Assembly: GCF_000017205.1 (NCBI RefSeq)
Contig: NC_009656.1
Location: forward strand, 3,414,001-3,478,000
DNA length: 64,000 bases
Source: Pseudomonas paraeruginosa PA7
Lineage (GTDB): Bacteria; Pseudomonadota; Gammaproteobacteria; Pseudomonadales; Pseudomonadaceae
Reading direction: 5' to 3'
Shown here piece after piece: positions 1-64,000 of the stretch (the stretch's first letter is position 1; the number at the start of each line of letters is the position of its first letter). Below the pieces are notes generated by a model. That model saw only the letters and a program-made list of their open reading frames with translations, was not told the DNA's origin and made no database searches. The translations under genes and the position numbers were made by a program.

Positions 1-257
1 ACCTCTGGCCAAGTCCCTTCACCAACACCTTCCCGATCCGTCGCCTGGGCCTGGCCGATGGCCAGCGCGCGGAAATCCGCGTCCTCTACATCGAGGCCCC
101 GGCCCTGGAGCCGCGCAGCATGCGCCAGGCCTACACGCGCCTGGACGCCGGCCACTATCTTTACGAGAACCTCGAAGGCAGCGCGTTCAAGGCGGTGCTG
201 CTGGTCGACGAACAAGGGCTGGTGATCGACTACCCGGGCCTCTTCCAGCGCCTCTGA
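1..257 (+). CDS. Glycolipid-binding family protein (PF06475-like), 3' end only
   Basis: The reading frame is open from the window edge and stops with TGA at 255-257, giving the last 84 or so residues of a protein. It contains the block SPFTNTFPIRRLGL followed by a strand-rich tail, which resembles the putative glycolipid-binding family; PA1994 of PAO1 (structure solved by structural genomics) belongs to it. The function in the cell is not established. The N-terminal half lies outside the window, so length and start cannot be judged. It runs codirectionally towards the MFS gene 124 bp downstream. Family call is from recognised sequence pattern, hence moderate confidence. Confidence 0.7.
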   Translation, partial: LWPSPFTNTFPIRRLGLADGQRAEIRVLYIEAPALEPRSMRQAYTRLDAGHYLYENLEGSAFKAVLLVDEQGLVIDYPGLFQRL

Positions 258-381
258 ACGTACCTGCGCCACGCGCCGCGCGCCGCTGATCGCCCGGCGA
301 ATCCGTTAGCCTGCTTTCATTCCTCATCGGCAACGGTCATCATGGCGAACCGCGACAACCCACTGCGACCGCGTTTCCCAC

Positions 382-1590
382 ATGTCCGTCGATATCCCCC
401 CCATCCCGCCGGCGCAAGACAGCGCGCGGCAGAACGTCACCCTGCAGATCGTCTCGGTGGTGCTGTTCACCTTCATCGGCTACCTGACCATCGGCATTCC
501 GCTGGCGGTGCTGCCCGGCTACGTGCACGACGACCTCGGCTACGGCTCGGTGCTGGCCGGCCTGGTGATCAGCGTGCAGTACCTCGCCACCCTGCTCGCC
601 CGGCCCTACGCCGGGCGCGTCATCGACGGCCTCGGGCCGAAGCGCGCGGTGCTCTACGGCATGGCCGGCAGCGCCGCGAGCGGGCTGTTCATGCTGCTCT
701 CGGTGGCGTTCCAGGGCTGGCCGGCGCTGAGCCTGGCCAGCCTGCTGGTCGGCCGCCTGGTGCTCGGCGCGGCGGAAAGCCTGGTCGGCTCGGCGGCGAT
801 CGGCTGGGGCATCGGCCGGGTCGGCGCGCCGCACACCGCCAAGGTGATTTCCTGGAACGGTATCGCCAGCTACGGCGCCATCGCCCTCGGCGCGCCGCTA
901 GGGGTATTGCTGGTGCAATGGCTGGGACTGTGGAGCATGGGCGCGGCGATCGTCCTGCTCGGGCTGCTCGGCTTCGCCCTGGCCTGGCCGAAGCTGCCGG
1001 CGCCGCTGGTGCACGGCGAACGCCTGCCGTTCCACCATGTGCTCGGCCGGGTCACCCCGCACGGCATGGGCCTGGCGCTGGGCGCGATCGGTTTCGGCAC
1101 CATCGCCACCTTCATCACCCTCTACTACGCCAGCCGTGGCTGGGCCCACGCGGTGCTCTGCCTGAGCGCCTTCGGCGGCTGCTTCATCGGCGCCCGGCTG
1201 CTGTTCGCCAATAGCATCAACCGGCTCGGTGGCTTCCGCGTGGCGATCGTCTGCCTCGGCATCGAAAGCCTCGGCCTGCTGTTGCTGTGGAGCGCGCCGA
1301 ACCCCTGGATCGGCCTGGCCGGCGCGGCGCTCACCGGCTTCGGCTTCTCCCTGGTGTTCCCGGCCTTCGGCGTGGAAGCGGTGAACCTGGTGCCGGCTTC
1401 CAACCGCGGCGCGGCGCTGGGTGCCTACTCACTGTTCGTCGACCTGTCGCTGGGCGTCACCGGGCCGCTGGTGGGCTTCGTCGCCAACCTGTTCGGCTTC
1501 CGCTCGATCTTCCTCTTCGCCTGCCTGGCCGCGCTCAGCGGGCTGGCCCTGGCCGTCGCGCTGCACCGGCGCAGCCGCCGGCCCGGCTAG
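382..1590 (+). CDS. MFS transporter, YhhS/UPF0226 type
   Basis: A 402-aa polytopic membrane protein with about twelve hydrophobic segments. The N-terminal part ([20 protein letters not shown], then [17 protein letters not shown]) closely resembles E. coli YhhS, an MFS exporter of unknown natural substrate. The ATG at 382 is preferred because hydrophobic segment 1 and the family's N-terminal pattern start shortly after it; the ribosome binding site is weak. The 3' end overlaps the convergent ercS by 4 bp (1587-1590). Nothing links it functionally to ethanol oxidation apart from its position at the edge of that locus. Confidence 0.85.
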
Positions 1591-3320
1591 GGCCTGCCAC
1601 CGTCTCCGGCGCCGCGGGGAGCGCCCTGGGCCTCGCCGAGCAAGGCGCTTAGGGCGGCACGCAGCTTGCCGGGCTTCAGCGGCTTGTTCAGCAGCGGCAC
1701 GCCCAGTCGATTCAGCGCGCGACGGCAGTCGTCGCTGCGGTCGGCGGTGATCATCACCGCCGGGATAGCGGCGCCGTAGTCCCCGCGCAACGCGCCCAGC
1801 AACTGGCAGCCGGTGGCGCCGTGATCGAGATGGTAATCGGCGAGGATCACGTCGGGCGCGCGTCCGCCGAGCACCCGCCGGGCGCTTTCCAGGTCGCTGG
1901 CGGTGAGCACTTCGCAGCCCCACTGGCCGAGCAGCGCGGCCATGCTGAAGAGAATCTCGGTCTCGTTATCCACCACCAGCAGCCGCCTTCCCGGCAGCGG
2001 ATCGCCGGCAGACATCCGCGCCGGCGCCTCGCCGGGCGCTGGCCGCGATGGCTCGCGGACCACCGGCACCTCGATGGCGAACAGCGAGCCTCGGCCGGGA
2101 ATCGAATGCACCTCGATGCGATAGCCGAGGATGCCGGCGATCCGGTCGACGATGGCCAGGCCCAGGCCGACGCCACGGCGCTCGGAAGCCCGGCCGACGT
2201 CCAGTTGGTTGAACTCGAGGAAGATCGCCTGCAACTGGTCGGCGGGAATGCCCCGGCCACTGTCCCAGACCTCCAGGCGCACGTTGCCGCCACGCCGGCG
2301 CGCGCCCAGCAGTACGGCGCCACGCTCGGTATAGCGGCAGGCGTTGCTGAGAAAGTTGCGCAGGATCCGCGACAGCAGGCGCGCGTCGGTGCGCACCGCC
2401 AGCCGGGGAATCCGCGCGCGCAGCGCCAGGCCGGAGGCCCGCGCGACTTCCTCGAATTCGGAAACCAGCGGCCCGAGCAATTCGTCCAGGGAGTAGTCGT
2501 CCAGCTCCGGACGGATCGCGCTCTGGTCGAGCCGGGCGATCTCCAGCAGGTCGGTGAGCAGCGTCTCGGCGCCCTCCAGCGCCAGATGGGTACGCTCCAC
2601 CAGTTGCAGCTCGGCGGCCGGCAGGCCACGCTCGCGCAGGGTATCGACCAGCAGGCGCGCCGCATTGAGCGGTTGCAGCAGGTCGTGGCTGGCGGCGGCG
2701 AGGTACTTGTCCTTGCTGTGGTTGGCGGCCTCGGCGGCGTCGCGCGCCTGGCGCAACTGGCGATTGAGCTCTTCCAGCTCGCGGGTACGCCCGGCCACCC
2801 GCCGCTCCAGTTCCTCGTTCATGCTCTGCAGGCGCTGCTGGGCCTGGACCCGCTCGGTGATGTCGGCGACGAAGCCTTCGACCAGTTCCTCTTCGTCGTG
2901 CCTGAGCAGCAGGTTCATCAACACCTCGATATGGCTGCCATCCTTGCGCCACAGGCGCGTCTCGTAGCCGAACAGGCCGCCGCGCTCGCGCAGCAGCGTG
3001 CGGATCCGCCGCATCTCGGCCTCACCGCCGACGAACAACTGCCCGGCCATGTCCTCCAGCGACCAGAGCACCTGTTGCGGATCGTCGTAGCCGAGCATCT
3101 GCGCCAACGCCGGATTGGCGGCGCGCAGGCCGTGGCCGAGGCTGGCCTGGAAGATGCCGTGCACGGCGTGTTCGAACAGCCACTTGTAGCGGTTGCGCTC
3201 CGCCTCCAGTTCCTCCAGGCGCGCCAGCAGCTCCGGGTAGTGGCTCTTGCGCGCGGAGTGGCTGCCCAGGCCGAGCAATCCGGCCAGGGCCTCCTGCTGT
3301 CGCTCAGAGGGCCTCGCCAT
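1587..3320 (-). CDS. ercS: Hybrid PAS sensor histidine kinase ErcS
   Basis: Predicted 577-aa cytoplasmic hybrid kinase of the ethanol-oxidation regulatory network. In order it has a PAS domain (about residues 40-160), a coiled coil ending in [20 protein letters not shown] (H-box), an ATPase domain with N-box [14 protein letters not shown]1 VWDSGRGIP and G2 GVGLGLAIV, and a C-terminal receiver with VVDNE, the phospho-acceptor region ILADYHLD and the conserved lysine in LLNKPLKP. No membrane segment is visible. The start at 3320 is preferred over a longer frame because an AGGTGG-like Shine-Dalgarno lies just upstream and the extension looks like ercA read out of frame. It overlaps ercA by 17 bp, so coupled translation is likely. 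Named by similarity to PA1992. Confidence 0.9.
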
Positions 3321-4467
3321 AGACCACCTCGACGTCACGCTGGCTCGATTCGCGCGGGTTGGTGAGGATGCACGGGTCCTGCATCGCATGGCGCGAAAGG
3401 AAGGGGATGTCGGAACTGCCGACCCCGTGCAGGGCGAGGCTCTCGTGGAAACCGACGGCACGCTTGAAGGCGATCAGGTGGTCCACCAGGCGCTGGCGGA
3501 CCTGCGCCTGGGTCAGGCCGCGGCAGTCGATGCCGAAGGTCTCGGCGATCACCTTGAAGCGCTCCGGCGCGGCGCTGTAGTTGAATGCCACCACGTGTTC
3601 GACCAGCGCCGCGTTGCACAGCCCGTGCGGCAGGTCGAGATAGCCGCCGAGGCTGTGCGACATGGCGTGCACCGCGCCGAGGATGGCATTGGAGAAGGCC
3701 AGCCCGGCTTGCATGCTGCCGAGCATGATCTTCTCGCGCAGGGCGATGTCGCCGGGGTTGGCGATCATCTGCACCAGGTTGCCGTCGATCAGGCGCATCG
3801 CTTCCAGCGCGTGGGGATCGGTCAGCGGGCCGTGGCCGGTGGAGACGAACGCCTCGATGGCGTGCACCAGCGCATCGATGCCGGTGCAGGCGGAGAGGAA
3901 GGGGTCCATGGTCAGCGTGGTTTCCGGGTCGATCAGCGAGACGTCGGGCACCACCGCCTTGCTCACCACGGAAAACTTCATGCGCTCGTCCTGGTTGGAA
4001 ATGATCACGAACTGCGAGACGTCCGCCGAAGTCCCGGCGGTAGTCGGGATCAGGATCAGCGGCGGGCTCGGCACCCGCAGCCGGTCGACGCCTTCGAACT
4101 CGAGGATGCTGCGGCCATGGGCGGCGACGATGCCGATGCCCTTGGCGCAATCCATCGGGCTGCCGCCGCCCACCGCGACGATCACGTTGCAGCCCTGGCT
4201 GCGGTAGAACTCGGCGCCGAGCATCACCTCCTCGACGCGCGGGTTGGGCGAGATCGCGGTGTACAGGCAATAGTCGACGCCCTGCCCCTCCAGGCTCGCC
4301 TGGATGTCGGCGACCCAACCGGCGGCGAGCACACCGGGGTCGGAGACCAGCAGGACCTTGCGCGCACCGAAGGTCTTCGCGTAGTTGGCGACGCTGTGCC
4401 GGCAGCCGGCGCCGAAGATGATCTCGGGCGAGACGAATTTACGCAGTTGGCTGAGGTCGTGGCTCAT
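3304..4467 (-). CDS. ercA: Iron-containing alcohol dehydrogenase ErcA
   Basis: A 387-aa group III (iron-dependent) alcohol dehydrogenase. The nucleotide-binding loop is GGGSPMDCAKG near residue 92. The metal ligands are expected from GIDALVHAIEAF (Asp and His) and AVHAMSHSLGGYLDLPHG (two His), all present. In P. aeruginosa the orthologue (PA1991) is reported to influence the regulation of ethanol oxidation rather than being a main catabolic enzyme. Start at 4467 matches the family N-terminus; an in-frame ATG at 4479 adds four residues and cannot be excluded. Its stop codon lies inside the 5' end of ercS, suggesting one transcript. Confidence 0.92.
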   Translation of the reverse strand: MSHDLSQLRKFVSPEIIFGAGCRHSVANYAKTFGARKVLLVSDPGVLAAGWVADIQASLEGQGVDYCLYTAISPNPRVEEVMLGAEFYRSQGCNVIVAVGGGSPMDCAKGIGIVAAHGRSILEFEGVDRLRVPSPPLILIPTTAGTSADVSQFVIISNQDERMKFSVVSKAVVPDVSLIDPETTLTMDPFLSACTGIDALVHAIEAFVSTGHGPLTDPHALEAMRLIDGNLVQMIANPGDIALREKIMLGSMQAGLAFSNAILGAVHAMSHSLGGYLDLPHGLCNAALVEHVVAFNYSAAPERFKVIAETFGIDCRGLTQAQVRQRLVDHLIAFKRAVGFHESLALHGVGSSDIPFLSRHAMQDPCILTNPRESSQRDVEVVYGEAL

Positions 4468-4553
4468 CTGACAGACCATTCTTATTGTTATCGGACATTG
4501 CCGGCAGCCTACTGTATTCGTCGGTTATTGCAATGCGACCTTGGCGGGTCCCT

Positions 4554-6380
4554 TCAATCCTCCAGCAGGCCCAGGTAGAAGCGCCATTCCGCCAGCAGGG
4601 CATGGGCGCGATTGGCCGGCTGGCGGAAGCCGTGGCGCTCCTGCGGATAGCGGTGGCACTCCACGCGCACGCCGCTGCGCCGCAGGCCAGCGACCATCGC
4701 CTCGGTCTGCTCCGGCACCACCACCGCGTCGAGCCCGCCCTGGAAGAACACCACCGGCGCGCGGATACGCCCGGCCTGCCGCACCGGACTGCGCGCCAGG
4801 TAGCGGCGGCGCTGGCGCCGCGGGTCGCCGATCAGCCAGTCGAGGTAGTCGCCCTCGAACTTGTGGGTGCAACGCGCCAGTGCCAACGGATCGCTGACCC
4901 CGTAGAGACTGGCGCCGCCGCGCAGGCCATCGAGGCAGGCCAGGGCGCGCAGCGCGCTGTAGCCTCCGGCGCTGGCGCCACGGACGAAGACCCGGTCGCG
5001 GTCGATCCGCCCCTCCGTCGCCAGCTGCGCCAGCGCCGCCTCGATGTCGCGCACCTCCAGGCGTCCCCATTGGCCGCGCAGGCGCTGCCGATAGGCGCGG
5101 CCGTAGCCGCTGCTGCCACGGTAGTTCAGCGCCGCCACGGCGAAACCGCGCTGGGTCCAGAACTGCAGGCCGGCATCGAACGCCGGCGAATGCATCGAGG
5201 TCGGTCCGCCATGCAGCCACACCAGCAACGGCGGTGGCCGTTCGGGATCGACGCGGCGGCGGGCGTTGCGCGGCGGATAGAAGAAACCGTGGCCGTGTTC
5301 GCCGTTGCCCAGGGCATAGACGAAGGCCTGCGCATGCGACAGCTCGCCCTCCGCCAGTGACCGCTCGCCACCGCGCAACACCTCGACACGCAGGTCGTCA
5401 CGGCGGATCGCCAGCAGCGCCGGCAGACGATCGGCCGCCGCCGCGATGCAGTAGAACGCCCGGGCATCCGCGGCCAGTCCGGCGAACCGGTTCCAGTCCG
5501 CGGCCAAGCGCCGCTCGCTGCCGTCCGCTTCGCGCAGGAACAGTTGCCCGCCGCCGGCCTCGAGGCGTCCGAGCAGCAGCCTTCCCTCTCCCAGCGGCAG
5601 GTAGCTGCAAGCGCCCAGTTGCCAGGGCGCGCCCGCGTGGTCGGCATCGGCGAAGCGGCCGGCCAATGCTACCTCGGCGCAGGGACGCCACCAGCCGTCG
5701 CGGTCGCTCAGCCAGTGAAGGCGGCCGTCGGGATCGAAGCGCGGCTGCTGGATCGACTCGCCGCCACCGGCTCCAGCCAGGCAGCGCGTACGCCCACTCT
5801 CCGCCAGGCCCAGGCGGGTCTCGGTCCAGGGCTGGTGCGGGCGGTCCCATTCGATCCAGGCCAGCCGCCGCCCCTGGCCGGCGGCACGCGGGGCGGCGTA
5901 GAAATCGGCGCCCTCGACCAGCACCCGGCGCGCGCCATCGGCGTCCAGGCGCACGATGCGATGCACCACCCCGGCCGCCTCATGGCTCTCCTCCACCGCC
6001 AGCAGGGCATCCCAGGCATCGACGTAGGCCAGGTCGCCGTAGCGACACCGCGCCCCGCCGCCCAGCACTTGGGCTGCACGACCCGCTCGCCAACGGCGTA
6101 CCTGCTGGTCGGTTTCGTCGACCCAGGCCAGCCCGTCGAGCGTCACGCAGCAGGCGCCGCCACCGTACTCGTAGACCCGGCTGCGCACCGAGCCGTCCGG
6201 CGCGGTGGGCTCCTCCAGCTCGCCGTCGCGCCACAGGTACAGGCGCGAGCGCGCGCTGGCCGGATCGAATTCCACCCAGGCCAGCCCGCCATGGGCCGCC
6301 TTCAGTTCGCTGAAATCGCGCCCGGCCGCCACCGCGCGCTCGGCGCCCCAGTCGCTCGGCCAGTCGCCGTAGTCGACCAT
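4554..6380 (-). CDS. pqqH: Prolyl-oligopeptidase family peptidase PqqH
   Basis: A 608-aa S9 serine peptidase and last gene of the pqqABCDEH operon. The N-terminal two thirds are a beta-propeller-like region. The C-terminal hydrolase domain shows the nucleophile motif GASAGGYSAL, the acid in FFQGGLDAVV and the catalytic histidine in PQERHGF. It begins 4 bp after pqqE stops. P. aeruginosa PqqH is co-regulated with PQQ synthesis; its exact role is unsettled (PqqA processing or peptide turnover are proposed). No secretion signal is visible, so it should be cytoplasmic. Confidence 0.88.
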   Translation of the reverse strand: MVDYGDWPSDWGAERAVAAGRDFSELKAAHGGLAWVEFDPASARSRLYLWRDGELEEPTAPDGSVRSRVYEYGGGACCVTLDGLAWVDETDQQVRRWRAGRAAQVLGGGARCRYGDLAYVDAWDALLAVEESHEAAGVVHRIVRLDADGARRVLVEGADFYAAPRAAGQGRRLAWIEWDRPHQPWTETRLGLAESGRTRCLAGAGGGESIQQPRFDPDGRLHWLSDRDGWWRPCAEVALAGRFADADHAGAPWQLGACSYLPLGEGRLLLGRLEAGGGQLFLREADGSERRLAADWNRFAGLAADARAFYCIAAAADRLPALLAIRRDDLRVEVLRGGERSLAEGELSHAQAFVYALGNGEHGHGFFYPPRNARRRVDPERPPPLLVWLHGGPTSMHSPAFDAGLQFWTQRGFAVAALNYRGSSGYGRAYRQRLRGQWGRLEVRDIEAALAQLATEGRIDRDRVFVRGASAGGYSALRALACLDGLRGGASLYGVSDPLALARCTHKFEGDYLDWLIGDPRRQRRRYLARSPVRQAGRIRAPVVFFQGGLDAVVVPEQTEAMVAGLRRSGVRVECHRYPQERHGFRQPANRAHALLAEWRFYLGLLED

Positions 6381-6384
6381 TGCC

Positions 6385-7530
6385 TCAGGCCTTGCAGATC
6401 AGGCGCGAGGCGCGCTGATTGCGCCAGGTCAGCGCGTCCAGGCCCAGCGGCGCCTCCTCGGCCTGGCGCCGGGCGTCGAGGATCAGGTCGTGGCGGGCCG
6501 ACTTGGCGCAGACCGGGTCGGTGGCGTCGGCGTCGCCGGTAAGGAGGAACGCCTGGCAGCGGCAGCCGCCGTGGTCACGCTCCTTTTCCTCGCAGGAGCG
6601 GCACGGCTCGGGCATCCAGGCGTCGCCGCGATAGCGGTTGAAGCCGAACGACTCGTACCAGATGTGGCGCAGGCTGTGCTCGCGCACGTTGGGGAACTTC
6701 AGCGGCAGTTGCCGCGCGCTGTGGCACGGCAGCGCGGTGCCGTCCGGGGTAATGTCGAGGAACACGCTGGCCCAGCCGCCCATGCAGGCCTTCGGCCGTT
6801 CCTCGTAGTAGTCGGGGGTGACGAAGATCAGCTTGCACGGATTGCCTTCGGCGGCCAGCCGCTGGCGGTATTCGGCGGTGATCCGCTCGGCGCGCTCCAG
6901 TTGGGCGCGGGTCGGCAGCAACCCGGCGCGGTTCAGCGCGGCCCAACCGTAGAACTGGCAGGTGGCCAGTTCCACGTAGTCGGCCTCCAGCTCGATGCAC
7001 AGCTGGATGATCCGCTCGATGTTGTCGATGTTGTGCCGGTGGGTGACGAAGTTGAGCACCATCGGGTAGCCATGGGCTTTCACCGCGCGGGCCATCGCCA
7101 GTTTCTGGGCGAAGGCCTTGCGCGAGCCGGCGAGCAGGTTGTTCACCTCTTCGTCGGCGGCCTGGAAGCTGATCTGCACGTGGTCCAGCCCGGCCTCGGC
7201 GAAGCGCGCCAGGCGTGCCTCGTCGAGGCCGATGCCGGAGGTGATCAGGTTGGTGTAGAAGCCCAGGCCGCGCCCCGCCTCGATCAGTTCGGCGAGGTCC
7301 TGGCGCAGCAGCGGCTCGCCGCCGGAGAAACCGAGCTGGGCGGCGCCCAGCTCGCGAGCCTGGCGGAACACCTCGATCCATTCCGCGGTGCCCAACTCGG
7401 CGCCCTCGCGGGCGAATTCCAGCGGGTTCGAGCAGTACGGGCACTGCAACGGGCAGCGGTAGGTCAGCTCGGCCAGCAGCCAGAGCGGCGGCCCCACGCT
7501 TTCACTGCAGCTCGATCCAGAATTGCGCAT
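6385..7530 (-). CDS. pqqE: PqqA peptide cyclase, radical SAM enzyme PqqE
   Basis: A 381-aa radical SAM/SPASM protein that makes the Glu-Tyr carbon-carbon cross-link in PqqA, the first step of PQQ synthesis. The radical SAM cluster motif is CPLQCPYC near residue 26, followed by [10 protein letters not shown]. The C-terminal SPASM cysteines are seen in ACMGGW, CHSA and [16 protein letters not shown]. The start overlaps pqqD by 29 bp, so translation is coupled. The partner PqqD is encoded directly upstream, as in most PQQ operons. Confidence 0.97.
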
Positions 7531-7780
7531 GGGCCACCTCGAGGAACGTCAGGATGTCTTCGTCTATGCCGGGAACTTCGGGAAAACGTTCGCGCAGCGC
7601 CGCGACGATGGCCGCCACGTCGCGGCGGCCATCGACCAGCTTGAGGATCTCCCCGGCGCTGTCGTTGAGCTTGACCATCCCTTCGGGATAGAGCAGCACA
7701 TGGCAGTCCTGGGCCGGTTCGAACTGGAAGCGGAAGCCCCGGCGCAGGACCGGCACGCTGTCGAGCGATGGCAGGCTCAT
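7502..7780 (-). CDS. pqqD: PQQ biosynthesis peptide chaperone PqqD
   Basis: A 92-aa protein of the PqqD/RRE type that binds the PqqA precursor and presents it to PqqE. The N-terminal region ([20 protein letters not shown]) and the C-terminal helix match the family. It overlaps pqqC by 4 bp (ATGA) and pqqE by 29 bp, placing it firmly inside the pqqABCDEH transcript. The length is normal for the family. Confidence 0.96.
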
Positions 7781-8529
7781 GGCGCCAGCCCCCGGTGCCA
7801 GACCCGCTCACGGGTCACCGTATGGTACGGCGGACGTTCCAGCTCGTAGGCCATGCTCATCGCGTCGAGCATGCTCCACAGCACGTCCAGCTTGAATTGC
7901 AGGATCTCCAGCATGCGTTCCTGTGCCTCGCGGGTCCGATAGTGCTCCAGGGTGATCCGCAGGCCGTGCTCGACGTCACGCCGGGCCTGGGCCAGGCGGC
8001 TGCGGAAATACTCGTAGCCGGCCGCCTCGATCCACGGATAGTGGCGCGGCCAGCTGTCCAGCCGCGACTGGTGGATCTGCGGGGCGAAGAGTTCGGTCAG
8101 CGAACTGCTCGCCGCCTCCTGCCAGCTGGCGCGACGGGCGAAGTTGACATAGGCGTCGACGGCGAAGCGCACGCCGGGCAGCACCCGTTCTTCGGACAGC
8201 ACCTGCTCGCGCTCCAGGCCCACCGCCTCCGCCAGGCGCAGCCAGGCCTCGATGCCTCCCGCCTCGCCGGGGGCGCCGTCGTGGTCGAGGATGCGCTGGA
8301 CCCACTCGCGGCGGACCTCGCGGTCGGGACAGTTGGCCAGGATCGCCGCGTCCTTCAGCGGGATGTTGAGCTGGTAGTAGAAGCGGTTCGCCACCCAGCC
8401 CTGGATCTGTTCGCGACTGGCACGGCCCTCGTACATCGCGACATGGAACGGATGGTGGATATGGTAGTAGCGCCCCTTGTCGCGCAGCGCCCGTTCGAAC
8501 TCGGCGCGGTCCATGGCGGCACGGCTCAT
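7777..8529 (-). CDS. pqqC: Pyrroloquinoline-quinone synthase PqqC
   Basis: A 250-aa cofactor-free oxidase that performs the last ring closure and oxidation to PQQ. The family block [13 protein letters not shown] near residue 20 and the segment [15 protein letters not shown] are present, and the all-helical TenA-like pattern runs to the C-terminus. The start at 8529 is chosen because the long upstream extension is pqqB read in another frame. The gene starts 10 bp after pqqB ends and overlaps pqqD by 4 bp. Confidence 0.97.
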
Positions 8530-8539
8530 GTCGGTCCCC

Positions 8540-9454
8540 CTACAGCTGGATGTGCATGCCATCCCAGGCCACTTCGATGCCACTGGCATCCAGTTCGGCG
8601 CGCTCGGCCGAAGCGGTGTCGAGGATGGGATTGGTGTTGTTGATATGGATGAGCACCTTGCGCGCGGCCGGCACCTTCGCCAGTACCTCGAGCATGCCGC
8701 CCGGCCCGCTCTGCGCCAGGTGGCCCATCTGCCGGCCGAGCTTGTCGCCGACCTCGCAGGCCAGCATCTCGTCGTCGCGCCAGAGCGTGCCGTCCACCAG
8801 CAGGCAGTCGGCGCGGCGCATCCATTCGAGCAGCGCCTCGTCCACCTCGCCGAGGCCCGGCGCGTAGAACAGTGTGCCGGCGCTGTCGAGGTCCTCGACG
8901 AACAGGCCGATGTTGTCGCCCGGATGCGGGTCGCCGCGATGCGGGGAATACGGTGGCGCGCTGCTGCGCAGGGGGATCGCGGTGAAGCGCAGGCGCGGAC
9001 AGGCCGGGATGGCGAAAGGCTCGCCATCGAGGGCGATCGGCCGGTGGCGCAGGCCGCCGTTCCAGTGGGAAAGCATGCGGAACAGCGGAAAGCCTTCGCT
9101 GAGGTCCTGGTGGACCATCTGCGTGCACCAGACTTCGTGCGGGCAGCCTTCGCGCAGGCTGAGCAGGCCGGTGGTGTGGTCGATCTGGCTGTCGAGCAGG
9201 ACGATCGCGCCGATCGCCGTATCGCGCGGCCGACGCGCCGGCTGCAGGGCCGGGAAGGCGGCGATCTGGACACGGATGTCGGGCGAGGCGTTGCAGAGGA
9301 TCCAGCGCTCGCCGTCGTCCGACAGGGCGATGGAGGATTGCGTGCGTGGCTGGGCCGCTACGCTGCCGTCGCGGACCCCGCGACAGTTGCGGCAGTTGCA
9401 GTTCCACTGGGGAAAGCCGCCGCCGGCGGCCGAACCGAGAATACGGATGTGCAT
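8540..9454 (-). CDS. pqqB: PqqB metallo-hydrolase fold oxygenase
   Basis: A 304-aa metallo-beta-lactamase-fold protein needed for PQQ synthesis; the family is now thought to hydroxylate the tyrosine of the cross-linked PqqA fragment. N-terminal [18 protein letters not shown] is the family signature (CNC zinc site). [12 protein letters not shown] supplies metal-binding Asp/His residues, and a conserved histidine lies in HINNTNPIL near the C-terminus. It lies 52 bp downstream of pqqA in the same operon. Confidence 0.96.
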
Positions 9455-9506
9455 GGGTCTGCCCCGCGGGCTGGAGGGAGGCCCCGGATGACCGGGGCCG
9501 GATGGG

Positions 9507-9578
9507 TCAGCGGTTGGCGAAGTAGAGGGTCACTTCGAAACCGAGACGCAGGTCGGTGAAGCTGGGCTTGGTCCACAT
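9507..9578 (-). CDS. pqqA: PQQ precursor peptide PqqA (23 aa)
   Basis: A very short gene encoding [20 protein letters not shown] plus ANR. Glu15 and Tyr19, spaced E-x3-Y, are the residues from which the PQQ skeleton is built. A strong AGGAGG ribosome binding site lies 8 bp before the ATG. It is first in the pqqABCDEH operon. The length and sequence are fully typical of pseudomonad PqqA. Confidence 0.97.
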
Positions 9579-9678
9579 GGGGTCGATCCTCCTGGGGTGG
9601 TGCCGGTCGATTCCGGCAGGTCGAGTTAAACATCAGCGGGGAACGCCTCGAATGAGACTTTCGAAGGAGTTCGTCCCC

Positions 9679-9695
9679 TGATTTGGTAGGGACTG
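9679..9695. promoter_or_regulatory. Candidate response-regulator site upstream of pqqA
   Basis: The sequence TGATTTGGTAGGGACTG lies about 100 bp before the pqqA start codon. Its core TTTGGTAG is shared with the CTACTACTTTGGTAG site at 16029-16043 upstream of erbR. LuxR/NarL-type response regulators such as ErbR and EraR bind TAC-rich heptamers, so this is a plausible operator half. It is inference from sequence similarity only. Confidence 0.4.
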
Positions 9696-9807
9696 CCGAC
9701 CCTGGCCAAGGTTCGCCCGGACCGATCCCCCTCGCGCGCCACGGTTGCCCCGGCGCACGAAAAAGCCTAGCCCACGCGGGGTGCTGCGAAGGTCGGCCGG
9801 TGTAACG

Positions 9808-9831
9808 AAAAAAAACGCGGCCGTGGCCGCG
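9808..9831 (-). terminator. Rho-independent terminator after exaC
   Basis: On the minus strand the stem CGCGGCC/GGCCGCG (9816-9831) is followed directly by eight T residues (9808-9815). It is 110 bp beyond the exaC stop codon and would insulate the exaBC transcript from the pqqA operon. Confidence 0.8.
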
Positions 9832-9940
9832 TCGCGCCAGGACCCGCCCTGGGGAAGCCACGCCGGGCGTGGCGGCGGGCGCCCCGGGGGGCGTCGGCGA
9901 AAGCCGCGCGCCGGAGCGGCACGCGGCGGCTGAGGAACGC

Positions 9941-11461
<1,521 letters not shown>

Positions 11462-11546
11462 GGCGAAGCTCTCCTGTGTGGTCGTTCCGCCGTGGCGCGG
11501 CGGACTCGGCGAGGGCGCCGCGGTCGGCGGCGAAGGGTCGGGCGTG

Positions 11547-11984
11547 TCACTCGTCGACGTGCACGCTTTCCAGATAGCTGCGGATCGCCCAGAGGCCTTC
11601 CTGGCTGATGAAGTCGGCCATCTTCGGCATGTACACCGCGCCATCGCGCACCGCGCCGTTGATGACCCGCTCCTTGAACCACTCGTCGCCCTCGGCGCCG
11701 GTCTCCAGCAGGCGCAGGTCCGGGGCGATGCCACCGGACTTGGCTTCCAGGCCGTGGCAGCGCGCGCAGTTCTGGTTGTAGGCGGAGGCGCCGATCTCCA
11801 CGGCCAGGTCGTGCTTGGCGTAGGGCTCGCGGTAGGGGTTGGTGTCGCGCCATTCCTTGCCCAGCGGCTCGAGTCCCTTGGTGTCCACCGCCTGGGGGGT
11901 CACGTCGCCGTGGGCCAGGGCCAGGCTCGAGAGGCTGAGACCGGCCAGCACCAGCAGGCCGCGCAAGGCGTTGTTCTTGTTCAT
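11547..11984 (-). CDS. exaB: Cytochrome c550 ExaB
   Basis: A 145-aa periplasmic c-type cytochrome, electron acceptor of the quinoprotein ethanol dehydrogenase. The signal peptide is [15 protein letters not shown] onward with probable cleavage after LALA. A single haem motif CARCH and a distal methionine candidate in VYMPKMADF are visible. The start at 11984 has a GGAGG ribosome binding site. It is transcribed away from exaA from a shared 312-bp control region and is followed by exaC. Confidence 0.95.
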
Positions 11985-12296
11985 CACTTCATTCCTCCGG
12001 GGAGACAGGACAAGGCACGGGCGCCAAACGGCGCTCGCCGCCATCCTAGGAGCCTCCGCCGCGCGGCCGAATCCTGCTTTGGGCGCCCTCGCCTACTCCC
12101 TTCGCAGTAGAGCCTCGGAAGGCCTCGCGGGGGGCTTTGGCAGCAAGTCCAAGTCATGTCCCGGCCGGGAAGTCTTCCCGGGCGAATCGGGCGATCTTCC
12201 GTTCCCGCCGGCGAGCCCCGCTTCCACCATGAAACCGCCGCGGCCCGAGCAGCGGCCTGCCGTTTCTCGACCCTCACTCCAAACGGGAACCCGATC
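11985..12296. promoter_or_regulatory. Divergent exaA/exaB control region
   Basis: A 312-bp non-coding stretch between the start codons of exaB (minus) and exaA (plus). It must hold both promoters. The most striking element is the interrupted palindrome CTACT-N8-AGTAG at 12093-12110, about 187 bp from exaA and 109 bp from exaB. In P. aeruginosa exaA and exaBC are reported to be controlled separately by the Exa/Era and Erb regulators; assignment of this element to either is inference. Confidence 0.6.
12093..12110. promoter_or_regulatory. CTACT-N8-AGTAG inverted repeat
   Basis: A perfect 5-bp inverted repeat with an 8-bp spacer in the exaA/exaB intergenic region. The CTACT half matches the beginning of the two CTACTAC sites upstream of erbR, suggesting recognition by the same family of regulators (EraR or ErbR). 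No footprint can be inferred from sequence alone. Confidence 0.45.
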
Positions 12297-14168
12297 ATGA
12301 CAACAAGAACCTCACCCGCCCCTGCCGGCCTCCTGCGCCCGAGCCTGCACTGCCTCGCCTTCGCCGTCGCCCTGGGCAGCGGTGGCGCCGCGCTGGCCAA
12401 GGATGTGACCTGGGAGGACATCGCCAACGACGACAAGAGCACCGGCGACGTGCTGCAGTACGGCATGGGCACCCATGCCCAGCGCTGGAGCCCGCTCAAG
12501 CAGGTCAACGCCGACAACGTGTTCAAGCTGACCCCGGCCTGGTCGTATTCCTTCGGCGACGAGAAGCAGCGCGGCCAGGAGTCCCAGGCCATCGTCAGCG
12601 ACGGCGTGATCTACGTGACCGCCTCCTACTCGCGGCTGTTCGCCCTCGACGCGAAGACCGGCAAGCGCCTGTGGACCTACAACCACCGCCTGCCCGACGA
12701 CATCCGCCCGTGCTGCGACGTGGTCAACCGCGGCGCCGCGATCTATGGCGACAAGGTGTTCTTCGGCACCCTCGACGCCTCGGTGGTGGCGCTGAACAAG
12801 AACACCGGCAAGGTGGTGTGGAAGAAGAAGTTCGCCGACCACGGCGCCGGCTACACCATGACCGGCGCGCCGACCATCGTGAAGGACGGCAAGACCGGCA
12901 AGGTCCTGCTGATCCACGGCAGCTCGGGCGACGAGTTCGGCGTGGTCGGCCGCCTGTTCGCCCGCGATCCGGATACCGGCGAGGAAATCTGGATGCGCCC
13001 CTTCGTCGAAGGCCACATGGGCCGCCTGAACGGCAAGGACAGCACGGTCACCGGCGACGTCAAGGCGCCGTCCTGGCCGGACGATCGCAACTCGCCGACC
13101 GGCAAGGTCGAGTCCTGGAGCCACGGCGGCGGCGCTCCCTGGCAGAGCGCCAGCTTCGACGCCGAGACCAACACCATCATCGTCGGCGCCGGCAACCCCG
13201 GCCCGTGGAACACCTGGGCGCGCACCGCCAAGGGCGGCAACCCGCACGACTACGACAGCCTCTACACCTCCGGCCAGGTCGGGGTCGACCCGAGCAGCGG
13301 CGAGGTGAAGTGGTTCTACCAGCACACCCCCAACGACGCCTGGGACTTCTCCGGCAACAACGAACTGGTGCTGTTCGACTACAAGGCCAAGGACGGCAAG
13401 ATCGTCAAGGCCACCGCCCACGCCGACCGCAACGGCTTCTTCTATGTGGTCGACCGCAGCAACGGCAAGTTGCAGAACGCCTTCCCCTTCGTCGACAACA
13501 TCACCTGGGCCAGCCACATCGACCTGAAGACCGGCCGCCCGGTGGAGCGCGAGGGCCAGCGCCCGCCGCTGCCGGAACCGGGGCAGAAGCATGGCAAGGC
13601 GGTGGAAGTATCGCCGCCATTCCTCGGCGGCAAGAACTGGAACCCGATGGCCTACAGCCAGGACACCGGGCTGTTCTACGTGCCGGCCAACCACTGGAAG
13701 GAAGACTACTGGACCGAGGAGGTCAGCTATACGAAGGGCAGCGCCTACCTGGGCATGGGCTTCCGGATCAAGCGCATGTACGACGACCACGTCGGCAGCC
13801 TGCGCGCCATGGACCCGGTCAGCGGCAAGGTGGTCTGGGAACACAAGGAACACCTGCCACTCTGGGCCGGGGTGCTGGCCACCGCCGGCAACCTGGTGTT
13901 CACCGGCACCGGCGACGGCTACTTCAAGGCCTTCGACGCGAAGAGCGGCAAGGAACTGTGGAAGTTCCAGACCGGCAGCGGCATCGTCTCGCCGCCGATC
14001 ACCTGGGAACAGGACGGCGAGCAGTACCTCGGCGTGACCGTCGGCTACGGCGGCGCCGTGCCGCTGTGGGGCGGCGACATGGCCGACCTGACCCGGCCGG
14101 TGGCCCAGGGCGGTTCCTTCTGGGTATTCAAGCTGCCCAGCTGGGACAACCGCACCGCCAGCCGCTGA
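12297..14168 (+). CDS. exaA: PQQ-dependent quinoprotein ethanol dehydrogenase ExaA
   Basis: A 623-aa periplasmic eight-bladed beta-propeller enzyme oxidising ethanol and other alcohols with PQQ and calcium. The signal peptide ends near [13 protein letters not shown]. The adjacent-cysteine disulfide that covers PQQ is seen in RPCCDVV. The catalytic aspartate is in [11 protein letters not shown]; the residue two after it is Ser rather than Asp, which fits a calcium enzyme and not a lanthanide (XoxF/PedH-like WDYD) enzyme. The start at 12297 is the known one, with the signal peptide directly after it. Electrons pass to ExaB, encoded divergently. Confidence 0.97.
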
Positions 14169-14175
14169 TCCCCGC

Positions 14176-14200
14176 GCCGCGCCCCGCGGGGCGCGGCTTT
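14176..14200 (+). terminator. Hairpin between exaA and the pentapeptide gene
   Basis: A GC-rich stem GCCGCGCCCC/GGGGCGCGGC (14176-14197) followed by three T residues. The T tract is short, so it may only attenuate, letting the pentapeptide-repeat gene downstream be expressed at a reduced level from the exaA promoter. Confidence 0.5.
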
Positions 14201-14221
14201 CCCCGCCCGCGGAGTATCCCG

Positions 14222-14875
14222 ATGAAGACCTTCCTCCTCTGCGCCGCCCTGCTCGGCGCCGGCCTGGCCCAGGCCGCCGACGACATCGACGACGACAGCG
14301 TCCGCATCATCGCCGGCTGCCGCCTGGAGCCCGGCGCGCGCTGCGCCAGGGCCGACCTGCGCGGTGCCGACCTGCGCAACCTCGACCTCGGCCGCATCGA
14401 CCTGGCCGGCGCCGATCTCTCCGGCGCCGACCTGCGCCACGCCAGGCTCGACCTGGCCAACCTGGAAAAAGCCGACCTGCGTGGCGCCGACCTCACCCGC
14501 GCCAGCCTGCAGCAGGCCAACCTGCGCGGCGCCGACCTCTCCGGCGCCAGGGCGGTGGCGATCCAGGCCTGGGGCCTGTTCGCCCAGGGTGCCCAGTGGC
14601 AGGGCGCCGACCTTACCGCCGCCTACCTGGAGTTCGCCCGACTCAGCGGCGGCCGCCTGCACCAGGCCACGCTGCGCGCCGCCGACCTGGAGATGACCTG
14701 GCTGTCCCGCGCCGATCTCAAGGGCGCCGACCTGCGCGACGCCAACCTGCAGGAAGTCAAGCTGGCCGAGGCCAATCTGGAGGACGCCGACCTGCGCGGC
14801 AGCAAGGTGCGCTTCGGCAACTTCCAGGGCAGCAACATGCAGGGTTGCAAGGACTGCCCCGCGGGCTGGCGGTGA
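14222..14875 (+). CDS. Secreted pentapeptide-repeat protein
   Basis: A 217-aa protein with a cleavable signal peptide (MKTFLLCAALLGAGLAQA) followed by many A(D/N)LxG-type pentapeptide repeats such as GADLRGADLRNLDL. These fold into a right-handed quadrilateral beta-helix. Four cysteines lie outside the helix, two near the N-terminus (GCRLEPGARC) and two near the C-terminus (GCKDC), suggesting disulfides in the periplasm. A homologue sits next to exaA/pedE-type genes in other pseudomonads. A role in ethanol oxidation, for example scaffolding periplasmic enzymes, is plausible but unproven. Confidence 0.85.
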   Translation: MKTFLLCAALLGAGLAQAADDIDDDSVRIIAGCRLEPGARCARADLRGADLRNLDLGRIDLAGADLSGADLRHARLDLANLEKADLRGADLTRASLQQANLRGADLSGARAVAIQAWGLFAQGAQWQGADLTAAYLEFARLSGGRLHQATLRAADLEMTWLSRADLKGADLRDANLQEVKLAEANLEDADLRGSKVRFGNFQGSNMQGCKDCPAGWR

Positions 14876-14901
14876 AGCGCCGGACAGCAGCGAGGATGCC
14901 C

Positions 14902-15579
14902 CTACCCGACGCTGCCGCAAGCCTTCTCGGCGAGCGGCAGCGGCAGGCCCAGCCGCAGCACGCCGCTGTCGATGGCCCGGTGCACCAGTTCCGCCTGGGT
15001 GCTCACCTGCAGCTTCTGCTTGAGCAGGCTGACATGGTTTGACACGGTCTTGCCGCTCACCCCCAGCTGCTCGGCCACCTGACGCATGGCCAGGCCGCGC
15101 GCGAGCAGGCGGAATATCTCGAACTCACGGCGGGTCAAGTCGCGCAGGATGGCCTCGCCCTCCTCGCTCCGCTGCTGGCACGCCAGGCGGATGGCCAGGC
15201 CCTGCTCGATGTAGACCTGCCCGGCGAGCACCCGGCGCACCGCCTCCAGCAGCGTCGCCGGTGCCGCGCGCTTGGTCAGGTAGCCGCGGGCACCGGCGTC
15301 CAGTGCCTGGCGCACCAGCGCCAGCTCGTCGTGCAGGCTGAAGAACAGCACGCGCAGCTGCGGCAGGCGCTGGCGCAGCCGGCGGGTCAGCTCCACGCCG
15401 CTGATTCCCGGCAGGTCGAGGTCGACGATGACCAGCGAGGGAATCTCGCGCTGCACCGCCAGCAAGGCGTGCTCGCCGTCGCCGGCCTCGCTCAGTTGCA
15501 CGTCGGGCAGCAGGCCCCGTAGCAACCCGGCGAGGCCTTCGCGGACCACGGGATGGTCATCCACCAGCAGGATCTTCAT
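14902..15579 (-). CDS. eraR: LuxR/NarL-type response regulator EraR
   Basis: A 225-aa two-component regulator (also called ExaE) that activates exaA in P. aeruginosa. The receiver has LLVDDHPVVREG, the phospho-acceptor region VIVDLDLPGISG and the lysine in YLTKRAAP. The C-terminal LuxR-type helix-turn-helix runs through LTRREFEIFRLLARGLAMRQ to SNHVSLLKQKL. A strong AAGGAGG site precedes the ATG. Normally its kinase gene eraS lies immediately upstream on the same strand; here only a short possible remnant is found, so the regulator appears to be an orphan. Confidence 0.93.
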   Translation of the reverse strand: MKILLVDDHPVVREGLAGLLRGLLPDVQLSEAGDGEHALLAVQREIPSLVIVDLDLPGISGVELTRRLRQRLPQLRVLFFSLHDELALVRQALDAGARGYLTKRAAPATLLEAVRRVLAGQVYIEQGLAIRLACQQRSEEGEAILRDLTRREFEIFRLLARGLAMRQVAEQLGVSGKTVSNHVSLLKQKLQVSTQAELVHRAIDSGVLRLGLPLPLAEKACGSVG

Positions 15580-15614
15580 GCTTTCCTCCTTTCAGTCGCC
15601 ACACCCGGCGACGG

Positions 15615-15718
15615 TCACAGGCGCAGCTCGCAGCCGCGTCCATCGTCGCGCCCGCCCGGTCGAGGGAACCGCCACGCCGCCGCAGGCGGATCCGCGCGTG
15701 GCGCCGGCATGCCGTGCC
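15615..15718 (-). pseudogene. eraS: Possible 3' remnant of the sensor kinase gene eraS
   Basis: Immediately before eraR, one minus-strand frame ends in GGRDDGRGCELRL and stops at 15615-15617. This looks like the last strand of a histidine-kinase ATPase domain. No H-box, N-box or G-box is found between here and erbR, and only about 800 bp separate the starts of eraR and erbR. In PAO1 a complete kinase gene (PA1979) occupies this position. The assignment of this fragment is tentative; the absence of a complete kinase is direct from the sequence. Confidence 0.4.
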
Positions 15719-15859
15719 TCAGGGCGCAGCCCGGCAGGCGTGTGCGGCCGAGCAGGCGCCAGGCGTGTCGGGCTGGACATGCCGGGCGTAGAGGAAATCG
15801 AAGCCGAGCAGGCTGAGGATCAGCAGGATGGGCAACACCAGGGTGACGGCGATGCGCAT
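15719..15859 (-). CDS. 46-aa single-membrane-segment ORF upstream of eraR
   Basis: A short ORF starting MRIAVTLVLPILLILSLLGF with a good Shine-Dalgarno (AAAGGAGG) 7 bp upstream, so it is probably translated. One strongly hydrophobic segment is followed by a Cys-containing tail (GACSAAHACRAAP). It could be the membrane-anchored start of a deleted kinase, whose later part is lost, or an independent small membrane protein. It is in a different frame from the putative kinase remnant downstream. The published ExaD kinase of strain ATCC 17933 was described as soluble, which argues for the small-protein view. Confidence 0.45.
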   Translation of the reverse strand: MRIAVTLVLPILLILSLLGFDFLYARHVQPDTPGACSAAHACRAAP

Positions 15860-15921
15860 GGCGGCGCCTCCTTTGGATGGTCATTGCCAAAGCATGCTAG
15901 GACGCCGCCAGCCGCGACAGG

Positions 15922-15938
15922 CTACTACCTTGGTACTG
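15922..15938. promoter_or_regulatory. CTACTACCTTGGTACTG operator-like site
   Basis: Contains the perfect palindrome TACC-TT-GGTA (15926-15935) inside CTACTACCTTGGTACTG. It lies about 65 bp before the short ORF at 15859 and would control the eraR-side transcript, erbR or both. The TAC-rich inverted arrangement fits NarL/LuxR-type regulators. Confidence 0.5.
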
Positions 15939-16028
15939 CCGGGGCGCTACCTTCCCCCAGGTTCCGGCCGCCGCGCGGACGCGGCCGGCATCGGTGCCAG
16001 GACATGGGCCATGCGCAAGAGTGGCCGT

Positions 16029-16043
16029 CTACTACTTTGGTAG
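16029..16043. promoter_or_regulatory. CTACTACTTTGGTAG operator-like site
   Basis: Differs at one base from the first 14 bases of the site at 15922-15938, lies 107 bp from it, and sits on the erbR side of the intergenic region. The repetition at this spacing makes chance unlikely. Autoregulation of erbR or cross-regulation by EraR are the obvious candidates. Confidence 0.5.
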
Positions 16044-16376
16044 CGCTTCGCCCCTCTCAACGTCGAATTTCCAAAGCAGCGCACCTGTCTTGTAATGGCC
16101 GCTACAAGAAGAACTACAGAGAAATCGCCATGCCTCGCCTTGCCCACGCTCCGTCCAGCCTGCCACTGGCGCCGTCCGGCCGCGCCCGCCAGCGTCCCGG
16201 TCGATCTCCTCGCCGATCCCTCATCCCGGGCCGCCTGGCCCCGCCAGGCCAGGGCGGCGCCGCGCTGGGCTATCGCCGCCGCGGCTGCTACCGTGACGCC
16301 AGCGGCGTCCGCCGAACGCCAGCCTCGCGCTGAACCGCCACCCGCCGCCCATAACGACAATAACGAGGTCCTGGCC

Positions 16377-17042
16377 ATGTACAAGATCCTGATCGCCGAC
16401 GATCACCCGCTGTTCCGCGAAGCCATCCACAATGTCATCGCCGACGGGTTTCCCGGCAGCGAAGTCATGGAGACCGCCGACCTCGACAGCGCCCTGGGCC
16501 TGACCCAGGCCCACGACGACCTCGACCTGATCCTGCTCGACCTGAACATGCCCGGGATGCACGGCCTCAACGGCCTGATGAACCTGCGCAACGAGGCCCC
16601 GACCATTCCCGTGGTGATCGTTTCCGCCGAGCAGGACAAGCAGGTGGTCCTGCAGGCCATCACCTACGGCGCGGTGGGCTTCATCACCAAGTCCTCGCCG
16701 CGCGCGCAGATGACCGAGGCCATCGAGCAGATCCTCAACGGCAACGTCTACCTGCCCTCGGACGTGATCCGCACGCAGAAGAGCTCGCCGCGCCGTTGCG
16801 GCCACGAGGAGCACGCGATCGCCCCGGAACTGCTGCAGGCCCTGACCCGCAAGCAGTTGCTGGTGCTGGAGCGAATGACCAAGGGTGAGTCGAACAAGCA
16901 GATCGCCTACAACCTGGAGATCGCCGAGACCACGGTGAAGGCGCACGTCTCGGCGATCCTGCGCAAGCTCAGGGTGCACAACCGCGTGCAGGCCATCCTC
17001 AGCGCCAGCGACATCGACTTCGCCGCCTACCTGCGTCGCTGA
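16377..17042 (+). CDS. erbR: Response regulator ErbR (AgmR), LuxR family
   Basis: A 221-aa two-component response regulator reported to activate exaBC, pqqABCDEH and other regulatory genes of ethanol oxidation; known as AgmR in older work. The receiver shows [13 protein letters not shown], the phospho-acceptor region [13 protein letters not shown] and the lysine in [11 protein letters not shown]. The DNA-binding domain is [20 protein letters not shown] followed by [14 protein letters not shown]. The start at 16377 has a GAGGT ribosome binding site. It has no adjacent dedicated kinase; NahK/ErcS' and ErcS are encoded nearby. Confidence 0.94.
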
Positions 17043-17051
17043 GGCCCGCCC

Positions 17052-17912
17052 ATGCCCGACCGCCGCACCCTGCTGCTCACCATCCTGGCGATGCTGGCCT
17101 TCGCCGGCAATTCGCTGCTCTGCCGGGCAGCGCTGAAGGACACCGCCATCGACGCGGTCAGCTTCACCGCCCTGCGCCTTGTTTCCGGGGCGCTCATGCT
17201 GCTCTTGCTGCTGCGCCTGCGCCGCGCCCCGGCCGGCGCGCGCGGCGGCTGGCGCGGCGCGGCGGCGCTGTTCGTCTACGCCGCGGCGTTCTCCTACGCC
17301 TATGTACAACTGGACGCCGGCACCGGCGCGCTGCTGCTGTTCGGCGCGGTGCAGGTCAGCCTGCTCCTGGCCGGGCTGCTGCGCGGCGAGCGGCCGGGTA
17401 CGCAGGCACTGGCCGGTTTCCTGCTGGCACTGGGCGGCCTGCTCTACCTGTTGCTGCCGGGAGCCAGCGCGCCGCCACTGGGCGGCGCCCTGCTGATGCT
17501 GCTGTCCGGCCTCGCCTGGGGGCTCTATACCCTGCTCGGCCGGGGCGGCGGCGACCCCCTGGCGGTCAGCGCCGGCAATTTCCTCCGCGCCATCGCCTTC
17601 GCCGCCCTGCTGCTCCTGGTCTTCCACGGGCAACTGCGGCTGGACGGCCCCGGGTTGCTCTATGCGCTGCTCTCAGGCGCCCTCGCCTCCGGCCTCGGCT
17701 ACGCCGTCTGGTACAGCGCGCTGCCGGGGCTGACGGCGCTCCAGGGAGCCTCGGTGCAGCTCAGCGTGCCGGTGCTCGCCGCCCTCTGCGGCGCGCTGCT
17801 GCTCGGCGAGCCGCTCGGCCCACGGCTGCCGCCGGCGACCCTGGCGGTGCTCGGCGGGATCGCCCTGATCCTCCTCCCGCGCCTGGGCCGCGCGGCGCGC
17901 GAACGCGGCTGA
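17052..17912 (+). CDS. DMT-superfamily (EamA) transporter
   Basis: A 286-aa membrane protein with about ten hydrophobic segments in two EamA repeats, beginning RTLLLTILAMLAFAGNSLLC. It starts 9 bp after erbR and is probably cotranscribed with it. Substrate is unknown; family members export metabolites or amino acids. Its stop is only 1 bp from the stop of nahK on the opposite strand, with no terminator between. Confidence 0.8.
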   Translation: MPDRRTLLLTILAMLAFAGNSLLCRAALKDTAIDAVSFTALRLVSGALMLLLLLRLRRAPAGARGGWRGAAALFVYAAAFSYAYVQLDAGTGALLLFGAVQVSLLLAGLLRGERPGTQALAGFLLALGGLLYLLLPGASAPPLGGALLMLLSGLAWGLYTLLGRGGGDPLAVSAGNFLRAIAFAALLLLVFHGQLRLDGPGLLYALLSGALASGLGYAVWYSALPGLTALQGASVQLSVPVLAALCGALLLGEPLGPRLPPATLAVLGGIALILLPRLGRAARERG

Positions 17913-17913
17913 A

Positions 17914-20559
17914 TCAGACCACGCCTTCGCGCTCCAGCAGGTGGCAGAGCGCGGTCTTCAGCTTCATCGGCCGTACCGGCTTGTGCATCAGGGTATGGCC
18001 AAGCTCGCGGACCTGCTGCTTGAGGTCGTTGCTGTAGTTGGCGGTGATCATCAGCGCCGGCAGTGGCGAACCGCGCCGGGCATTGATCGCGGCGACCGCG
18101 TCGATGCCGTTGCGCTGGTCGTCGAGGTGATAGTCGACGATCAGCAGGTCGGCCTCCGCGTGGTAGTTGTCGACCTGGCGCGCCAGGTCTTCCTCCGACA
18201 ACGCCGTCACCACCCGGCAGCCCCAGGCCTCGAGCAGCGTGCGCATGCCGGCGCAGATCGCCGCGTCGTTGTCCAGCACCCACACCCGCGAACCGCGCAG
18301 CCGCTCGCGCAGGTCGTCCGCGCAGGCCGGCGGCTCGGCGCGGCCGCGCGGGGCGTGGCGGGCCAGCGGCACCTCGATGGCGAAGCACGAGCCCTTGCCC
18401 GGCCGCGAGCCGACCCGGACCCGGTGGCCGAGCATGCGGGCGATCTTGTCGACGATCGCCAGCCCCAGGCCGAGCCCGCGGTCCTGTTGCGAGCGCTGCA
18501 ACTCGCCGCGCTTGAACTCCTGGAATATCTCGCCGAGCTTGTCGGCAGCGATGCCGACCCCGGTGTCCCAGACCTCGATAGACAGGCTCTGGCGCTGCCG
18601 GCGGCAGCCAAGCAGCACGCGCCCGCGGGGCGTGTAGCGGATGGCGTTGGACAGCAGGTTGCGGAGGATCCGCGCGAGCAGTTGCTGGTCGCTGCGGACC
18701 AGCGCCCCGCAGGCCACGAACTCCAGGCGCAGGCCCTCGCTGACGGCCACCTGGCGGTACTCCGCGGCCAGGTTGCCGAGCAGCTCGCCGATCTCGAACG
18801 GCGCGATATCCGGGCGGATCACCCCGGCGTCCAGCTTGGAGATGTCCACCAGCGTGCCGAGCAGATTCTCCACGTCCTCCAGCGAATGACTGATGTTGTT
18901 CACCAGCGCCTCGTTGCCCTGCCCGACGCCACCGCGCTCCTGCAACGCGCTGGTGAACAGCCGCGCGGCGTTCAGCGGCTGCAGCAGGTCGTGGCTGACC
19001 GCGGCAAGGAACTTGGTCTTCGACAGGTTGGCCTGTTCCGCCTCGCGCTTGGCCTCGCGCAGGCGTGCCTCGACCTGGCTGCGCTCGTGGATCTCGCGCT
19101 TGAACTGGTCGTTGAGGCTGGTCAGCTCGGCGGTGCGCTCGCGCACCCGCTGCTCGAGGTTCTGGTAGGCCTGGTGCAGCGCCTCGGCGGTGCGCCGGCG
19201 CTCGGTGATGTCGCGGATCAGCACGAACAGGCCGACCACCCTGCCGTCGGCCTGGCGGTTCGGCACATAGGAACGCTGCATGTAGCGCTCCTGGCCGGAC
19301 AGCGCGGTCTCGGCGATCTCGAAGGTCACGCTCTCGCCGGCCAGCGCACGCTCGAAATACGGCTCCAGGCGCCGGCAGTGCTCGGCGCCGTGCACGTCGC
19401 GCAGGTTGCGTCCGAGCATCGAGCCGCTCGGCCAGCGGTACCACTGCTCGTAGACCTTGTTGGTGAATTCGTAGACCAGCTCGTCGCTGAGATAGGCGAT
19501 CAGCGCCGGCACCTGGTCGGTGATCAGGCGGATCCAGCGTTCGCTGGCGCGCAGTGTCTCGGCATGGCGATAGCGTTCGGTGATATCGGTGAAGGTGTTG
19601 ACGAAGCCTCCGGTGGGCAAGGCATGGGTGCGGATCTCCAGCACCCGGCCGTCGAACAGGCGCTGCTCCAGCACCGCGCGCGGAGCGCCCTGGGCATCGC
19701 GGCTGCACGGCGTGATCAGCGGCAGTTCGCTCTCCGCCATGACTTCGGCGAAGGCCCGGTGGCCGCCGATCGGGGCCAGACCGCAGAGTTCCAGGAAGCG
19801 TCGGTTCCACAGTTCCAGAGTACCGTCGGCGCCGACCATCGCCACGCCCTGGGACAGGTTGTCCACCGCCCGCTGCAGCAGGTGCGACTTCTGCGCCAGA
19901 GCCTGCTCGCGACGCGCGGTTTCGCTGAGCTTGATCTCGGTGACGTCGGTGTAGAGCACCGCCAGCCCGCCGTCGCGGGTCGGCCGCTCGCTCATGCGCA
20001 GCCAGCGCTCGTCGCGCAGGCGGTACAGGGTCTGCTCGTCGCCGCCGCGCTGCTCCTCGACGATCAGCCCGCCGCTGCGCGCCAACCGACGCAGCTCGGC
20101 CTGGCGCATGCCGGGACCGATGCGCGCGCGGGAATTGGCCCAGAGCGCGCGGAAGCGCTCGTTGAACAGGACGATGCGGCGTTGCCCGTCGAACAGGACG
20201 AAGGCATCGGAAATGCTCTCGATGGCATCGAGCAGGTGCTGGTGGGCGGTTTCGGCGCGCAGGCGGGCGTCGCTGAGCAGCTGGTTGCTGGCCCGCAGCT
20301 CGGCCATCGCCTGGCTCAGCGCGTCGGTGCGCTCACGGACCTGCTCGGCCAGCACCACGGAATACTGGAAGGCGCCATAGGCATCGTCGCTCTGCGCGGC
20401 GCTCGACTCGATGCGTCCGATCAGCGCCTGGTTGATCCGCTGCAACTTGTGCCGCTCTTCCTCGAGGGCGACGACCCGCGCCTGCAGCTCAGCGACGGAC
20501 ACCTCCGCGGGGTCGGCCAATGGCGACCCCGGTGAAGGTCTGGTTGATATGCATGCCAT
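17914..20559 (-). CDS. nahK: Multi-PAS hybrid histidine kinase NahK (ErcS')
   Basis: An 881-aa cytoplasmic hybrid kinase. After an N-terminal coiled coil it has three PAS-like domains (about 115-220, 235-345 and 360-480), a second coiled coil, H-box [18 protein letters not shown]-box ILRNLLSNAIRYT, G1 VWDTGVGI, G2 GLGLGLAIV and a C-terminal receiver with VLDNDAAI, LIVDYHLDD and LMHKPVRP. It corresponds to PA1976, named ErcS' in ethanol-oxidation work and NahK as the NosP-associated kinase feeding the HptB pathway. The ATG at 20559 has a GGAGAG site and overlaps nosP by 71 bp. ErcS has the same core but one PAS domain. Confidence 0.93.
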   Translation of the reverse strand: MACISTRPSPGSPLADPAEVSVAELQARVVALEEERHKLQRINQALIGRIESSAAQSDDAYGAFQYSVVLAEQVRERTDALSQAMAELRASNQLLSDARLRAETAHQHLLDAIESISDAFVLFDGQRRIVLFNERFRALWANSRARIGPGMRQAELRRLARSGGLIVEEQRGGDEQTLYRLRDERWLRMSERPTRDGGLAVLYTDVTEIKLSETARREQALAQKSHLLQRAVDNLSQGVAMVGADGTLELWNRRFLELCGLAPIGGHRAFAEVMAESELPLITPCSRDAQGAPRAVLEQRLFDGRVLEIRTHALPTGGFVNTFTDITERYRHAETLRASERWIRLITDQVPALIAYLSDELVYEFTNKVYEQWYRWPSGSMLGRNLRDVHGAEHCRRLEPYFERALAGESVTFEIAETALSGQERYMQRSYVPNRQADGRVVGLFVLIRDITERRRTAEALHQAYQNLEQRVRERTAELTSLNDQFKREIHERSQVEARLREAKREAEQANLSKTKFLAAVSHDLLQPLNAARLFTSALQERGGVGQGNEALVNNISHSLEDVENLLGTLVDISKLDAGVIRPDIAPFEIGELLGNLAAEYRQVAVSEGLRLEFVACGALVRSDQQLLARILRNLLSNAIRYTPRGRVLLGCRRQRQSLSIEVWDTGVGIAADKLGEIFQEFKRGELQRSQQDRGLGLGLAIVDKIARMLGHRVRVGSRPGKGSCFAIEVPLARHAPRGRAEPPACADDLRERLRGSRVWVLDNDAAICAGMRTLLEAWGCRVVTALSEEDLARQVDNYHAEADLLIVDYHLDDQRNGIDAVAAINARRGSPLPALMITANYSNDLKQQVRELGHTLMHKPVRPMKLKTALCHLLEREGVV

Positions 20560-21685
20560 TGAATTGCTCTCCGTAGGTGTTGAAGCCGATCACCTGCTGG
20601 CTGCGGAGAAACGCGGCGGTAGCTTCCGTGTCGCCGCCGACCTCCAGCTCCAGGCGCCGCAGGAAGCAGTCGCAACCGATGGTCAGCAACGGCGGTCCGA
20701 GGCGCTCGTGCAGCCGGCGGAACTGCGCCTCCAGGTTGGGCAGCAGCGGCCCGGTGCTCATCGCGGTGAGGACGATGCCGTTCTCCACCGCGCAGTAGAA
20801 GGTCAGGCTGAGGTCGTCGTTGGCCTGCTGGATCGAGCGCACGTAATAGCGGTCGTCGACCCGCACCGCCAGCGGATGGGCGGAGAACAGGGCGAAGTCC
20901 AGCGCCTCCGGCGCCACTCCGACCAGCCGCGCGTACTCCAGTGCCGCCGGTTCGGCGTTGAGTTCGTGGACGCGCCGGCTGCCGCTGTCGGCGCGGGTCA
21001 CCACCAGCTTCTCGGCGCGCGGCAGCACGTGATGGGTGGTGAAGACCTCGAAGTCCAGCCAGGTGTTGACCAGCAGCACCACCGCCGCGCCGGTATGGAA
21101 CTGGCCCCGGTGGTAGACGTGGGTATGGGTCAGGTGGTTGTCGTCGCCGGCCGATCCGCCGAAGTGCGGGATCGCCCCAAGGGCCGCGCTGAGCGCGGCG
21201 AGCACCACCTCCTCGCGACTGGACAGGCCGTCGAGCAGGGTCAGGGCGAAGCTGTGGCCCTTGATCGGCGCCAGGCCGCCGCTGCGGCAATCGGCGACCA
21301 GGCGCTCGACCATCTGCTGGGCGTCGAGCAGGCTGAAGCGCTCCATCTCGTCGATCAGCACGCTGGCGATGGCGAAGCTGCGCAGGTCGAAGCCCACCGC
21401 GCTGACGCAACCTCGGCCATAGCCTTGCGGGGTGATCTCGCCGGCGGTGGTGCAGCCGACCAGGTCGATGCCGCCGAAGTAGCGTTCGAGCATCGCGGCG
21501 AGGGCCGGCAGGTCGTATTCGGCGGAACAGAAGAACAGCACGAAGCCCAGGTGCGGGTGGATCAGCTGGCGCGCCAGGTCCTGGGCCACCGCCTCGACGT
21601 CGCGGGCGCTGGACATGCCCCTGGTGACCCCTTCCCCGTGTCCGTCGTACATGCCTGCGTCCACTTCCGGTTTGCCTGCCGACAT
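20489..21685 (-). CDS. nosP: FIST-domain nitric-oxide sensor NosP
   Basis: Up to 398 aa with FIST-N (GFVLFFCSAEYDLPALAAML, then VGCTTAGEITP) and FIST-C domains. The orthologue PA1975 is reported to be a haem-containing NO sensor that controls the kinase encoded next to it. The 71-bp overlap with nahK supports a sensor-kinase pair. The start is uncertain: the ATG at 21685 has no clear ribosome binding site, and internal ATGs at 21652 and 21616 are alternatives; the FIST domain begins after all three. No membrane segment or signal peptide is present. Confidence 0.88.
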   Translation of the reverse strand: MSAGKPEVDAGMYDGHGEGVTRGMSSARDVEAVAQDLARQLIHPHLGFVLFFCSAEYDLPALAAMLERYFGGIDLVGCTTAGEITPQGYGRGCVSAVGFDLRSFAIASVLIDEMERFSLLDAQQMVERLVADCRSGGLAPIKGHSFALTLLDGLSSREEVVLAALSAALGAIPHFGGSAGDDNHLTHTHVYHRGQFHTGAAVVLLVNTWLDFEVFTTHHVLPRAEKLVVTRADSGSRRVHELNAEPAALEYARLVGVAPEALDFALFSAHPLAVRVDDRYYVRSIQQANDDLSLTFYCAVENGIVLTAMSTGPLLPNLEAQFRRLHERLGPPLLTIGCDCFLRRLELEVGGDTEATAAFLRSQQVIGFNTYGEQFNGMHINQTFTGVAIGRPRGGVRR

Positions 21686-21715
21686 TCTACGGAGGCGAGC
21701 GCCGCGGCCCCTATC

Positions 21716-21725
21716 CTACTTGGGT
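21716..21725. promoter_or_regulatory. CTACTTGGGT element before nosP
   Basis: CTACTTGGGT, 31 bp before the longest nosP start, resembles the CTACTTTGGTA core found upstream of erbR. It is in the 69-bp gap between the porin gene and nosP. It could tie nosP-nahK to the same regulators; the match is imperfect. Confidence 0.3.
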
Positions 21726-21754
21726 CGCGGCGCCGTCCTCCGAAGGTAGCGGGA

Positions 21755-22954
21755 TCACCAGTTCAGCACGGCGCCAAGGGCCACGGTGTCGGTGTCCTCG
21801 TCCAGCGCCGCGCCGTCGCGGCCGTCGATCCGGTAGCGGTTGAGTTCGGCGACCAGCTTGAGGTTGTCGTTGATCGTACGGAAATAGGCGATGCCGCGGC
21901 TCTCGTAGTCGGCGGCCGAGCCCAGGCCGTTGCCGTCGTCGACGGTCTTGCCATAGGACAGCGCCAGGCGGTTCCTGCCCCAGCTGTAGGAGCCCTGTAA
22001 CAGCGCGCCGCGGCTGTCCACCTCGCGCAACGCGGCCTCGCCGGCGTTGTTGGTGAAGAACGGGTTGATGCCCTTGGCGGTGAACCCCGAGCCGGTCAGG
22101 GAAAAACCGCCGAACTTCGCCTGCACGCCGTAGCCGAGACCCTTGGAAGTGACGCTGTCGACCGTGTCGCTGGTGTTCTTCGAGGTCTGGTAGCCGCCGT
22201 TGATCCAGCTGTAGATCTGCGTACCGCCGAGGTCGAACTGGTAGCTGACCTCGCTCTCGTAGCGCGGGTTGTCCTGGTAGGCCTTGTCGTCCAGGCCGTC
22301 GCTGGCGTCCTTGTCGATCTGGTTGGAATCGATCGGGTCGAGGATGCCCACGGCGATGCGCAGGCCGGGCAGCAGGCTGTTGTTGCGGTAGGTGATCTGC
22401 GAGGTGGGGAACGGATACGGGTAGCCGGTGCCGATGTTGCCGAAGGACACGCCCTTGCCATCCACCAGGCCGAGGGTGTCGCTGGGATTGCCGAAGCCTG
22501 CGAGCAGTTCGTCGAGGAAGATGTTCGAGCGCGAGAACAGGCCGAAGTCCTTGCCGATCAGCACCTCGCCCCAGTCGCCGGCGACGGTGCCGTAGAACTG
22601 GCGGACGTCGATGGCGGTGTCGGTGCCGTCGGTCTCGCTGTCGTTGATGGTGACCCAGAACGACGCCCGCCCGCCGAGGGTCAGGTCATCGACCTTCCTG
22701 CCGAAGTTGAAGCCGATATAGTTCGGCAGGAACCCCATCTTCACCCGCGACTGGCGGCGGTCGTAGGTCTCGCCCTCGCGATCGACGTCGCTGTTGACGT
22801 AGAAGGCGTTGAAGTAGCCATCGGTGGAGAAGGTCGTCTCGTCCTTGTCATAGAGCAGGATGTCGGCGACGGCCGGTTGCAGGCCGCCCAGGGCCCCCAG
22901 CGAGGCCAGGGTCAGCGGCAGGATTCGGCGAACGGCGGTGTTGTTCTTGTTCAT
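21755..22954 (-). CDS. Outer-membrane porin, Gram-negative porin family
   Basis: A 399-aa beta-barrel protein with a signal peptide (MNKNNTAVRRILPLTLASLG, cleavage near AVA|DILLYD) and a C-terminal strand ending LGAVLNW, the aromatic terminal residue typical of outer-membrane barrels. Internal strands such as LGGRASFWVTIND fit the Porin_4 type. The ATG at 22954 has a GGAG site; the upstream extension is intergenic. The solute is unknown; position suggests uptake of an alcohol or related substrate, but this is a guess. Confidence 0.82.
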   Translation of the reverse strand: MNKNNTAVRRILPLTLASLGALGGLQPAVADILLYDKDETTFSTDGYFNAFYVNSDVDREGETYDRRQSRVKMGFLPNYIGFNFGRKVDDLTLGGRASFWVTINDSETDGTDTAIDVRQFYGTVAGDWGEVLIGKDFGLFSRSNIFLDELLAGFGNPSDTLGLVDGKGVSFGNIGTGYPYPFPTSQITYRNNSLLPGLRIAVGILDPIDSNQIDKDASDGLDDKAYQDNPRYESEVSYQFDLGGTQIYSWINGGYQTSKNTSDTVDSVTSKGLGYGVQAKFGGFSLTGSGFTAKGINPFFTNNAGEAALREVDSRGALLQGSYSWGRNRLALSYGKTVDDGNGLGSAADYESRGIAYFRTINDNLKLVAELNRYRIDGRDGAALDEDTDTVALGAVLNW

Positions 22955-23220
22955 GGCGCACTCCGCGAGGGTGAAACGACCGGGCCGGTCGTGGCGGAGC
23001 CGATTATCGAAACCGGGGAATCCCGGCCATACGCTTCCTTGGGCCTGCTTAGGCGCTGCTTCCCGGGGGGCGCCGGTGGCGCTGCGCAAGGTGGGGTCCC
23101 CCTCCCCCGGCGGTAGCGCAACCATGGTCGCGGGGGGAGCGCCACCGAAGCAGCGCGGCTTTCGTCCTAACGCCGCAGTGAAGCCGGCAAGGCTATCTTC
23201 GCGATCGGGCGCGACTCGCT

Positions 23221-25554
23221 TCAGCGTCGGCTGGAAAGCACCCACCAGCCGCCGTGCGCCTCCAGCAGCGCGGCCTGGGCGGCAAGCAGATCGTCGACGC
23301 CCAGGCCGCGAGCAGCCTCGGCGAGCAGCCGGGAGCGGCCCTGGCCACCGCCGAGATGCTCCGCCCAGGCGTGTCGCGCCCGCTCGGCAAAAGTCCCCGG
23401 CGCCCGGCGCAGGTCGTCGGCGAGGGCATCGCGCAGGCCGGCCAGGCGTTGCGCCGGCAGTTGCGCGAGCGCCTCGACGGAACGCTGGAGGAAGATCTCC
23501 GTGTGCTCCAGCAGGCGTTCCGGGCAGGCACGCGGAGATTGCGCGGCGAACAGCAGGCCGCGCCGTGCGCCGACCTCACGGAAGCCGCAGAACAGCGCGT
23601 AGCCCAGTTGCAACTCGTCGCGCAGGCGCCGCTGGAAGGCCGGCTCGTGCAGGCGCGCCAGCAGGCGCCAGGCCGCCTCCATCGGCACCTCCGGCGCGGG
23701 CAGCGGACAGAACAGCAGCAACGCCGACTCACCGTCCACGGCCAGCTCGCGGCGATGCCGTCCGGGCATCGCTGGCAGAGGCTCAAGGCGCTTGCCGGTA
23801 GCCTGCCCGGGCACCCATCGTGGATCAGGCATCGCGGCCTGCATGACCAGGCCGTCCCAGCGCGTCCGCCGCCAGTCGTCGTCGACCTCCGCCAGCGGCT
23901 CGCCGAGTACGCCGGGCAAGGCGTCCAGCAGTTGCCGGATCGGCAGGCCAGTGGCGCTGCGGCGCCGCTCGGCGAACGACAGGCGCTCGCCGCTTGCGCG
24001 CCAGTCGGCCGGCGCCGCGAGGAGCCGGGCCAGGGCCGGTCGCACGGCGGCCTCGAGGCGGTCGCGTGCTCCGAGCAGGCTCAGCGTCCAGTCTTCGCCG
24101 AGCGCTTCCAGGCCCATCTCCACCCCCCGCAGGCGCGCCTGGCCGCACAGCGGACGCAACGCCTGGCGCAGCGCCAGGAAGCGTGACCGTGCGGATATGC
24201 CGGGAAAGCGCCAGCGCAGGAACAGCGCGCCCTCGGCGGCGGTGCTCGGCGGCGGCGGCAGTTCGAAGCGCCAGGCATGCCGCTGCGCTGCCAGCGGCGG
24301 CGGCGCTGCGGCGACGGGCGCCACGCTCAGGCGGAAGCCCGCCGACCAGCGCGCTTCGGCGCCGTCGAGTTCGCTGTCCAGGTGCAACCGCAGGCAGCGT
24401 TCGGCGCGCAGCGCATCCAGGCAGGCCGGGCGAATCTCCGCTGGCAGGCCAAGCACGCGCTGGCGCAGTCGCTCCAGCGGCGCAGTGGGCTCCGCCAGCA
24501 ACGGCCGGCGCGCCGCCAGCAGGCTCGCGGCATCGTCGCGCAGGGCGCGCAGCCAGTCGAAAAAGGTCTCCTCCAGCGCCGCCGCCGCGCTGCCGTCGAA
24601 CAGTTCGAAGGTCAGCGCCAGGAGCGCCTGCCGCGCGTCCCGATGGACCACCCGCAGCGCCACCGATTCGCCCAGGCCCTGTTCGCCGAGTGCCGCCAGC
24701 AACCCGCCCGGCGAGCGATCGCCAAGCAATTCGGCGAATGCCAGCAGGGTCTGTTCGTCAGCCCCCCGCAAAGCGTCGATGGCAAAGCCCAGCACCAGAC
24801 GCGGCGGACCCGGCAGGCGCAGCGCTAGCGCCGCGCCGGCGAAGGGTGACAACGGCGGCGGCGACGGACTCGCGCCTGGCGAGCGACCCGGCAGGTCGGC
24901 GCAGGCACGCCGCGCCAGCCTCTCCAACTCGTCCAGTGCCTGCGGCCCTTGCAGCCATAGCTGGCAATTGCCGGCGTGATAGTGGGCGGCATGGAATTCG
25001 CGCAGCGCCCGCTGGAACGCATCGGTCTCCAGCGCCAGGCTGTCGCGGCGCCCGGCAACGAAACGCCGCAGGGGATGCCCGGCGGGCAGGCCGAGGGCCA
25101 GCGCCGCATCGATCAGGGTCTGCTCGTCGGCCGCGCGCGCCAGGTACTCGGCTTCCAGCACTTCGCGCTCGCGCCGTTGCGCGTCGATATCCAGCAGCGG
25201 TCGCACGAGCATGTCGAACAGGCGTGCCAGACCGGCGCCAAGGTGCTCCGCCGCCACCTCGAAGAAATAGTCGGTGCTCCTGCCCCGGGTGCTGGCGTTG
25301 ACCTGGCCGCCGCGCACCTGCAACCACGGCATGAGACGCTCGTCGCCAGGAAACGCCGCGCCGCCGAGGAACAGCAGGTGCTCGAGGAAGTGTGCCAGGC
25401 CGGGATGCGCGGTCGGCTCGTCGTGGCTGCCCGCCGCCACCCGCAGCCAGGCAGCGGCGCGCGATGCCGCCGGGTCATGCGCCAGGTGCAGGCGCAGGCC
25501 ATTGGGCAGCACGCAGTCGCGGCTCCTGGGGTGGCGTTGGGCGTGGCGATCCAT
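23221..25554 (-). CDS. pqqF: PqqA-processing metallopeptidase PqqF
   Basis: A 777-aa M16 zinc peptidase that cleaves the modified PqqA precursor. The inverted zinc motif is HFLEH (in LAHFLEHLLFLGG) near residue 55, with the distal glutamate in REREVLEAEYL. The length fits the fused pseudomonad PqqF. The ATG at 25554 has a GAGG site; a TTG at 25575 would add seven residues. It is located 13 kb from pqqA, separated by the exa and regulator genes, so it is transcribed independently. Confidence 0.92.
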   Translation of the reverse strand: MDRHAQRHPRSRDCVLPNGLRLHLAHDPAASRAAAWLRVAAGSHDEPTAHPGLAHFLEHLLFLGGAAFPGDERLMPWLQVRGGQVNASTRGRSTDYFFEVAAEHLGAGLARLFDMLVRPLLDIDAQRREREVLEAEYLARAADEQTLIDAALALGLPAGHPLRRFVAGRRDSLALETDAFQRALREFHAAHYHAGNCQLWLQGPQALDELERLARRACADLPGRSPGASPSPPPLSPFAGAALALRLPGPPRLVLGFAIDALRGADEQTLLAFAELLGDRSPGGLLAALGEQGLGESVALRVVHRDARQALLALTFELFDGSAAAALEETFFDWLRALRDDAASLLAARRPLLAEPTAPLERLRQRVLGLPAEIRPACLDALRAERCLRLHLDSELDGAEARWSAGFRLSVAPVAAAPPPLAAQRHAWRFELPPPPSTAAEGALFLRWRFPGISARSRFLALRQALRPLCGQARLRGVEMGLEALGEDWTLSLLGARDRLEAAVRPALARLLAAPADWRASGERLSFAERRRSATGLPIRQLLDALPGVLGEPLAEVDDDWRRTRWDGLVMQAAMPDPRWVPGQATGKRLEPLPAMPGRHRRELAVDGESALLLFCPLPAPEVPMEAAWRLLARLHEPAFQRRLRDELQLGYALFCGFREVGARRGLLFAAQSPRACPERLLEHTEIFLQRSVEALAQLPAQRLAGLRDALADDLRRAPGTFAERARHAWAEHLGGGQGRSRLLAEAARGLGVDDLLAAQAALLEAHGGWWVLSSRR

Positions 25555-25630
25555 GGGCGTCCTCGCGGGTTCCAAGGCTGAACCTTACCCTTGCGCGAGG
25601 CGAAGGAAATAGTCCTTTCGCCGGGTCGTG

Positions 25631-27355
25631 TCAGGAAGCCGCCGGTGGCCGCGCCGGCGGCTCCTGGCCAGACGCTTCCCCGGAGTACAGCGCCTGTCCG
25701 CCGTCCGCCTTGAGCGCCTGCCGGACCTCCGGCGCCCGGCACGGGGCGAACAGGTCCAGCGCCGGGTCGTAGGCGTCGGTGCGCACTTCCAGCAGGCCGA
25801 GCATGGAATGGAACAGGTTGTCCTGGGACAGCTCTTCGTTGCTGCGCTGGCGCAGGCAGCCGCTGTCGAGGCCGAAGGCGCTCTGGTAGCCGGGCGAGAA
25901 CCAGGCCAGCATGCCGACGTGCTTCTGCTGGTCCGGCGCCAGCAGGTAGGGCGTGCCATGCAGGTAGAGGTTGTACTCGCCGAGCGATTCGCCATGGTCG
26001 GACAGGTAGAGCATGCCGGTATCGATGCGGTCTTCGTTCTTGCGCAGCAGGTCGATCAGGCTGGCCAGCACGTGGTCGGTGTACAGCAGGGTGTTGTCGT
26101 AGCCGTTGATGATGCTGTCCCGCGAGCAGGCGCTGAAGTCGTTGCTGGCGCAGACCGGGGTGAACTTCTCGTATTCCTTGGGATAGCGCTTGAAGTAGGC
26201 CGGCCCGTGGCTGCCCATCTGGTGCAGGACCAGCACGGTGTCCTGCTCGAGCCCGTCGATGAAGGCCTGCAGGTCGCTCAGCAGGATCTCGTCGTGGCAC
26301 TCGCCGCCAGCGCACAGCGCCGGGTCCTTGCTGTCGCTCAGGTCCTGGAAGGCCACCCGGTCGCAGGTGCCCTTGCAGCCGGACTGGTTGTCGCGCCAAA
26401 GCACCCGCAGGCCGGCGCGCTGCAACACATCGAGGAGGCCCTCCTGGGTCCGTGCGCGGGCGTCGCTGTAGTCGCTGCGGCCGAGGTTGGAGAACATGCA
26501 GGGCACCGATACGGCGGTCTCGGTGCCGCAGGAATGCACGTTGGCGAAGTTGATCAGGCCCTCCTCGGCCTTCAGGCGCGGATTGGTATCCCGTGCATAG
26601 CCGTTCAGGGCGAAGTTCTGCGCCCGCGCGCTTTCGCCCACCACCAGCACGGTCAGCGACTTGCGCCGGTGCCCCTGCCAGGGCGCGGCACGCCGCGCAT
26701 CGATGGCGATCGGCCGCAGTGGCTGGCTGGCCGCCTGGGCCTGGCCCTTGGCGTAGCTGATGGCGGCGCCGACCAGGTTGCTCGGGGTGACCTGCAGGCG
26801 CAGTTCCTTGTTGTTGCGGAACAGCGAGGACAGCCCCTGGTAGTTGGCCAGAGCCACCCCGCCGAGCAGCGCCAGGCAGCCGAGCGCCACCAGCAGCTTG
26901 CTCAGCAGCTCGCGCGGCCACGGCCGGTAGCGCACCGGCGTGCGCCACAGCAGCCAGACCGGCAGCGCGCCTAGCAGCAGAAGGTAGGCGGCGAGCTTCG
27001 GCGAAAGCAGGTCGGCGACTTCCGCCGGATTGGTCTGCATGACGTTGCGCAGCATGCCGACATCCATCAGCACGCCGTACTGGCTCATGAAGTAGGTGGT
27101 GCCGGCTGCGGCCAGGATCAGCAGGGTCAGCGTCGGCTTGAGCAGCCAGCGGAAGGCCAGCAGGGTCAGCGCCAGGTTGAAGATCGCGGCGATCATCAGG
27201 CCGACCGCCAGCATCATGCCCAGCCCCTGCCAGCCCGCCGGGGTGATGGCCATCAGGCGTTGCCACAGCGGCAGGTTGTAGAACAGCAGGAAGGCGACGC
27301 TGACCAGCAGGGTCAGCAGTTCGGGACGAACGGCGCGGGCTTTCGGCATGGGCAT
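25631..27355 (-). CDS. eptA: Lipid A phosphoethanolamine transferase EptA
   Basis: A 574-aa inner-membrane enzyme with five N-terminal membrane segments and a periplasmic sulfatase-fold catalytic domain. The nucleophile threonine is in SCGTETAVSVPCMF, and zinc-binding residues lie in LVVGESARAQN and YLSDHGESLGEYN. Paired cysteines (GCKGTCDR, LCAGGEC) are expected to form disulfides. The orthologue PA1972 adds phosphoethanolamine to lipid A and is linked to zinc and the ColRS system. An ATG six bases further in is an equally possible start. Confidence 0.88.
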   Translation of the reverse strand: MPMPKARAVRPELLTLLVSVAFLLFYNLPLWQRLMAITPAGWQGLGMMLAVGLMIAAIFNLALTLLAFRWLLKPTLTLLILAAAGTTYFMSQYGVLMDVGMLRNVMQTNPAEVADLLSPKLAAYLLLLGALPVWLLWRTPVRYRPWPRELLSKLLVALGCLALLGGVALANYQGLSSLFRNNKELRLQVTPSNLVGAAISYAKGQAQAASQPLRPIAIDARRAAPWQGHRRKSLTVLVVGESARAQNFALNGYARDTNPRLKAEEGLINFANVHSCGTETAVSVPCMFSNLGRSDYSDARARTQEGLLDVLQRAGLRVLWRDNQSGCKGTCDRVAFQDLSDSKDPALCAGGECHDEILLSDLQAFIDGLEQDTVLVLHQMGSHGPAYFKRYPKEYEKFTPVCASNDFSACSRDSIINGYDNTLLYTDHVLASLIDLLRKNEDRIDTGMLYLSDHGESLGEYNLYLHGTPYLLAPDQQKHVGMLAWFSPGYQSAFGLDSGCLRQRSNEELSQDNLFHSMLGLLEVRTDAYDPALDLFAPCRAPEVRQALKADGGQALYSGEASGQEPPARPPAAS

Positions 27356-27868
27356 GGATCTTCACTGACTTCCGGGTTGAAGTGCGCGGTGCCGCCCGTG
27401 GCAGCACTCGACGACGGCGGCAGTCTGCTCGGCGATCCGTCAATCTTTCGTGAAGAATATCTACAGAAAACGTGGCCCTTCCGTTCCGCCGAAACCCGCG
27501 TATTCCGTGGCTTTCAGACGGATAACGAGAAGCTCGCGGAAAGCTTGCCGAAGGCTTCGGAAGAGCCTCGCCGGGTTGCCCCGGGGAACGCCGCCCCCGC
27601 GATCGTCGCGACAGGAACCGGCAAGGGAAACGGAGGCAGGCCCCTACGGACTGTTCTGATTGCGACGTCGTTTTTCAACGAAAGGACAGCCAGACCAATG
27701 TCTATCCCGCGACCCCGCCATTTTCGCTAGCATGCCTGGCTTCCGGCCCGGGCTCCCACAAGGACGGCGGCCGCCTCCCTGCTCGTCCCATCCAGATGAG
27801 TGCCGTTTCCCCCACCCCACGGGAAACCCTTCTGTGAATTTCCTCGAGCAGCGCGGTACCTCTCCAGC
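27356..27868. other. Divergent intergenic region eptA/braZ
   Basis: A 513-bp region with no supported gene, less GC-rich than the flanks in its middle. It holds promoters for eptA (minus) and braZ (plus). A GTGAAGAAT element at 27450-27458, read as ATTCTTCAC on the eptA strand, is reminiscent of the end of reported ColR sites, but the match is weak. Frames crossing the region lack ribosome binding sites and conserved patterns. Confidence 0.5.
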
Positions 27869-29182
27869 ATGAACGCTTTGAAAGGCCGGGACATCCTGGC
27901 GCTTGGTTTTATGACCTTTGCCCTGTTCGTCGGGGCCGGCAACATCATCTTCCCGCCCATCGTCGGCTTGCAGTCCGGTCCCCATGTGTGGCTGGCGGCG
28001 CTGGGCTTCCTGATCACCGCGGTGGGCCTGCCGGTGATCACCGTGATCGCCCTGGCCAAGGTCGGCGGTTCGGTCGACGCCCTCAGCCACCCGATCGGCC
28101 GCTACGCCGGTGGCCTGCTGGCGGCGGTCTGCTACCTGGCGGTCGGCCCGCTGTTCGCCATCCCGCGCACCGCCACGGTGTCCTTCGAGGTCGGGGTGGT
28201 GCCGTTGCTCGGCGAGAGCGGCACGGCGCTGTTCGTCTACAGCCTGGCGTACTTCCTCCTGGCCCTGGCCATCTCCCTCTACCCCGGGCGCCTGCTGGAC
28301 ACCGTCGGGCGTTTCCTCGCCCCGCTGAAGATCCTCGCCCTGGCGATCCTCGGCGTCGCCGCGTTCCTCTGGCCCGCCGGCCCGACCGGCACGGCCCGGC
28401 CGGAATACGCCGAGGCCGCGTTCTCCCAAGGCTTCGTCAACGGCTACCTGACCATGGACACCCTTGCCGCGCTGGTCTTCGGCATCGTCATCGTCAACGC
28501 CATTCGTTCCCGCGGCGTGCAGTCGCCGCGGCTGATCACCCGCTATGCCATCGTCGCCGGGCTGATCGCCGGTGTCGGCCTGGTGCTGGTCTATGCCAGC
28601 CTGTTCCGCCTCGGCGCCGGCAGCCACGCCATCGCCGCCGACGCCAGCAACGGCGCGGCGGTCCTCCACGCCTACGTGCAACATACCTTCGGCAGCCTCG
28701 GCAGCTCGTTCCTGGCGGGACTTATCGCGCTGGCCTGCCTGGTCACCGCGGTCGGCCTGACCTGCGCCTGCGCCGAGTACTTCTGCCAGCGCCTGCCGCT
28801 GTCCTACCGCAGCCTGGTGATCCTGCTGGCGGGCTTCTCCTTCGTCGTCTCTAACCTCGGCCTGACCAAGCTGATCCAGGTATCGATCCCGGTGCTCACC
28901 GCGATCTACCCGCCGTGCATCGTGCTGGTGGCGCTGAGCTTCTGTGCCAGCCTCTGGCATTCGGCGACGCGCATCCTCGCCCCGGTGATGCTGGTCTCGC
29001 TGGCGTTCGGTGTGCTCGACGCGCTGAAGGCAGCGGATCTCAGCCAGGACTTCCCGCAGTGGCTGCTGCATCTGCCGCTGGCCGAGCAGGGTCTGGCCTG
29101 GCTGATACCCTCGGTGGCCACCCTCGCCGCCTGCAGCCTGGTCGACCGCCTGCTGGGCAAGCCGGCGCAGGTCGCGGCCTGA
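27869..29182 (+). CDS. braZ: Branched-chain amino acid:cation symporter BraZ
   Basis: A 437-aa carrier of the LIVCS family with twelve membrane segments that takes up leucine, isoleucine and valine with a cation. The N-terminal block [20 protein letters not shown] is the family signature. The length equals that of P. aeruginosa BraZ, described as the proton-coupled system III carrier. The ATG at 27869 lacks a strong Shine-Dalgarno but is positioned at the first membrane segment. A REP-like hairpin lies 50 bp downstream. Confidence 0.92.
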
Positions 29183-29520
29183 CCCTTCCCGGCGATACGC
29201 CTGCGCCCCGCGTAGCCATGGGGGCGAAGGCGCGGAGCGGCACCTCTCGACGGGTGTCGCTCCTACTCCGACGCGCAGCGCGCGGGCGCCGCATTGCGCC
29301 GGCTCGCACCCGAGCCTCCTCGCGCTGCGGGCTCCGTTTGCCGCTCCCTGCCGCACCAGGCCTGCCGTCCTTCCTACAGTATGCATAACCTCGATGGCAG
29401 GAGTTCTTCCTGCTTTCAGTCGGGCGAATAAGCACTATCGAGCGGGATGATTTCTAGCGCCGCGACGCCGTTGTTAGCCTTTCGAGCATTCCCCCGGGAA
29501 ACCGAATCCAGGAGCCGGTC
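29183..29520. other. Intergenic region downstream of braZ
   Basis: A 338-bp stretch without a gene. It contains a REP-like palindrome (29234-29263) and a very GC-rich middle part with scattered short inverted repeats. The last 60 bp should carry the promoter of the small lipoprotein gene. Confidence 0.6.
29234..29263. repeat. REP-like palindrome
   Basis: GGAGCGGCACC (29234-29244) and GGTGTCGCTCC (29253-29263) form an imperfect inverted repeat with one mismatch. Together with the following TCCTAC this resembles pseudomonad REP/intergenic palindromes and could also serve as a terminator for braZ. A genome-wide copy count would settle it. Confidence 0.5.
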
Positions 29521-29760
29521 ATGGCCAAGGCACTCATCAGCGTACTGTTCCTCTCCCTCGCCCTCGCCGGCTGCGCCAGCGACTACAACCCCTCGCGCCC
29601 CTACGGCGAAGACGAGGTCCGCCAACTGGCGCTGGAAGACCTGGCGCGGCGCAGCCTGTCGTTCGAGGAGTACCAGGCCAAGCGCCAGGCGATTCTCCAG
29701 CAGCAAGCGGAAACCACTGTCAGCCAAACCACCGCCGCCGGCCACAGCAACGCCATCTGA
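29521..29760 (+). CDS. Small lipoprotein with SHOCT-like tail
   Basis: A 79-aa protein with a lipoprotein signal (MAKALISVLFLSLALAGC, lipobox LAGC). The C-terminal LSFEEYQAKRQAILQ resembles the short SHOCT helix found at the ends of many small proteins. Function unknown. A bidirectional-looking terminator follows 22 bp downstream. Confidence 0.75.
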   Translation: MAKALISVLFLSLALAGCASDYNPSRPYGEDEVRQLALEDLARRSLSFEEYQAKRQAILQQQAETTVSQTTAAGHSNAI

Positions 29761-29781
29761 GCGGTTTCCCGCCGCATAAAA

Positions 29782-29802
29782 AAGCCCCGCGACGCGGGGC
29801 TT
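29782..29802. terminator. Bidirectional terminator
   Basis: AAGCCCCGC (29782-29790) and GCGGGGCTT (29794-29802) form a perfect stem with a 3-base loop. On the minus strand it is followed by a run of T (the AAAAAA at 29778-29783), so it can end transcription from both converging small-lipoprotein genes. Confidence 0.85.
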
Positions 29803-29820
29803 CTGCGTTTCGGCGGACGC

Positions 29821-30147
29821 TCAGCCGCAGGACAGGCGCTTGATCACCAGGTTGTCGTCGACATCGATGTTCAGGCGACGCGGGTTGTAGTCCATGGTCA
29901 CCGCGTCATGCGGGCGCAACGCCCGGGCAACTTCCGCGCCGGCGGCGCGGCGGGCCTCTTCGACAGCGGCCGCGGAAGCCTGCTTGCCGACGTAGCCCTG
30001 CACCGCCTGGGCATCGCAACGGCCGTCTCCTGCCGGGGTCGCCGCGGGCGCGCTGGCGCTGTCGGTGGACGGGCCGTCGCCGTTGCTGCTGCAACCGGCG
30101 AGCAGGGCCGCTAGAACGAGTGCACTGGAAAACTGCTTCAAAGGCAT
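29821..30147 (-). CDS. I78-family peptidase inhibitor lipoprotein
   Basis: A 108-aa protein with a lipobox signal (MPLKQFSSALVLAALLAGC) and a C-terminal inhibitor I78 domain. The domain is recognised by VGKQASAAAVEEARRAAGAE, then RALRPHDAVTMDYNPRRLN and a closing VIKRLSCG. Two cysteines (GRCDAQ and LSCG) likely form the domain's disulfide. Family members inhibit serine elastases. The start at 30147 has an excellent GAGGAGG site. Confidence 0.85.
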   Translation of the reverse strand: MPLKQFSSALVLAALLAGCSSNGDGPSTDSASAPAATPAGDGRCDAQAVQGYVGKQASAAAVEEARRAAGAEVARALRPHDAVTMDYNPRRLNIDVDDNLVIKRLSCG

Positions 30148-30238
30148 ACCGCCTCCTCTGATCTTCTGGAACCACCACCTTACCAGTGGCATGGGTTTGC
30201 TGGCGAAACTGCAATCCGCGCTGACAAATTCGCCAGCC

Positions 30239-30472
30239 TCAGTCGCCGCTCAGGCGCTGCAGTTCGCGACGCACCATGGCCGCGTACTCCGGCGGACGCA
30301 GGAGGTAGAGTTGCCCCGCGACCCAGTCCAGCCAGCGCCCGCCCTGTTCGGCGCGGGCGGCGAACAGTCGCCGGGCTTCCTCTTCGGCGCGTTGCCGGTG
30401 CTGCTGGTGGAATGCCTTGCGCTTCGACAGGCCGGAGGCATCTGCGGTTCGATCGTCGGGAGTATCGGTCAT
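30239..30472 (-). CDS. Hypothetical 77-aa charged protein
   Basis: A short soluble protein starting MTDTPDDRTADASG with an Arg/Glu-rich helical middle (QHRQRAEEEARRLFAARAEQ) and a C-terminal LRPPEYAAMVRRELQRL helix. The ATG at 30472 has an AGAGAG site 4-9 bp upstream. I do not recognise the family. It is transcribed divergently from the sigma-54-controlled gene, sharing a 185-bp control region. Confidence 0.65.
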   Translation of the reverse strand: MTDTPDDRTADASGLSKRKAFHQQHRQRAEEEARRLFAARAEQGGRWLDWVAGQLYLLRPPEYAAMVRRELQRLSGD

Positions 30473-30604
30473 GGCTCTCTTCGCAACGTGATGCACAGGC
30501 CGCGCATTCTAACCTTGGAACACCGTTGCCGTTCGCGGCAAGCGCTTGCCTGCGTCCCGCCCTGCGCCATGCGCAGATCCCTCTGGGGCTGGGCCCCGAC
30601 GATC

Positions 30605-30619
30605 TGGCACGGCCTTTGC
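30605..30619 (+). promoter_or_regulatory. Sigma-54 (-24/-12) promoter
   Basis: TGGCACGGCCTTTGC is a near-perfect match to the sigma-54 consensus, with GG at 30606-30607 and GC at 30618-30619 exactly 12 bp apart. It is 39 bp before the start codon of the gene at 30658, so transcription should start near 30631. An enhancer-binding protein is required; no binding site is obvious in the short upstream region. Confidence 0.8.
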
Positions 30620-30657
30620 GAAGCAGCGGCGGTCATTCATTTCCATGGAAGCCGGTC

Positions 30658-31155
30658 ATGAACAGCATCGGTGCCGCCAGCCTTTCCGGCTGGCCTGCGC
30701 GTTACCTGAACAACCAGCGGCAAACCACCGTCGACACCGGCGGCGATCTGTCGAAACCGCGCCCCGCCCTCGGCACGCCGCTAGGCGGCGAAGCCGCCGA
30801 TCCCGCCGCGGAGTCCGCCCGCCAGGCCCTGGACGAAGGACTCGCGAAGCTGAACCTGACGCTGAAGCAGAACCAGGCGCATCCCCCTGCCGCCGCCAGC
30901 GAAGGCAAGTCGGCCTATGACGAGTTCAAGGAGTACAGGCAGAAGTCGCCCGCCGAGAGGATGCGCGAGCAGGTCCTGAAGAGCCTTGGCCTGAGCGAGG
31001 AAGAACTGGCGGCGATGCCGCCGGAGAAACGCGAGCAGGTGGAAAACAGCATCGGCGAACGCGTGCGCGAAATGATCGCCATGCAGAACGGCCAGGCGCC
31101 GGGCCGGCAGAAGGACCCGACGCAGGCCGGCGCGGCGCTGAACGCCTGGATCTGA
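30658..31155 (+). CDS. Hypothetical protein under sigma-54 control
   Basis: A 165-aa soluble protein with no signal peptide. The N-terminal half is low-complexity (Pro, Gly, Ala). The C-terminal half is helical and charged: SAYDEFKEYRQKSPAERMRE, then LKSLGLSEEELAAMPPEKRE and SIGERVREMIAMQ. The start at 30658 follows a GGAAG site and sits just after the sigma-54 promoter. Sigma-54 control in P. aeruginosa often means flagellar, nitrogen or surface functions, but nothing in the sequence identifies one here. Confidence 0.8.
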   Translation: MNSIGAASLSGWPARYLNNQRQTTVDTGGDLSKPRPALGTPLGGEAADPAAESARQALDEGLAKLNLTLKQNQAHPPAAASEGKSAYDEFKEYRQKSPAERMREQVLKSLGLSEEELAAMPPEKREQVENSIGERVREMIAMQNGQAPGRQKDPTQAGAALNAWI

Positions 31156-31174
31156 TCCAGGCGCTGGGAAGGAC

Positions 31175-31546
31175 TCAGTTGCGGCCGGCGGCGATCCGCT
31201 TGGCGTAGCTGGCGCGCTCCATCTCGCGCACCTCGACGCTGACCTGCACGCCCTCCTCGCCGCCGCCCGCCACCGCTCCGGCGAGCACCTCGCAGACGGC
31301 CTCGCCCAGCGCCTGCCGGGTCGCCGCGTCGCGTCCATCGAGGATCGACAGGCAGGCGTGCAGGTAGGCGCGCTCGACCGCCGCGGTGCCCTGCCGGTAG
31401 GACTCCAGGGTGACGAAACGCGACTTGATGTCCGCTTCGCCGAATTGCCCGGAGGCAAGCAACGCGGCATTGGCCTGCTCCAGCAGTTCGCCGGGGGAAG
31501 TTTCGAGGCGGAGATTGGCGGTGGCTTCGATGACGAGATGCGGCAT
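31175..31546 (-). CDS. 5-carboxymethyl-2-hydroxymuconate isomerase family protein
   Basis: A 123-aa protein of the tautomerase-fold CHMI family. It starts MPHLVIEATANL, giving the catalytic N-terminal proline after methionine removal. It continues with DIKSRFVTLESYRQGT and the C-terminal QVSVEVREMERASYAKRI typical of the family. There is no homoprotocatechuate pathway nearby, so the real substrate is uncertain. It converges on the sigma-54 gene with a 19-bp gap. Confidence 0.85.
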   Translation of the reverse strand: MPHLVIEATANLRLETSPGELLEQANAALLASGQFGEADIKSRFVTLESYRQGTAAVERAYLHACLSILDGRDAATRQALGEAVCEVLAGAVAGGGEEGVQVSVEVREMERASYAKRIAAGRN

Positions 31547-31627
31547 GCTGGCGGGCCTTGCGGGTAATGGGAAGCGGGATTCTAGCGAGTGGGCAAGGGA
31601 TGCGACAGTCGGCTTCCGCGCCCCGGC

Positions 31628-31963
31628 TCAACGCGTCTCGCAGGCCTGCCGCTGGCCCTTGGCCGGTGTGTACAGGTAGCCGGCCGAGTCGCCCGCCTGG
31701 CGGTACAGGACCGAACCGTCGCTATAGGAAATCGCGCTCAGCGCCTGGCCATCGGCGAGGCTGCGGACATCGCCGCCCAGCGACTGGACGCTGCTGCCGT
31801 CAGGCAGCTTGAGACTGGCGAAACCGTCGATCACCTCGAGTTCGCCGAAGTCTCCGCAGCGCAGGGCCAGCGGCCCGGAAGCAGCCTTCCCGTCCGACGA
31901 TGAGTCCCCGCAGCCGCCCAGGAGCGACAGGACCAGCAAGGCGGGAAGAACGGCGGGTTTCAT
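31628..31963 (-). CDS. Small lipoprotein, possibly MliC-like
   Basis: A 111-aa protein with a lipobox signal (MKPAVLPALLVLSLLGGC). The mature part is beta-rich with two cysteines (LRCGDFG and QACETR). The segment AISYSDGSVLYRQAGDSAGY is loosely similar to the lysozyme-inhibitor MliC core, but the conserved serine/lysine residues are not clear, so the family is tentative. Confidence 0.6.
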   Translation of the reverse strand: MKPAVLPALLVLSLLGGCGDSSSDGKAASGPLALRCGDFGELEVIDGFASLKLPDGSSVQSLGGDVRSLADGQALSAISYSDGSVLYRQAGDSAGYLYTPAKGQRQACETR

Positions 31964-32267
31964 CGGAGAGTCCTTTGCAGATGAGCGGAGGACGGGACTC
32001 TACCACCTGCCGGGCAGCGGGAAAAACCGCTTCGGCGCACGCTGTCATGCAACGGCAGGCGCACCTGTGAGACAATTCGCCGAATGCCAGGCATCACATC
32101 CCGCCTTCATCGCGCTACAGCCACGTCATGACGCTGGCTGCGGCACTCCACGAATGCCCGCAGGATCGACCCACGCTCCAGATGGAGCGAAGCGGAAAGC
32201 CGAGAACCGGTACCAGACCGGTATCGCCATGGTCCAGGCGTGCGTAAGTCCTCTATAGGTAAAGAAG
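31964..32267. other. Intergenic region upstream of the ABC-F gene
   Basis: A 304-bp gap between divergently transcribed genes. No conserved frame is visible; the sequence just before the TTG start (TATAGGTAAAGAAG) provides the ribosome binding site. Promoters are expected here but none stands out. Confidence 0.5.
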
Positions 32268-33857
32268 TTGATCTCCACCGCGAATATCACCATGCAGTTC
32301 GGCGCCAAGCCGCTGTTCGAGAACGTTTCCGTCAAGTTCGGCAACGGCAACCGCTACGGCCTGATCGGCGCCAACGGTTGCGGCAAGTCGACTTTCATGA
32401 AGATCCTCGGCAACGACCTGGAGCCGAGCGCCGGCCAGGTCATGCTCGAACCCAACGTGCGCCTGGGCAAGCTGCGCCAGGACCAGTTCGCCTACGAGGA
32501 CTTCAGCGTCATCGACACGGTGATCATGGGCCACGAGGAACTCTGGGCGGTGAAGGCCGAGCGCGACCGCATCTACTCGCTGCCGGAAATGAGCGAGGAG
32601 GACGGCATGGCGGTGGCCGAGCTGGAAGTCCAGTTCGCCGAGTTCGACGGCTACACCGCCGAGTCCCGCGCCGGCGAGTTGCTGCTCGGCCTGGGCATCC
32701 CGCTGGAGCAGCACTTCGGCCCGATGAGCGCCGTCGCTCCCGGCTGGAAGCTGCGCGTGCTGCTGGCCCAGGCACTGTTCTCGGACCCGGACGTGCTGCT
32801 GCTCGACGAACCGACCAACCACCTGGACATCAACACCATCCGCTGGCTGGAAGGCGTGCTCACCGCGCGCAACAGCACCATGATCATCATTTCCCACGAC
32901 CGCCACTTCCTGAACAGCGTCTGCACCCACATGGCCGACCTGGACTATGGCGAACTGCGCCTGTTCCCCGGCAACTACGACGAGTACATGACCGCCGCCG
33001 AGCAGGCTCGCGAGCGCCTGCTGTCGGACAACGCCAAGAAGAAGGCGCAGATCGCCGAGCTGCAATCCTTCGTCAGCCGCTTCTCGGCCAACGCCTCCAA
33101 GGCCAAGCAGGCCACCAGCCGCGCCCGGCAGATCGACAAGATCCAGCTGGAAGAGGTCAAGCCGTCCAGCCGGGTCAGTCCGTTCATCCGCTTCGAGCAA
33201 TACAAGAAGCTGCACCGCCAGGCGGTGACCGTGGAAAACATCGGCAAGGGCTATGACGGCAAGCCGCTGTTCAAGGGCCTGAGCCTGCAGGTCGAGGCCG
33301 GCGAGCGAGTCGCCATCATCGGCCCCAACGGCATCGGCAAGACCACCCTGCTGCGCTGCCTGGTCGGCGACCTGCCGGTGGACAGCGGCGAGGTGAAATG
33401 GACCGACAGCGCCGACGTCGGCTATTTCGCCCAGGACCATGCCGACGACTTCGCCGACGACATGAGCCTGTTCGACTGGATGGCCCAGTGGACCCAGGGC
33501 GGCGAACAACTGGTGCGCGGCACCCTCGGGCGCATGCTGTTCTCCAACGACGAGATCAAGAAGTCGGTGAAGGTGATCTCCGGCGGCGAGCAGGGCCGCA
33601 TGCTGTTCGGCCGGCTGATCCTCAAGCGCCCCAACGTGCTGGTGATGGACGAGCCGACCAACCACCTGGACATGGAGTCCATCGAGGCGCTGAACCTGGC
33701 GCTGGACAACTATCCGGGCACGCTGATCTTCGTCAGCCACGACCGCGAGTTCGTCTCTTCGCTGGCCACCCGCATCATCGAGCTGGGCGAGAACGGCGTG
33801 ACCGACTTCAGCGGCAGCTACGACGACTACCTGCGCAGCCAGGGCGTGATCGTCTGA
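32268..33857 (+). CDS. ybiT: ABC-F ribosome-associated ATPase, YbiT type
   Basis: A 529-aa soluble protein with two ABC cassettes and no membrane segment. Walker A motifs are GANGCGKST and GPNGIGKTT; signatures are [13 protein letters not shown] and [13 protein letters not shown]; Walker B regions are [11 protein letters not shown] and [11 protein letters not shown]. The linker [20 protein letters not shown] is the ABC-F P-site-tRNA motif. The start is TTG at 32268, preferred over the ATG at 32292 because the extra residues (MISTANIT) align with YbiT of E. coli. It ends at a strong terminator. Confidence 0.9.
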
Positions 33858-33874
33858 TCCAAGGACGCGCAACG

Positions 33875-33901
33875 AAAAGCCCCGCATCCGCGGGGCTTTT
33901 T
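33875..33901 (+). terminator. Rho-independent terminator after the ABC-F gene
   Basis: AAAAGCCCCGC (33875-33885) and GCGGGGCTTTTT (33890-33901) form a perfect stem with a 4-base loop and a T tract. The A tract on the other side makes it usable in both directions. Confidence 0.9.
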
Positions 33902-33987
33902 CCTGCCCGCCGTCCCGTCCCGGCGGATGGCCGCAGACGTCCCGCCCCCACGCGCGGTCATCCCGGAAATTGCTCCAGCGGCCGGAC

Positions 33988-34254
33988 TCAGTCGACGTAG
34001 CCGGCCATCATCGCCGCGCGGGTCGCCAGGCGCTGGCCCTCGGCGATCTTCGCCCGCTGCTCGGCGGTCAGCTCGCGGGGCGGATGGTCCTTGATGTAGG
34101 CGGCCACGTTCACCCCGATGTAGACGATCAGGGCCGCGGCGATCAGGACGTTCTTCGGGTTGATGTCCGAGCGCCGCTTGCAGGCTTCGCAGATGCCGCT
34201 CTCGACGAGACGGGTCGCTCGGGCGCCGCAGTTGCGGCAGTAACACGCGTTCAC
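33988..34254 (-). CDS. Small zinc-ribbon membrane protein
   Basis: An 88-aa protein starting with GTG and an AAGGAACC site. The N-terminus is a four-cysteine zinc ribbon (YCRNCGARATRLVESGICEA, closing cysteine just after), followed by one membrane segment (NVLIAAALIVYIGVNVAAYI) and a charged tail. The arrangement is common in small proteobacterial membrane proteins of unknown function. Confidence 0.75.
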   Translation of the reverse strand: MNACYCRNCGARATRLVESGICEACKRRSDINPKNVLIAAALIVYIGVNVAAYIKDHPPRELTAEQRAKIAEGQRLATRAAMMAGYVD

Positions 34255-34323
34255 AGGCCGGTTCCTTGTGCTTGTAATTGTCCGGCCAATCTACACGCAG
34301 CGCGGTGCCGCGCACAACGCGAA

Positions 34324-34343
34324 AACCCCGCCGAGGCGGGGTT
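34324..34343 (-). terminator. Rho-independent terminator after azoR
   Basis: AACCCCGCC (34324-34332) and GGCGGGGTT (34335-34343) form a stem; read on the minus strand it is followed by TTTT. It lies 18 bp beyond the azoR stop codon. Confidence 0.85.
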
Positions 34344-34360
34344 CTGCGTTGACGCGGGGA

Positions 34361-34969
34361 TCAGGCCGCGGCGAACTGCTCGGCGATCTGCCGACGGGCG
34401 GCGGCGATGGCCTGGGCGCGGGGTTCCTCGCCATAGGCCAGGCCTTCGGCGCGGACCACCTCGATGTCGGTGATGCCGAAGAAGCCCAGCACGGTGCGCA
34501 GGTAGCCCTCGTGCGCCGCGCCGCTCGGCTGGCCGGCGTGCAGGCCGCCGGCGGTGGAGACGATCACCACCTTCTTGTCGCCGGCCAGGCCCACCGGACC
34601 GTTCTCGGTGTAGCGGAAGGTCTTGCCGGCCACCGCGACGCGGTCGATCCAGGCCTTGAGCTGGCTGGAGATGGTGAAGTTGTACATGGGCGCGCCGATC
34701 ACCACCACGTTGGCGGCGAGGAACTCCTCCAGCAGCGCTTCGCTCAGTGCGGCCTCGTGCTTCTGTGCGGCGTCGCGCAGTTCGTCCGGGGTGCCGCCGG
34801 CGGCCAGCGTCAGCGCCGAGAAGTGGGCCACGGCGTCGGCGGCCAGGTCGCGGTAGCTGACCTCCAGGCCCTGCTCGTTCTGGCGCCAGGCCTGGACCAG
34901 TTCGGCGCCCAGTTGGCGGGAAGCGGAAGCGTCGCCGAGGATGCTGGAATCGATGTGCAACAGTTTCAT
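34361..34969 (-). CDS. azoR: FMN-dependent NADH:quinone oxidoreductase / azoreductase
   Basis: A 202-aa flavodoxin-fold enzyme of the AzoR/AcpD family. [19 protein letters not shown] is the FMN-binding start, [17 protein letters not shown] the dimer/FMN region and [10 protein letters not shown] a further conserved loop. It corresponds to the enzyme called AzoR2 in PAO1, which reduces quinones and azo dyes. The AGGAGCG site before 34969 fixes the start. It is divergent from a LysR regulator that is the obvious candidate controller. Confidence 0.92.
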
Positions 34970-35114
34970 GGTTCGCTCCTGGAAGTGGGGATCGCGGGTC
35001 GGCGATCGAGTGGGTTGCATCCTACCCGCAAGAGCAATCGTCGATTAGTCGGCAAGAACATGACTATTCGTCCCATCCATAGGACAATCCCTCACTTCCC
35101 AACGGAGCGCGGCC

Positions 35115-36050
35115 ATGCCCCACGATCTCAACGACCTGTACTACTTCGCCAAGGTGGTGGAGTGCGGAGGCTTCGCCGCGGCCGGACGCGAGATCGGCAT
35201 CCCCAAGTCTCGCCTGTCGCGGCGCATCGCCGAACTCGAGGAGCGCCTGCAGGTCCGCCTGCTGCACCGCACCACGCGCAAGCTGGCGCTCACCGAGGTC
35301 GGCGAGCGCTACCTGCAGCATTGCCGCAACCTGCTGCTGGAGGCGGAGATGGCCGACCAGGTGATCGCCGAGCTGAGCGTCGAGCCGCGCGGCCGGCTGC
35401 GCCTGTCCGCCCCGGTGGCCATGGCCTCGAGCAACCTCGCCGACCTGCTGCCGCGCTTTCTAGAACGCCACCCGCTGGTGCAACTGGAGATTCTCCTGAC
35501 CAACCGCCGGGTCGACCTGCTCAACGAAGGCGTGGACGTGGCCCTGCGCGTGCGCGAGATCGGTGACGAGGACCCGGCGCTGGTCTGTCGCCGGCTGGTC
35601 CCGGCGACCACGCAGATCCTCGCGGCGCCGACGCTGATCGGCGGACGCCGCCTGGAACATCCCGACGATCTCGCCGACCTGCCCTTCCTCGGCGCCATCG
35701 AGAACGACCGCAAGGTCCACGCCACCCTGATCGGGCCGGACGGCAGCCGCTACCACCTGGCGCGCGAACCGCGCCTGGGCGTCGATGATTTTCTCCTGCG
35801 CAAGAAAGCCGCCATCGCCGGCCTGGGCGTGACCCTGATGCCCGAAGGCTATTGCGACAAGGAGCTGGCCGAGGGCAGCCTGATACGCATCCTGCCGCAC
35901 TGGACCTTGCCGCAGAGCACCCTGCAGGCGGCCTACCTGCCGCGCAGCAGCCAGGTCCCGGCGATCCGGGCGCTGCTCGACTTTCTCGTGGAGGCCCTGC
36001 AGCGCGCCGCGGACGAAGCCGGCCCGGCCTATCGGCGCGCCAGCGACTGA
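35115..36050 (+). CDS. LysR-type transcriptional regulator
   Basis: A 311-aa LTTR with N-terminal helix-turn-helix (DLNDLYYFAKVVECGGFAAA, then IGIPKSRLSRRIAELEERL) and a substrate-binding domain. It is divergent from azoR across a 145-bp intergenic region containing AT-rich sequence, the typical layout for LTTR autoregulation and control of the neighbour. Related regulators respond to quinones or electrophiles; the inducer here is unknown. Confidence 0.88.
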   Translation: MPHDLNDLYYFAKVVECGGFAAAGREIGIPKSRLSRRIAELEERLQVRLLHRTTRKLALTEVGERYLQHCRNLLLEAEMADQVIAELSVEPRGRLRLSAPVAMASSNLADLLPRFLERHPLVQLEILLTNRRVDLLNEGVDVALRVREIGDEDPALVCRRLVPATTQILAAPTLIGGRRLEHPDDLADLPFLGAIENDRKVHATLIGPDGSRYHLAREPRLGVDDFLLRKKAAIAGLGVTLMPEGYCDKELAEGSLIRILPHWTLPQSTLQAAYLPRSSQVPAIRALLDFLVEALQRAADEAGPAYRRASD

Positions 36051-36060
36051 GCCACGCCGC

Positions 36061-36744
36061 TCAGCCTAGCCGTTGCAGCAGCATGGCGGACAGCCACCCG
36101 CCGAGCAGGGTGTCGAGCCAGAACAGCTGGTGCAGCAGGACGATGCCCCAGAACAGCAGCTGGAAGGAAATCTTGCGGGTCTTGTGCCGGAAGACCTGCT
36201 GCGCGATCAAGGCGCCGGGCCAGCCGCCGAGCAGCTCGAAGAGGTGCAGGCGAGCCTCCGGAGTCCGCCAGTCGCCGCGCGCGGCGCGGCGCTTGTCCTG
36301 CCAGTAGAGGGCGAACGCCAGCAGGCTGGCCAGCGGATAGGCCAGCAGCGGCCAGAGCGCCTGGCCATCCAGGTGCATGCGCCAGGCGCCGGCGGCCGGC
36401 AGCACGCAGAGCAGCAACAGGACCAGCGACTTGGCCAACGGCCGCTGCAAGGCATGCGCCGGCGCCGCCGGCGGACGCGCCTGGGCCCGCGTCACCGGGG
36501 CCTGGGCACCACGGCGGACACGGGGTGGGTCGAGGGTCAGCGCGTCCAGCCGCGCCCGCTCGGCGCGCAACCGACCCCGCGCGTCCTGGCTGGCGAGGAA
36601 CCAGACCTGGTCGCCCTGCAGCGGCCGGCGGTCGCCACGGAAGGCGGAGATGTGCAGGAAGATCTCCTCGCCGCCGGCCTTCGGCTGGATGAAACCGAAC
36701 CCCTTGTCGTCGTACCAGCGGCTGATCATGCCAGGCTTTTCCAT
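36061..36744 (-). CDS. Cold-shock domain/DUF1294 membrane protein
   Basis: A 227-aa fusion. Residues 1-65 form a cold-shock-type OB domain with the RNP motif DDKGFGFIQP and IFLHISAF. A linker of about 45 residues follows, then four hydrophobic segments of a DUF1294 domain (including DKRRAARGDWRTPEARLHL and FELLGGWPGALIAQQ). The start at 36744 has a GAGG site. Function is unknown; the fusion links nucleic-acid binding to a membrane domain. Confidence 0.85.
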   Translation of the reverse strand: MEKPGMISRWYDDKGFGFIQPKAGGEEIFLHISAFRGDRRPLQGDQVWFLASQDARGRLRAERARLDALTLDPPRVRRGAQAPVTRAQARPPAAPAHALQRPLAKSLVLLLLCVLPAAGAWRMHLDGQALWPLLAYPLASLLAFALYWQDKRRAARGDWRTPEARLHLFELLGGWPGALIAQQVFRHKTRKISFQLLFWGIVLLHQLFWLDTLLGGWLSAMLLQRLG

Positions 36745-36803
36745 GTGTCCTCGCTCGCTAATGCTGTCGCGCAGCATTCTAGCCATTGGCGCCGGCCGAA
36801 CGA

Positions 36804-36831
36804 AAAAAGGCGCGGCCGGAGCCGCGCCTTT
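36804..36831 (-). terminator. Rho-independent terminator after uppP
   Basis: AAAGGCGCGGC (36806-36816) and GCCGCGCCTTT (36821-36831) form a perfect stem with a 4-base loop. Read on the minus strand it is followed by TTTTTT. It separates uppP from the cold-shock/DUF1294 gene. Confidence 0.9.
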
Positions 36832-36851
36832 CTCCCATGCGGCACGGAGCC

Positions 36852-37685
36852 TCACAGATCGCCGGCGGTGCTCCAGTCGATCAGGTGGAACTGCCAGGTC
36901 GCCAGGATCAGCAGGCCAAAGGCGATCCGGTACCAGGCGAAGGCCGCGTAGCTGTGGTTGCCGATGAACTTCAGCAAGGCGCGCACCGCCACCATGGCGA
37001 AGACGAACGAGGTGACGAAGCCGACGGCGAACACCGGCAGGTCCTCGGGACGGAACAGCTCACGGTACTTGTAGCCGGAATACACCGCCGCGCCGACCAT
37101 GGTCGGCATCGCCAGGAAGAACGAGAACTCGGTGGCCGCCTTGCGCGACAGGCCGAACAGCAGGCCACCGATGATCGTCGCGCCGGAGCGCGAGGTGCCC
37201 GGGACCATCGCCAGGCATTGCGCGCAGCCGATCTTCAGGGCGTCCTTCCAGGTCATGTCGTCGACATGCTCGGCGCGGATCACGTGCTGGCGGCGCTCGG
37301 CCCAGAGCATGATCACCCCGCCCACCACCAGCGCCAGGGCTACGGTGATCGGATTGAACAGCCATTCGTGGATCAGGTCGGCGAACAGCACGCCGAGGAT
37401 CACCGCCGGGAAGAATGCGATCAGCAGGTTGACGGTGAAGCGTTGGGCCTGGTGCTGGCTCGGCAGGTCACGCACGACCTGGAAGATCTTCCCGCGAAAC
37501 TCCCAGACCACGGCGAGGATCGCCGCCAGCTGGATGATGATGTTGAACGCCTTGGCGCGTTCGCCGCCGAAGCCGATGAGATCGGCGACGATGATCTGGT
37601 GCCCGGTGCTGGAAATCGGCAGGAACTCGGTCAGCCCTTCCACCACACCCAGGATGAACGCCTGGAAAGCAGTCCACCACTCCAT
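36852..37685 (-). CDS. uppP: Undecaprenyl-diphosphatase UppP (BacA)
   Basis: A 277-aa membrane enzyme recycling undecaprenyl pyrophosphate to the carrier lipid for peptidoglycan and other polymers. Family motifs are [17 protein letters not shown] and [13 protein letters not shown], both with catalytic residues. About eight membrane segments are visible and the length is typical. The family is associated with bacitracin tolerance. Stand-alone gene with its own terminator. Confidence 0.95.
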
Positions 37686-37934
37686 ATTCTCCCCCTTCCA
37701 CTACTTGTCCCGAACACGCTTTCGTTGTTCTCGGCGAAACAGTCGCCGTCTTTTGAGAAGGCCTTACGACTCCAAGGAACCCGACCAGTTCCCCCACGCC
37801 CGAAGTCGAAACCGGCGGGCATGCTACCAGAGCGGCAACCAGGGAATCTCGTAATTCTTGCACTGCGGCCGCTGGGCGAAACTGCCGAGACAGCCTTCCG
37901 ACACGCCACTTCCCGGCACGGCGGGCACATTGGC

Positions 37935-37940
37935 TACAAT
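37935..37940 (+). promoter_or_regulatory. -10 box of the pnuC operon
   Basis: TACAAT lies 26 bp before the GTG start of pnuC, preceded by a weak -35. If transcription starts near 37947 the leader is only about 20 nt, leaving no room for a riboswitch. Confidence 0.5.
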
Positions 37941-37966
37941 GCGCCCTCGTCGCATGAGGGCCTTCT

Positions 37967-38542
37967 GTGTCACCCCTTGAACTCTTCGCCGCTTCGCTCG
38001 GCGTCATCGCCGTCTACCTGACTGTCCGCCAGAACCCCTGGTGCTGGCCCATCGGGCTGGTGATGGTGCTGCTCTATGCCTGGATCTTCTTCGAGGTGAA
38101 GCTCTACTCGGACATGCTCCTGCAGGTGGTCTACGCGGCCCTCCAGCTCTATGGCTGGTGGCAGTGGACACGCGGCGGGCAACGCCACGACGGCCGCTCG
38201 GTGAGCCGCCTGAGCAACCTACAGCGGCTGCTCGGCCTTGCCGCGGGGCTGGCTGGCAGCGGCGCGCTCGGCTACCTGATGGCGACCCACACCGACGCCG
38301 CCAGCCCCTGGTGGGACGCAGGCCTGACCGCCTTCAGCCTGGTCGCGCAATGCTGGATGGCGCAGAAACGCCTGGAGTGCTGGCCACTGTGGATCGTGGT
38401 GGACCTGCTGTTCGTGGCGCTCTTCGCCAGCAAGGCGCTGTACCTGACCGCCGCCCTCTACGCCCTCTTCACCCTGCTGGCGATCCACGGCTGGCGCACC
38501 TGGCGCCGCGACCCGGCATTGCGCGAGGGCGTCGCCGCATGA
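37967..38542 (+). CDS. pnuC: Nicotinamide riboside transporter PnuC
   Basis: A 191-aa membrane protein with about seven hydrophobic segments. The paired motifs QNPWCWPIGLVMVLLYAWIF and LYSDMLLQVVYAALQLYGWW are PnuC hallmarks. The start is GTG at 37967, supported by a GAGGG site and the family N-terminus. The last codons overlap the next gene (ATGA), whose product would phosphorylate and so trap the imported nicotinamide riboside. Confidence 0.88.
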   Translation: MSPLELFAASLGVIAVYLTVRQNPWCWPIGLVMVLLYAWIFFEVKLYSDMLLQVVYAALQLYGWWQWTRGGQRHDGRSVSRLSNLQRLLGLAAGLAGSGALGYLMATHTDAASPWWDAGLTAFSLVAQCWMAQKRLECWPLWIVVDLLFVALFASKALYLTAALYALFTLLAIHGWRTWRRDPALREGVAA

Positions 38543-39066
38543 AGGTGCTGGTGCTCACCGGGCCCGAGTCCAGCGGTAAGAGCTGGCTTGCGCAACAGGT
38601 CCAGGCCCGTTTCGGTGGCCGGGTGGTCGGCGAGTACGTCCGCCACTTCATCGAAGAACAGCGCCGCGACACCCGCTACGCCGACATCCCCGCCATCGCC
38701 CGCGGGCAATTGGCCTGGGAAGATGCCGCCCGCGCGGAGCGACCTGCGCTGCTGGTCCTCGATACCCACCTGCTGAGCAACATCCTCTGGAGTCGGATTC
38801 TCTTCGGCGACTGCCCGCACTGGCTCGAACCCGCGCTGCTGCGGCGGCGCTACGACCTGCACCTGCTGCTCTCGCCGGAAGGCGTGGCCTGGAGCGCCGA
38901 CGGCCAGCGCTGCCAGCCGGAACTGGCGCAGCGCCAGGCATTCCATCGCGCCTGCCGCGCCTGGCTGGAAGATCATCGACAAGCCTACCGGACCATCGCC
39001 GGCGATTGGGCGGAGCGCCAGCGGCAGGCCTTCGCCGCCGTCGAGCAATTGCTCGACGATGACTGA
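38539..39066 (+). CDS. NadR-like nicotinamide riboside kinase
   Basis: A 175-aa P-loop kinase starting MKVLVLTGPESSGKSWLAQQ (Walker A). LVLDTHLLSN is the Walker B-like region, and GEYVRHFIEEQ and DWAERQRQAF are family blocks. It matches the C-terminal kinase domain of NadR, lacking the NMN adenylyltransferase and regulator domains. The 4-bp overlap with pnuC shows an uptake-plus-phosphorylation operon for NAD salvage. Confidence 0.85.
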   Translation: MKVLVLTGPESSGKSWLAQQVQARFGGRVVGEYVRHFIEEQRRDTRYADIPAIARGQLAWEDAARAERPALLVLDTHLLSNILWSRILFGDCPHWLEPALLRRRYDLHLLLSPEGVAWSADGQRCQPELAQRQAFHRACRAWLEDHRQAYRTIAGDWAERQRQAFAAVEQLLDDD

Positions 39067-39546
39067 CGGGGCCGTCCTGTCACACCGACGATACAGCGGC
39101 TGGGCCGACGAAGCCTTGCCGCAGCGCGCTCGGCGAGAGAACGCGGAACGCCGTCTCGGCATTGAGACAGCCCTCGCCATGCCCACCGGCAGGCGCCCTT
39201 CAGCGGTTGCCGCCGGCCCGCCGTTGCAAGGTTGAAACACCTACTCCCATCGCCCCATCCCGCGCGGCCAAGTCCTTGATCGCCAGGGGAAGGCCCGAAC
39301 CGGCAGGCCCCATGCTCGCTCCCTTGCAACGCTGATCAGGGCTCAGCAGCCAGAAGAGCAAGATCAGGCAGGACGGCCAGGAGTGGCAGATCGTCAGCGG
39401 CAGCGACGCCAACGCCAGCTATTTCGGCCTGGGCATGCCTACTCCTCAAGGGGATGCGTGAGCCTGGGAACGATCATCACGTAGCTGCGCAGGGCGGATA
39501 ACGCCACAGGCGAATCCGCCGGCACCCGGCAACGGCACCTTCCCTT
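39067..39546. other. Gene-remnant region between NAD salvage and rbs genes
   Basis: A 480-bp stretch with no intact gene. From 39336 to 39461 one plus-strand frame encodes a plausible protein C-terminus (QDGQEWQIVSGSDANASYFG, then LGMPTPQGDA) after an upstream stop codon and without a start. The rest shows no conserved frame. This looks like the scar of a deletion that removed most of one or more genes. Confidence 0.55.
39336..39461 (+). pseudogene. Truncated C-terminal gene fragment
   Basis: An open frame of 41 codons ending in TGA at 39459-39461, without start codon or ribosome binding site. The segment W-IVSGSDANASYFGLG is reminiscent of the ending of ASPIC/UnbV or related beta-propeller repeats, but this is only a resemblance. 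It is most likely what remains of a deleted gene. Confidence 0.4.
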
Positions 39547-40473
39547 TCAGGCCTCGCCAGCGAGCGCCCGCTCGACTTCCTCGCGCGAGGGGATCGAGGT
39601 CTGCGCACCGAGACGGGTCACCGAGATCGCCGCGGCGGCCTGGCCGAAGCGGATCGCCGCCGCCTCGTCGAGGCCGCGCGCCAGGGCCGCGGCGAAGCCG
39701 CCGACGAAGGTGTCGCCGGCGGCCGTGGTATCCAGCGCCTTGACCCGCGCCACCGGGAAATGCTCGACCCGTCCCTCGCCCACCAACAGCGCCCCCTGTG
39801 CTCCGAGGGTGACGATCACCCTGCCGGCACCCATTGCGCGCAGGCGCTCGGCGGCACGCCCGGCGCTCTCCAGGGAGTCCACCGGCAGGCGGCAGAGCAG
39901 TTCGCTTTCGGTCTCGTTGGGGATCAGATAGTCCACCAGCGGCAACCAGTCCGCCGGCACCTCGCGGGTGGCCGGCGCCGGGTTGAGGATCACCGTCTTG
40001 CCCAGCGCATGGGCCCGGCGCAGCACATGGCCAACCGTCTCCAGCGGGCTCTCCAGCTGGCAGACCACCACCTGCGCCTGTTCCAGCAAGTGCTCGTGGC
40101 GCGCCAGTACGGCCGGCGACAGGTGGCCGTTGCCGCCAGCGACGATGACGATGGCGTTCTGGCTGCTGTCGTCGACCACGATCAGCGCCACCCCGCTGGA
40201 CTCCCCGGCCACCCGCTCGATCCCCTGGCAGTCGATGCCCTCGGCCTGCAGAGCCCGGTGGAGCTGGTCGCCGTAGGCGTCGTCGCCGAGGCAGCCGATC
40301 ATCGCCACCTGCGCGCCGAGGCGCGCCGCGGCCACCGCCTGGTTGGCGCCCTTGCCGCCGGGAATGGTGGCGAAGGACTGCCCGGCGAGGGTCTCGCCAC
40401 CCCGGGGCAGGCGCGGCGCGCGCACCACCAGGTCCATGTTCAGGCTGCCCACCACCAGTACGTTCGCTTGCAT
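39547..40473 (-). CDS. rbsK: Ribokinase RbsK
   Basis: A 308-aa PfkB-family sugar kinase phosphorylating ribose to ribose-5-phosphate. Signature 1 is GGKGANQAVAAARLGA near residue 40. Signature 2 is DTTAAGDTFVGGFAAALARG with the catalytic aspartate. The start at 40473 follows an AAGGA site. It is the last gene of the rbsBACRK operon, 53 bp after rbsR. Confidence 0.95.
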   Translation of the reverse strand: MQANVLVVGSLNMDLVVRAPRLPRGGETLAGQSFATIPGGKGANQAVAAARLGAQVAMIGCLGDDAYGDQLHRALQAEGIDCQGIERVAGESSGVALIVVDDSSQNAIVIVAGGNGHLSPAVLARHEHLLEQAQVVVCQLESPLETVGHVLRRAHALGKTVILNPAPATREVPADWLPLVDYLIPNETESELLCRLPVDSLESAGRAAERLRAMGAGRVIVTLGAQGALLVGEGRVEHFPVARVKALDTTAAGDTFVGGFAAALARGLDEAAAIRFGQAAAAISVTRLGAQTSIPSREEVERALAGEA

Positions 40474-40526
40474 CGTTGCGTCCTTGTTCCAGCCTCTCTC
40501 TATCGAGGGCGCCCCCGGCGCCCGGT

Positions 40527-41540
40527 TCAGACCCGCACCAGCGGCGGCGCGGTGGATTCGCGCAGGACCAGCGCCGGCGCCACCACCCGCCGCTGCATCG
40601 GCTCCTCGCGCTCGGCGATGCGCTGCAACAGCAGTTGCGCGGCGATCTCGCCAAGCAGTCGGATCGACTGGCCGACCGTGGTCAGCGCGGGAAACACGAA
40701 GCGGCTCAGCTCGATATCGTCGAAGCCGATCACCGACAGCTCGTGCGGTACGCGGATATTCAGTTCGGCGGCGGCGCGCAGCACGCCGATGCCGATCATG
40801 TCGTTGCCGGCGACGACCGCCGTCGGCCGCTCGCCCGCGCCGCCCAGCAGGCCGAGCGCCGCGTGGTAGCCGCCGGGGCTGCTGAACTCGCTTTCCAGCA
40901 GCCACTGCGGGCGCACCTCCAGGCCGGCCCTGGCCATCGCCCGGCGGTAGCCCTCGACCCGCAGCGTCGAGACCTTGGTCGACAGCGGCCCGCCGATGCA
41001 GGCAATGTCGCGGTGGCCCAGCTCGAGCAGGTGGCGGGTCGCCAGGTAGGCGCCCATCTCGTGGTCGATCTGCACCCGGTCGGCCTCCACCCCCTCCACC
41101 TCGCGGTCGACGATCACGGTCGGCGTGCGCATGTTCGCCAGGCCCTTGGCCAGCGCGCCGTCGCCGCCGGCGGAAGCCAGCACCAGGCCGTCGATGCGCT
41201 TCTCCTGGAGCACTCGCAGGTAGTTGCTCTGCTTCTGCGGGTTGTCGTCGGAATTGCAGAGGATCACGCAGTAGCCGTTGCGCTCGCAGCAATCCTCGAT
41301 GCCACGCGACAGCTCGGCGAAATACGGGTTGGTGCTGTTCGGCACCAGCAGGCCGATGATCGAGGTGGTGCGCACCTTCAGCGAGCGCGCCACGGCGCTG
41401 GGCACGTAGTGCAGCTGCGCGATGGCGTCCTCGACCTTCTTGCGCACCGCGTCGCTGACCGGCCGCGTCCTGTTCACCACATGCGACACGGTGGTGAAGG
41501 AAACCCCCGCCATCGCCGCCACGTCCTTCATTGTCGCCAT
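40527..41540 (-). CDS. rbsR: LacI-family ribose operon repressor RbsR
   Basis: A 337-aa repressor with N-terminal helix-turn-helix MKDVAAMAGVSFTTVSHVVN and a periplasmic-binding-protein-like effector domain. It lies inside the rbs operon, 3 bp after rbsC. The likely operator is the CGCAAACGTTTGCG palindrome at 45126-45139, upstream of rbsB. Confidence 0.95.
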   Translation of the reverse strand: MATMKDVAAMAGVSFTTVSHVVNRTRPVSDAVRKKVEDAIAQLHYVPSAVARSLKVRTTSIIGLLVPNSTNPYFAELSRGIEDCCERNGYCVILCNSDDNPQKQSNYLRVLQEKRIDGLVLASAGGDGALAKGLANMRTPTVIVDREVEGVEADRVQIDHEMGAYLATRHLLELGHRDIACIGGPLSTKVSTLRVEGYRRAMARAGLEVRPQWLLESEFSSPGGYHAALGLLGGAGERPTAVVAGNDMIGIGVLRAAAELNIRVPHELSVIGFDDIELSRFVFPALTTVGQSIRLLGEIAAQLLLQRIAEREEPMQRRVVAPALVLRESTAPPLVRV

Positions 41541-41543
41541 CGT

Positions 41544-42539
41544 TCAGCCCTTTCTGCGGGCGCGATGGCTGCGGTAGGTATCCAGCACCACCGCTACCAC
41601 GATCACCGCCCCGGTAATGATTCGTTTGGTCGGCTCCGACGCACCGATCTGCGCCAGCCCCGCCGCCAATACGGAAATGATCAGCACGCCGAAGAAGGTG
41701 CTGACCACCGAACCGCGCCCGCCCATCAGGCTGGTGCCGCCGATCACCACCGCGGCGATGACCTGGAGCTCCAGGCCGACCCCGGCGTTGGGGTCGGCCG
41801 CCTCCAGACGCGAGATCTGGAACAGCGCGGCCAACCCGGCGAGCAGCCCCATCAGGGCGAATACTGCAATCTTATAGGGTTTCGGGTTCACACCGGCCAA
41901 TCGCACCGCTTCTTCGTTGGTGCCGATGCCGATCAGGTAGCGCCCGAACACCGTGCGGGTCAGCGCCGCCTGGGCGGCGAACATCACCAGCAGGGCGATC
42001 ACGAAGGCCGGCGAGATGCCGAAGGCCAGCGGGTTGGACAGCCAGGCGTAGGCGTCGCCGATATAGGCGGTGCGCGAGTCGGTCATCTGGTAGGCCAGGC
42101 CGCGGGCCATCTCCAGCACCCCGAGGGAAACGATGAACGAGGGAATCCGCCACGCCACCGTGATCGAGCCGGTGACGCAGCCGGCCAGGGTCGCGCAGGC
42201 CATCCCGAGCAGCGCCGCCGGCAACACGCCCCAGCCCCAGCCGAGGGTCGCCAGGCTCACCGCCGAAGCCGCCAGGGCCAGCACCGAGCCCACCGAGAGA
42301 TCGATGCCGCCGATGATCAGGATGAAAGTCATGCCAACCGCCAGCACCACCAGGTCGGGGATCTGGTTGGCGATGGCGAGGAAGGTGCCATAACTGAAGA
42401 AGTGGCTGCTCAGCGTCGAGAACAGCGCGATCATCGCCAGCAACGCGCCGGCCAGGCCGAGGTAGGTGCCCAGGCCGAAACAGTTGCCACGACGCGGCGG
42501 CGGCGTGGCAGTGGAGGCGGAAGAGGTCGGGTCGCTCAT
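41544..42539 (-). CDS. rbsC: Ribose ABC transporter permease RbsC
   Basis: A 331-aa permease of the BPD_transp_2 type with about ten membrane segments. GGIDLSVGSVLALAASAVSL is the family signature loop, and VIGGTSLMGGRGSVVSTFFG is a second conserved loop near the C-terminus. The start at 42539 is chosen for its AAGGAACC site; the upstream ATG at 42566 would overlap the rbsA stop. Forms the membrane channel with RbsA and RbsB. Confidence 0.93.
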   Translation of the reverse strand: MSDPTSSASTATPPPRRGNCFGLGTYLGLAGALLAMIALFSTLSSHFFSYGTFLAIANQIPDLVVLAVGMTFILIIGGIDLSVGSVLALAASAVSLATLGWGWGVLPAALLGMACATLAGCVTGSITVAWRIPSFIVSLGVLEMARGLAYQMTDSRTAYIGDAYAWLSNPLAFGISPAFVIALLVMFAAQAALTRTVFGRYLIGIGTNEEAVRLAGVNPKPYKIAVFALMGLLAGLAALFQISRLEAADPNAGVGLELQVIAAVVIGGTSLMGGRGSVVSTFFGVLIISVLAAGLAQIGASEPTKRIITGAVIVVAVVLDTYRSHRARRKG

Positions 42540-42562
42540 TTCTGGTTCCTTGCGTTGCATGT

Positions 42563-44095
42563 TCACGACGTCGCCAGCAGCGCGTCGCGTTTCCGGTAGC
42601 CGGCGAAGGCCGCCGCCAGCAGCGCGTCCTGGCTCCAGGCGTCGCGCGCGAAGATGTCGACCAGGCGCCCCGCCGAGAGCACGCCGATGCGGTCGCAGAT
42701 CAGCATCAGCTCGCGCAGGTCGCTGGACACCACCACCAGCGCCTTGCCCTGGCGGGTCAGCTCGGCGAGCAGCGCATAGATGTCGAACTTGGCGCCGATG
42801 TCGATGCCACGGGTCGGCTCGTCGAACAGCAGCACCTGGCAGTCGCGTTCCAGCCAGCGGCCAATGACCACCTTCTGCTGGTTGCCGCCGGACAGCTCGC
42901 CGACCGCCTGCGCGATGTCCGCGCAGCGCACCCGCAGTGCCTCGACCTGGCGCCGCGCCAGGGCCTCCTCGCGGCGCCGGTCGATTATCCCGTGACGGGC
43001 CAGCGCCGGCAGGTTGCCCAGGGCCAGGTTGGCGCTGATCGACTGGCTCAGCAGCAGGCCCTCGCCCTTGCGGTCCTCGGTGATCAGCGCCACCCCCTGG
43101 CGCACCGAGTCGGCCGGCGAACGCAGGCTCAGGCGCTGCGGCGGGTCGCCGAGCAGGACCTGGCCGCCGTCGGCGCGGTCGGCGCCATAGATCAGGCGCA
43201 ACAATTCGGTGCGTCCGGAGCCGATCAGGCCGGAGAGACCGAAGATCTCCCCCGCCCGGACCTCGAACGATACCTCGTGCACCTTGCCGCGCCGGCTCAG
43301 CTTCTCCACCCGCAACAGCGGCGCGCCCAGGCGCCGCGGACCGAGGTCGAGGCGTTCGCCCAGCTCGCGGCCGACCATCAGGGTCACCAGCTGATCGGCG
43401 TCATGGCGCGCGATCGGCTCGACGCAGACCAGCCGGCCATCGCGCAGCACGGCGATGCGTTGCGCAATCCGCGCCAGTTCTTCCAGGCGATGGGAGATAT
43501 AGACGATCGCCACGCCGCGCCGGCGCAGGCGCTCGACCTGCTCGAAGAGCATCTCCACCTCGCGCGCGGTGAGCATCGCCGTGGGTTCGTCGAGGATCAG
43601 CAGGCGGCAGTCGCCGATCAGGTTGCGGGCGATCTCGACCATCTGCTGGTGGCCGATGCCGAGGTCGCCGACCAGGGTGTCGGGGTCGATCGCTTCCAGG
43701 CCGACCTGGGCCATCGCCTCGCCGGCCGCCTGGCGCAGGCGCCGGCGGTCGATCCAGCCGGCGCGTCGCGGCAGGTCGTGGAGGAACAGGTTCTCCGCCA
43801 CCGACAGGGTCGGCAACAGGTTCAGTTCCTGCATCACCATGCGCACGCCGAGCGCCTCGGCCTCGCGGCGGCTGCCCGGGGCGTAGGGCCGGCCAAGGAG
43901 CTCCAGGCTGCCGGAGCCGGGACGCTCCAGGCCGCCGATGATCTTCGACAGGGTGCTCTTGCCGGCGCCGTTCTCGCCGGTCAGGGCCAGCACCTCGCCG
44001 CCGAACAGTTGCAGGTCGATCTCCGCCAGCACCGGCTGCGCGTAGGTCTTGCCGACCCCGCGGACGCTCAGCAGCGGCAATGCGTCGCTAGACAT
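42563..44095 (-). CDS. rbsA: Ribose ABC transporter ATP-binding protein RbsA
   Basis: A 510-aa double-ATPase. The N-terminal cassette has Walker A GENGAGKST and Walker B LLILDEPTAML. The C-terminal cassette has the degenerate P-loop GLIGSGRTELL, signature LSGGNQQKVVIGRW and VLLFDEPTRGIDIGAK. This asymmetry is normal for the sugar-importing CUT2 class. It sits between rbsB and rbsC. Confidence 0.95.
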   Translation of the reverse strand: MSSDALPLLSVRGVGKTYAQPVLAEIDLQLFGGEVLALTGENGAGKSTLSKIIGGLERPGSGSLELLGRPYAPGSRREAEALGVRMVMQELNLLPTLSVAENLFLHDLPRRAGWIDRRRLRQAAGEAMAQVGLEAIDPDTLVGDLGIGHQQMVEIARNLIGDCRLLILDEPTAMLTAREVEMLFEQVERLRRRGVAIVYISHRLEELARIAQRIAVLRDGRLVCVEPIARHDADQLVTLMVGRELGERLDLGPRRLGAPLLRVEKLSRRGKVHEVSFEVRAGEIFGLSGLIGSGRTELLRLIYGADRADGGQVLLGDPPQRLSLRSPADSVRQGVALITEDRKGEGLLLSQSISANLALGNLPALARHGIIDRRREEALARRQVEALRVRCADIAQAVGELSGGNQQKVVIGRWLERDCQVLLFDEPTRGIDIGAKFDIYALLAELTRQGKALVVVSSDLRELMLICDRIGVLSAGRLVDIFARDAWSQDALLAAAFAGYRKRDALLATS

Positions 44096-44116
44096 GGAAA
44101 GACTCCCTCGGGACCG

Positions 44117-45076
44117 TCAGGGCGCGGTCACCAACTCCACAGGCGTCTCGACCACGCCGTCTTTCTGGTGTTCCGGGGTTTGCCCGGCGAGCAGTTGGAG
44201 CGCGGTCTGGATGCCGAACACCGCCTGCTTCGCGGCGAACTGGTCAGCGCTGGCCAGCACCCGGCCATCCTTGAGCATCGGCTTGATCGCCTGGATATTG
44301 TCGTAGCCGACCACCTTCACCTGTCCGGCGCGGCCCGCCGCGCGCACCGCCGATACCGCGCCGAGGGCCATGCTGTCGTTGCCGGCGAGCAGCGCCTTGA
44401 GCTGCGGATATTCGTTGAGCATCGCCGAGGCCACCGCGTTGCCCTTCTCGATCTCCCAGTTTCCCGATTGCAGGGAGACGATCTTCAGCCCCGCCGCGTC
44501 CATGGCTTCCTTGAAGCCGGCGGTGCGCTGCTGGGCGTTGGTGGTGGTGGACACGCCTTCGATGATGCCGACCTGGTCGCCGGCCTGCAGCTGCTTCGCC
44601 AGGTACTCGCCGACCAGCCGAGCGCCCTTGCGATTGTCCGGTCCGACGAAGGGCACGTTGAGTTTCTTCGCCTGCAGTACCTGCGGGTCAAAGCGGTTGT
44701 CGATGTTGACCACCACGATGCCGGCCTCCAGCGCCTTCTTCACCACCGGCACCAGCGCCCTGGAATCGGCCGGCGCGATCACCAGCGCATCGACGCCGGA
44801 GACGATCATCTGCTCGACGATACGGATCTGGCTGGAGGTGTCGGTTTCGTCCTTGATGCCGTTGGAGACCAGTTCGAACTGGTCGGCATGCTCCTTCTGG
44901 TAAGCCTTGGCGCCGTCCTCCATGGTCAGGAAGAACTCGTTCGCCAGCGACTTCATCACCAGCGCGATCCTGGGCTTTTCGGGAGATTCCGCGTGGACGG
45001 CGGACAGGGGCAGGAACGAGGAACAGGCAGTCAGGACAACGGCGGCCAACAGGCGCCGGGAAGCGACCCGCTTCAT
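44117..45076 (-). CDS. rbsB: D-ribose-binding protein RbsB
   Basis: A 319-aa periplasmic binding protein, first gene of the operon. The signal region MKRVASRRLLAAVVLTACSS contains a lipobox-like LTAC as well as a conventional AVHA cleavage site, so the mature protein could be soluble or lipid-anchored. Binding-domain blocks include VMKSLANEFFLTMEDGAKAY and LLAGNDSMALGAVSAVRAAG. The GGAGGATA site fixes the start at 45076. Confidence 0.93.
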   Translation of the reverse strand: MKRVASRRLLAAVVLTACSSFLPLSAVHAESPEKPRIALVMKSLANEFFLTMEDGAKAYQKEHADQFELVSNGIKDETDTSSQIRIVEQMIVSGVDALVIAPADSRALVPVVKKALEAGIVVVNIDNRFDPQVLQAKKLNVPFVGPDNRKGARLVGEYLAKQLQAGDQVGIIEGVSTTTNAQQRTAGFKEAMDAAGLKIVSLQSGNWEIEKGNAVASAMLNEYPQLKALLAGNDSMALGAVSAVRAAGRAGQVKVVGYDNIQAIKPMLKDGRVLASADQFAAKQAVFGIQTALQLLAGQTPEHQKDGVVETPVELVTAP

Positions 45077-45125
45077 GGTGTATCCTCCAGCTTTTCTTAT
45101 CGTTTTATTGAGGCTTTCGTGCAGG

Positions 45126-45139
45126 CGCAAACGTTTGCG
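45126..45139. promoter_or_regulatory. RbsR operator palindrome
   Basis: CGCAAACGTTTGCG is a perfect 14-bp palindrome with the central CG typical of LacI-family operators. It lies 50 bp upstream of the rbsB start codon and matches the known RbsR-type consensus (GCAAACGTTTGC). Confidence 0.85.
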
Positions 45140-45225
45140 TTAGATGAATATGCTTCGATCTGACAGATTCTGTCAATTGCCACGAGCAACTGTCGCGAAC
45201 CGGTCGGGATCGGTTGGATTCTAGA

Positions 45226-45241
45226 TCGCTACCGGTAGCGA
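45226..45241. promoter_or_regulatory. Second perfect palindrome TCGCTACCGGTAGCGA
   Basis: A 16-bp perfect palindrome 87 bp upstream of the RbsR operator, also with a central CG. It resembles a LacI-family operator in design but has a different sequence, so another regulator may act on the rbs promoter. Confidence 0.6.
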
Positions 45242-45325
45242 ACGCAGGTCATTTTGCACGGACTCCCGCGCCGCTCCCCGCGCAAGTGAATCTTTTTTTA
45301 TATCGCCAATGCCGAAATCGTCTTG

Positions 45326-46813
45326 TCAGTCATAGCCGCGGCGCTTGACTTCCAGGCGCCGGACGAATTCCTCGAGCACCAGCTTGTAGAGGTCGTCGCC
45401 GAGGTAGACATCTTCCACTCCGCAATCGATGTTCGGGTTGTCGTTCACCTCGATCACCACCACCTTGTCGCCGGCCTGCTTCAGGTCCACCCCGTAGAGA
45501 CCGTCACCGATCAGGTTGGCGGTCTTCACCGCCAGCTCCACCACCTTGCGCGGCGCCTCGTGCACGGCCATGGTCCGGAAGTCGCCGCTGACCTCCTCGG
45601 CGTCCGGGCTGTGGTCGTAGATCTGCCAGTGGCCCTTGGACATGAAGTACTGGCAGGCGAAGATCGGCTTGCGGTTGAGCACGCCGATGCGCCAGTCGTA
45701 CTCGGTATAGAAGAACTCCTGGGCGAGGATCAGCACCGAGCGCTCGAACAGCTCGGCGCTGGCCGCCAGCAGCTGCGCCTGGTCCTCCACCTTGATCACC
45801 CCGCGCGAGAAGCTGCCGTCGGGGATCTTCAGCACCAGCGGAAAGCCCAGGCGCTCGCCGACCTTCTCCAGTTCCTGCGGGTTCTCCTTGTAGAGAATCT
45901 CGGTGGCCGGCATGCCCAGCTTGTGGCTACGCAGCAGGTCGGCCAGGTACACCTTGTTGGTGCAGCGCAGGATCGACACCGGGTCGTCCATCACCACCAG
46001 CCCTTCGCTCTCGGCCTTCTTGGCGAAACGGTAGGTGTGGTCGGCGACATTGGTGGTCTCGCGGATGAACAGCGCGTCGTACTCGGCGATCCGCGAATAG
46101 TCCTTGCGCTCGATCAGGTCGACGTCGATGCCCAGGCCGCGGCCGACCCGCACGAAGTTCTTCAGCGCCTTGGCGTCGGAGGGCGGGAACGCCTCGCCGG
46201 GGTCGTGGAGGATCGCCAGGTCGTAGCGGAACGGCTTGCGCGAACGCGGCTTGCGCCAGATCTGCCGGCTGAAGCTGTCCAGGGCGTTGGCGAAGAGGTC
46301 TTCCTGGTCCTCGCGCAGCTTGTGGATGGCGCCGGGCTTGATGCCCTCGATGTGCCAGCCGCGGTTGCGCTTGAACTCCACCAGCAGCAACGGGCAGGGA
46401 AACGCCTCGAACAGCTGGCGCGCCAGGTCCTGCAGCGGCTCGATGTCGGTGCGGCCGAAGTACAGGGTCAGGGTGAAACCATCGGTGCTGCCGTAGGGGT
46501 GCGCGGCCAGGGCCTTGTCCAGGGTGCGGTCGAGGTCTTCCAGGACCAGGCTGTACAGCGATTTCCTGGCCAGCTCGCTGATCGTCCGCACCGAGGGGAT
46601 CACCTTGTGCCCGCGCGCCTCGGCGAGCAGCGAGCAGTAGTAGCCGTGGCGCAGGTACTTGTAGTGCCGGCACAGGTTGATCACCTGGACCCGCTTGCCG
46701 GTGTCGTCGTCGATGGGCAGTTCCAGGTATTCCTGGGCGGTGACCACATCCTCGCTGGGGTAATAGGACGTCCAGTCTTCCTTGCGTTCCACGATGATGA
46801 ACAGCTTGCTCAC
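45326..46813 (-). CDS. RimK-like ATP-grasp ligase with RLAN N-domain
   Basis: A 495-aa protein. The N-terminal part (KLFIIVERKEDW, then VINLCRHYKYLRHGYYCSLL) matches the RLAN domain found before RimK-like ligases. The C-terminal ATP-grasp domain has IRETTNVADHTYRFAKKAES, GFPLVLKIPDGSFSRGVIKV, and the metal/ATP residues in VVVIEVNDNPNIDCG. The start is GTG at 46813 with a GGGAGGTG site. Such enzymes join an amino acid or peptide to a protein or peptide acceptor; the target is unknown. It is divergent from a GNAT/C39-peptidase fusion, a repeated gene pairing. Confidence 0.82.
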   Translation of the reverse strand: MSKLFIIVERKEDWTSYYPSEDVVTAQEYLELPIDDDTGKRVQVINLCRHYKYLRHGYYCSLLAEARGHKVIPSVRTISELARKSLYSLVLEDLDRTLDKALAAHPYGSTDGFTLTLYFGRTDIEPLQDLARQLFEAFPCPLLLVEFKRNRGWHIEGIKPGAIHKLREDQEDLFANALDSFSRQIWRKPRSRKPFRYDLAILHDPGEAFPPSDAKALKNFVRVGRGLGIDVDLIERKDYSRIAEYDALFIRETTNVADHTYRFAKKAESEGLVVMDDPVSILRCTNKVYLADLLRSHKLGMPATEILYKENPQELEKVGERLGFPLVLKIPDGSFSRGVIKVEDQAQLLAASAELFERSVLILAQEFFYTEYDWRIGVLNRKPIFACQYFMSKGHWQIYDHSPDAEEVSGDFRTMAVHEAPRKVVELAVKTANLIGDGLYGVDLKQAGDKVVVIEVNDNPNIDCGVEDVYLGDDLYKLVLEEFVRRLEVKRRGYD

Positions 46814-47003
46814 GACACCTCCCGGGGTGACAGCGAAACCACGGCGCATTCGGAACCGGCTTGCCGGCGCGCGCATCCCGGCCAATACTCGGCGGGAATC
46901 CCTTGCGAAACCGCTCTATGGCGCCCGCCAGCAAACCGAAACGTACAGCATCCATTACAGCACGCCCGCGCGGAAGTTCCCGCCCACGGCCGTGGAGAGC
47001 GCT

Positions 47004-48101
47004 ATGAACCTGACCCTCCGCCCGGCCGGCGTGGACGACCTGTCCGCCCTGGTCGAGCTGGAAAACCGCTGCTTCGACTACGACCGCCTGTCCCGCCGCA
47101 ACTTCCAGTGGATGCTCACCCGCGCCCATGCCAGCCTGACGGTCGCCGAGGGCGACGGCGGCGTGCTCGGCTACGCCCTGGTGCTGTTCCACGAAGGCAC
47201 CTCGCTGGCCCGCCTCTACTCCATCGCCATCGACCCGCGCGCCCGCGGCATCGGCCTCGGCCAGAAGCTGCTGGAAGCCGCCGAGCAGGCCGCGCGGGAC
47301 AACGACCGCGCCTACATGCGCCTGGAAGTGCGCCCGGACAACCGTGGCGCCATCGCCCTCTACGAGCGCAACGGCTACCGTCCCTTCGCCACCGTGCGCG
47401 ACTACTACGAGGACCACAGCGAAGCGCTGCGCTTCGAGAAACGCATCCGCAACCCCGGCCACGACCAGCGCCGCCACGTGCCCTTCTACCGGCAGACCAC
47501 CGATTTCACCTGCGGCCCGGCCTGCCTGCTGATGGCCATGGGCGCGCTGCAACCGGAGCGCCAGTTGACCCGCCGCGAGGAACTGCGCCTGTGGCGCGAA
47601 GCGACCACCATCTACATGACCGCCGGCCACGGCGGCTGCAGCCCCCAGGGCCTGGCGCTGGCCGCCTGGCGGCGCGGTTTCCGGGTCAAGCTGGTGCTCT
47701 CCGCCAGCGGCCCGCTGTTCCTCGACGGTGTACGCAACGAAGACAAGAAGGCGGTGATGCGCCTGGTCCACGAGGACTTCTGCGAGGAACTCGACGCCTC
47801 GGGCGTCGAGCAGAAGCGCTCGGCCCGGCTCGACATCCCGCGCCAGTTGGCCAGGGGCGGCCAGCCGCTGGTGCTGATCAGCAGCTACCGCCTGACCCGC
47901 TCCAAGGCCCCGCACTGGGTGCTGGTCACCCACTACGACGAGGACTTCGTCTACCTCCACGACCCCGACGTCGACCACAGCCAGCACCGCCAGCCGCTGG
48001 ACTGCCAGCACATTCCGGTGAGCCACGCCGAGTTCGACAAGATGAGCCGCTTCGGCCGCAGCAAGCTGCGCGCGGCGGTGATCCTGTTCAATCCTGAATG
48101 A
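47004..48101 (+). CDS. GNAT acetyltransferase fused to a C39-like peptidase
   Basis: A 365-aa two-domain protein. Residues 1-150 form a GNAT acetyltransferase (IDPRARGIGLGQKLLEAAEQ is the acetyl-CoA loop; LYERNGYRPF the C-terminal block). Residues 155-365 form a papain-like C39 domain with the nucleophile in QTTDFTCGPACLLMAMGALQ, the histidine in SKAPHWVLVTHYD and an aspartate in YLHDPDVD. No transporter or secretion gene is adjacent. The GTGGAGAG site fixes the start. Together with the divergent ATP-grasp gene it suggests an unknown peptide or protein modification pathway. Confidence 0.85.
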   Translation: MNLTLRPAGVDDLSALVELENRCFDYDRLSRRNFQWMLTRAHASLTVAEGDGGVLGYALVLFHEGTSLARLYSIAIDPRARGIGLGQKLLEAAEQAARDNDRAYMRLEVRPDNRGAIALYERNGYRPFATVRDYYEDHSEALRFEKRIRNPGHDQRRHVPFYRQTTDFTCGPACLLMAMGALQPERQLTRREELRLWREATTIYMTAGHGGCSPQGLALAAWRRGFRVKLVLSASGPLFLDGVRNEDKKAVMRLVHEDFCEELDASGVEQKRSARLDIPRQLARGGQPLVLISSYRLTRSKAPHWVLVTHYDEDFVYLHDPDVDHSQHRQPLDCQHIPVSHAEFDKMSRFGRSKLRAAVILFNPE

Positions 48102-48158
48102 GGCGCAGCGCCCCGCCGACCGGCGGGGCGATGTTCTCGCCTATCAATCAATTTCATC

Positions 48159-48180
48159 GATAGTCGCTAGTGAGACTATC
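48159..48180. promoter_or_regulatory. GATAGTC-N8-GACTATC inverted repeat
   Basis: A perfect 7-bp inverted repeat with an 8-bp spacer, 79 bp before the small ORF at 48259. It is followed by an AT-rich stretch (TTTTTCATT). It may be an operator; spacing does not fit the OxyR pattern. Confidence 0.5.
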
Positions 48181-48258
48181 CATTTTTCATTCGCCAGCGC
48201 CGATGTTTACATGGTCGCCAGATCCCCGAATAACCAGAACGGAACTGGAGACGACACC

Positions 48259-48393
48259 ATGAGCTACTCCGCCAAATCCTTCTCGGCCCTGATCAACGCC
48301 ATGCGCGCCGACGGCATCACCCGCCTGGAACAACTGGCCCGCCAGCCGTTCCGCAACGCCCAAGGCTTCTGGAGCGCGGAGGCGAAGAAATGA
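48259..48393 (+). CDS. 44-aa small protein
   Basis: Short ORF starting MSYSAKSFSALINAMRADGI and ending FRNAQGFWSAEAKK, with a CTGGAG ribosome binding site and an upstream regulatory repeat. It overlaps the next ORF by 4 bp (ATGA), a sign of real, coupled translation. Mostly amphipathic, no signal peptide. Function unknown. Confidence 0.65.
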   Translation: MSYSAKSFSALINAMRADGITRLEQLARQPFRNAQGFWSAEAKK

Positions 48394-48476
48394 AAGCCCT
48401 GCTCGACCGCCGCACCGACCCCACCTGGATGCTCTACGCCGCGATCATCGCCTGGCTGGCCTTTTCCGGTCTCTGA
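48390..48476 (+). CDS. 28-aa membrane micropeptide
   Basis: A micro-ORF encoding MKALLDRRTDPTWMLYAAII plus AWLAFSGL, with a GGAGGCGAAGAA site in the end of the preceding gene and a 4-bp overlap with it. A single hydrophobic segment follows a charged N-terminus, so it should insert in the inner membrane. Too short for most gene finders. Confidence 0.55.
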   Translation: MKALLDRRTDPTWMLYAAIIAWLAFSGL

Positions 48477-48635
48477 CCGGCGGGCCGCCGGCGGCCTCCC
48501 TCCTGCCCTTCCCGTTCCACGCCGTTCTCCAGCGAAACGCCAATCATTCGTCGGCAACCTGCCTGGTTGGGCGATGCAAAAACGTTTCACCTGTTCGCCG
48601 TCAAGAAAACCTTGTCAAAAAAGCTGATAGCAGCT

Positions 48636-48659
48636 TGCCAATATGCCGACGCCTTGGCA
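48636..48659. promoter_or_regulatory. TGCCAA-N12-TTGGCA inverted repeat before the dihaem cytochrome
   Basis: A 6-bp inverted repeat with 12-bp spacer, 37 bp before the cytochrome start codon and downstream of a TTGTCA -35-like hexamer (48614-48619). It could be an operator near the transcription start. Confidence 0.35.
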
Positions 48660-48696
48660 TAACGATGCGCAAAAAAGGCCTACAAGGACGTTCCCG

Positions 48697-50592
48697 ATGC
48701 GCACCGTGAAGAAGGCTCTGCTGGTTGTCGGCGTGATCGTACTGGCGGCTCTCGGCGTACTGCTCTACTACGTCGCCAACCCCAACCTGCCGCGCTACCA
48801 GGCGCCGAGCGAAGTACGCTACCTGCCGCAGTGGCAGGACGACGCCCGCCAGCGCTTCTACTACACGCCCCAGGGCACCCTGGTGAAAGGTCTGCACTAC
48901 GACTGGTTCACCGCCCTCGAACTGCCCCTCTCCGAAGCCCCCTTCGCCGCCCCCGAATACCTCGCCCGCTTCGGCTTCCTCGTCGACCCGCGGCAGAAAC
49001 CCAGCGAGCTCAACCCCGGCAACCTGCCGGTGGGCTTCAGCCAGCACCGCGACGAGCAGACCGGCACCCGCTACCTGGATATCACCTGCGCCGCCTGCCA
49101 CACCGGCGAGCTGCGCTACCAGGGCAAGGCGCTGCGCATCGACGGCGGCGCCGCCATGCACTCCATCGCCGCCACCGTGCCGACCCTGCGCGGCGGGGCC
49201 TTCGGCCAGGCGCTCGGCGCGAGCATGGCCGCCACCTACTACAACCCGTTCAAGTTCAACCGCTTCGCCAGGAAGGTCCTCGGCGAGCGCTACGAACAGG
49301 ACAAGGCGCAACTGCGCGCCGACTTCAAGGCGGTGCTCGACACCCTCCTGCGCACCGCCTGGAACGACACCCGCCGCCACCTCTACCCCACCGAGGAAGG
49401 CCCCGGCCGCACCGACGCCTTCGGGCGCATCGCCAACAGCGTCTTCGGCGATGCCATCGACCCGAGCAACTACCGCGTCGCCAACGCCCCGGTGAGCTAT
49501 CCGCAGGTGTGGGACATCTGGAAGTTCGATTGGGTGCAATGGAACGGCTCGGCCATGCAGCCGATGGCGCGCAACATCGGCGAGGCCCTCGGCGTCGGCG
49601 CGCGCCTGCGGATCTTCGACGAGCATGGCCAGCCGTTGCAGGGCGAGCAGCGCTACGCCTCCAGCGTGCGCCTGCACGACCTGCACACCCTGGAAGAAAC
49701 CCTGCAACAGCTGAAACCGCCGACCTGGCCGGAAGACCTGTTGGGCCGCATCGACCTGCAACGCGCCTCCCAGGGTCGCGCCCTGTTCGAAGCCAACTGC
49801 GCCTTCTGCCATGCGCCCAAGGTGCAACCGGCGGAATTCGCCGCCTCCGGACGCAATCCCGAGTGGCGCATGCACATGGTGCCCACCGAGGTGATCGGCA
49901 CCGACCCGACCACCGCCGACAACATCGCCGACCACCGCTACGACCTGCGCAAGCTGGGCTGGAGCGTCGACGAACTGGCGCGGATGAACGTCCAACTGAT
50001 CGGCGCCGATCCGCAGCAACTCGACCTCTCGCAACTGTCCTCGGCCAAGGGCCTGGCCTACATCACCGCCTTCGTCGAGCAGCGCGCCTATCGGGACGCC
50101 GGCATTCCGCCGGAACAGCAGAAGACCATGAACGGCTTCGACCTGCCGATCGGCGTGCAGGAACTGCGCGCCTACAAGGCCCGCCCGCTGGACGGAGCCT
50201 GGGCGACTCCGCCGTTCCTGCACAACGGCTCGGTGCCGAACCTGTTCCAGTTGCTCTCCCCGGCCGCCGAACGCTCGCCGCAGTTCTACGTCGGCACCTT
50301 CGAATTCGATCCGAAATTCGTCGGATTCCGCACCGAGAAGTTCCCCGGCGGCTTCCTCCTCGACACCCGTCTCACCGGCAACCGCAACAGCGGCCACGAA
50401 TTCCGCGACGGCTGCCGGCAGAACGGCGTGATCGGCCGCGCCCTCAGCCCGGAAGAACGCTGGGCGCTGGTGGAATACCTGAAGGTGCTCGGCAACCCCG
50501 AATTCGAGCGCCGCCTGGTCCCGGCCCAGACCCCGCCCTGGACGCCCGGCCCGAAATGCCCGGCGCCGGAGCAACGGACCGCGCAACGCTGA
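48697..50592 (+). CDS. RoxA-like dihaem c-type cytochrome
   Basis: A 631-aa protein with an N-terminal membrane anchor or uncleaved signal (KKALLVVGVIVLAALGVLLY). It has two haem motifs, CAACH in YLDITCAACHTGELRYQG and CAFCH in LFEANCAFCHAPKVQP. The length, haem spacing and TPPFLHNGSVPNLFQLL block match the RoxA-like branch of dihaem peroxidase-related proteins, some of which are rubber oxygenases. The substrate here is unknown. The start at 48697 has an AAGGA site. It is followed by a catalase-like gene, suggesting a shared oxidative function at the membrane. Confidence 0.82.
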   Translation: MRTVKKALLVVGVIVLAALGVLLYYVANPNLPRYQAPSEVRYLPQWQDDARQRFYYTPQGTLVKGLHYDWFTALELPLSEAPFAAPEYLARFGFLVDPRQKPSELNPGNLPVGFSQHRDEQTGTRYLDITCAACHTGELRYQGKALRIDGGAAMHSIAATVPTLRGGAFGQALGASMAATYYNPFKFNRFARKVLGERYEQDKAQLRADFKAVLDTLLRTAWNDTRRHLYPTEEGPGRTDAFGRIANSVFGDAIDPSNYRVANAPVSYPQVWDIWKFDWVQWNGSAMQPMARNIGEALGVGARLRIFDEHGQPLQGEQRYASSVRLHDLHTLEETLQQLKPPTWPEDLLGRIDLQRASQGRALFEANCAFCHAPKVQPAEFAASGRNPEWRMHMVPTEVIGTDPTTADNIADHRYDLRKLGWSVDELARMNVQLIGADPQQLDLSQLSSAKGLAYITAFVEQRAYRDAGIPPEQQKTMNGFDLPIGVQELRAYKARPLDGAWATPPFLHNGSVPNLFQLLSPAAERSPQFYVGTFEFDPKFVGFRTEKFPGGFLLDTRLTGNRNSGHEFRDGCRQNGVIGRALSPEERWALVEYLKVLGNPEFERRLVPAQTPPWTPGPKCPAPEQRTAQR

Positions 50593-50747
50593 ACCAGGGA
50601 AGTGGAGCAACGCACGCCGCCCCTCTCCGCTCCGAACCAGCCCACGCCCTCCGGGACCTGGGCTGGGGAGAGGCAATCGGGCAGCGCTCCCCACCCCAGA
50701 AGAATGAAAGCCCCCAGCCAACGCACACCACCAAGGACACCCACTCC

Positions 50748-51887
50748 ATGCGCGCACTCCTCACCCACGCCTGGCTGTTCCTCGGCAAATGGCTCGGCCG
50801 CCTGCTCCTCCTGCTGCTGGCCGTCGGCCTCGGCGGCTGGGCCATCGGCAGCCTCTACTACGCCTGGAAATTCTCCGGCCCGGTGTCCGCGGAAGAGCAG
50901 ATCGCTCCGGACGAAGCCCGCATCACCCAGGCGATCATCCAGGACGCCATCCGCGTGGTCGAACAGCACCGCGACAACACCCGCGTCCTGCGCGATGCCC
51001 ACGCCAAGGCTCATGGCTGCGTGAAGGCCGAGCTCAAGGTGCGCGCCGACCTCGACCCGGCCCTGCGTCGCGGCGTGTTCGCCGAAGCGGGCAAGAGCTG
51101 GAACGCCTGGGTGCGCTTCTCCAACGGCAACGCCTACCCGCAGTTCGACAGCAAGAACGACGCGCGCGGCATGGCCATCAAGCTGCTCGACGTGCCCGGC
51201 GAGAAACTCCTGCCCGGCCGTGGCCACGACAGCGAGCAGGACTTCGTCATGTTCAACCAACCGGTGTTCTTCATCCGCGACATCGCCGAATACCGGCAGA
51301 ACTTCGCCGCCCAGGCCGACGGCAAGAAAGCCCTGGCCTTCTTCCCCAACTGGAACCCCACCAGTTGGGAACTGCGCCACCTGCTGATCGCCCTGCGCAC
51401 CCTCGCCCCCGCCCCGGACAGCCCGCTGCACGCCGGCTACAACGGCATCTCGCCGTACAAGCTGGGCGAACACAACATCAAGTTCCGCGTCGTCCCCGCC
51501 CCGGAGAAGTGCCCGGCCTACCAGCTACCGAAGCAGAACCAGGACCTGCCCAACTTCCTCCGCGCCGCCCTGTACCAGCAACTCTCCATCGACCGCGCCC
51601 CCGCCTGCTACGCCTTCCAGGTGCAGCGCCAGGATCCGGGCAAGTACATGCCCATCGAAGACACCAGCGTCGAATGGAAGGAGTCGGACGCGCCCTTCGC
51701 TACCATAGCCGACATCATCGTGCCAGCTCAGGATTTCGATAGCCGGGAACAGAACCTGTTCTGTGACAACCTCTCGTTCAACCCCTGGCACGCGCTGCCG
51801 GAGCATCGGCCGATCGGCGGGATCAACCGGTTGCGGAAGGCGGTTTACGAGGCAGTCAGTGGGTATAGGTTGGGGAGGAATGAGTGA
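50748..51887 (+). CDS. Membrane-anchored catalase-like haem protein
   Basis: A 379-aa protein with an N-terminal membrane segment (GKWLGRLLLLLLAVGLGGWA) and a small catalase fold. The distal histidine is in AHAKAHGCVKAEL. The block WVRFSNGNAYPQFDSKNDAR and the C-terminal FNPWHALPEHRPIGGINRLR are typical of SrpA/YdhL-type catalase relatives. The proximal haem tyrosine is not obvious to me. It lies 155 bp after the cytochrome gene, probably in one operon, and would face the periplasm. Confidence 0.8.
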   Translation: MRALLTHAWLFLGKWLGRLLLLLLAVGLGGWAIGSLYYAWKFSGPVSAEEQIAPDEARITQAIIQDAIRVVEQHRDNTRVLRDAHAKAHGCVKAELKVRADLDPALRRGVFAEAGKSWNAWVRFSNGNAYPQFDSKNDARGMAIKLLDVPGEKLLPGRGHDSEQDFVMFNQPVFFIRDIAEYRQNFAAQADGKKALAFFPNWNPTSWELRHLLIALRTLAPAPDSPLHAGYNGISPYKLGEHNIKFRVVPAPEKCPAYQLPKQNQDLPNFLRAALYQQLSIDRAPACYAFQVQRQDPGKYMPIEDTSVEWKESDAPFATIADIIVPAQDFDSREQNLFCDNLSFNPWHALPEHRPIGGINRLRKAVYEAVSGYRLGRNE

Positions 51888-52053
51888 GGGGCCAGACCAA
51901 CATCACGCTGGATTTCACGAAGGGGCTGAGCAACTCGTTCTTGTAGCGGAGGAAGCCATTGACCTGAGGCTGGCAAACTTGCAGCCGGTAAACCTTGTGC
52001 AGGATCTCTGGTGAACAACCACAGTCGACGTCGCAGCTCGCGCAATTCACGGT
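51856..52053 (-). CDS. Possible small Cys-rich protein
   Basis: An ORF of about 65 codons starting MTVNCASCDVDCGCSPEILH (ATG at 52053) and containing five cysteines in total, four of them in the first 14 residues (C-x2-C-x3-C-x-C). Its 3' end overlaps the catalase-like gene by 32 bp on the other strand. The ribosome binding site is weak. It might be real cargo of the low-GC insert or a chance frame. Confidence 0.3.
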   Translation of the reverse strand, partial: TVNCASCDVDCGCSPEILHKVYRLQVCQPQVNGFLRYKNELLSPFVKSSVMLVWPLTHSSPTYTH

Positions 52054-52316
52054 CATGAGCGACGCCACTCAACCTCTTGAGCAGCCCTGGGAGTGGGCAT
52101 CCAGCTGGCTGGTGTCGGACCGGCTGATCATCGCACAGGTCTCCGGATTCTCTGCCGGAATCGTGGCAAGAGTGAGATCACGCCGCTCGTAGGAACGCGG
52201 CATCCCCCCTCCGCCCCTCGATAGCTCAACTACACTGGTCCAACTGCATGCACCGGCCACGGGAGCTGAAAACAGCTTGCGGGGGAACACTCCATTACCT
52301 GACCTAGGGACAGATC
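51888..52316. other. Lower-GC junction region before the orphan gene
   Basis: A 429-bp stretch with clearly lower GC than the genes to its left. No intact gene is certain. A minus-strand frame (51856-52068) reads MTVNCASCDVDCGCSPEILH near its start, Cys-rich at the N-terminus, and could be a small peptide. A second minus-strand frame (52069-52290) ends just before it. These look like pieces of foreign DNA or broken genes. Confidence 0.5.
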
Positions 52317-53567
52317 ATGCCTCGGAACTTAACAACCGAAATAAGCCCAGCCCAAGATACAGTCAGGATCGGAATTGAGCTTGAGGGGGTTGGAACTGTC
52401 CGCATTAAATGGCCAGAAGAACTCGGCCATGGATCCATCAAGAATCTAGAACACCTCCGAGCTCAAACAGATTTCAAAGACACCCTCAAGCGAACCCCTC
52501 TGCTCCGCTCTAATAGTTATGGGGATTTCCGTGGCATCTATATTACGCCAGAGGAAGCACAAGAAGAAAAACTAGGTATAGATCATCCTGCCGAAATGGT
52601 TTCCCAGCCACACACTCTTGATGAACAAAACCTAGACTTTCTCAGGAACTCAGTATACAAAGCCCTTCGATCAAACCTTAAAGGCAAAATCGCCTTATCC
52701 ACTAACGAGCAGAATACCCGGTATGGCAATGCGCCAGACAAGTACCCAGCAATTCCTAACGGGAAAGTCCCAACAATCCAAACTGGCGCAACATTTTCGG
52801 GCATGTACACAAACAGTGGCGAAGCCTTTCCCACCGTCAACATTGTTCAAACGAGCTGGGGAAAGCAAGTGCCGGTGCTTGGCGGGAATCTTCAGGTTAC
52901 CTGTGGCATTGCAGTTGAGCAACTCTTTCGGCAGGACCCTGAACAGCTTTCACTAATGGCAGACTTCATCTCCCGCAACGAGTACAAAACCCGATATATC
53001 TCCCTTGTAACTTGTACGCTAGCCATTGTTGAAGCCCTGACCGCTCAAGGCGAAATCTTTTACGATTTCGCTGACAAGCGCAACGAACTTCACCTCGCAA
53101 CATACATGTTCCTGCTTCATCATGTCGCCCCTATCTGGAAGCCCGCGGCCGGATATGAAAAGTGCGCCGTTGGAGCAAACTTCAAGGGAGGAAGTTCCTT
53201 TGTCGGCTGCGGTGTCAGCAATACAAACGACCTAATCCCCGACAGCAGTTACGCCTCCGTCTTCGCTAAAATAATAGTCGCGATAAATAGCACCAATGCA
53301 ACTGACAAAGCAAAGATCCTAAGCACCCTCACATCCCCCCAAGTCATTGAGCTCTACGGAAAGCCTGGACTTTCCTGTCAAGTGCATTTTGACAAGTGGT
53401 TTTCGATCCCCAATTTTAGCGACGCTGGCGGGAATCTTTATACCGTCGTCGAAATCCGGCAGCATGCAACAGGAATGAATCTTGAGATGGCTGGATTTCT
53501 AGGAGGAAGGCTTACTTCCAACCAGTTTCTCACGAGAATTACCCCATTTGTTTTTGCTCAGCACTGA
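52317..53567 (+). CDS. Unrecognised 416-aa protein in a low-GC insert
   Basis: An intact ORF with markedly lower GC and different codon use (many A/T third positions) than all surrounding genes. There is an AGGGACA ribosome binding site. The protein is soluble with no signal peptide and mixed alpha/beta character; blocks include IGIELEGVGTVRIKWPEEL, GNLQVTCGIAVEQLF and VGCGVSNTNDLIPDSSYASV. I do not recognise a family. There is no adjacent transposase or integrase. The base composition and isolation point to horizontal transfer; defence, toxin or phage-related roles are possible but unsupported. Confidence 0.75.
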   Translation: MPRNLTTEISPAQDTVRIGIELEGVGTVRIKWPEELGHGSIKNLEHLRAQTDFKDTLKRTPLLRSNSYGDFRGIYITPEEAQEEKLGIDHPAEMVSQPHTLDEQNLDFLRNSVYKALRSNLKGKIALSTNEQNTRYGNAPDKYPAIPNGKVPTIQTGATFSGMYTNSGEAFPTVNIVQTSWGKQVPVLGGNLQVTCGIAVEQLFRQDPEQLSLMADFISRNEYKTRYISLVTCTLAIVEALTAQGEIFYDFADKRNELHLATYMFLLHHVAPIWKPAAGYEKCAVGANFKGGSSFVGCGVSNTNDLIPDSSYASVFAKIIVAINSTNATDKAKILSTLTSPQVIELYGKPGLSCQVHFDKWFSIPNFSDAGGNLYTVVEIRQHATGMNLEMAGFLGGRLTSNQFLTRITPFVFAQH

Positions 53568-53765
53568 CTTTGCACCAGGGCGTGAAAGCGGTTTAACCAA
53601 AGCTGGATATTGGCGCGGCGCCAGCGCGCGATGCCACCCCACGTCCGGCGCGGCGGCGAAGCCAAGGCTGTCGGCGGCATGCCGTGTTCGACTCCGTTGC
53701 GGGGAGCGAGTCCAGCCCGGCGACCCGGCGGGTGGCCGCCAAGCCGCTTGCGCAGGCTGCCGGGT

Positions 53766-55970
53766 TCAGCCAAGCAGCTTGTCGACGGTCAGCGGGAAGT
53801 CGCGCAGGCGGCGGCCGGTGGCGTGGTACACGGCGTTGGCCACCGCGGCGGCGACGCCGACGATGCCGATTTCGCCGACGCCCTTGGAGCCCAGTTCGTT
53901 GACGATAGCGTCGGGCTCGTCGACGAAGATCACCTCGATATCGCCGATATCGGCGTTCACCGGGATGTGGTACTCGGCGAGGTTGTGGTTCATGCAGCGG
54001 CCCAGCGCATGGTCGACCTGGGTTTCCTCCTGCAAGGCCATGCCCAGGCCCCAGACCACCCCGCCGAGGATCTGGCTGCGCGCGGTCTTCGGGTTGATCA
54101 CCCGCCCCGCCGCCACCGCGCTGACCACCCGGCTCACGCGCAGGCTGCCGAGGGCTTCGTCGACGCGCACCTCGACGAACACTGCCGAATGGCTCGCGCT
54201 GGCGTAGCCTTCGCGCCGCGCCGAGGGTTCAGCTTCCACCTCCACCTGCAACGCGTCGTCCGGCAGCCCTTGCAGCAGGTCGGCCAGGGCGTATCGCGTA
54301 TCGCCCGCTTCCAGGTGGCCCCGGCATATGCGGAAGCGCTCTTCGGCGGCGCCGGCCAGTTCCGGATGGCGGGCCCTGGCATGGGCGACCAGGGCCTGGC
54401 GCAGGCGCAGGCAGGCCAGGCGGACGGCGGAACCGACCGAAGAGACGGTGGACGAACCGCCCTGCAACGGGGCCTTCGGCAACGCACTGTCGCCAAGCTG
54501 GAAGCGCACCTCTTCCGGCGCCATGCCGGCGGCGTCGGCGGCGATCTGGGTCATCACCGTGTAGGTGCCGGTGCCGATATCGGTGGTCGCGCTGGCCACC
54601 CGCAGCAGGCCGTCCGCCTCCAGCCGCGCCCTGGCGCTGGCCTTGCCCTGGATGGCCTCCCAGACGCCGCCGGCCATGCCCCAGCCGAGCAACCGGCGCC
54701 CCTCGCTCATGCTCCGTGGCCGTGGGTCGCGGGCCTGCCAGCCGAAGCGCCGGGCGCCTTCCTCGTAGCAGGCCAGCAGCGCCTTGCTGGAGTACGGCTT
54801 GTCCTCGTTGCCGTTGCGCTCGGCGAAGTTGATCCGGCGCAGCGCGATCGGATCCATGCCGAGCCGCACCGCCAGTTCGTCCATCGCGCATTCCAGCCCG
54901 ATCAGCCCCAGCGCCGCGCCGGGGGCGCGCATGTCCAGCGGGGTATAGACGTCCAGCGGCACCAGGCGGTAGGCCAGGGAAAGGTTCTCGCAGCGGTAGA
55001 GCATGCCGCTCCACTCCACCACGTGCTCGGTGAAGTCTTCGAAGCGCGAGGTCTGCGCTGTCGCCTGGTGGCCCAGCGCGAGCAGGCGCCCCTCGGCATC
55101 GGCGCCCAGTCGCAGGCGCTGCAGGGTGCGCGGCCGGTAGCCGAAACTGAACATCTGCTGGCGGGTCAGCACTACGCGCACCGACCGCCGCAGTTGCAGC
55201 GCCGCCATCACCGCCAGGGCCAACTGGTATTGCGGGCGCAGGCCGGAGCCGAAGGCGCCGCCGACGTAGGCGGCACAGACCCTTACCTTGTCGCCGGGCA
55301 GGCCAAAGACCTTTTGCAGGTAGGCCTGGCTGTTCTGCGTCCCCTGGGTCTTGTCGTGCACCAGCAGGCTGCCGTCGGGCTGGACGATGACCGTGGACGC
55401 ATGCGGCTCCATGGGATTGTGGTGCTCGCTCGGCGTGCTGTAGCTCGCGTCGATACGAACCGGCGCGGAGTGATAGGCGCGCTGGAAATCGCCGCGCTCG
55501 GCGGGCAGTTCGGCGGGAGCCTCATGGGCCTGGTCGAGGGCGGCCAGCAGGTCGGTCTGGTGCGGCTCGGGCTCGATATCGATGCGTAGCAGCGAGCCCG
55601 CGTGGCGGGCCAGTTCCAGGCTCCGTGCCAGGACCAGGGCGAGGGGCTGGCCGCTGTACAGGACGCGGTCGTCGAACAGCGGGCGGAAGGGTTCGCCTTC
55701 GGCGGCATCGGCGTCCTTGTAGGGCTCGGCGTCGCCCGCCATCGGCGGCCGGTTCAGGTGGTGCAGCACCGCGACCACCCCGGGAACCGCCAGCGCCGCC
55801 GCACAGTCGATGCCGCGCACCCGGCCGCGGGCGACGTGGCTGCTGACCACGCTGCCGTGGAGCAGATCGGCGGCGGGATATTCGGCGGCGTAGCGGGCCT
55901 GGCCGGTGACCTTGGCCGGACCGTCGACGCGATCCAGGGCTTGCCCGGTGCTGTGTGGCAGGCTGCTCAT
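53766..55970 (-). CDS. Molybdenum-binding subunit of xanthine/aldehyde oxidoreductase (PaoC-like)
   Basis: A 734-aa large subunit of the xanthine dehydrogenase family carrying the molybdopterin cofactor. Conserved blocks include VDGPAKVTGQARYAAEYP, VGGAFGSGLRP, and the active-site glutamate in NELGSKGVGEIGIVGVAAA near the C-terminus. The organisation is that of E. coli PaoABC (aldehyde oxidoreductase). No signal peptide. It overlaps the FAD subunit gene by 4 bp. Substrate unknown; aromatic aldehydes are likely by analogy. Confidence 0.9.
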   Translation of the reverse strand: MSSLPHSTGQALDRVDGPAKVTGQARYAAEYPAADLLHGSVVSSHVARGRVRGIDCAAALAVPGVVAVLHHLNRPPMAGDAEPYKDADAAEGEPFRPLFDDRVLYSGQPLALVLARSLELARHAGSLLRIDIEPEPHQTDLLAALDQAHEAPAELPAERGDFQRAYHSAPVRIDASYSTPSEHHNPMEPHASTVIVQPDGSLLVHDKTQGTQNSQAYLQKVFGLPGDKVRVCAAYVGGAFGSGLRPQYQLALAVMAALQLRRSVRVVLTRQQMFSFGYRPRTLQRLRLGADAEGRLLALGHQATAQTSRFEDFTEHVVEWSGMLYRCENLSLAYRLVPLDVYTPLDMRAPGAALGLIGLECAMDELAVRLGMDPIALRRINFAERNGNEDKPYSSKALLACYEEGARRFGWQARDPRPRSMSEGRRLLGWGMAGGVWEAIQGKASARARLEADGLLRVASATTDIGTGTYTVMTQIAADAAGMAPEEVRFQLGDSALPKAPLQGGSSTVSSVGSAVRLACLRLRQALVAHARARHPELAGAAEERFRICRGHLEAGDTRYALADLLQGLPDDALQVEVEAEPSARREGYASASHSAVFVEVRVDEALGSLRVSRVVSAVAAGRVINPKTARSQILGGVVWGLGMALQEETQVDHALGRCMNHNLAEYHIPVNADIGDIEVIFVDEPDAIVNELGSKGVGEIGIVGVAAAVANAVYHATGRRLRDFPLTVDKLLG

Positions 55971-56956
55971 TGGCCGATCCCTCCCGAGTGGGCTTCTTCC
56001 AGTGCGCGAACGATGGCGTTGCGCGCCAATCCGATCTTGAAGGCGTTGTGGGCCAGCGGCCTGGCATCACGCAGCAGCGCTTCGGCGAAGCGCGCATAGC
56101 TGTCGCGGTTCGCCGGGAGCCCCCTGAAGCGTTGCTCCAGCTCTGCGACACGCCATGGCTTGTGCGCCACCCCACCGAGCGCCAGGCGCAGTTCGCCGAT
56201 GCGCTCGCCGTCCGGTTCCAGGGCCGCCGCCACCGAGACTAGGGCGAAGGCGTAGGAGGCCCGGTCGCGCACCTTCAGGTAGTGGCAATGGCGGGCGAAG
56301 CGCGGCGCCGGCAGCTCGATGGCGGTGACCAGTTCGTCGCCGGCCAGGCAGTTGTCGCGCTCGGGCGTGTCCGCCGGCAGGCGATGGAAGTCGGCGAAAG
56401 CGACCCGCCGCTCGCCGGCACGACCGCGCACATGCACCCTCGCCTCCAGCGCCGCCAGCGCCACGCACAGGTCGGATGGATGTACCGCCACGCAGTGTTC
56501 GCTGGCGCCGAGAATCGCATGGTTGCGGTTCAGCCCGCTGCGTGCGGGGCAGCCGCTGCCCGGCTCGCGCTTGTTGCATGGCGTGGCGGTGTCGTAGAAA
56601 TACTGGCAGCGGGTACGCTGCAACAGGTTGCCGCCGGTGCTGGCCATGTTGCGCAATTGCGGCGAGGCGCCGGCGAGGATCGCCTGGGCGAGCAAGGGAT
56701 AGTCCGCCTCGACGGCGGGATGCCAGGCCAGTTCGGCGTTGCTGACCAGGGCCCCGACCAGCAGGCCGCCGGTGGGCGTCCGGCGGATGTCGCGCAGCGG
56801 CAGGCCGGTGATGTCGATGAGCCGCCGGGGCCTGGCGACGTTTTCCTTCATCAGGTCGAGCAGGTTGGTGCCGCCGGCGATGTAGCGCGACTCCGGACCG
56901 GCCAGGCCCAGCGCCTGTTCGATATCGGCCGGCTTGGCATAGGCGAAGGGCGTCAT
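55967..56956 (-). CDS. FAD/4Fe-4S subunit of xanthine/aldehyde oxidoreductase (PaoB-like)
   Basis: A 329-aa flavin subunit. The FAD-binding region is YIAGGTNLLDLMKENVARP and ASPQLRNMASTGGNLLQRTR. The insertion with four cysteines (RCQYFYDTATPCNKREPGSG, closing Cys in GCPARS, then EHCVAVHPSD) is characteristic of the PaoB type that binds an extra 4Fe-4S cluster. The start at 56956 overlaps the 2Fe-2S gene by 4 bp and its own end overlaps the large-subunit gene by 4 bp, so all three are translationally coupled. Confidence 0.9.
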   Translation of the reverse strand: MTPFAYAKPADIEQALGLAGPESRYIAGGTNLLDLMKENVARPRRLIDITGLPLRDIRRTPTGGLLVGALVSNAELAWHPAVEADYPLLAQAILAGASPQLRNMASTGGNLLQRTRCQYFYDTATPCNKREPGSGCPARSGLNRNHAILGASEHCVAVHPSDLCVALAALEARVHVRGRAGERRVAFADFHRLPADTPERDNCLAGDELVTAIELPAPRFARHCHYLKVRDRASYAFALVSVAAALEPDGERIGELRLALGGVAHKPWRVAELEQRFRGLPANRDSYARFAEALLRDARPLAHNAFKIGLARNAIVRALEEAHSGGIGQ

Positions 56957-57465
56957 GCGCGCGGCCCTCCCCGCCCGTCGCGATCGAGCAGCGGCAAGGC
57001 GTCTTCCACGGCGTCGAGGATATTGCCGTAGGCGCCGCAGCGGCACAGGTTGCCGCTCATGCCCTCGCGGATCTCGGCCCGCGAGCGCGCCCGCCCCTCG
57101 CGCGCCAGGCCAAGGGCCGAACAGATCTGTCCGGGGGTGCAGTAGCCGCACTGGAAGGCATCGTGGCGGATGAACGCCTGTTGCAGGGGATGCAGGCGGT
57201 CGCCCTCGGCCAGGCCCTCGATGGTGGTCAGCGCGTCGCCGTCGCACATCACCGCCAGCGTCAGGCAGGCGTTGATCCGGCGACCGTTGCGCAGCACCGT
57301 GCAGGCGCCGCATTGGCCGTGGTCGCAGCCCTTCTTGCTGCCCACCAGGTCGAGCCGCTCGCGCAGCAGGTCGAGCAGCGTCAGCCACGGGGGTACTCTC
57401 AGCTCTCGGCGCTGGCCATTGATCAGCAGGCTGATCGGCAGGTCCGCCGGTTCCGGATTGGTCAT
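56953..57465 (-). CDS. 2Fe-2S subunit of xanthine/aldehyde oxidoreductase (PaoA-like)
   Basis: A 170-aa ferredoxin-type subunit with two 2Fe-2S clusters: plant-type CDHGQCGACTVLRNGRRINA (with a fourth Cys just after) and the C-terminal QCGYCTPGQICSAL plus GNLCRCGAYGNIL. Unlike E. coli PaoA there is no twin-arginine signal, so this complex should be cytoplasmic. It is the first gene of the operon. Confidence 0.92.
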   Translation of the reverse strand: MTNPEPADLPISLLINGQRRELRVPPWLTLLDLLRERLDLVGSKKGCDHGQCGACTVLRNGRRINACLTLAVMCDGDALTTIEGLAEGDRLHPLQQAFIRHDAFQCGYCTPGQICSALGLAREGRARSRAEIREGMSGNLCRCGAYGNILDAVEDALPLLDRDGRGGPRA

Positions 57466-57636
57466 GGTGCTAGCCTCGCGGTCGGTGCATCGGCGCGGCG
57501 GATGCCGCTTTTTCAGGTCCGACCGGGGGCCTGGAAGAGACGTTCAAAGTAAATGACTGCCATGGCCATGCGCGCCACGGCGAGCGGCTGCTCGACGCCT
57601 GCGCCGCCTACCGGCTGTCCGGGACCTGCGTCGCCC

Positions 57637-58932
57637 TCACTTGAACAGGCTCGACACCACCCGCGCGACGTGCTCGGCGCCCTTGCTGATCTCCTGCATG
57701 ATGCCGGCCACGGTGGCGATCTGGTTGTTGTTCTCCCGGGCGCTGGACTCGATGGTCTGCATGTTCTGGTTGATCTGCTGGGTCAGCTTGACGTTCTCGG
57801 TGACCACGTTCTTGATCTCCACCGTGGCCCCGCTGGTGCGCGCCGCCAGTTGCCGGACCTCGTCGGCGACCACCGCGAAGCCGCGGCCCATCTCGCCGGC
57901 GCGGGCCGCCTCGATGGCCGCGTTGAGGGCCAGCAGGTTGGTCTGCTCGGCGACGCCCTGGATGGTGGTGACGATGTTCTCGATATCCTTGGTCTGCAGG
58001 GTCAGCTGGGAAATCAGGCCGACAGCGGTATTGACCATCGACAGGGTCTGGGCCGACAGGGCGACGGACTGGTCGAGGGAGTCGATGCCGCGGGTGGAAA
58101 TCTGCGCGGTCTCTTCCGCGGTGGAGAACGACAGCTCGGCGGCGCGCCGTACTTCCTCGTTGCGATGGACCTGCTCGGTGACGTCGATAGCGAACTTGAC
58201 GATCTTGAACACCCGCCCCGTGCCGTCCTTCACCGGGTTGTAGGTGGCTTCGATATGTACCCGCTCGCCGGCGGCGGTGCGGCGCTCGAAATGCCCGCGG
58301 GAGAATTCGCCGTGGCGCAGCCGGGCCCAGAAATCCGGATGCTCGCGGTAGAACTCGTCGAAGCAGAGCATGCGATGGTGCTGGCCCTTGAGCGACTTGA
58401 GGCTGTAGCCGAAGAGACGCAGGAAGTTCTCGTTGGCGTCGAGTATCTCGCCGTCCGGGGTGAACTCGATCACCGCCATGGACTGGCGCATGGCGTCGTT
58501 GATCGCGTTGAGCAGGAGCAGCTCGGAGTGGTTGCGGGTCACGTCGGCGGCCATCTTCAGCACTTCGATGACCGCTCCCTGGGCATTCTTCACCGGGAAG
58601 TAGGTGGCTTCCAGCCAGACCGGCGAGCCGTCGCGCCGCAGTCGCTTGAACACGCCGCGCTGCGGCGTGCCTCCCGCCAGCTCCTTCCAGAAGCGCGCGT
58701 AGTCGGCGGAAGCCCGGTAGTCCTCCTCGCAGAAGATCCGGTGGTGCTTGCCGACCAGTTCGTCCGCCGTGTAGCCGACCACCGCGAGGAACAGCGGGTT
58801 GGCGGACAGCACCTGGCCCTCGGGAGTGAACCGGATGGTGGCGACGTTCTGCCCGATCGCCTCGAGTCGCCACGCCAGGTCTTCACCCTTGGCGGCGCTT
58901 TCCACCGCCCTGCTTTTTCTGCCGAAGAGCAT
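57637..58932 (-). CDS. mcpS: Soluble double-PAS chemoreceptor McpS
   Basis: A 431-aa methyl-accepting chemotaxis protein without membrane segments. Two PAS domains (about 20-135 and 140-260) are followed by a signalling domain with the hairpin tip [20 protein letters not shown] and [20 protein letters not shown]. It corresponds to PA1930/McpS, a soluble receptor that localises to the cell pole, and resembles BdlA. The start at 58932 has AAGGAG 10 bp upstream. The frame continues open for another 145 codons upstream, which belongs to a separate remnant. Confidence 0.9.
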
Positions 58933-59497
58933 CGCGCACGACTCCTTGATGACGCCTGCCATCGCGAGGGAGTAGAGAGCCGGAGATAGTCGTCCTACCG
59001 CTAAACGCCAGTGTAGATCGGCGTCCGTCAACTTTCCTCGCGGTGCGCGGCACCGTCCGTCTCCCAGGCTCGCCGCAGTTCCGCCGGCGTGCCAGGCGGC
59101 GGGGTTCACTCCCGGTAGTCGCTCAACCTGCTCCAGGGCGCGGAAAAACGCGCGGCCTGCCGATACGTCCGCCAGCGCAACGCCGACGCGGTAGTTGCCC
59201 TGGGCGCTGTGGTACATCGGCAGGACCACGTCGCCGGAGTCCACGCGCAGGATCGCCAACTGGGCGTTCCGCCTGTGCAACTCCAGAACATCGGCGCGGG
59301 AGCATCCGCTCGCTTGCGCTTCGGCCGCAAGCGGGCGCGCCGCCTCATGTCGATCCGATGGAACCATCCGCCGAACAGGCGACCACAGCCTTCACAGGGC
59401 GTCGGCGCGGCAAGGTACGACGCCGAGAACCGGGCCAGCGCGCCGGACGCGGGCGTTGCGTACCGGCCTGCGAAACCGCGAAACCGAGGAGGAGCCC
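58933..59497. other. Gene-remnant region upstream of mcpS
   Basis: A 565-bp region with no intact gene but a promoter for mcpS and the ribosome binding site of the Rieske-FAD gene (AGGAGGAGCCC). Part of it (59090-59330, minus strand) looks like a decayed coding sequence, see the adjacent entry. A deletion or rearrangement boundary is likely here. Confidence 0.5.
59077..59330 (-). pseudogene. Decayed gene fragment, unidentified
   Basis: In the minus strand, a frame reads [20 protein letters not shown], then [20 protein letters not shown] and [18 protein letters not shown]. It has natural-looking amino-acid composition and secondary-structure rhythm, unlike ordinary GC-rich shadow frames. There is no good start site, and the sequence degenerates on the mcpS side. 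It vaguely recalls the C-terminal part of DUF2384/MbcA-type antitoxins, which is uncertain. Confidence 0.35.
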
Positions 59498-60973
59498 ATG
59501 AGCCAAGCATCCGCGAGCACCGGCTGCTGCTGGACCGCCAGTGTCCCGCCGGCAAGCTTTCCACGCCTGACCACGAACCATGATTGCGAGGTGGCAGTGA
59601 TCGGCGCCGGCATCGTCGGCCTCAGCACCGCCCTCGCCCTGCGCCGGGCCGGCAAGACGGTGACGGTACTGGAGGCGCTGGAGGTCGGCGAGCAGGTCAG
59701 CGGCCGCTCGACAGCGAAGATCAGTGCCCAGCATGGGCTGATCTATCACTACCTGATCGACACCTTCGGTCGCGAACTGGCCCAGGCCTATGCCGACGCC
59801 AACCGCGAGGCGCTGGAAACCATCGCCCGCTGGATCGGCGAGTACCGTATCGATTGCGACTACCAGCCGCAGTCGGCCTACGCCTATGCGAACACGCCGG
59901 AGGGCCTTGCGGCGCTTCGCCAAGAGGCCGAGGCCGCGCGTTCGCTGGGCTTCGACGCGCGGCTGCTGGAGCGCGCGCCGTTGCCGTTCGCCACCAGCGG
60001 CGCGCTGGAATTCCCCGGCCAGGCGCAATTCAACCCCGCGCGCTACCTGGTCGGCCTGGCCCGGGCGCTGGAGGCCGGCGGCGGGCAGGTCTACCGGCGG
60101 ACCCGCGCCACCGGCTTCGAGCACGACCGGCGCTGGCGGATCGCCTTCGACGGCGGCACGCTGGAGGCCGACCGGGTGGTACTGGCCACCCACCTCCCGG
60201 TAGAAACCCCGGTGGACTACGCCAGTCCGACGCAACCGCGCTGCCACGTGGCGATGGCCTTTCGCCTCGAGGAGCGGGCGCGGCTGCCGGGCATGTTCAT
60301 CGGCATCGACCCGCCCACGCATTCGATCCGCAGCGGCCGCGACGCCGAGGGGCCATTGCTGCTGGTGCTCGGCCCGCGCTTCAACACCGGCCAGGACGGC
60401 AACGTGGCGCGACGCTTCGTCGAACTGGAGGACTGGGCGCGTCGCCACCTGCCGGTGGCCGAGGCGGCCTGGCGCTGGTGCAACGAGGACTACGACACCC
60501 CGGACCGCATGCCCTACGTCGGCGAAGCGGACCCACGCAAGGCCCCGGGCCTCTACGTCGCCACCGGCTTCAACGCCTGGGGCATCAGCACCGGCACCGC
60601 CGCCGGGCTGGCCATCGCCGGGGAGATCGTCGGCGGCGAACGCCCCTGGGGCACGCTCTTCGCCCCGGACCGGCCGGCCGCGAAGGACTTCAACCAGGGC
60701 GGCAACAGCCAGTCGCGGATCGACGATCCGGCGCGCCTGGCCCCCGGTTCGGGCGGCGTGATCCGCCGTGGCGAGGAGCACCTGGCGGTGTGGCGCGACG
60801 ACGACGGGCAACTGCACGCGGTCGATGCGGCCTGCACGCACATGGGTTGCACGGTGACCTGGAACAACGCCGAGCGCACCTGGGACTGCCCCTGCCACGG
60901 CTCGATCTTCCGCGCCGACGGCGCGGTGCTGCACGGTCCGGCCCGCCAGCCGCTGCCCAAACGAACCCTCTAG
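59498..60973 (+). CDS. FAD-dependent oxidoreductase with C-terminal Rieske domain
   Basis: A 491-aa fusion. Residues 30-390 are a DAO-type FAD enzyme with the dinucleotide-binding start CEVAVIGAGIVGLSTALALR. Residues 400-491 form a Rieske 2Fe-2S domain with CTHMGC and CPCHGSIF as cluster ligands. Similar fusions occur in many bacteria; the substrate is unknown, glycine/sarcosine-oxidase-like oxidation being one option. The AGGAGG site fixes the start. It leads a possible three-gene cluster with an 81-bp gap to the next gene. Confidence 0.85.
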   Translation: MSQASASTGCCWTASVPPASFPRLTTNHDCEVAVIGAGIVGLSTALALRRAGKTVTVLEALEVGEQVSGRSTAKISAQHGLIYHYLIDTFGRELAQAYADANREALETIARWIGEYRIDCDYQPQSAYAYANTPEGLAALRQEAEAARSLGFDARLLERAPLPFATSGALEFPGQAQFNPARYLVGLARALEAGGGQVYRRTRATGFEHDRRWRIAFDGGTLEADRVVLATHLPVETPVDYASPTQPRCHVAMAFRLEERARLPGMFIGIDPPTHSIRSGRDAEGPLLLVLGPRFNTGQDGNVARRFVELEDWARRHLPVAEAAWRWCNEDYDTPDRMPYVGEADPRKAPGLYVATGFNAWGISTGTAAGLAIAGEIVGGERPWGTLFAPDRPAAKDFNQGGNSQSRIDDPARLAPGSGGVIRRGEEHLAVWRDDDGQLHAVDAACTHMGCTVTWNNAERTWDCPCHGSIFRADGAVLHGPARQPLPKRTL

Positions 60974-61054
60974 CCCGCGCGCAGGGAGGCGCAGAGGCGA
61001 AGCCTCGGCGCTGTCCGGCATGGATCGGCGCCGGCCACACCCCGGGAGGTAACC

Positions 61055-62398
61055 ATGCCCGCACCCGCACCTGCACACCGCGCCAACGAGGAGGCGCGCC
61101 TGGACGCGCTGCTGCGGCGGCACGCCGAACCGCTGCCGGCGCTGGACGACGAGTCGTTCGGCGCCGCCTTCGAGCGCTTCGCCGATGCCCGCGTGGTGCT
61201 GATCGGCGAAGCCAGCCACGGTACTTCGGAGTTCTACCGGGCGCGCGCCGCCATCACTCGTCGCCTGGTCGAGCGGCACGGCTTCGGCCTGGTCGCCATC
61301 GAGGGCGACTGGCCCGACGCCGCGCGCATCGACCGTCATGTCCGCGCGCTCGGCGACGACCGTGTGGATAGCGGCGACACGCCTTTCAGCCGCTTTCCCA
61401 GCTGGATGTGGCGCAACCACGAGGTGCTCGCGTTCGTCCGCTGGCTGCAACGCCACAACGCCGAGCGCCCCGCCGCCGCGCGCTGCGCCTTTCGCGGCCT
61501 GGACATCTATAGCCTGCGCGCCTCGATGGACGCCGTGCTGCGCTACCTGGACGCGCGCTACCCGGAACGCGCCGGCGAGGCGCGGCGACGCTACGCCTGC
61601 CTGACGCCCTGGCAGGACGATCCGGGCGCCTATGGCGCGCGGGTCGAGTGGGGCGGCGGTGACTCCTGCGAAAACGCCGTGGTCGAGCAGCTCGACGATC
61701 TGCTGCGGGCCCGCCTGGAGACCCTCGACCACGGCGAAGGACTCTTCGACGCGACCCAGAACGCCCGCGTGGTGCGCGCCGCCGAGCAGTACTACCGGTC
61801 GCTGTACCACGGCTCGGTGTCGTCCTGGAACCTGCGCGACAACCACATGTTCGACACGCTCAGGCAGTTGCTGCGCCAGCGTGGCCGCGACGCCAGGGCG
61901 GTGGTCTGGGCGCACAACTCGCATGTCGGCGACGCCTCGGCCACCGCCATGGGCTGGCGCGGCGAATTCAACCTCGGCCAGCTGGCGCGGATCGCCTGGG
62001 GCGACGAGGCGGTGCTGCTGGGCATGGGCAGCGACCATGGCGAAGTGGCGGCCGCCGATGACTGGGGCGGGCCGCTGCGGATCAAGCAGGTGCCGCCGGC
62101 GCGCGAGGACAGCTGGGAGCGACGCTTCCTCCAGGCCGGCCTGCCGGCCTCGCTTACCGACTGGCGCGGCGAGCGCCGCCGGACGCTGCGCGAAGCCCTC
62201 GCCCAGGCACGGCTGCAACGCGCCATCGGGGTGATCTACCGGCCGCAGAGCGAGCGCCTGAGCCACTACTACGAGGCGGTGCTGGCCGAGCAGTTCGACG
62301 CCTACCTGTGGTTCGAGCGCGGCACGCCGGTTACTCCGCTGGATCCGCTGGACGGCGGCACCGGCGCGGAAAGCGAAACCTACCCCTTCGGAGTCTGA
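61055..62398 (+). CDS. Erythromycin-esterase family protein
   Basis: A 447-aa protein of the EreA/succinoglycan-like hydrolase family. Blocks VLIGEASHGTSEFYRARAAI and VAIEGDWPDAARIDRHV near residue 50-90, and VVWAHNSHVGDASATAMG around residue 285 contain the conserved His and Glu residues. Most chromosomal members are not macrolide-resistance enzymes and their substrate is unknown. The stop is 1 bp from the start of the phosphoribosyltransferase gene. In Mycobacterium tuberculosis the two domains are fused in one protein (Rv2030c), so they likely work together. Confidence 0.88.
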   Translation: MPAPAPAHRANEEARLDALLRRHAEPLPALDDESFGAAFERFADARVVLIGEASHGTSEFYRARAAITRRLVERHGFGLVAIEGDWPDAARIDRHVRALGDDRVDSGDTPFSRFPSWMWRNHEVLAFVRWLQRHNAERPAAARCAFRGLDIYSLRASMDAVLRYLDARYPERAGEARRRYACLTPWQDDPGAYGARVEWGGGDSCENAVVEQLDDLLRARLETLDHGEGLFDATQNARVVRAAEQYYRSLYHGSVSSWNLRDNHMFDTLRQLLRQRGRDARAVVWAHNSHVGDASATAMGWRGEFNLGQLARIAWGDEAVLLGMGSDHGEVAAADDWGGPLRIKQVPPAREDSWERRFLQAGLPASLTDWRGERRRTLREALAQARLQRAIGVIYRPQSERLSHYYEAVLAEQFDAYLWFERGTPVTPLDPLDGGTGAESETYPFGV

Positions 62399-62399
62399 G

Positions 62400-63050
62400 A
62401 TGAGCTATCCACGCTTCGCCGACCGCCGCCACGCCGGCCGCGAGCTGGCCGCCCGGCTGCGCGGCCTGCGCTTGCCACGGCCGCTGGTGCTGGCCCTGCC
62501 GCGCGGCGGGGTGCCGGTCGCCTACGAGATCGCCCTGGTCCTGGCGGCGCCGCTGGACCTGCTGCTGGTGCGCAAGATCGGCGCGCCGGGCCATCCGGAG
62601 TTCGCCCTCGGCGCGGTGGTCGACGGTGCCGATCCACACTGGGTGGTGGACGAGCGCATGATGGAACTGTTCAAGCCGCCACCGGACTGGTTCCAGCACG
62701 AGCTCGCCGTGCAACTGCGCGAACTGGAGCGTCGCCGCGCACGCTACTGCCGGCAACGGCCGGCGCCGCGGATAGAGGGTCGCGACGTGCTGCTGGTGGA
62801 CGACGGCATGGCCACCGGCAGCAGCGCCCTCGCCGGCCTCCAGGCTCTGCGCCGGCAAGCCCCGCGCTCGCTGCGTCTGGCGCTGCCGGTGGCGTCGGCG
62901 GCGAGCGTGGTACGCCTGCGCCCGCTGCTGGACGAACTGGTCTGCCTGGACACGCCGGAGACCTTCCGCGCGGTGGGCGATCACTACCGGGACTTCCACC
63001 CGCTCGACGACGACGAAGTCATCGAGCTGCTCGCCGCCGTCCCGCATTGA
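62400..63050 (+). CDS. Phosphoribosyltransferase-domain protein
   Basis: A 216-aa type I PRTase-fold protein. The PRPP-binding loop is DVLLVDDGMATGSSALAGLQ, and LALPRGGVPVAYEIALVLAA is the N-terminal conserved loop. The gene begins 1 bp after the esterase gene stops, so translation is coupled. The base acceptor is unknown; stress-linked homologues are common next to or fused with erythromycin-esterase domains. Confidence 0.87.
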   Translation: MSYPRFADRRHAGRELAARLRGLRLPRPLVLALPRGGVPVAYEIALVLAAPLDLLLVRKIGAPGHPEFALGAVVDGADPHWVVDERMMELFKPPPDWFQHELAVQLRELERRRARYCRQRPAPRIEGRDVLLVDDGMATGSSALAGLQALRRQAPRSLRLALPVASAASVVRLRPLLDELVCLDTPETFRAVGDHYRDFHPLDDDEVIELLAAVPH

Positions 63051-63185
63051 CCCTGCGCGCCCCGATGCGCGTCTTTCCATCGATGCGAGGCGGACCGCCA
63101 GATGATCGACGACCGGCGGATCCGCGAACGCCGGGAGCGCGCCGGCCCCCGGCGGCGGCATCGAGTCCGCCGTCGCGCCGGCTCG

Positions 63186-63524
63186 TCACTGGGCCGCTGG
63201 CCGGTCGGCGCTCCCTCCGCTTTCCGGCACGTAGATCATCCGCCCGTCGGCCAGGCGGTAGGTCACCCCGGCGCGGCTGCCCTGCCCTTCGCCGATTTCG
63301 CCGCTGGCCTGGTAGCGCTTCAGTTCCTTGCCATCCTTGACCAGCATGCGCATGTCCGCCTCGCCGGGGTTCTCGACCACCACGACCTTGTCCTGGCTGA
63401 ACGGATTGAGCGGGTTGCGCACGATGACGATCAGGAGAATGCCGATCACCACCAGGAACAGGTCGATCAGGTTGACCATCGAGAGGATCGGGTCGTCCGC
63501 CTCGTCGTGTTCGAGGAAGCGCAT
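63186..63524 (-). CDS. DUF2149/ExbD-like membrane protein
   Basis: A 112-aa protein starting MRFLEHDEADDPILSMVNLI with one membrane segment (DLFLVVIGILLIVIVRNPLN) and a periplasmic tail (GVTYRLADGRMIYVPES). The single N-terminal membrane segment containing an Asp (NLIDLFLVV) is the pattern of ExbD/TolR proton-channel partners. Its start overlaps the stop of the MotA/TolQ/ExbB-like gene by 1 bp, so the two should form a complex. In PAO1 homologues lie beside a TonB receptor and a CobN-like gene. Confidence 0.85.
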   Translation of the reverse strand: MRFLEHDEADDPILSMVNLIDLFLVVIGILLIVIVRNPLNPFSQDKVVVVENPGEADMRMLVKDGKELKRYQASGEIGEGQGSRAGVTYRLADGRMIYVPESGGSADRPAAQ

Positions 63525-64000
63525 CAGCCGGCCTCCCGCGCGCGCTCGACGGCGCGCAGTTCCTGGAGCAGCCAGCGGCGACGCACGGTGAGGATGAAGA
63601 AGGTGACGCTGGCGGCGACCAGGGCCAGGATCACCGCGGAAAACGCCACCACCAGGTTCTCGCCGATACCTTGCGCATCGTTGCGGGTCAGCGCCAGCAG
63701 CGCCGGCCCCATCGGGATCATGGTCGCCACCAGGCCGAGCATCGGCGCGCTGCGCGAGGTGACCCGCAGCCACTCCAGGCGCTGCATGATCCACAGTTCG
63801 AGATCGTCGCTGTTGCCGCCGTGCAACGCCTGCCACGCCGCCAGGCGCGAACGGTAGCGCCCGCGATGGCGCTGCCAGGCTTCCACGGCGAAGCCGCCAA
63901 GGGCGACGAAGGCATAGGCCAGCGCGGCGAGGATCAACAGCAGCACCGGGACGAGGAACAGGCGGGTGAGTTCGTAGAGGCTGGTTTCCAGGCCATTCAT
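63524..64000 (-). CDS. MotA/TolQ/ExbB proton-channel family protein
   Basis: A 158-aa membrane protein with three hydrophobic segments: VPVLLLILAALAYAFVALGG, SAPMLGLVATMIPMGPALLA and LVVAFSAVILALVAASVTFF. The APMLGLVATMIPMGPAL block is the family signature. The ATG lies at the very last base of the window, and the N-terminal NGLETSLYELTRLF looks like a true start, so the gene is probably complete; an upstream extension cannot be excluded. It pairs with the DUF2149 protein to make a proton-driven motor, probably for TonB-dependent uptake. Confidence 0.8.
   Translation of the reverse strand: MNGLETSLYELTRLFLVPVLLLILAALAYAFVALGGFAVEAWQRHRGRYRSRLAAWQALHGGNSDDLELWIMQRLEWLRVTSRSAPMLGLVATMIPMGPALLALTRNDAQGIGENLVVAFSAVILALVAASVTFFILTVRRRWLLQELRAVERAREAG

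Follow-up and report, generated by a model that had tools for sequence, protein, structure and literature searches.

An eraR gene without a neighbouring kinase

The window, by which we mean the whole 64,000-nucleotide stretch of DNA analysed, is part of a single-contig Pseudomonas chromosome of 6.59 Mb that is listed as 100% complete. It bears an ethanol-oxidation cluster: ercS- and ercA-like genes, pqq genes, exaC, exaB, exaA, a pentapeptide-repeat gene, eraR, erbR and an ErcS'/NahK-like hybrid kinase gene, under names that in part follow the P. aeruginosa gene order. The product of exaA (pedE; 12294..14168, + strand) is a Ca-type PQQ ethanol dehydrogenase with the motif NDAWDFSGN, not DxD, and this DFS-type enzyme is the sole PQQ alcohol dehydrogenase found in the window's genome (E 1e-100). 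The orphaned gene eraR (pedR2/exaE; 14902..15579, − strand) encodes a response regulator with a receiver and a LuxR-type DNA-binding domain (Pfam Response_reg and GerE), while erbR (agmR/pedR1; 16377..17042, + strand), which encodes the master activator of the cluster, is 94–96% identical to its counterparts in eight same-genus relatives with a full cluster. The synteny expected of eraR is thus present: exaA starts 3.3 kb away on one side and erbR 0.8 kb away on the other. Beyond erbR lies the hybrid kinase (17914..20559, − strand; PAS, HisKA, HATPase and receiver domains), which, again from the P. aeruginosa gene order, we take to be ErcS'/NahK-like; the hybrid kinase frame at the opposite end of the cluster (1587..3461, − strand; start unrefined) is presumably ercS-like, judging by position.

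The 797 bp between eraR and erbR are where eraS would be expected. A HATPase_c search of the whole genome gave 73 hits, two of them in the window, at 2061–2387 (the ercS-like frame) and 18361–18690 (the hybrid kinase), and found no kinase domain in 15580–16376. Nor did a PedS2 query find EraS or PedS2 elsewhere in the complete genome: it returned two weak core matches only (E 1e-15; 36% and 32% identity), both in kinases with their own regulator alongside. Measured against the PedS2–PedR2 system, the window has no neighbouring HAMP-HisKA_3-HATPase kinase, its genome has no lanthanide enzyme PedH with DxD, and all four genes of the PedA1A2BC transporter are absent from the locus; the genome-wide search, which covered PedC of the four transporter proteins, found none at E 1e-40. 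At gathering thresholds there was no Rfam match in 14800–17100.

The interval is a deletion scar

Among the 24 other genomes of the genus that were searched, eight have 6.0–6.1 kb between eraR and erbR. One strand of this longer locus carries a leader ORF, pedS2 (encoding a membrane kinase with HAMP, HisKA_3 and HATPase domains) and eraR; the other carries pedA1, pedA2, pedB and pedC (the lanthanide transporter), a rhodanese gene of the PP_2666 type and erbR. The window's interval is colinear with these relatives in four blocks that score above chance and a fifth, weak one. Three of the four are found with all eight relatives, namely the upstream end of erbR (41.0–50.0 bits), the start of the rhodanese gene with its upstream region (94–128 bits) and the pedA1/leader intergenic region with the leader ORF (111–157 bits), and the fourth, the kinase block, with three of the eight (46.4–55.4 bits). 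As a control, 500 shuffles of the interval that preserved length and dinucleotides reached at most 41.0 bits against all the relatives' intervals and 37.4 bits against the kinase part.

The remnant of pedS2/eraS (15615..15710, − strand) amounts to 31 codons: the former start codon and a few codons, then an ATP-binding RDDGRG box. Positions 15628–15717 match the kinase DNA of three relatives (blastn, up to 55.4 bits), and 15683–15710 align to the kinase start; the GGRDDGRGCELRL tail is the end of the 31-codon frame (15615–15710, − strand), which opens at the former kinase start codon. Of the rhodanese gene there remain the upstream region and the first codons (16008..16149, + strand; ATG at 16130), at 75–82% blastn identity to eight relatives with E down to 1.6e-31. 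A possible remnant of its 3' part (16247..16298, + strand) aligns over 35–53 bp at 75–81% identity (E 7.6e-4 to 9e-3), colinear in all eight relatives; by score (31.9–36.5 bits) this piece lies inside the shuffle range (maximum 41.0) and is not above chance, and a reversed-sequence control gave one hit, with E 0.009.

The gap between eraR and erbR is therefore a deletion scar. The existence of several separate colinear remnants argues against an assembly error, and that these are small and of ordinary divergence, that the genome is a single contig listed as 100% complete, and that the kinase is likewise missing from this junction in P. jinjuensis and further species, together make either an assembly error or a deletion confined to this strain hardly credible. 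The original prediction, of a 797-bp gap without a kinase motif, of a kinase gone from beside an intact eraR and of a minus-strand tail perhaps left over from it, is borne out by the HATPase_c search, by the genome-wide PedS2 query together with the intact frame and pocket of eraR, and by the kinase block (46.4–55.4 bits against at most 37.4 in shuffles), respectively. An intact eraS elsewhere in the genome was looked for and no copy was found, and the idea that the junction never carried the gene fails, given that the relatives and the remnants show that it once held a kinase. Two implications of the prediction did not hold: the loss is not particular to the window strain, since it recurs in several genera, and it is not confined to the kinase, since the genome also lacks PedH, and the locus pedA1A2BC and most of the rhodanese gene.

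The prediction was also right that a kinase had been there and, in all likelihood, wrong about which one: in its ancestral state the locus most probably encoded the long membrane protein PedS2, not the short cytosolic EraS (ExaD) of PAO1. EraS, known as PA1979 from PMC12997753 and PMC6115532, as far as their accessible text goes, is reported to have 48% coverage of PedS2 (PMC12997753) and for that reason looks like a shortened form, which suggests that the P. aeruginosa protein, as published accounts describe it, may be a reduced lanthanide sensor. The position of pedE also differs between loci: it adjoins eraR in the window, in P. jinjuensis and in genome G017, unlike in two genomes (G001 and G003; loci L031, L033, L122 and L123) where pedE is on the same contig, about 20–30 kb from eraR.

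A retained leader ORF and two promoter boxes

Upstream of the lost kinase gene the leader ORF is intact (46 codons; 15719..15859, − strand) and encodes a putative single-span membrane micropeptide, its membrane location being suggested by hydrophobicity. The ORF precedes pedS2 in all eight same-genus loci with a full cluster (L031–L038), and its hydrophobic part is conserved (pN 0.03–0.05, pS 0.23–0.37 against five of the eight loci). A search that required an ATG and a strongly hydrophobic stretch gave a leader candidate in 27 of 96 full-kinase loci, the eight same-genus ones among them and a few being questionable, and no candidate in the remaining 69; no Pfam family matched the micropeptide. 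After kinase loss, related-looking ORFs run straight into eraR in Pseudomonas sp. WS 5079 and in G136, and P. jinjuensis has a similar reading frame. Its survival beyond the loss of the kinase suggests that the leader either has an independent role or is translationally coupled to eraR.

The former pedS2R2 promoter region holds a perfect copy of the TACCAAGGTAGTA box (15923..15935, − strand), which is conserved upstream of eraR operons, and alignment with relatives places a second perfect TACCAARGTAGTA box (16030..16042, − strand) upstream of the rhodanese remnant. Perfect copies of TACCAARGTAGTA in the whole genome number two, both in the eraR–erbR gap. Since the pattern read backwards matches more often (five genome matches at no more than one mismatch, against three for the pattern itself), one-mismatch hits alone mean little. 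At that tolerance, a search of the whole interval finds the box upstream of eraR at 18 of the 23 loci without a kinase and at 8 of the 9 with a shortened one, and all 26 share one orientation. Of the full-kinase loci, in which the 420 bp preceding the kinase were searched, 44 of 96 have it, against 0 of 126 control pieces of that length. Our guess would be that the box binds ErbR.

Kinase loss accompanies loss of PedH and of the transporter

In the genus, EraR (at least 61% identity) was found in 11 of 25 genomes (the window's included), exactly those with a PedE-type enzyme. PedS2 was present in 8 of the 25, the very genomes that combine PedE with a second, 55–57% identical enzyme, and PedC in 18 of the 25, exactly those with a PedH-type enzyme. 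DxD is a mark of lanthanide use, and the second enzyme is PedH-type, with D-x-D in 36/36 hits examined; PedE-type hits have DFS in 63/63 (some genomes are counted more than once in both figures). Three genomes have PedE without PedH, PedC and PedS2: the window's, G017 and G004, the last of which we take to be P. jinjuensis from its identical EraR (L064/L039). Ten further genomes of the genus (G005, G008–G011, G015, G016, G018, G021 and G022) carry a PedH-type enzyme and PedC without PedE, EraR or PedS2; with no EraR, pedH there is not EraR-controlled.

For the family level we surveyed an even sample of a larger group, 198 Pseudomonadaceae genomes in all. Of these, 90 were found to have EraR, and the mapped loci comprise 69 with a full-length kinase, 6 with the kinase core only and 15 with none; G118 (L232), where a contig end leaves only 245 bp upstream, is provisionally counted among these 15, among the 21 genomes with no full kinase and among the 21 kinase-less EraR proteins below. 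Among the matches listed, a PedH-type hit (E 1e-160) occurs in 67 of the 69 full-kinase genomes, 66 of them with PedE and one (G180) with the PedH-type enzyme only; the two others are G072 (100% complete, PedE only) and G060 (78% complete, neither enzyme). By the same measure, none of the 21 genomes with a core or no kinase has a PedH-type hit: 20 have PedE only (one a fragment) and G088 has neither. Each genome's second hit is presumed to be PedH-type from its rank, as PedE-type rows come first among the matches listed. The 128 mapped loci, in which the named loci are included and some genomes appear twice, agree: all four transporter genes adjoin 91 of 96 full kinases, and three of the four lie beside one more, as against 0 of 32 shortened or absent kinases; in 9 of the 128 the kinase lacks its N-terminal part. 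Absence of a PedH-type hit inside a locus was not used as evidence, since, among the named loci, 7 of the 25 that have a full kinase and over 9 kb of downstream sequence contain none.

Kinase state changes at least 15 times on the ErbR DNA tree (8 forced by supported branches) and 16 times on a concatenated protein tree (10 forced); the trees are quick searches with many rows partly filled, and for the concatenated tree stops in tblastn rows were set to gaps. The five supported pairs on the ErbR-only tree all agree in losing kinase and PedH together. Because five are too few for significance we built the concatenated protein tree, on which 7 of 7 supported independent pairs agree (sign test, p 0.0156); the number of independent pairs rises to 13 when unsupported branches are allowed. 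For this test G060 was left out, G180 was coded as having PedH, and G072 and G088 were coded as lacking it. Full-length PedS2 also occurs without neighbouring transporter genes, at loci L069 (P. piscis) and L239 and in genome G072. A PedH-type hit is absent from the G072 genome and, as far as the locus itself extends, from P. piscis L069. These are possible intermediates of loss.

EraR evolves under relaxed but purifying selection

The window's EraR is 61–79% identical to ten other EraRs of the genus and keeps a complete phosphorylation pocket (D7, D8, D53, S81, K103). Its dN/dS is 0.31–0.32 against the three closest relatives and 0.40 against L035, compared with 0.07–0.18 among the five kinase-paired eraR pairs tested: selection on it is relaxed but still purifying. 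At its C-terminus the protein extends by about 13 further residues (14902–14945, − strand); gaps stand at alignment position 219 in 90 of the 91 EraRs with a full kinase and in 15 of the 21 without one.

The original prediction had offered two fates for EraR, another kinase or inactivity. That the protein is a dying passenger, non-functional without its kinase, and that exaA is driven by ErbR alone, would fit its rate of evolution, which on the dN/dS scale is some 1.7 to 4.5 times that of kinase-paired copies, and direct activation of catabolic genes by PedR1 has published support in the accessible part of PMC13390443. We nevertheless consider inactivity improbable: with dN/dS well below 1 (about 0.31), an intact frame, and the five pocket residues and the boxes kept, EraR does not look like a decaying gene, and of the 25 genomes in the genus, the 11 that carry PedE have all kept it, the three kinase-less ones included.

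Elsewhere the pocket has changed. An alignment of 119 distinct EraR proteins (91 beside a full kinase, 7 beside a kinase core, 21 with none; nine duplicates dropped) has D8, D53 or S81 altered in 8 of the 21 kinase-less proteins, corresponding to 5 state changes on the tree, and in 0 of the 98 that have a full or core kinase next to them. D8 is substituted in G026, G030, G046, G144 and Pseudomonas sp. WS 5079; G026 additionally has Ala in place of S81. The phosphorylated aspartate itself is replaced at five orphan loci (L223, L235, L236, L237 and L074), by Glu in four genomes (G028, G144, G152 and G156) that cluster together on the ErbR tree, and by Gly in Pseudomonas sp. WS 5079. Across four supported tree pairs, pocket loss against kinase loss averaged 2.6 in the expected direction, 0 against and 1.4 without difference. 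This decay in other orphans suggests a third option that the prediction had left out, namely that EraR may act independently of phosphorylation.

We also compared divergence at positions 10–23, 54–59, 82–87 and 104–109, which we take to be general response-regulator contacts with the kinase, with that of the rest of the receiver; the test is exploratory, as the positions were picked after the per-position ranking was known, and L232 was dropped. The presumed contacts diverge more in 18 of 19 orphan EraRs relative to their nearest full-kinase relative (rows not independent), as compared to 3 of 7 kinase-core EraRs, 19 of 80 full-kinase EraRs and 844 of 3203 full–full pairs of similar distance. 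For the window's EraR the values are 0.344 at the interface and 0.193 in the rest of the receiver; its DNA-binding domain, at 0.303 from the nearest full-kinase relative, has diverged too, so the divergence extends beyond the kinase interface.

These data bear on whether EraR has been taken over by a kinase encoded elsewhere (for example ErcS, ErcS'/NahK, or an AgtS-like or NarX-like protein), in which case a new signal would control exaA and the circuit would be truly rewired. The intact pocket residues would suit such a takeover, as would the closest kinase core in the genome (749495–750133), which adjoins a regulator 38% identical to EraR, and a second, as yet unnamed kinase has been postulated for PedR2 in P. 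putida (PMC6115532, from the text accessible to us). Against this, PedS2 belongs to the HisKA_3 class and no orphan HisKA_3 kinase was found, the genome's two each having their own regulator; ErcS' belongs to the HisKA class; and the interface divergence suggests contacts that have been loosened, not kept. We regard takeover by such a kinase as a serious minority possibility.

A proposed route from lanthanide switch to orphan regulator

The reading that we prefer, with a probability of roughly 0.78, is that the interval is the scar of several deletion steps, in which the lanthanide kinase and importer were deleted once there was no PedH, and EraR was kept as the activator of exaA. The ancestral locus would have consisted of two divergent units, leader peptide–pedS2–eraR and pedA1A2BC–rhodanese–erbR. 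In a lineage without PedH, the lanthanide-sensing kinase would have had nothing to switch and the importer nothing to feed, and both were presumably deleted; we infer this order of losses and attach no dates to it. EraR would have been retained because activation of exaA still requires it.

For P. putida, the accessible text of PMC6115532 describes PedS2 as phosphorylating PedR2 when lanthanum is absent, and PedR2 as activating pedE and repressing pedH; PedR2 is required for pedE and works weakly without PedS2, which is credited there to an as yet unnamed kinase. The low pedE promoter activity reported without PedS2 (PMC6115532) counts against our main reading, as an orphan EraR could by the same token be weak. 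The pedS2R2 promoter is described as depending solely on PedR1, the ErbR homologue (PMC13390443, accessible part). In the window strain ErbR would transcribe eraR from this old promoter, EraR activity would then track EraR amount, and exaA would probably no longer respond to lanthanum, the brake having gone. EraR itself may be phosphorylated by a non-partner kinase or a small phosphodonor, or have some activity in the unphosphorylated state; in several other lineages, orphan EraRs have gone further and lost pocket residues. A common cause, for instance habitat or genome streamlining, could also lie behind the losses of both kinase and PedH.

Taken further than our main reading, and held quite tentatively, the loci could form a serial change from a two-component switch to a one-component-like activator: PedH and importer are lost, the kinase is reduced to a soluble core and then to none, and EraR loses its contact surface and then its phosphorylation residues. 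The window's EraR would have been caught after kinase loss and before pocket loss, and the retained micropeptide may be its only local input; in one clade the change from Asp to Glu possibly builds in an active state.

Comparison with known systems

The lanthanide switch PedS2/PedR2 of P. putida KT2440 shares with the window the regulator family and the neighbours exaA/pedE and erbR/pedR1, and is likely the ancestral state; unlike KT2440, the window lacks PedS2, PedA1A2BC and PedH, of which only scraps are left. EraS/EraR (ExaD/ExaE) of P. aeruginosa likewise has exaA under EraR control in a species without functional PedH, as far as PMC12997753 and PMC6115532 are accessible, and P. aeruginosa retains its cytosolic kinase whereas the window retains none. 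Parts of the cluster are also reported missing in P. aeruginosa and in P. capeferrum TDA1 (PMC12997753, accessible text). A functional regulator beside a kinase pseudogene is described for RisA/RisS, with the unlinked kinase RisK, in Bordetella pertussis (PMC5020355, in part); that case concerns one species and its likely rescuing kinase is known, while the EraR case recurs across genera, tracks the loss of one enzyme and has no known rescuing kinase. To the class of aspartate-less receivers (PMC4395418, in part) the five orphan EraRs from other genomes would belong, four of them with Glu, while the window's EraR, with D53 present, does not.

We recognised no description of a kinase-less EraR, or of its link to PedH, in the open-access literature. 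The pieces are of known kinds, while the recurrent co-loss of kinase and PedH and the decay of the orphan receiver are apparently undescribed as far as that literature shows. Set beside these systems, the related species offer a natural series (full kinase, kinase core, no kinase, altered phosphosite) that shows how a sensor–regulator pair is dismantled once its signal loses meaning, and that makes it testable whether an orphaned response regulator survives through a new kinase or through independence of phosphate.
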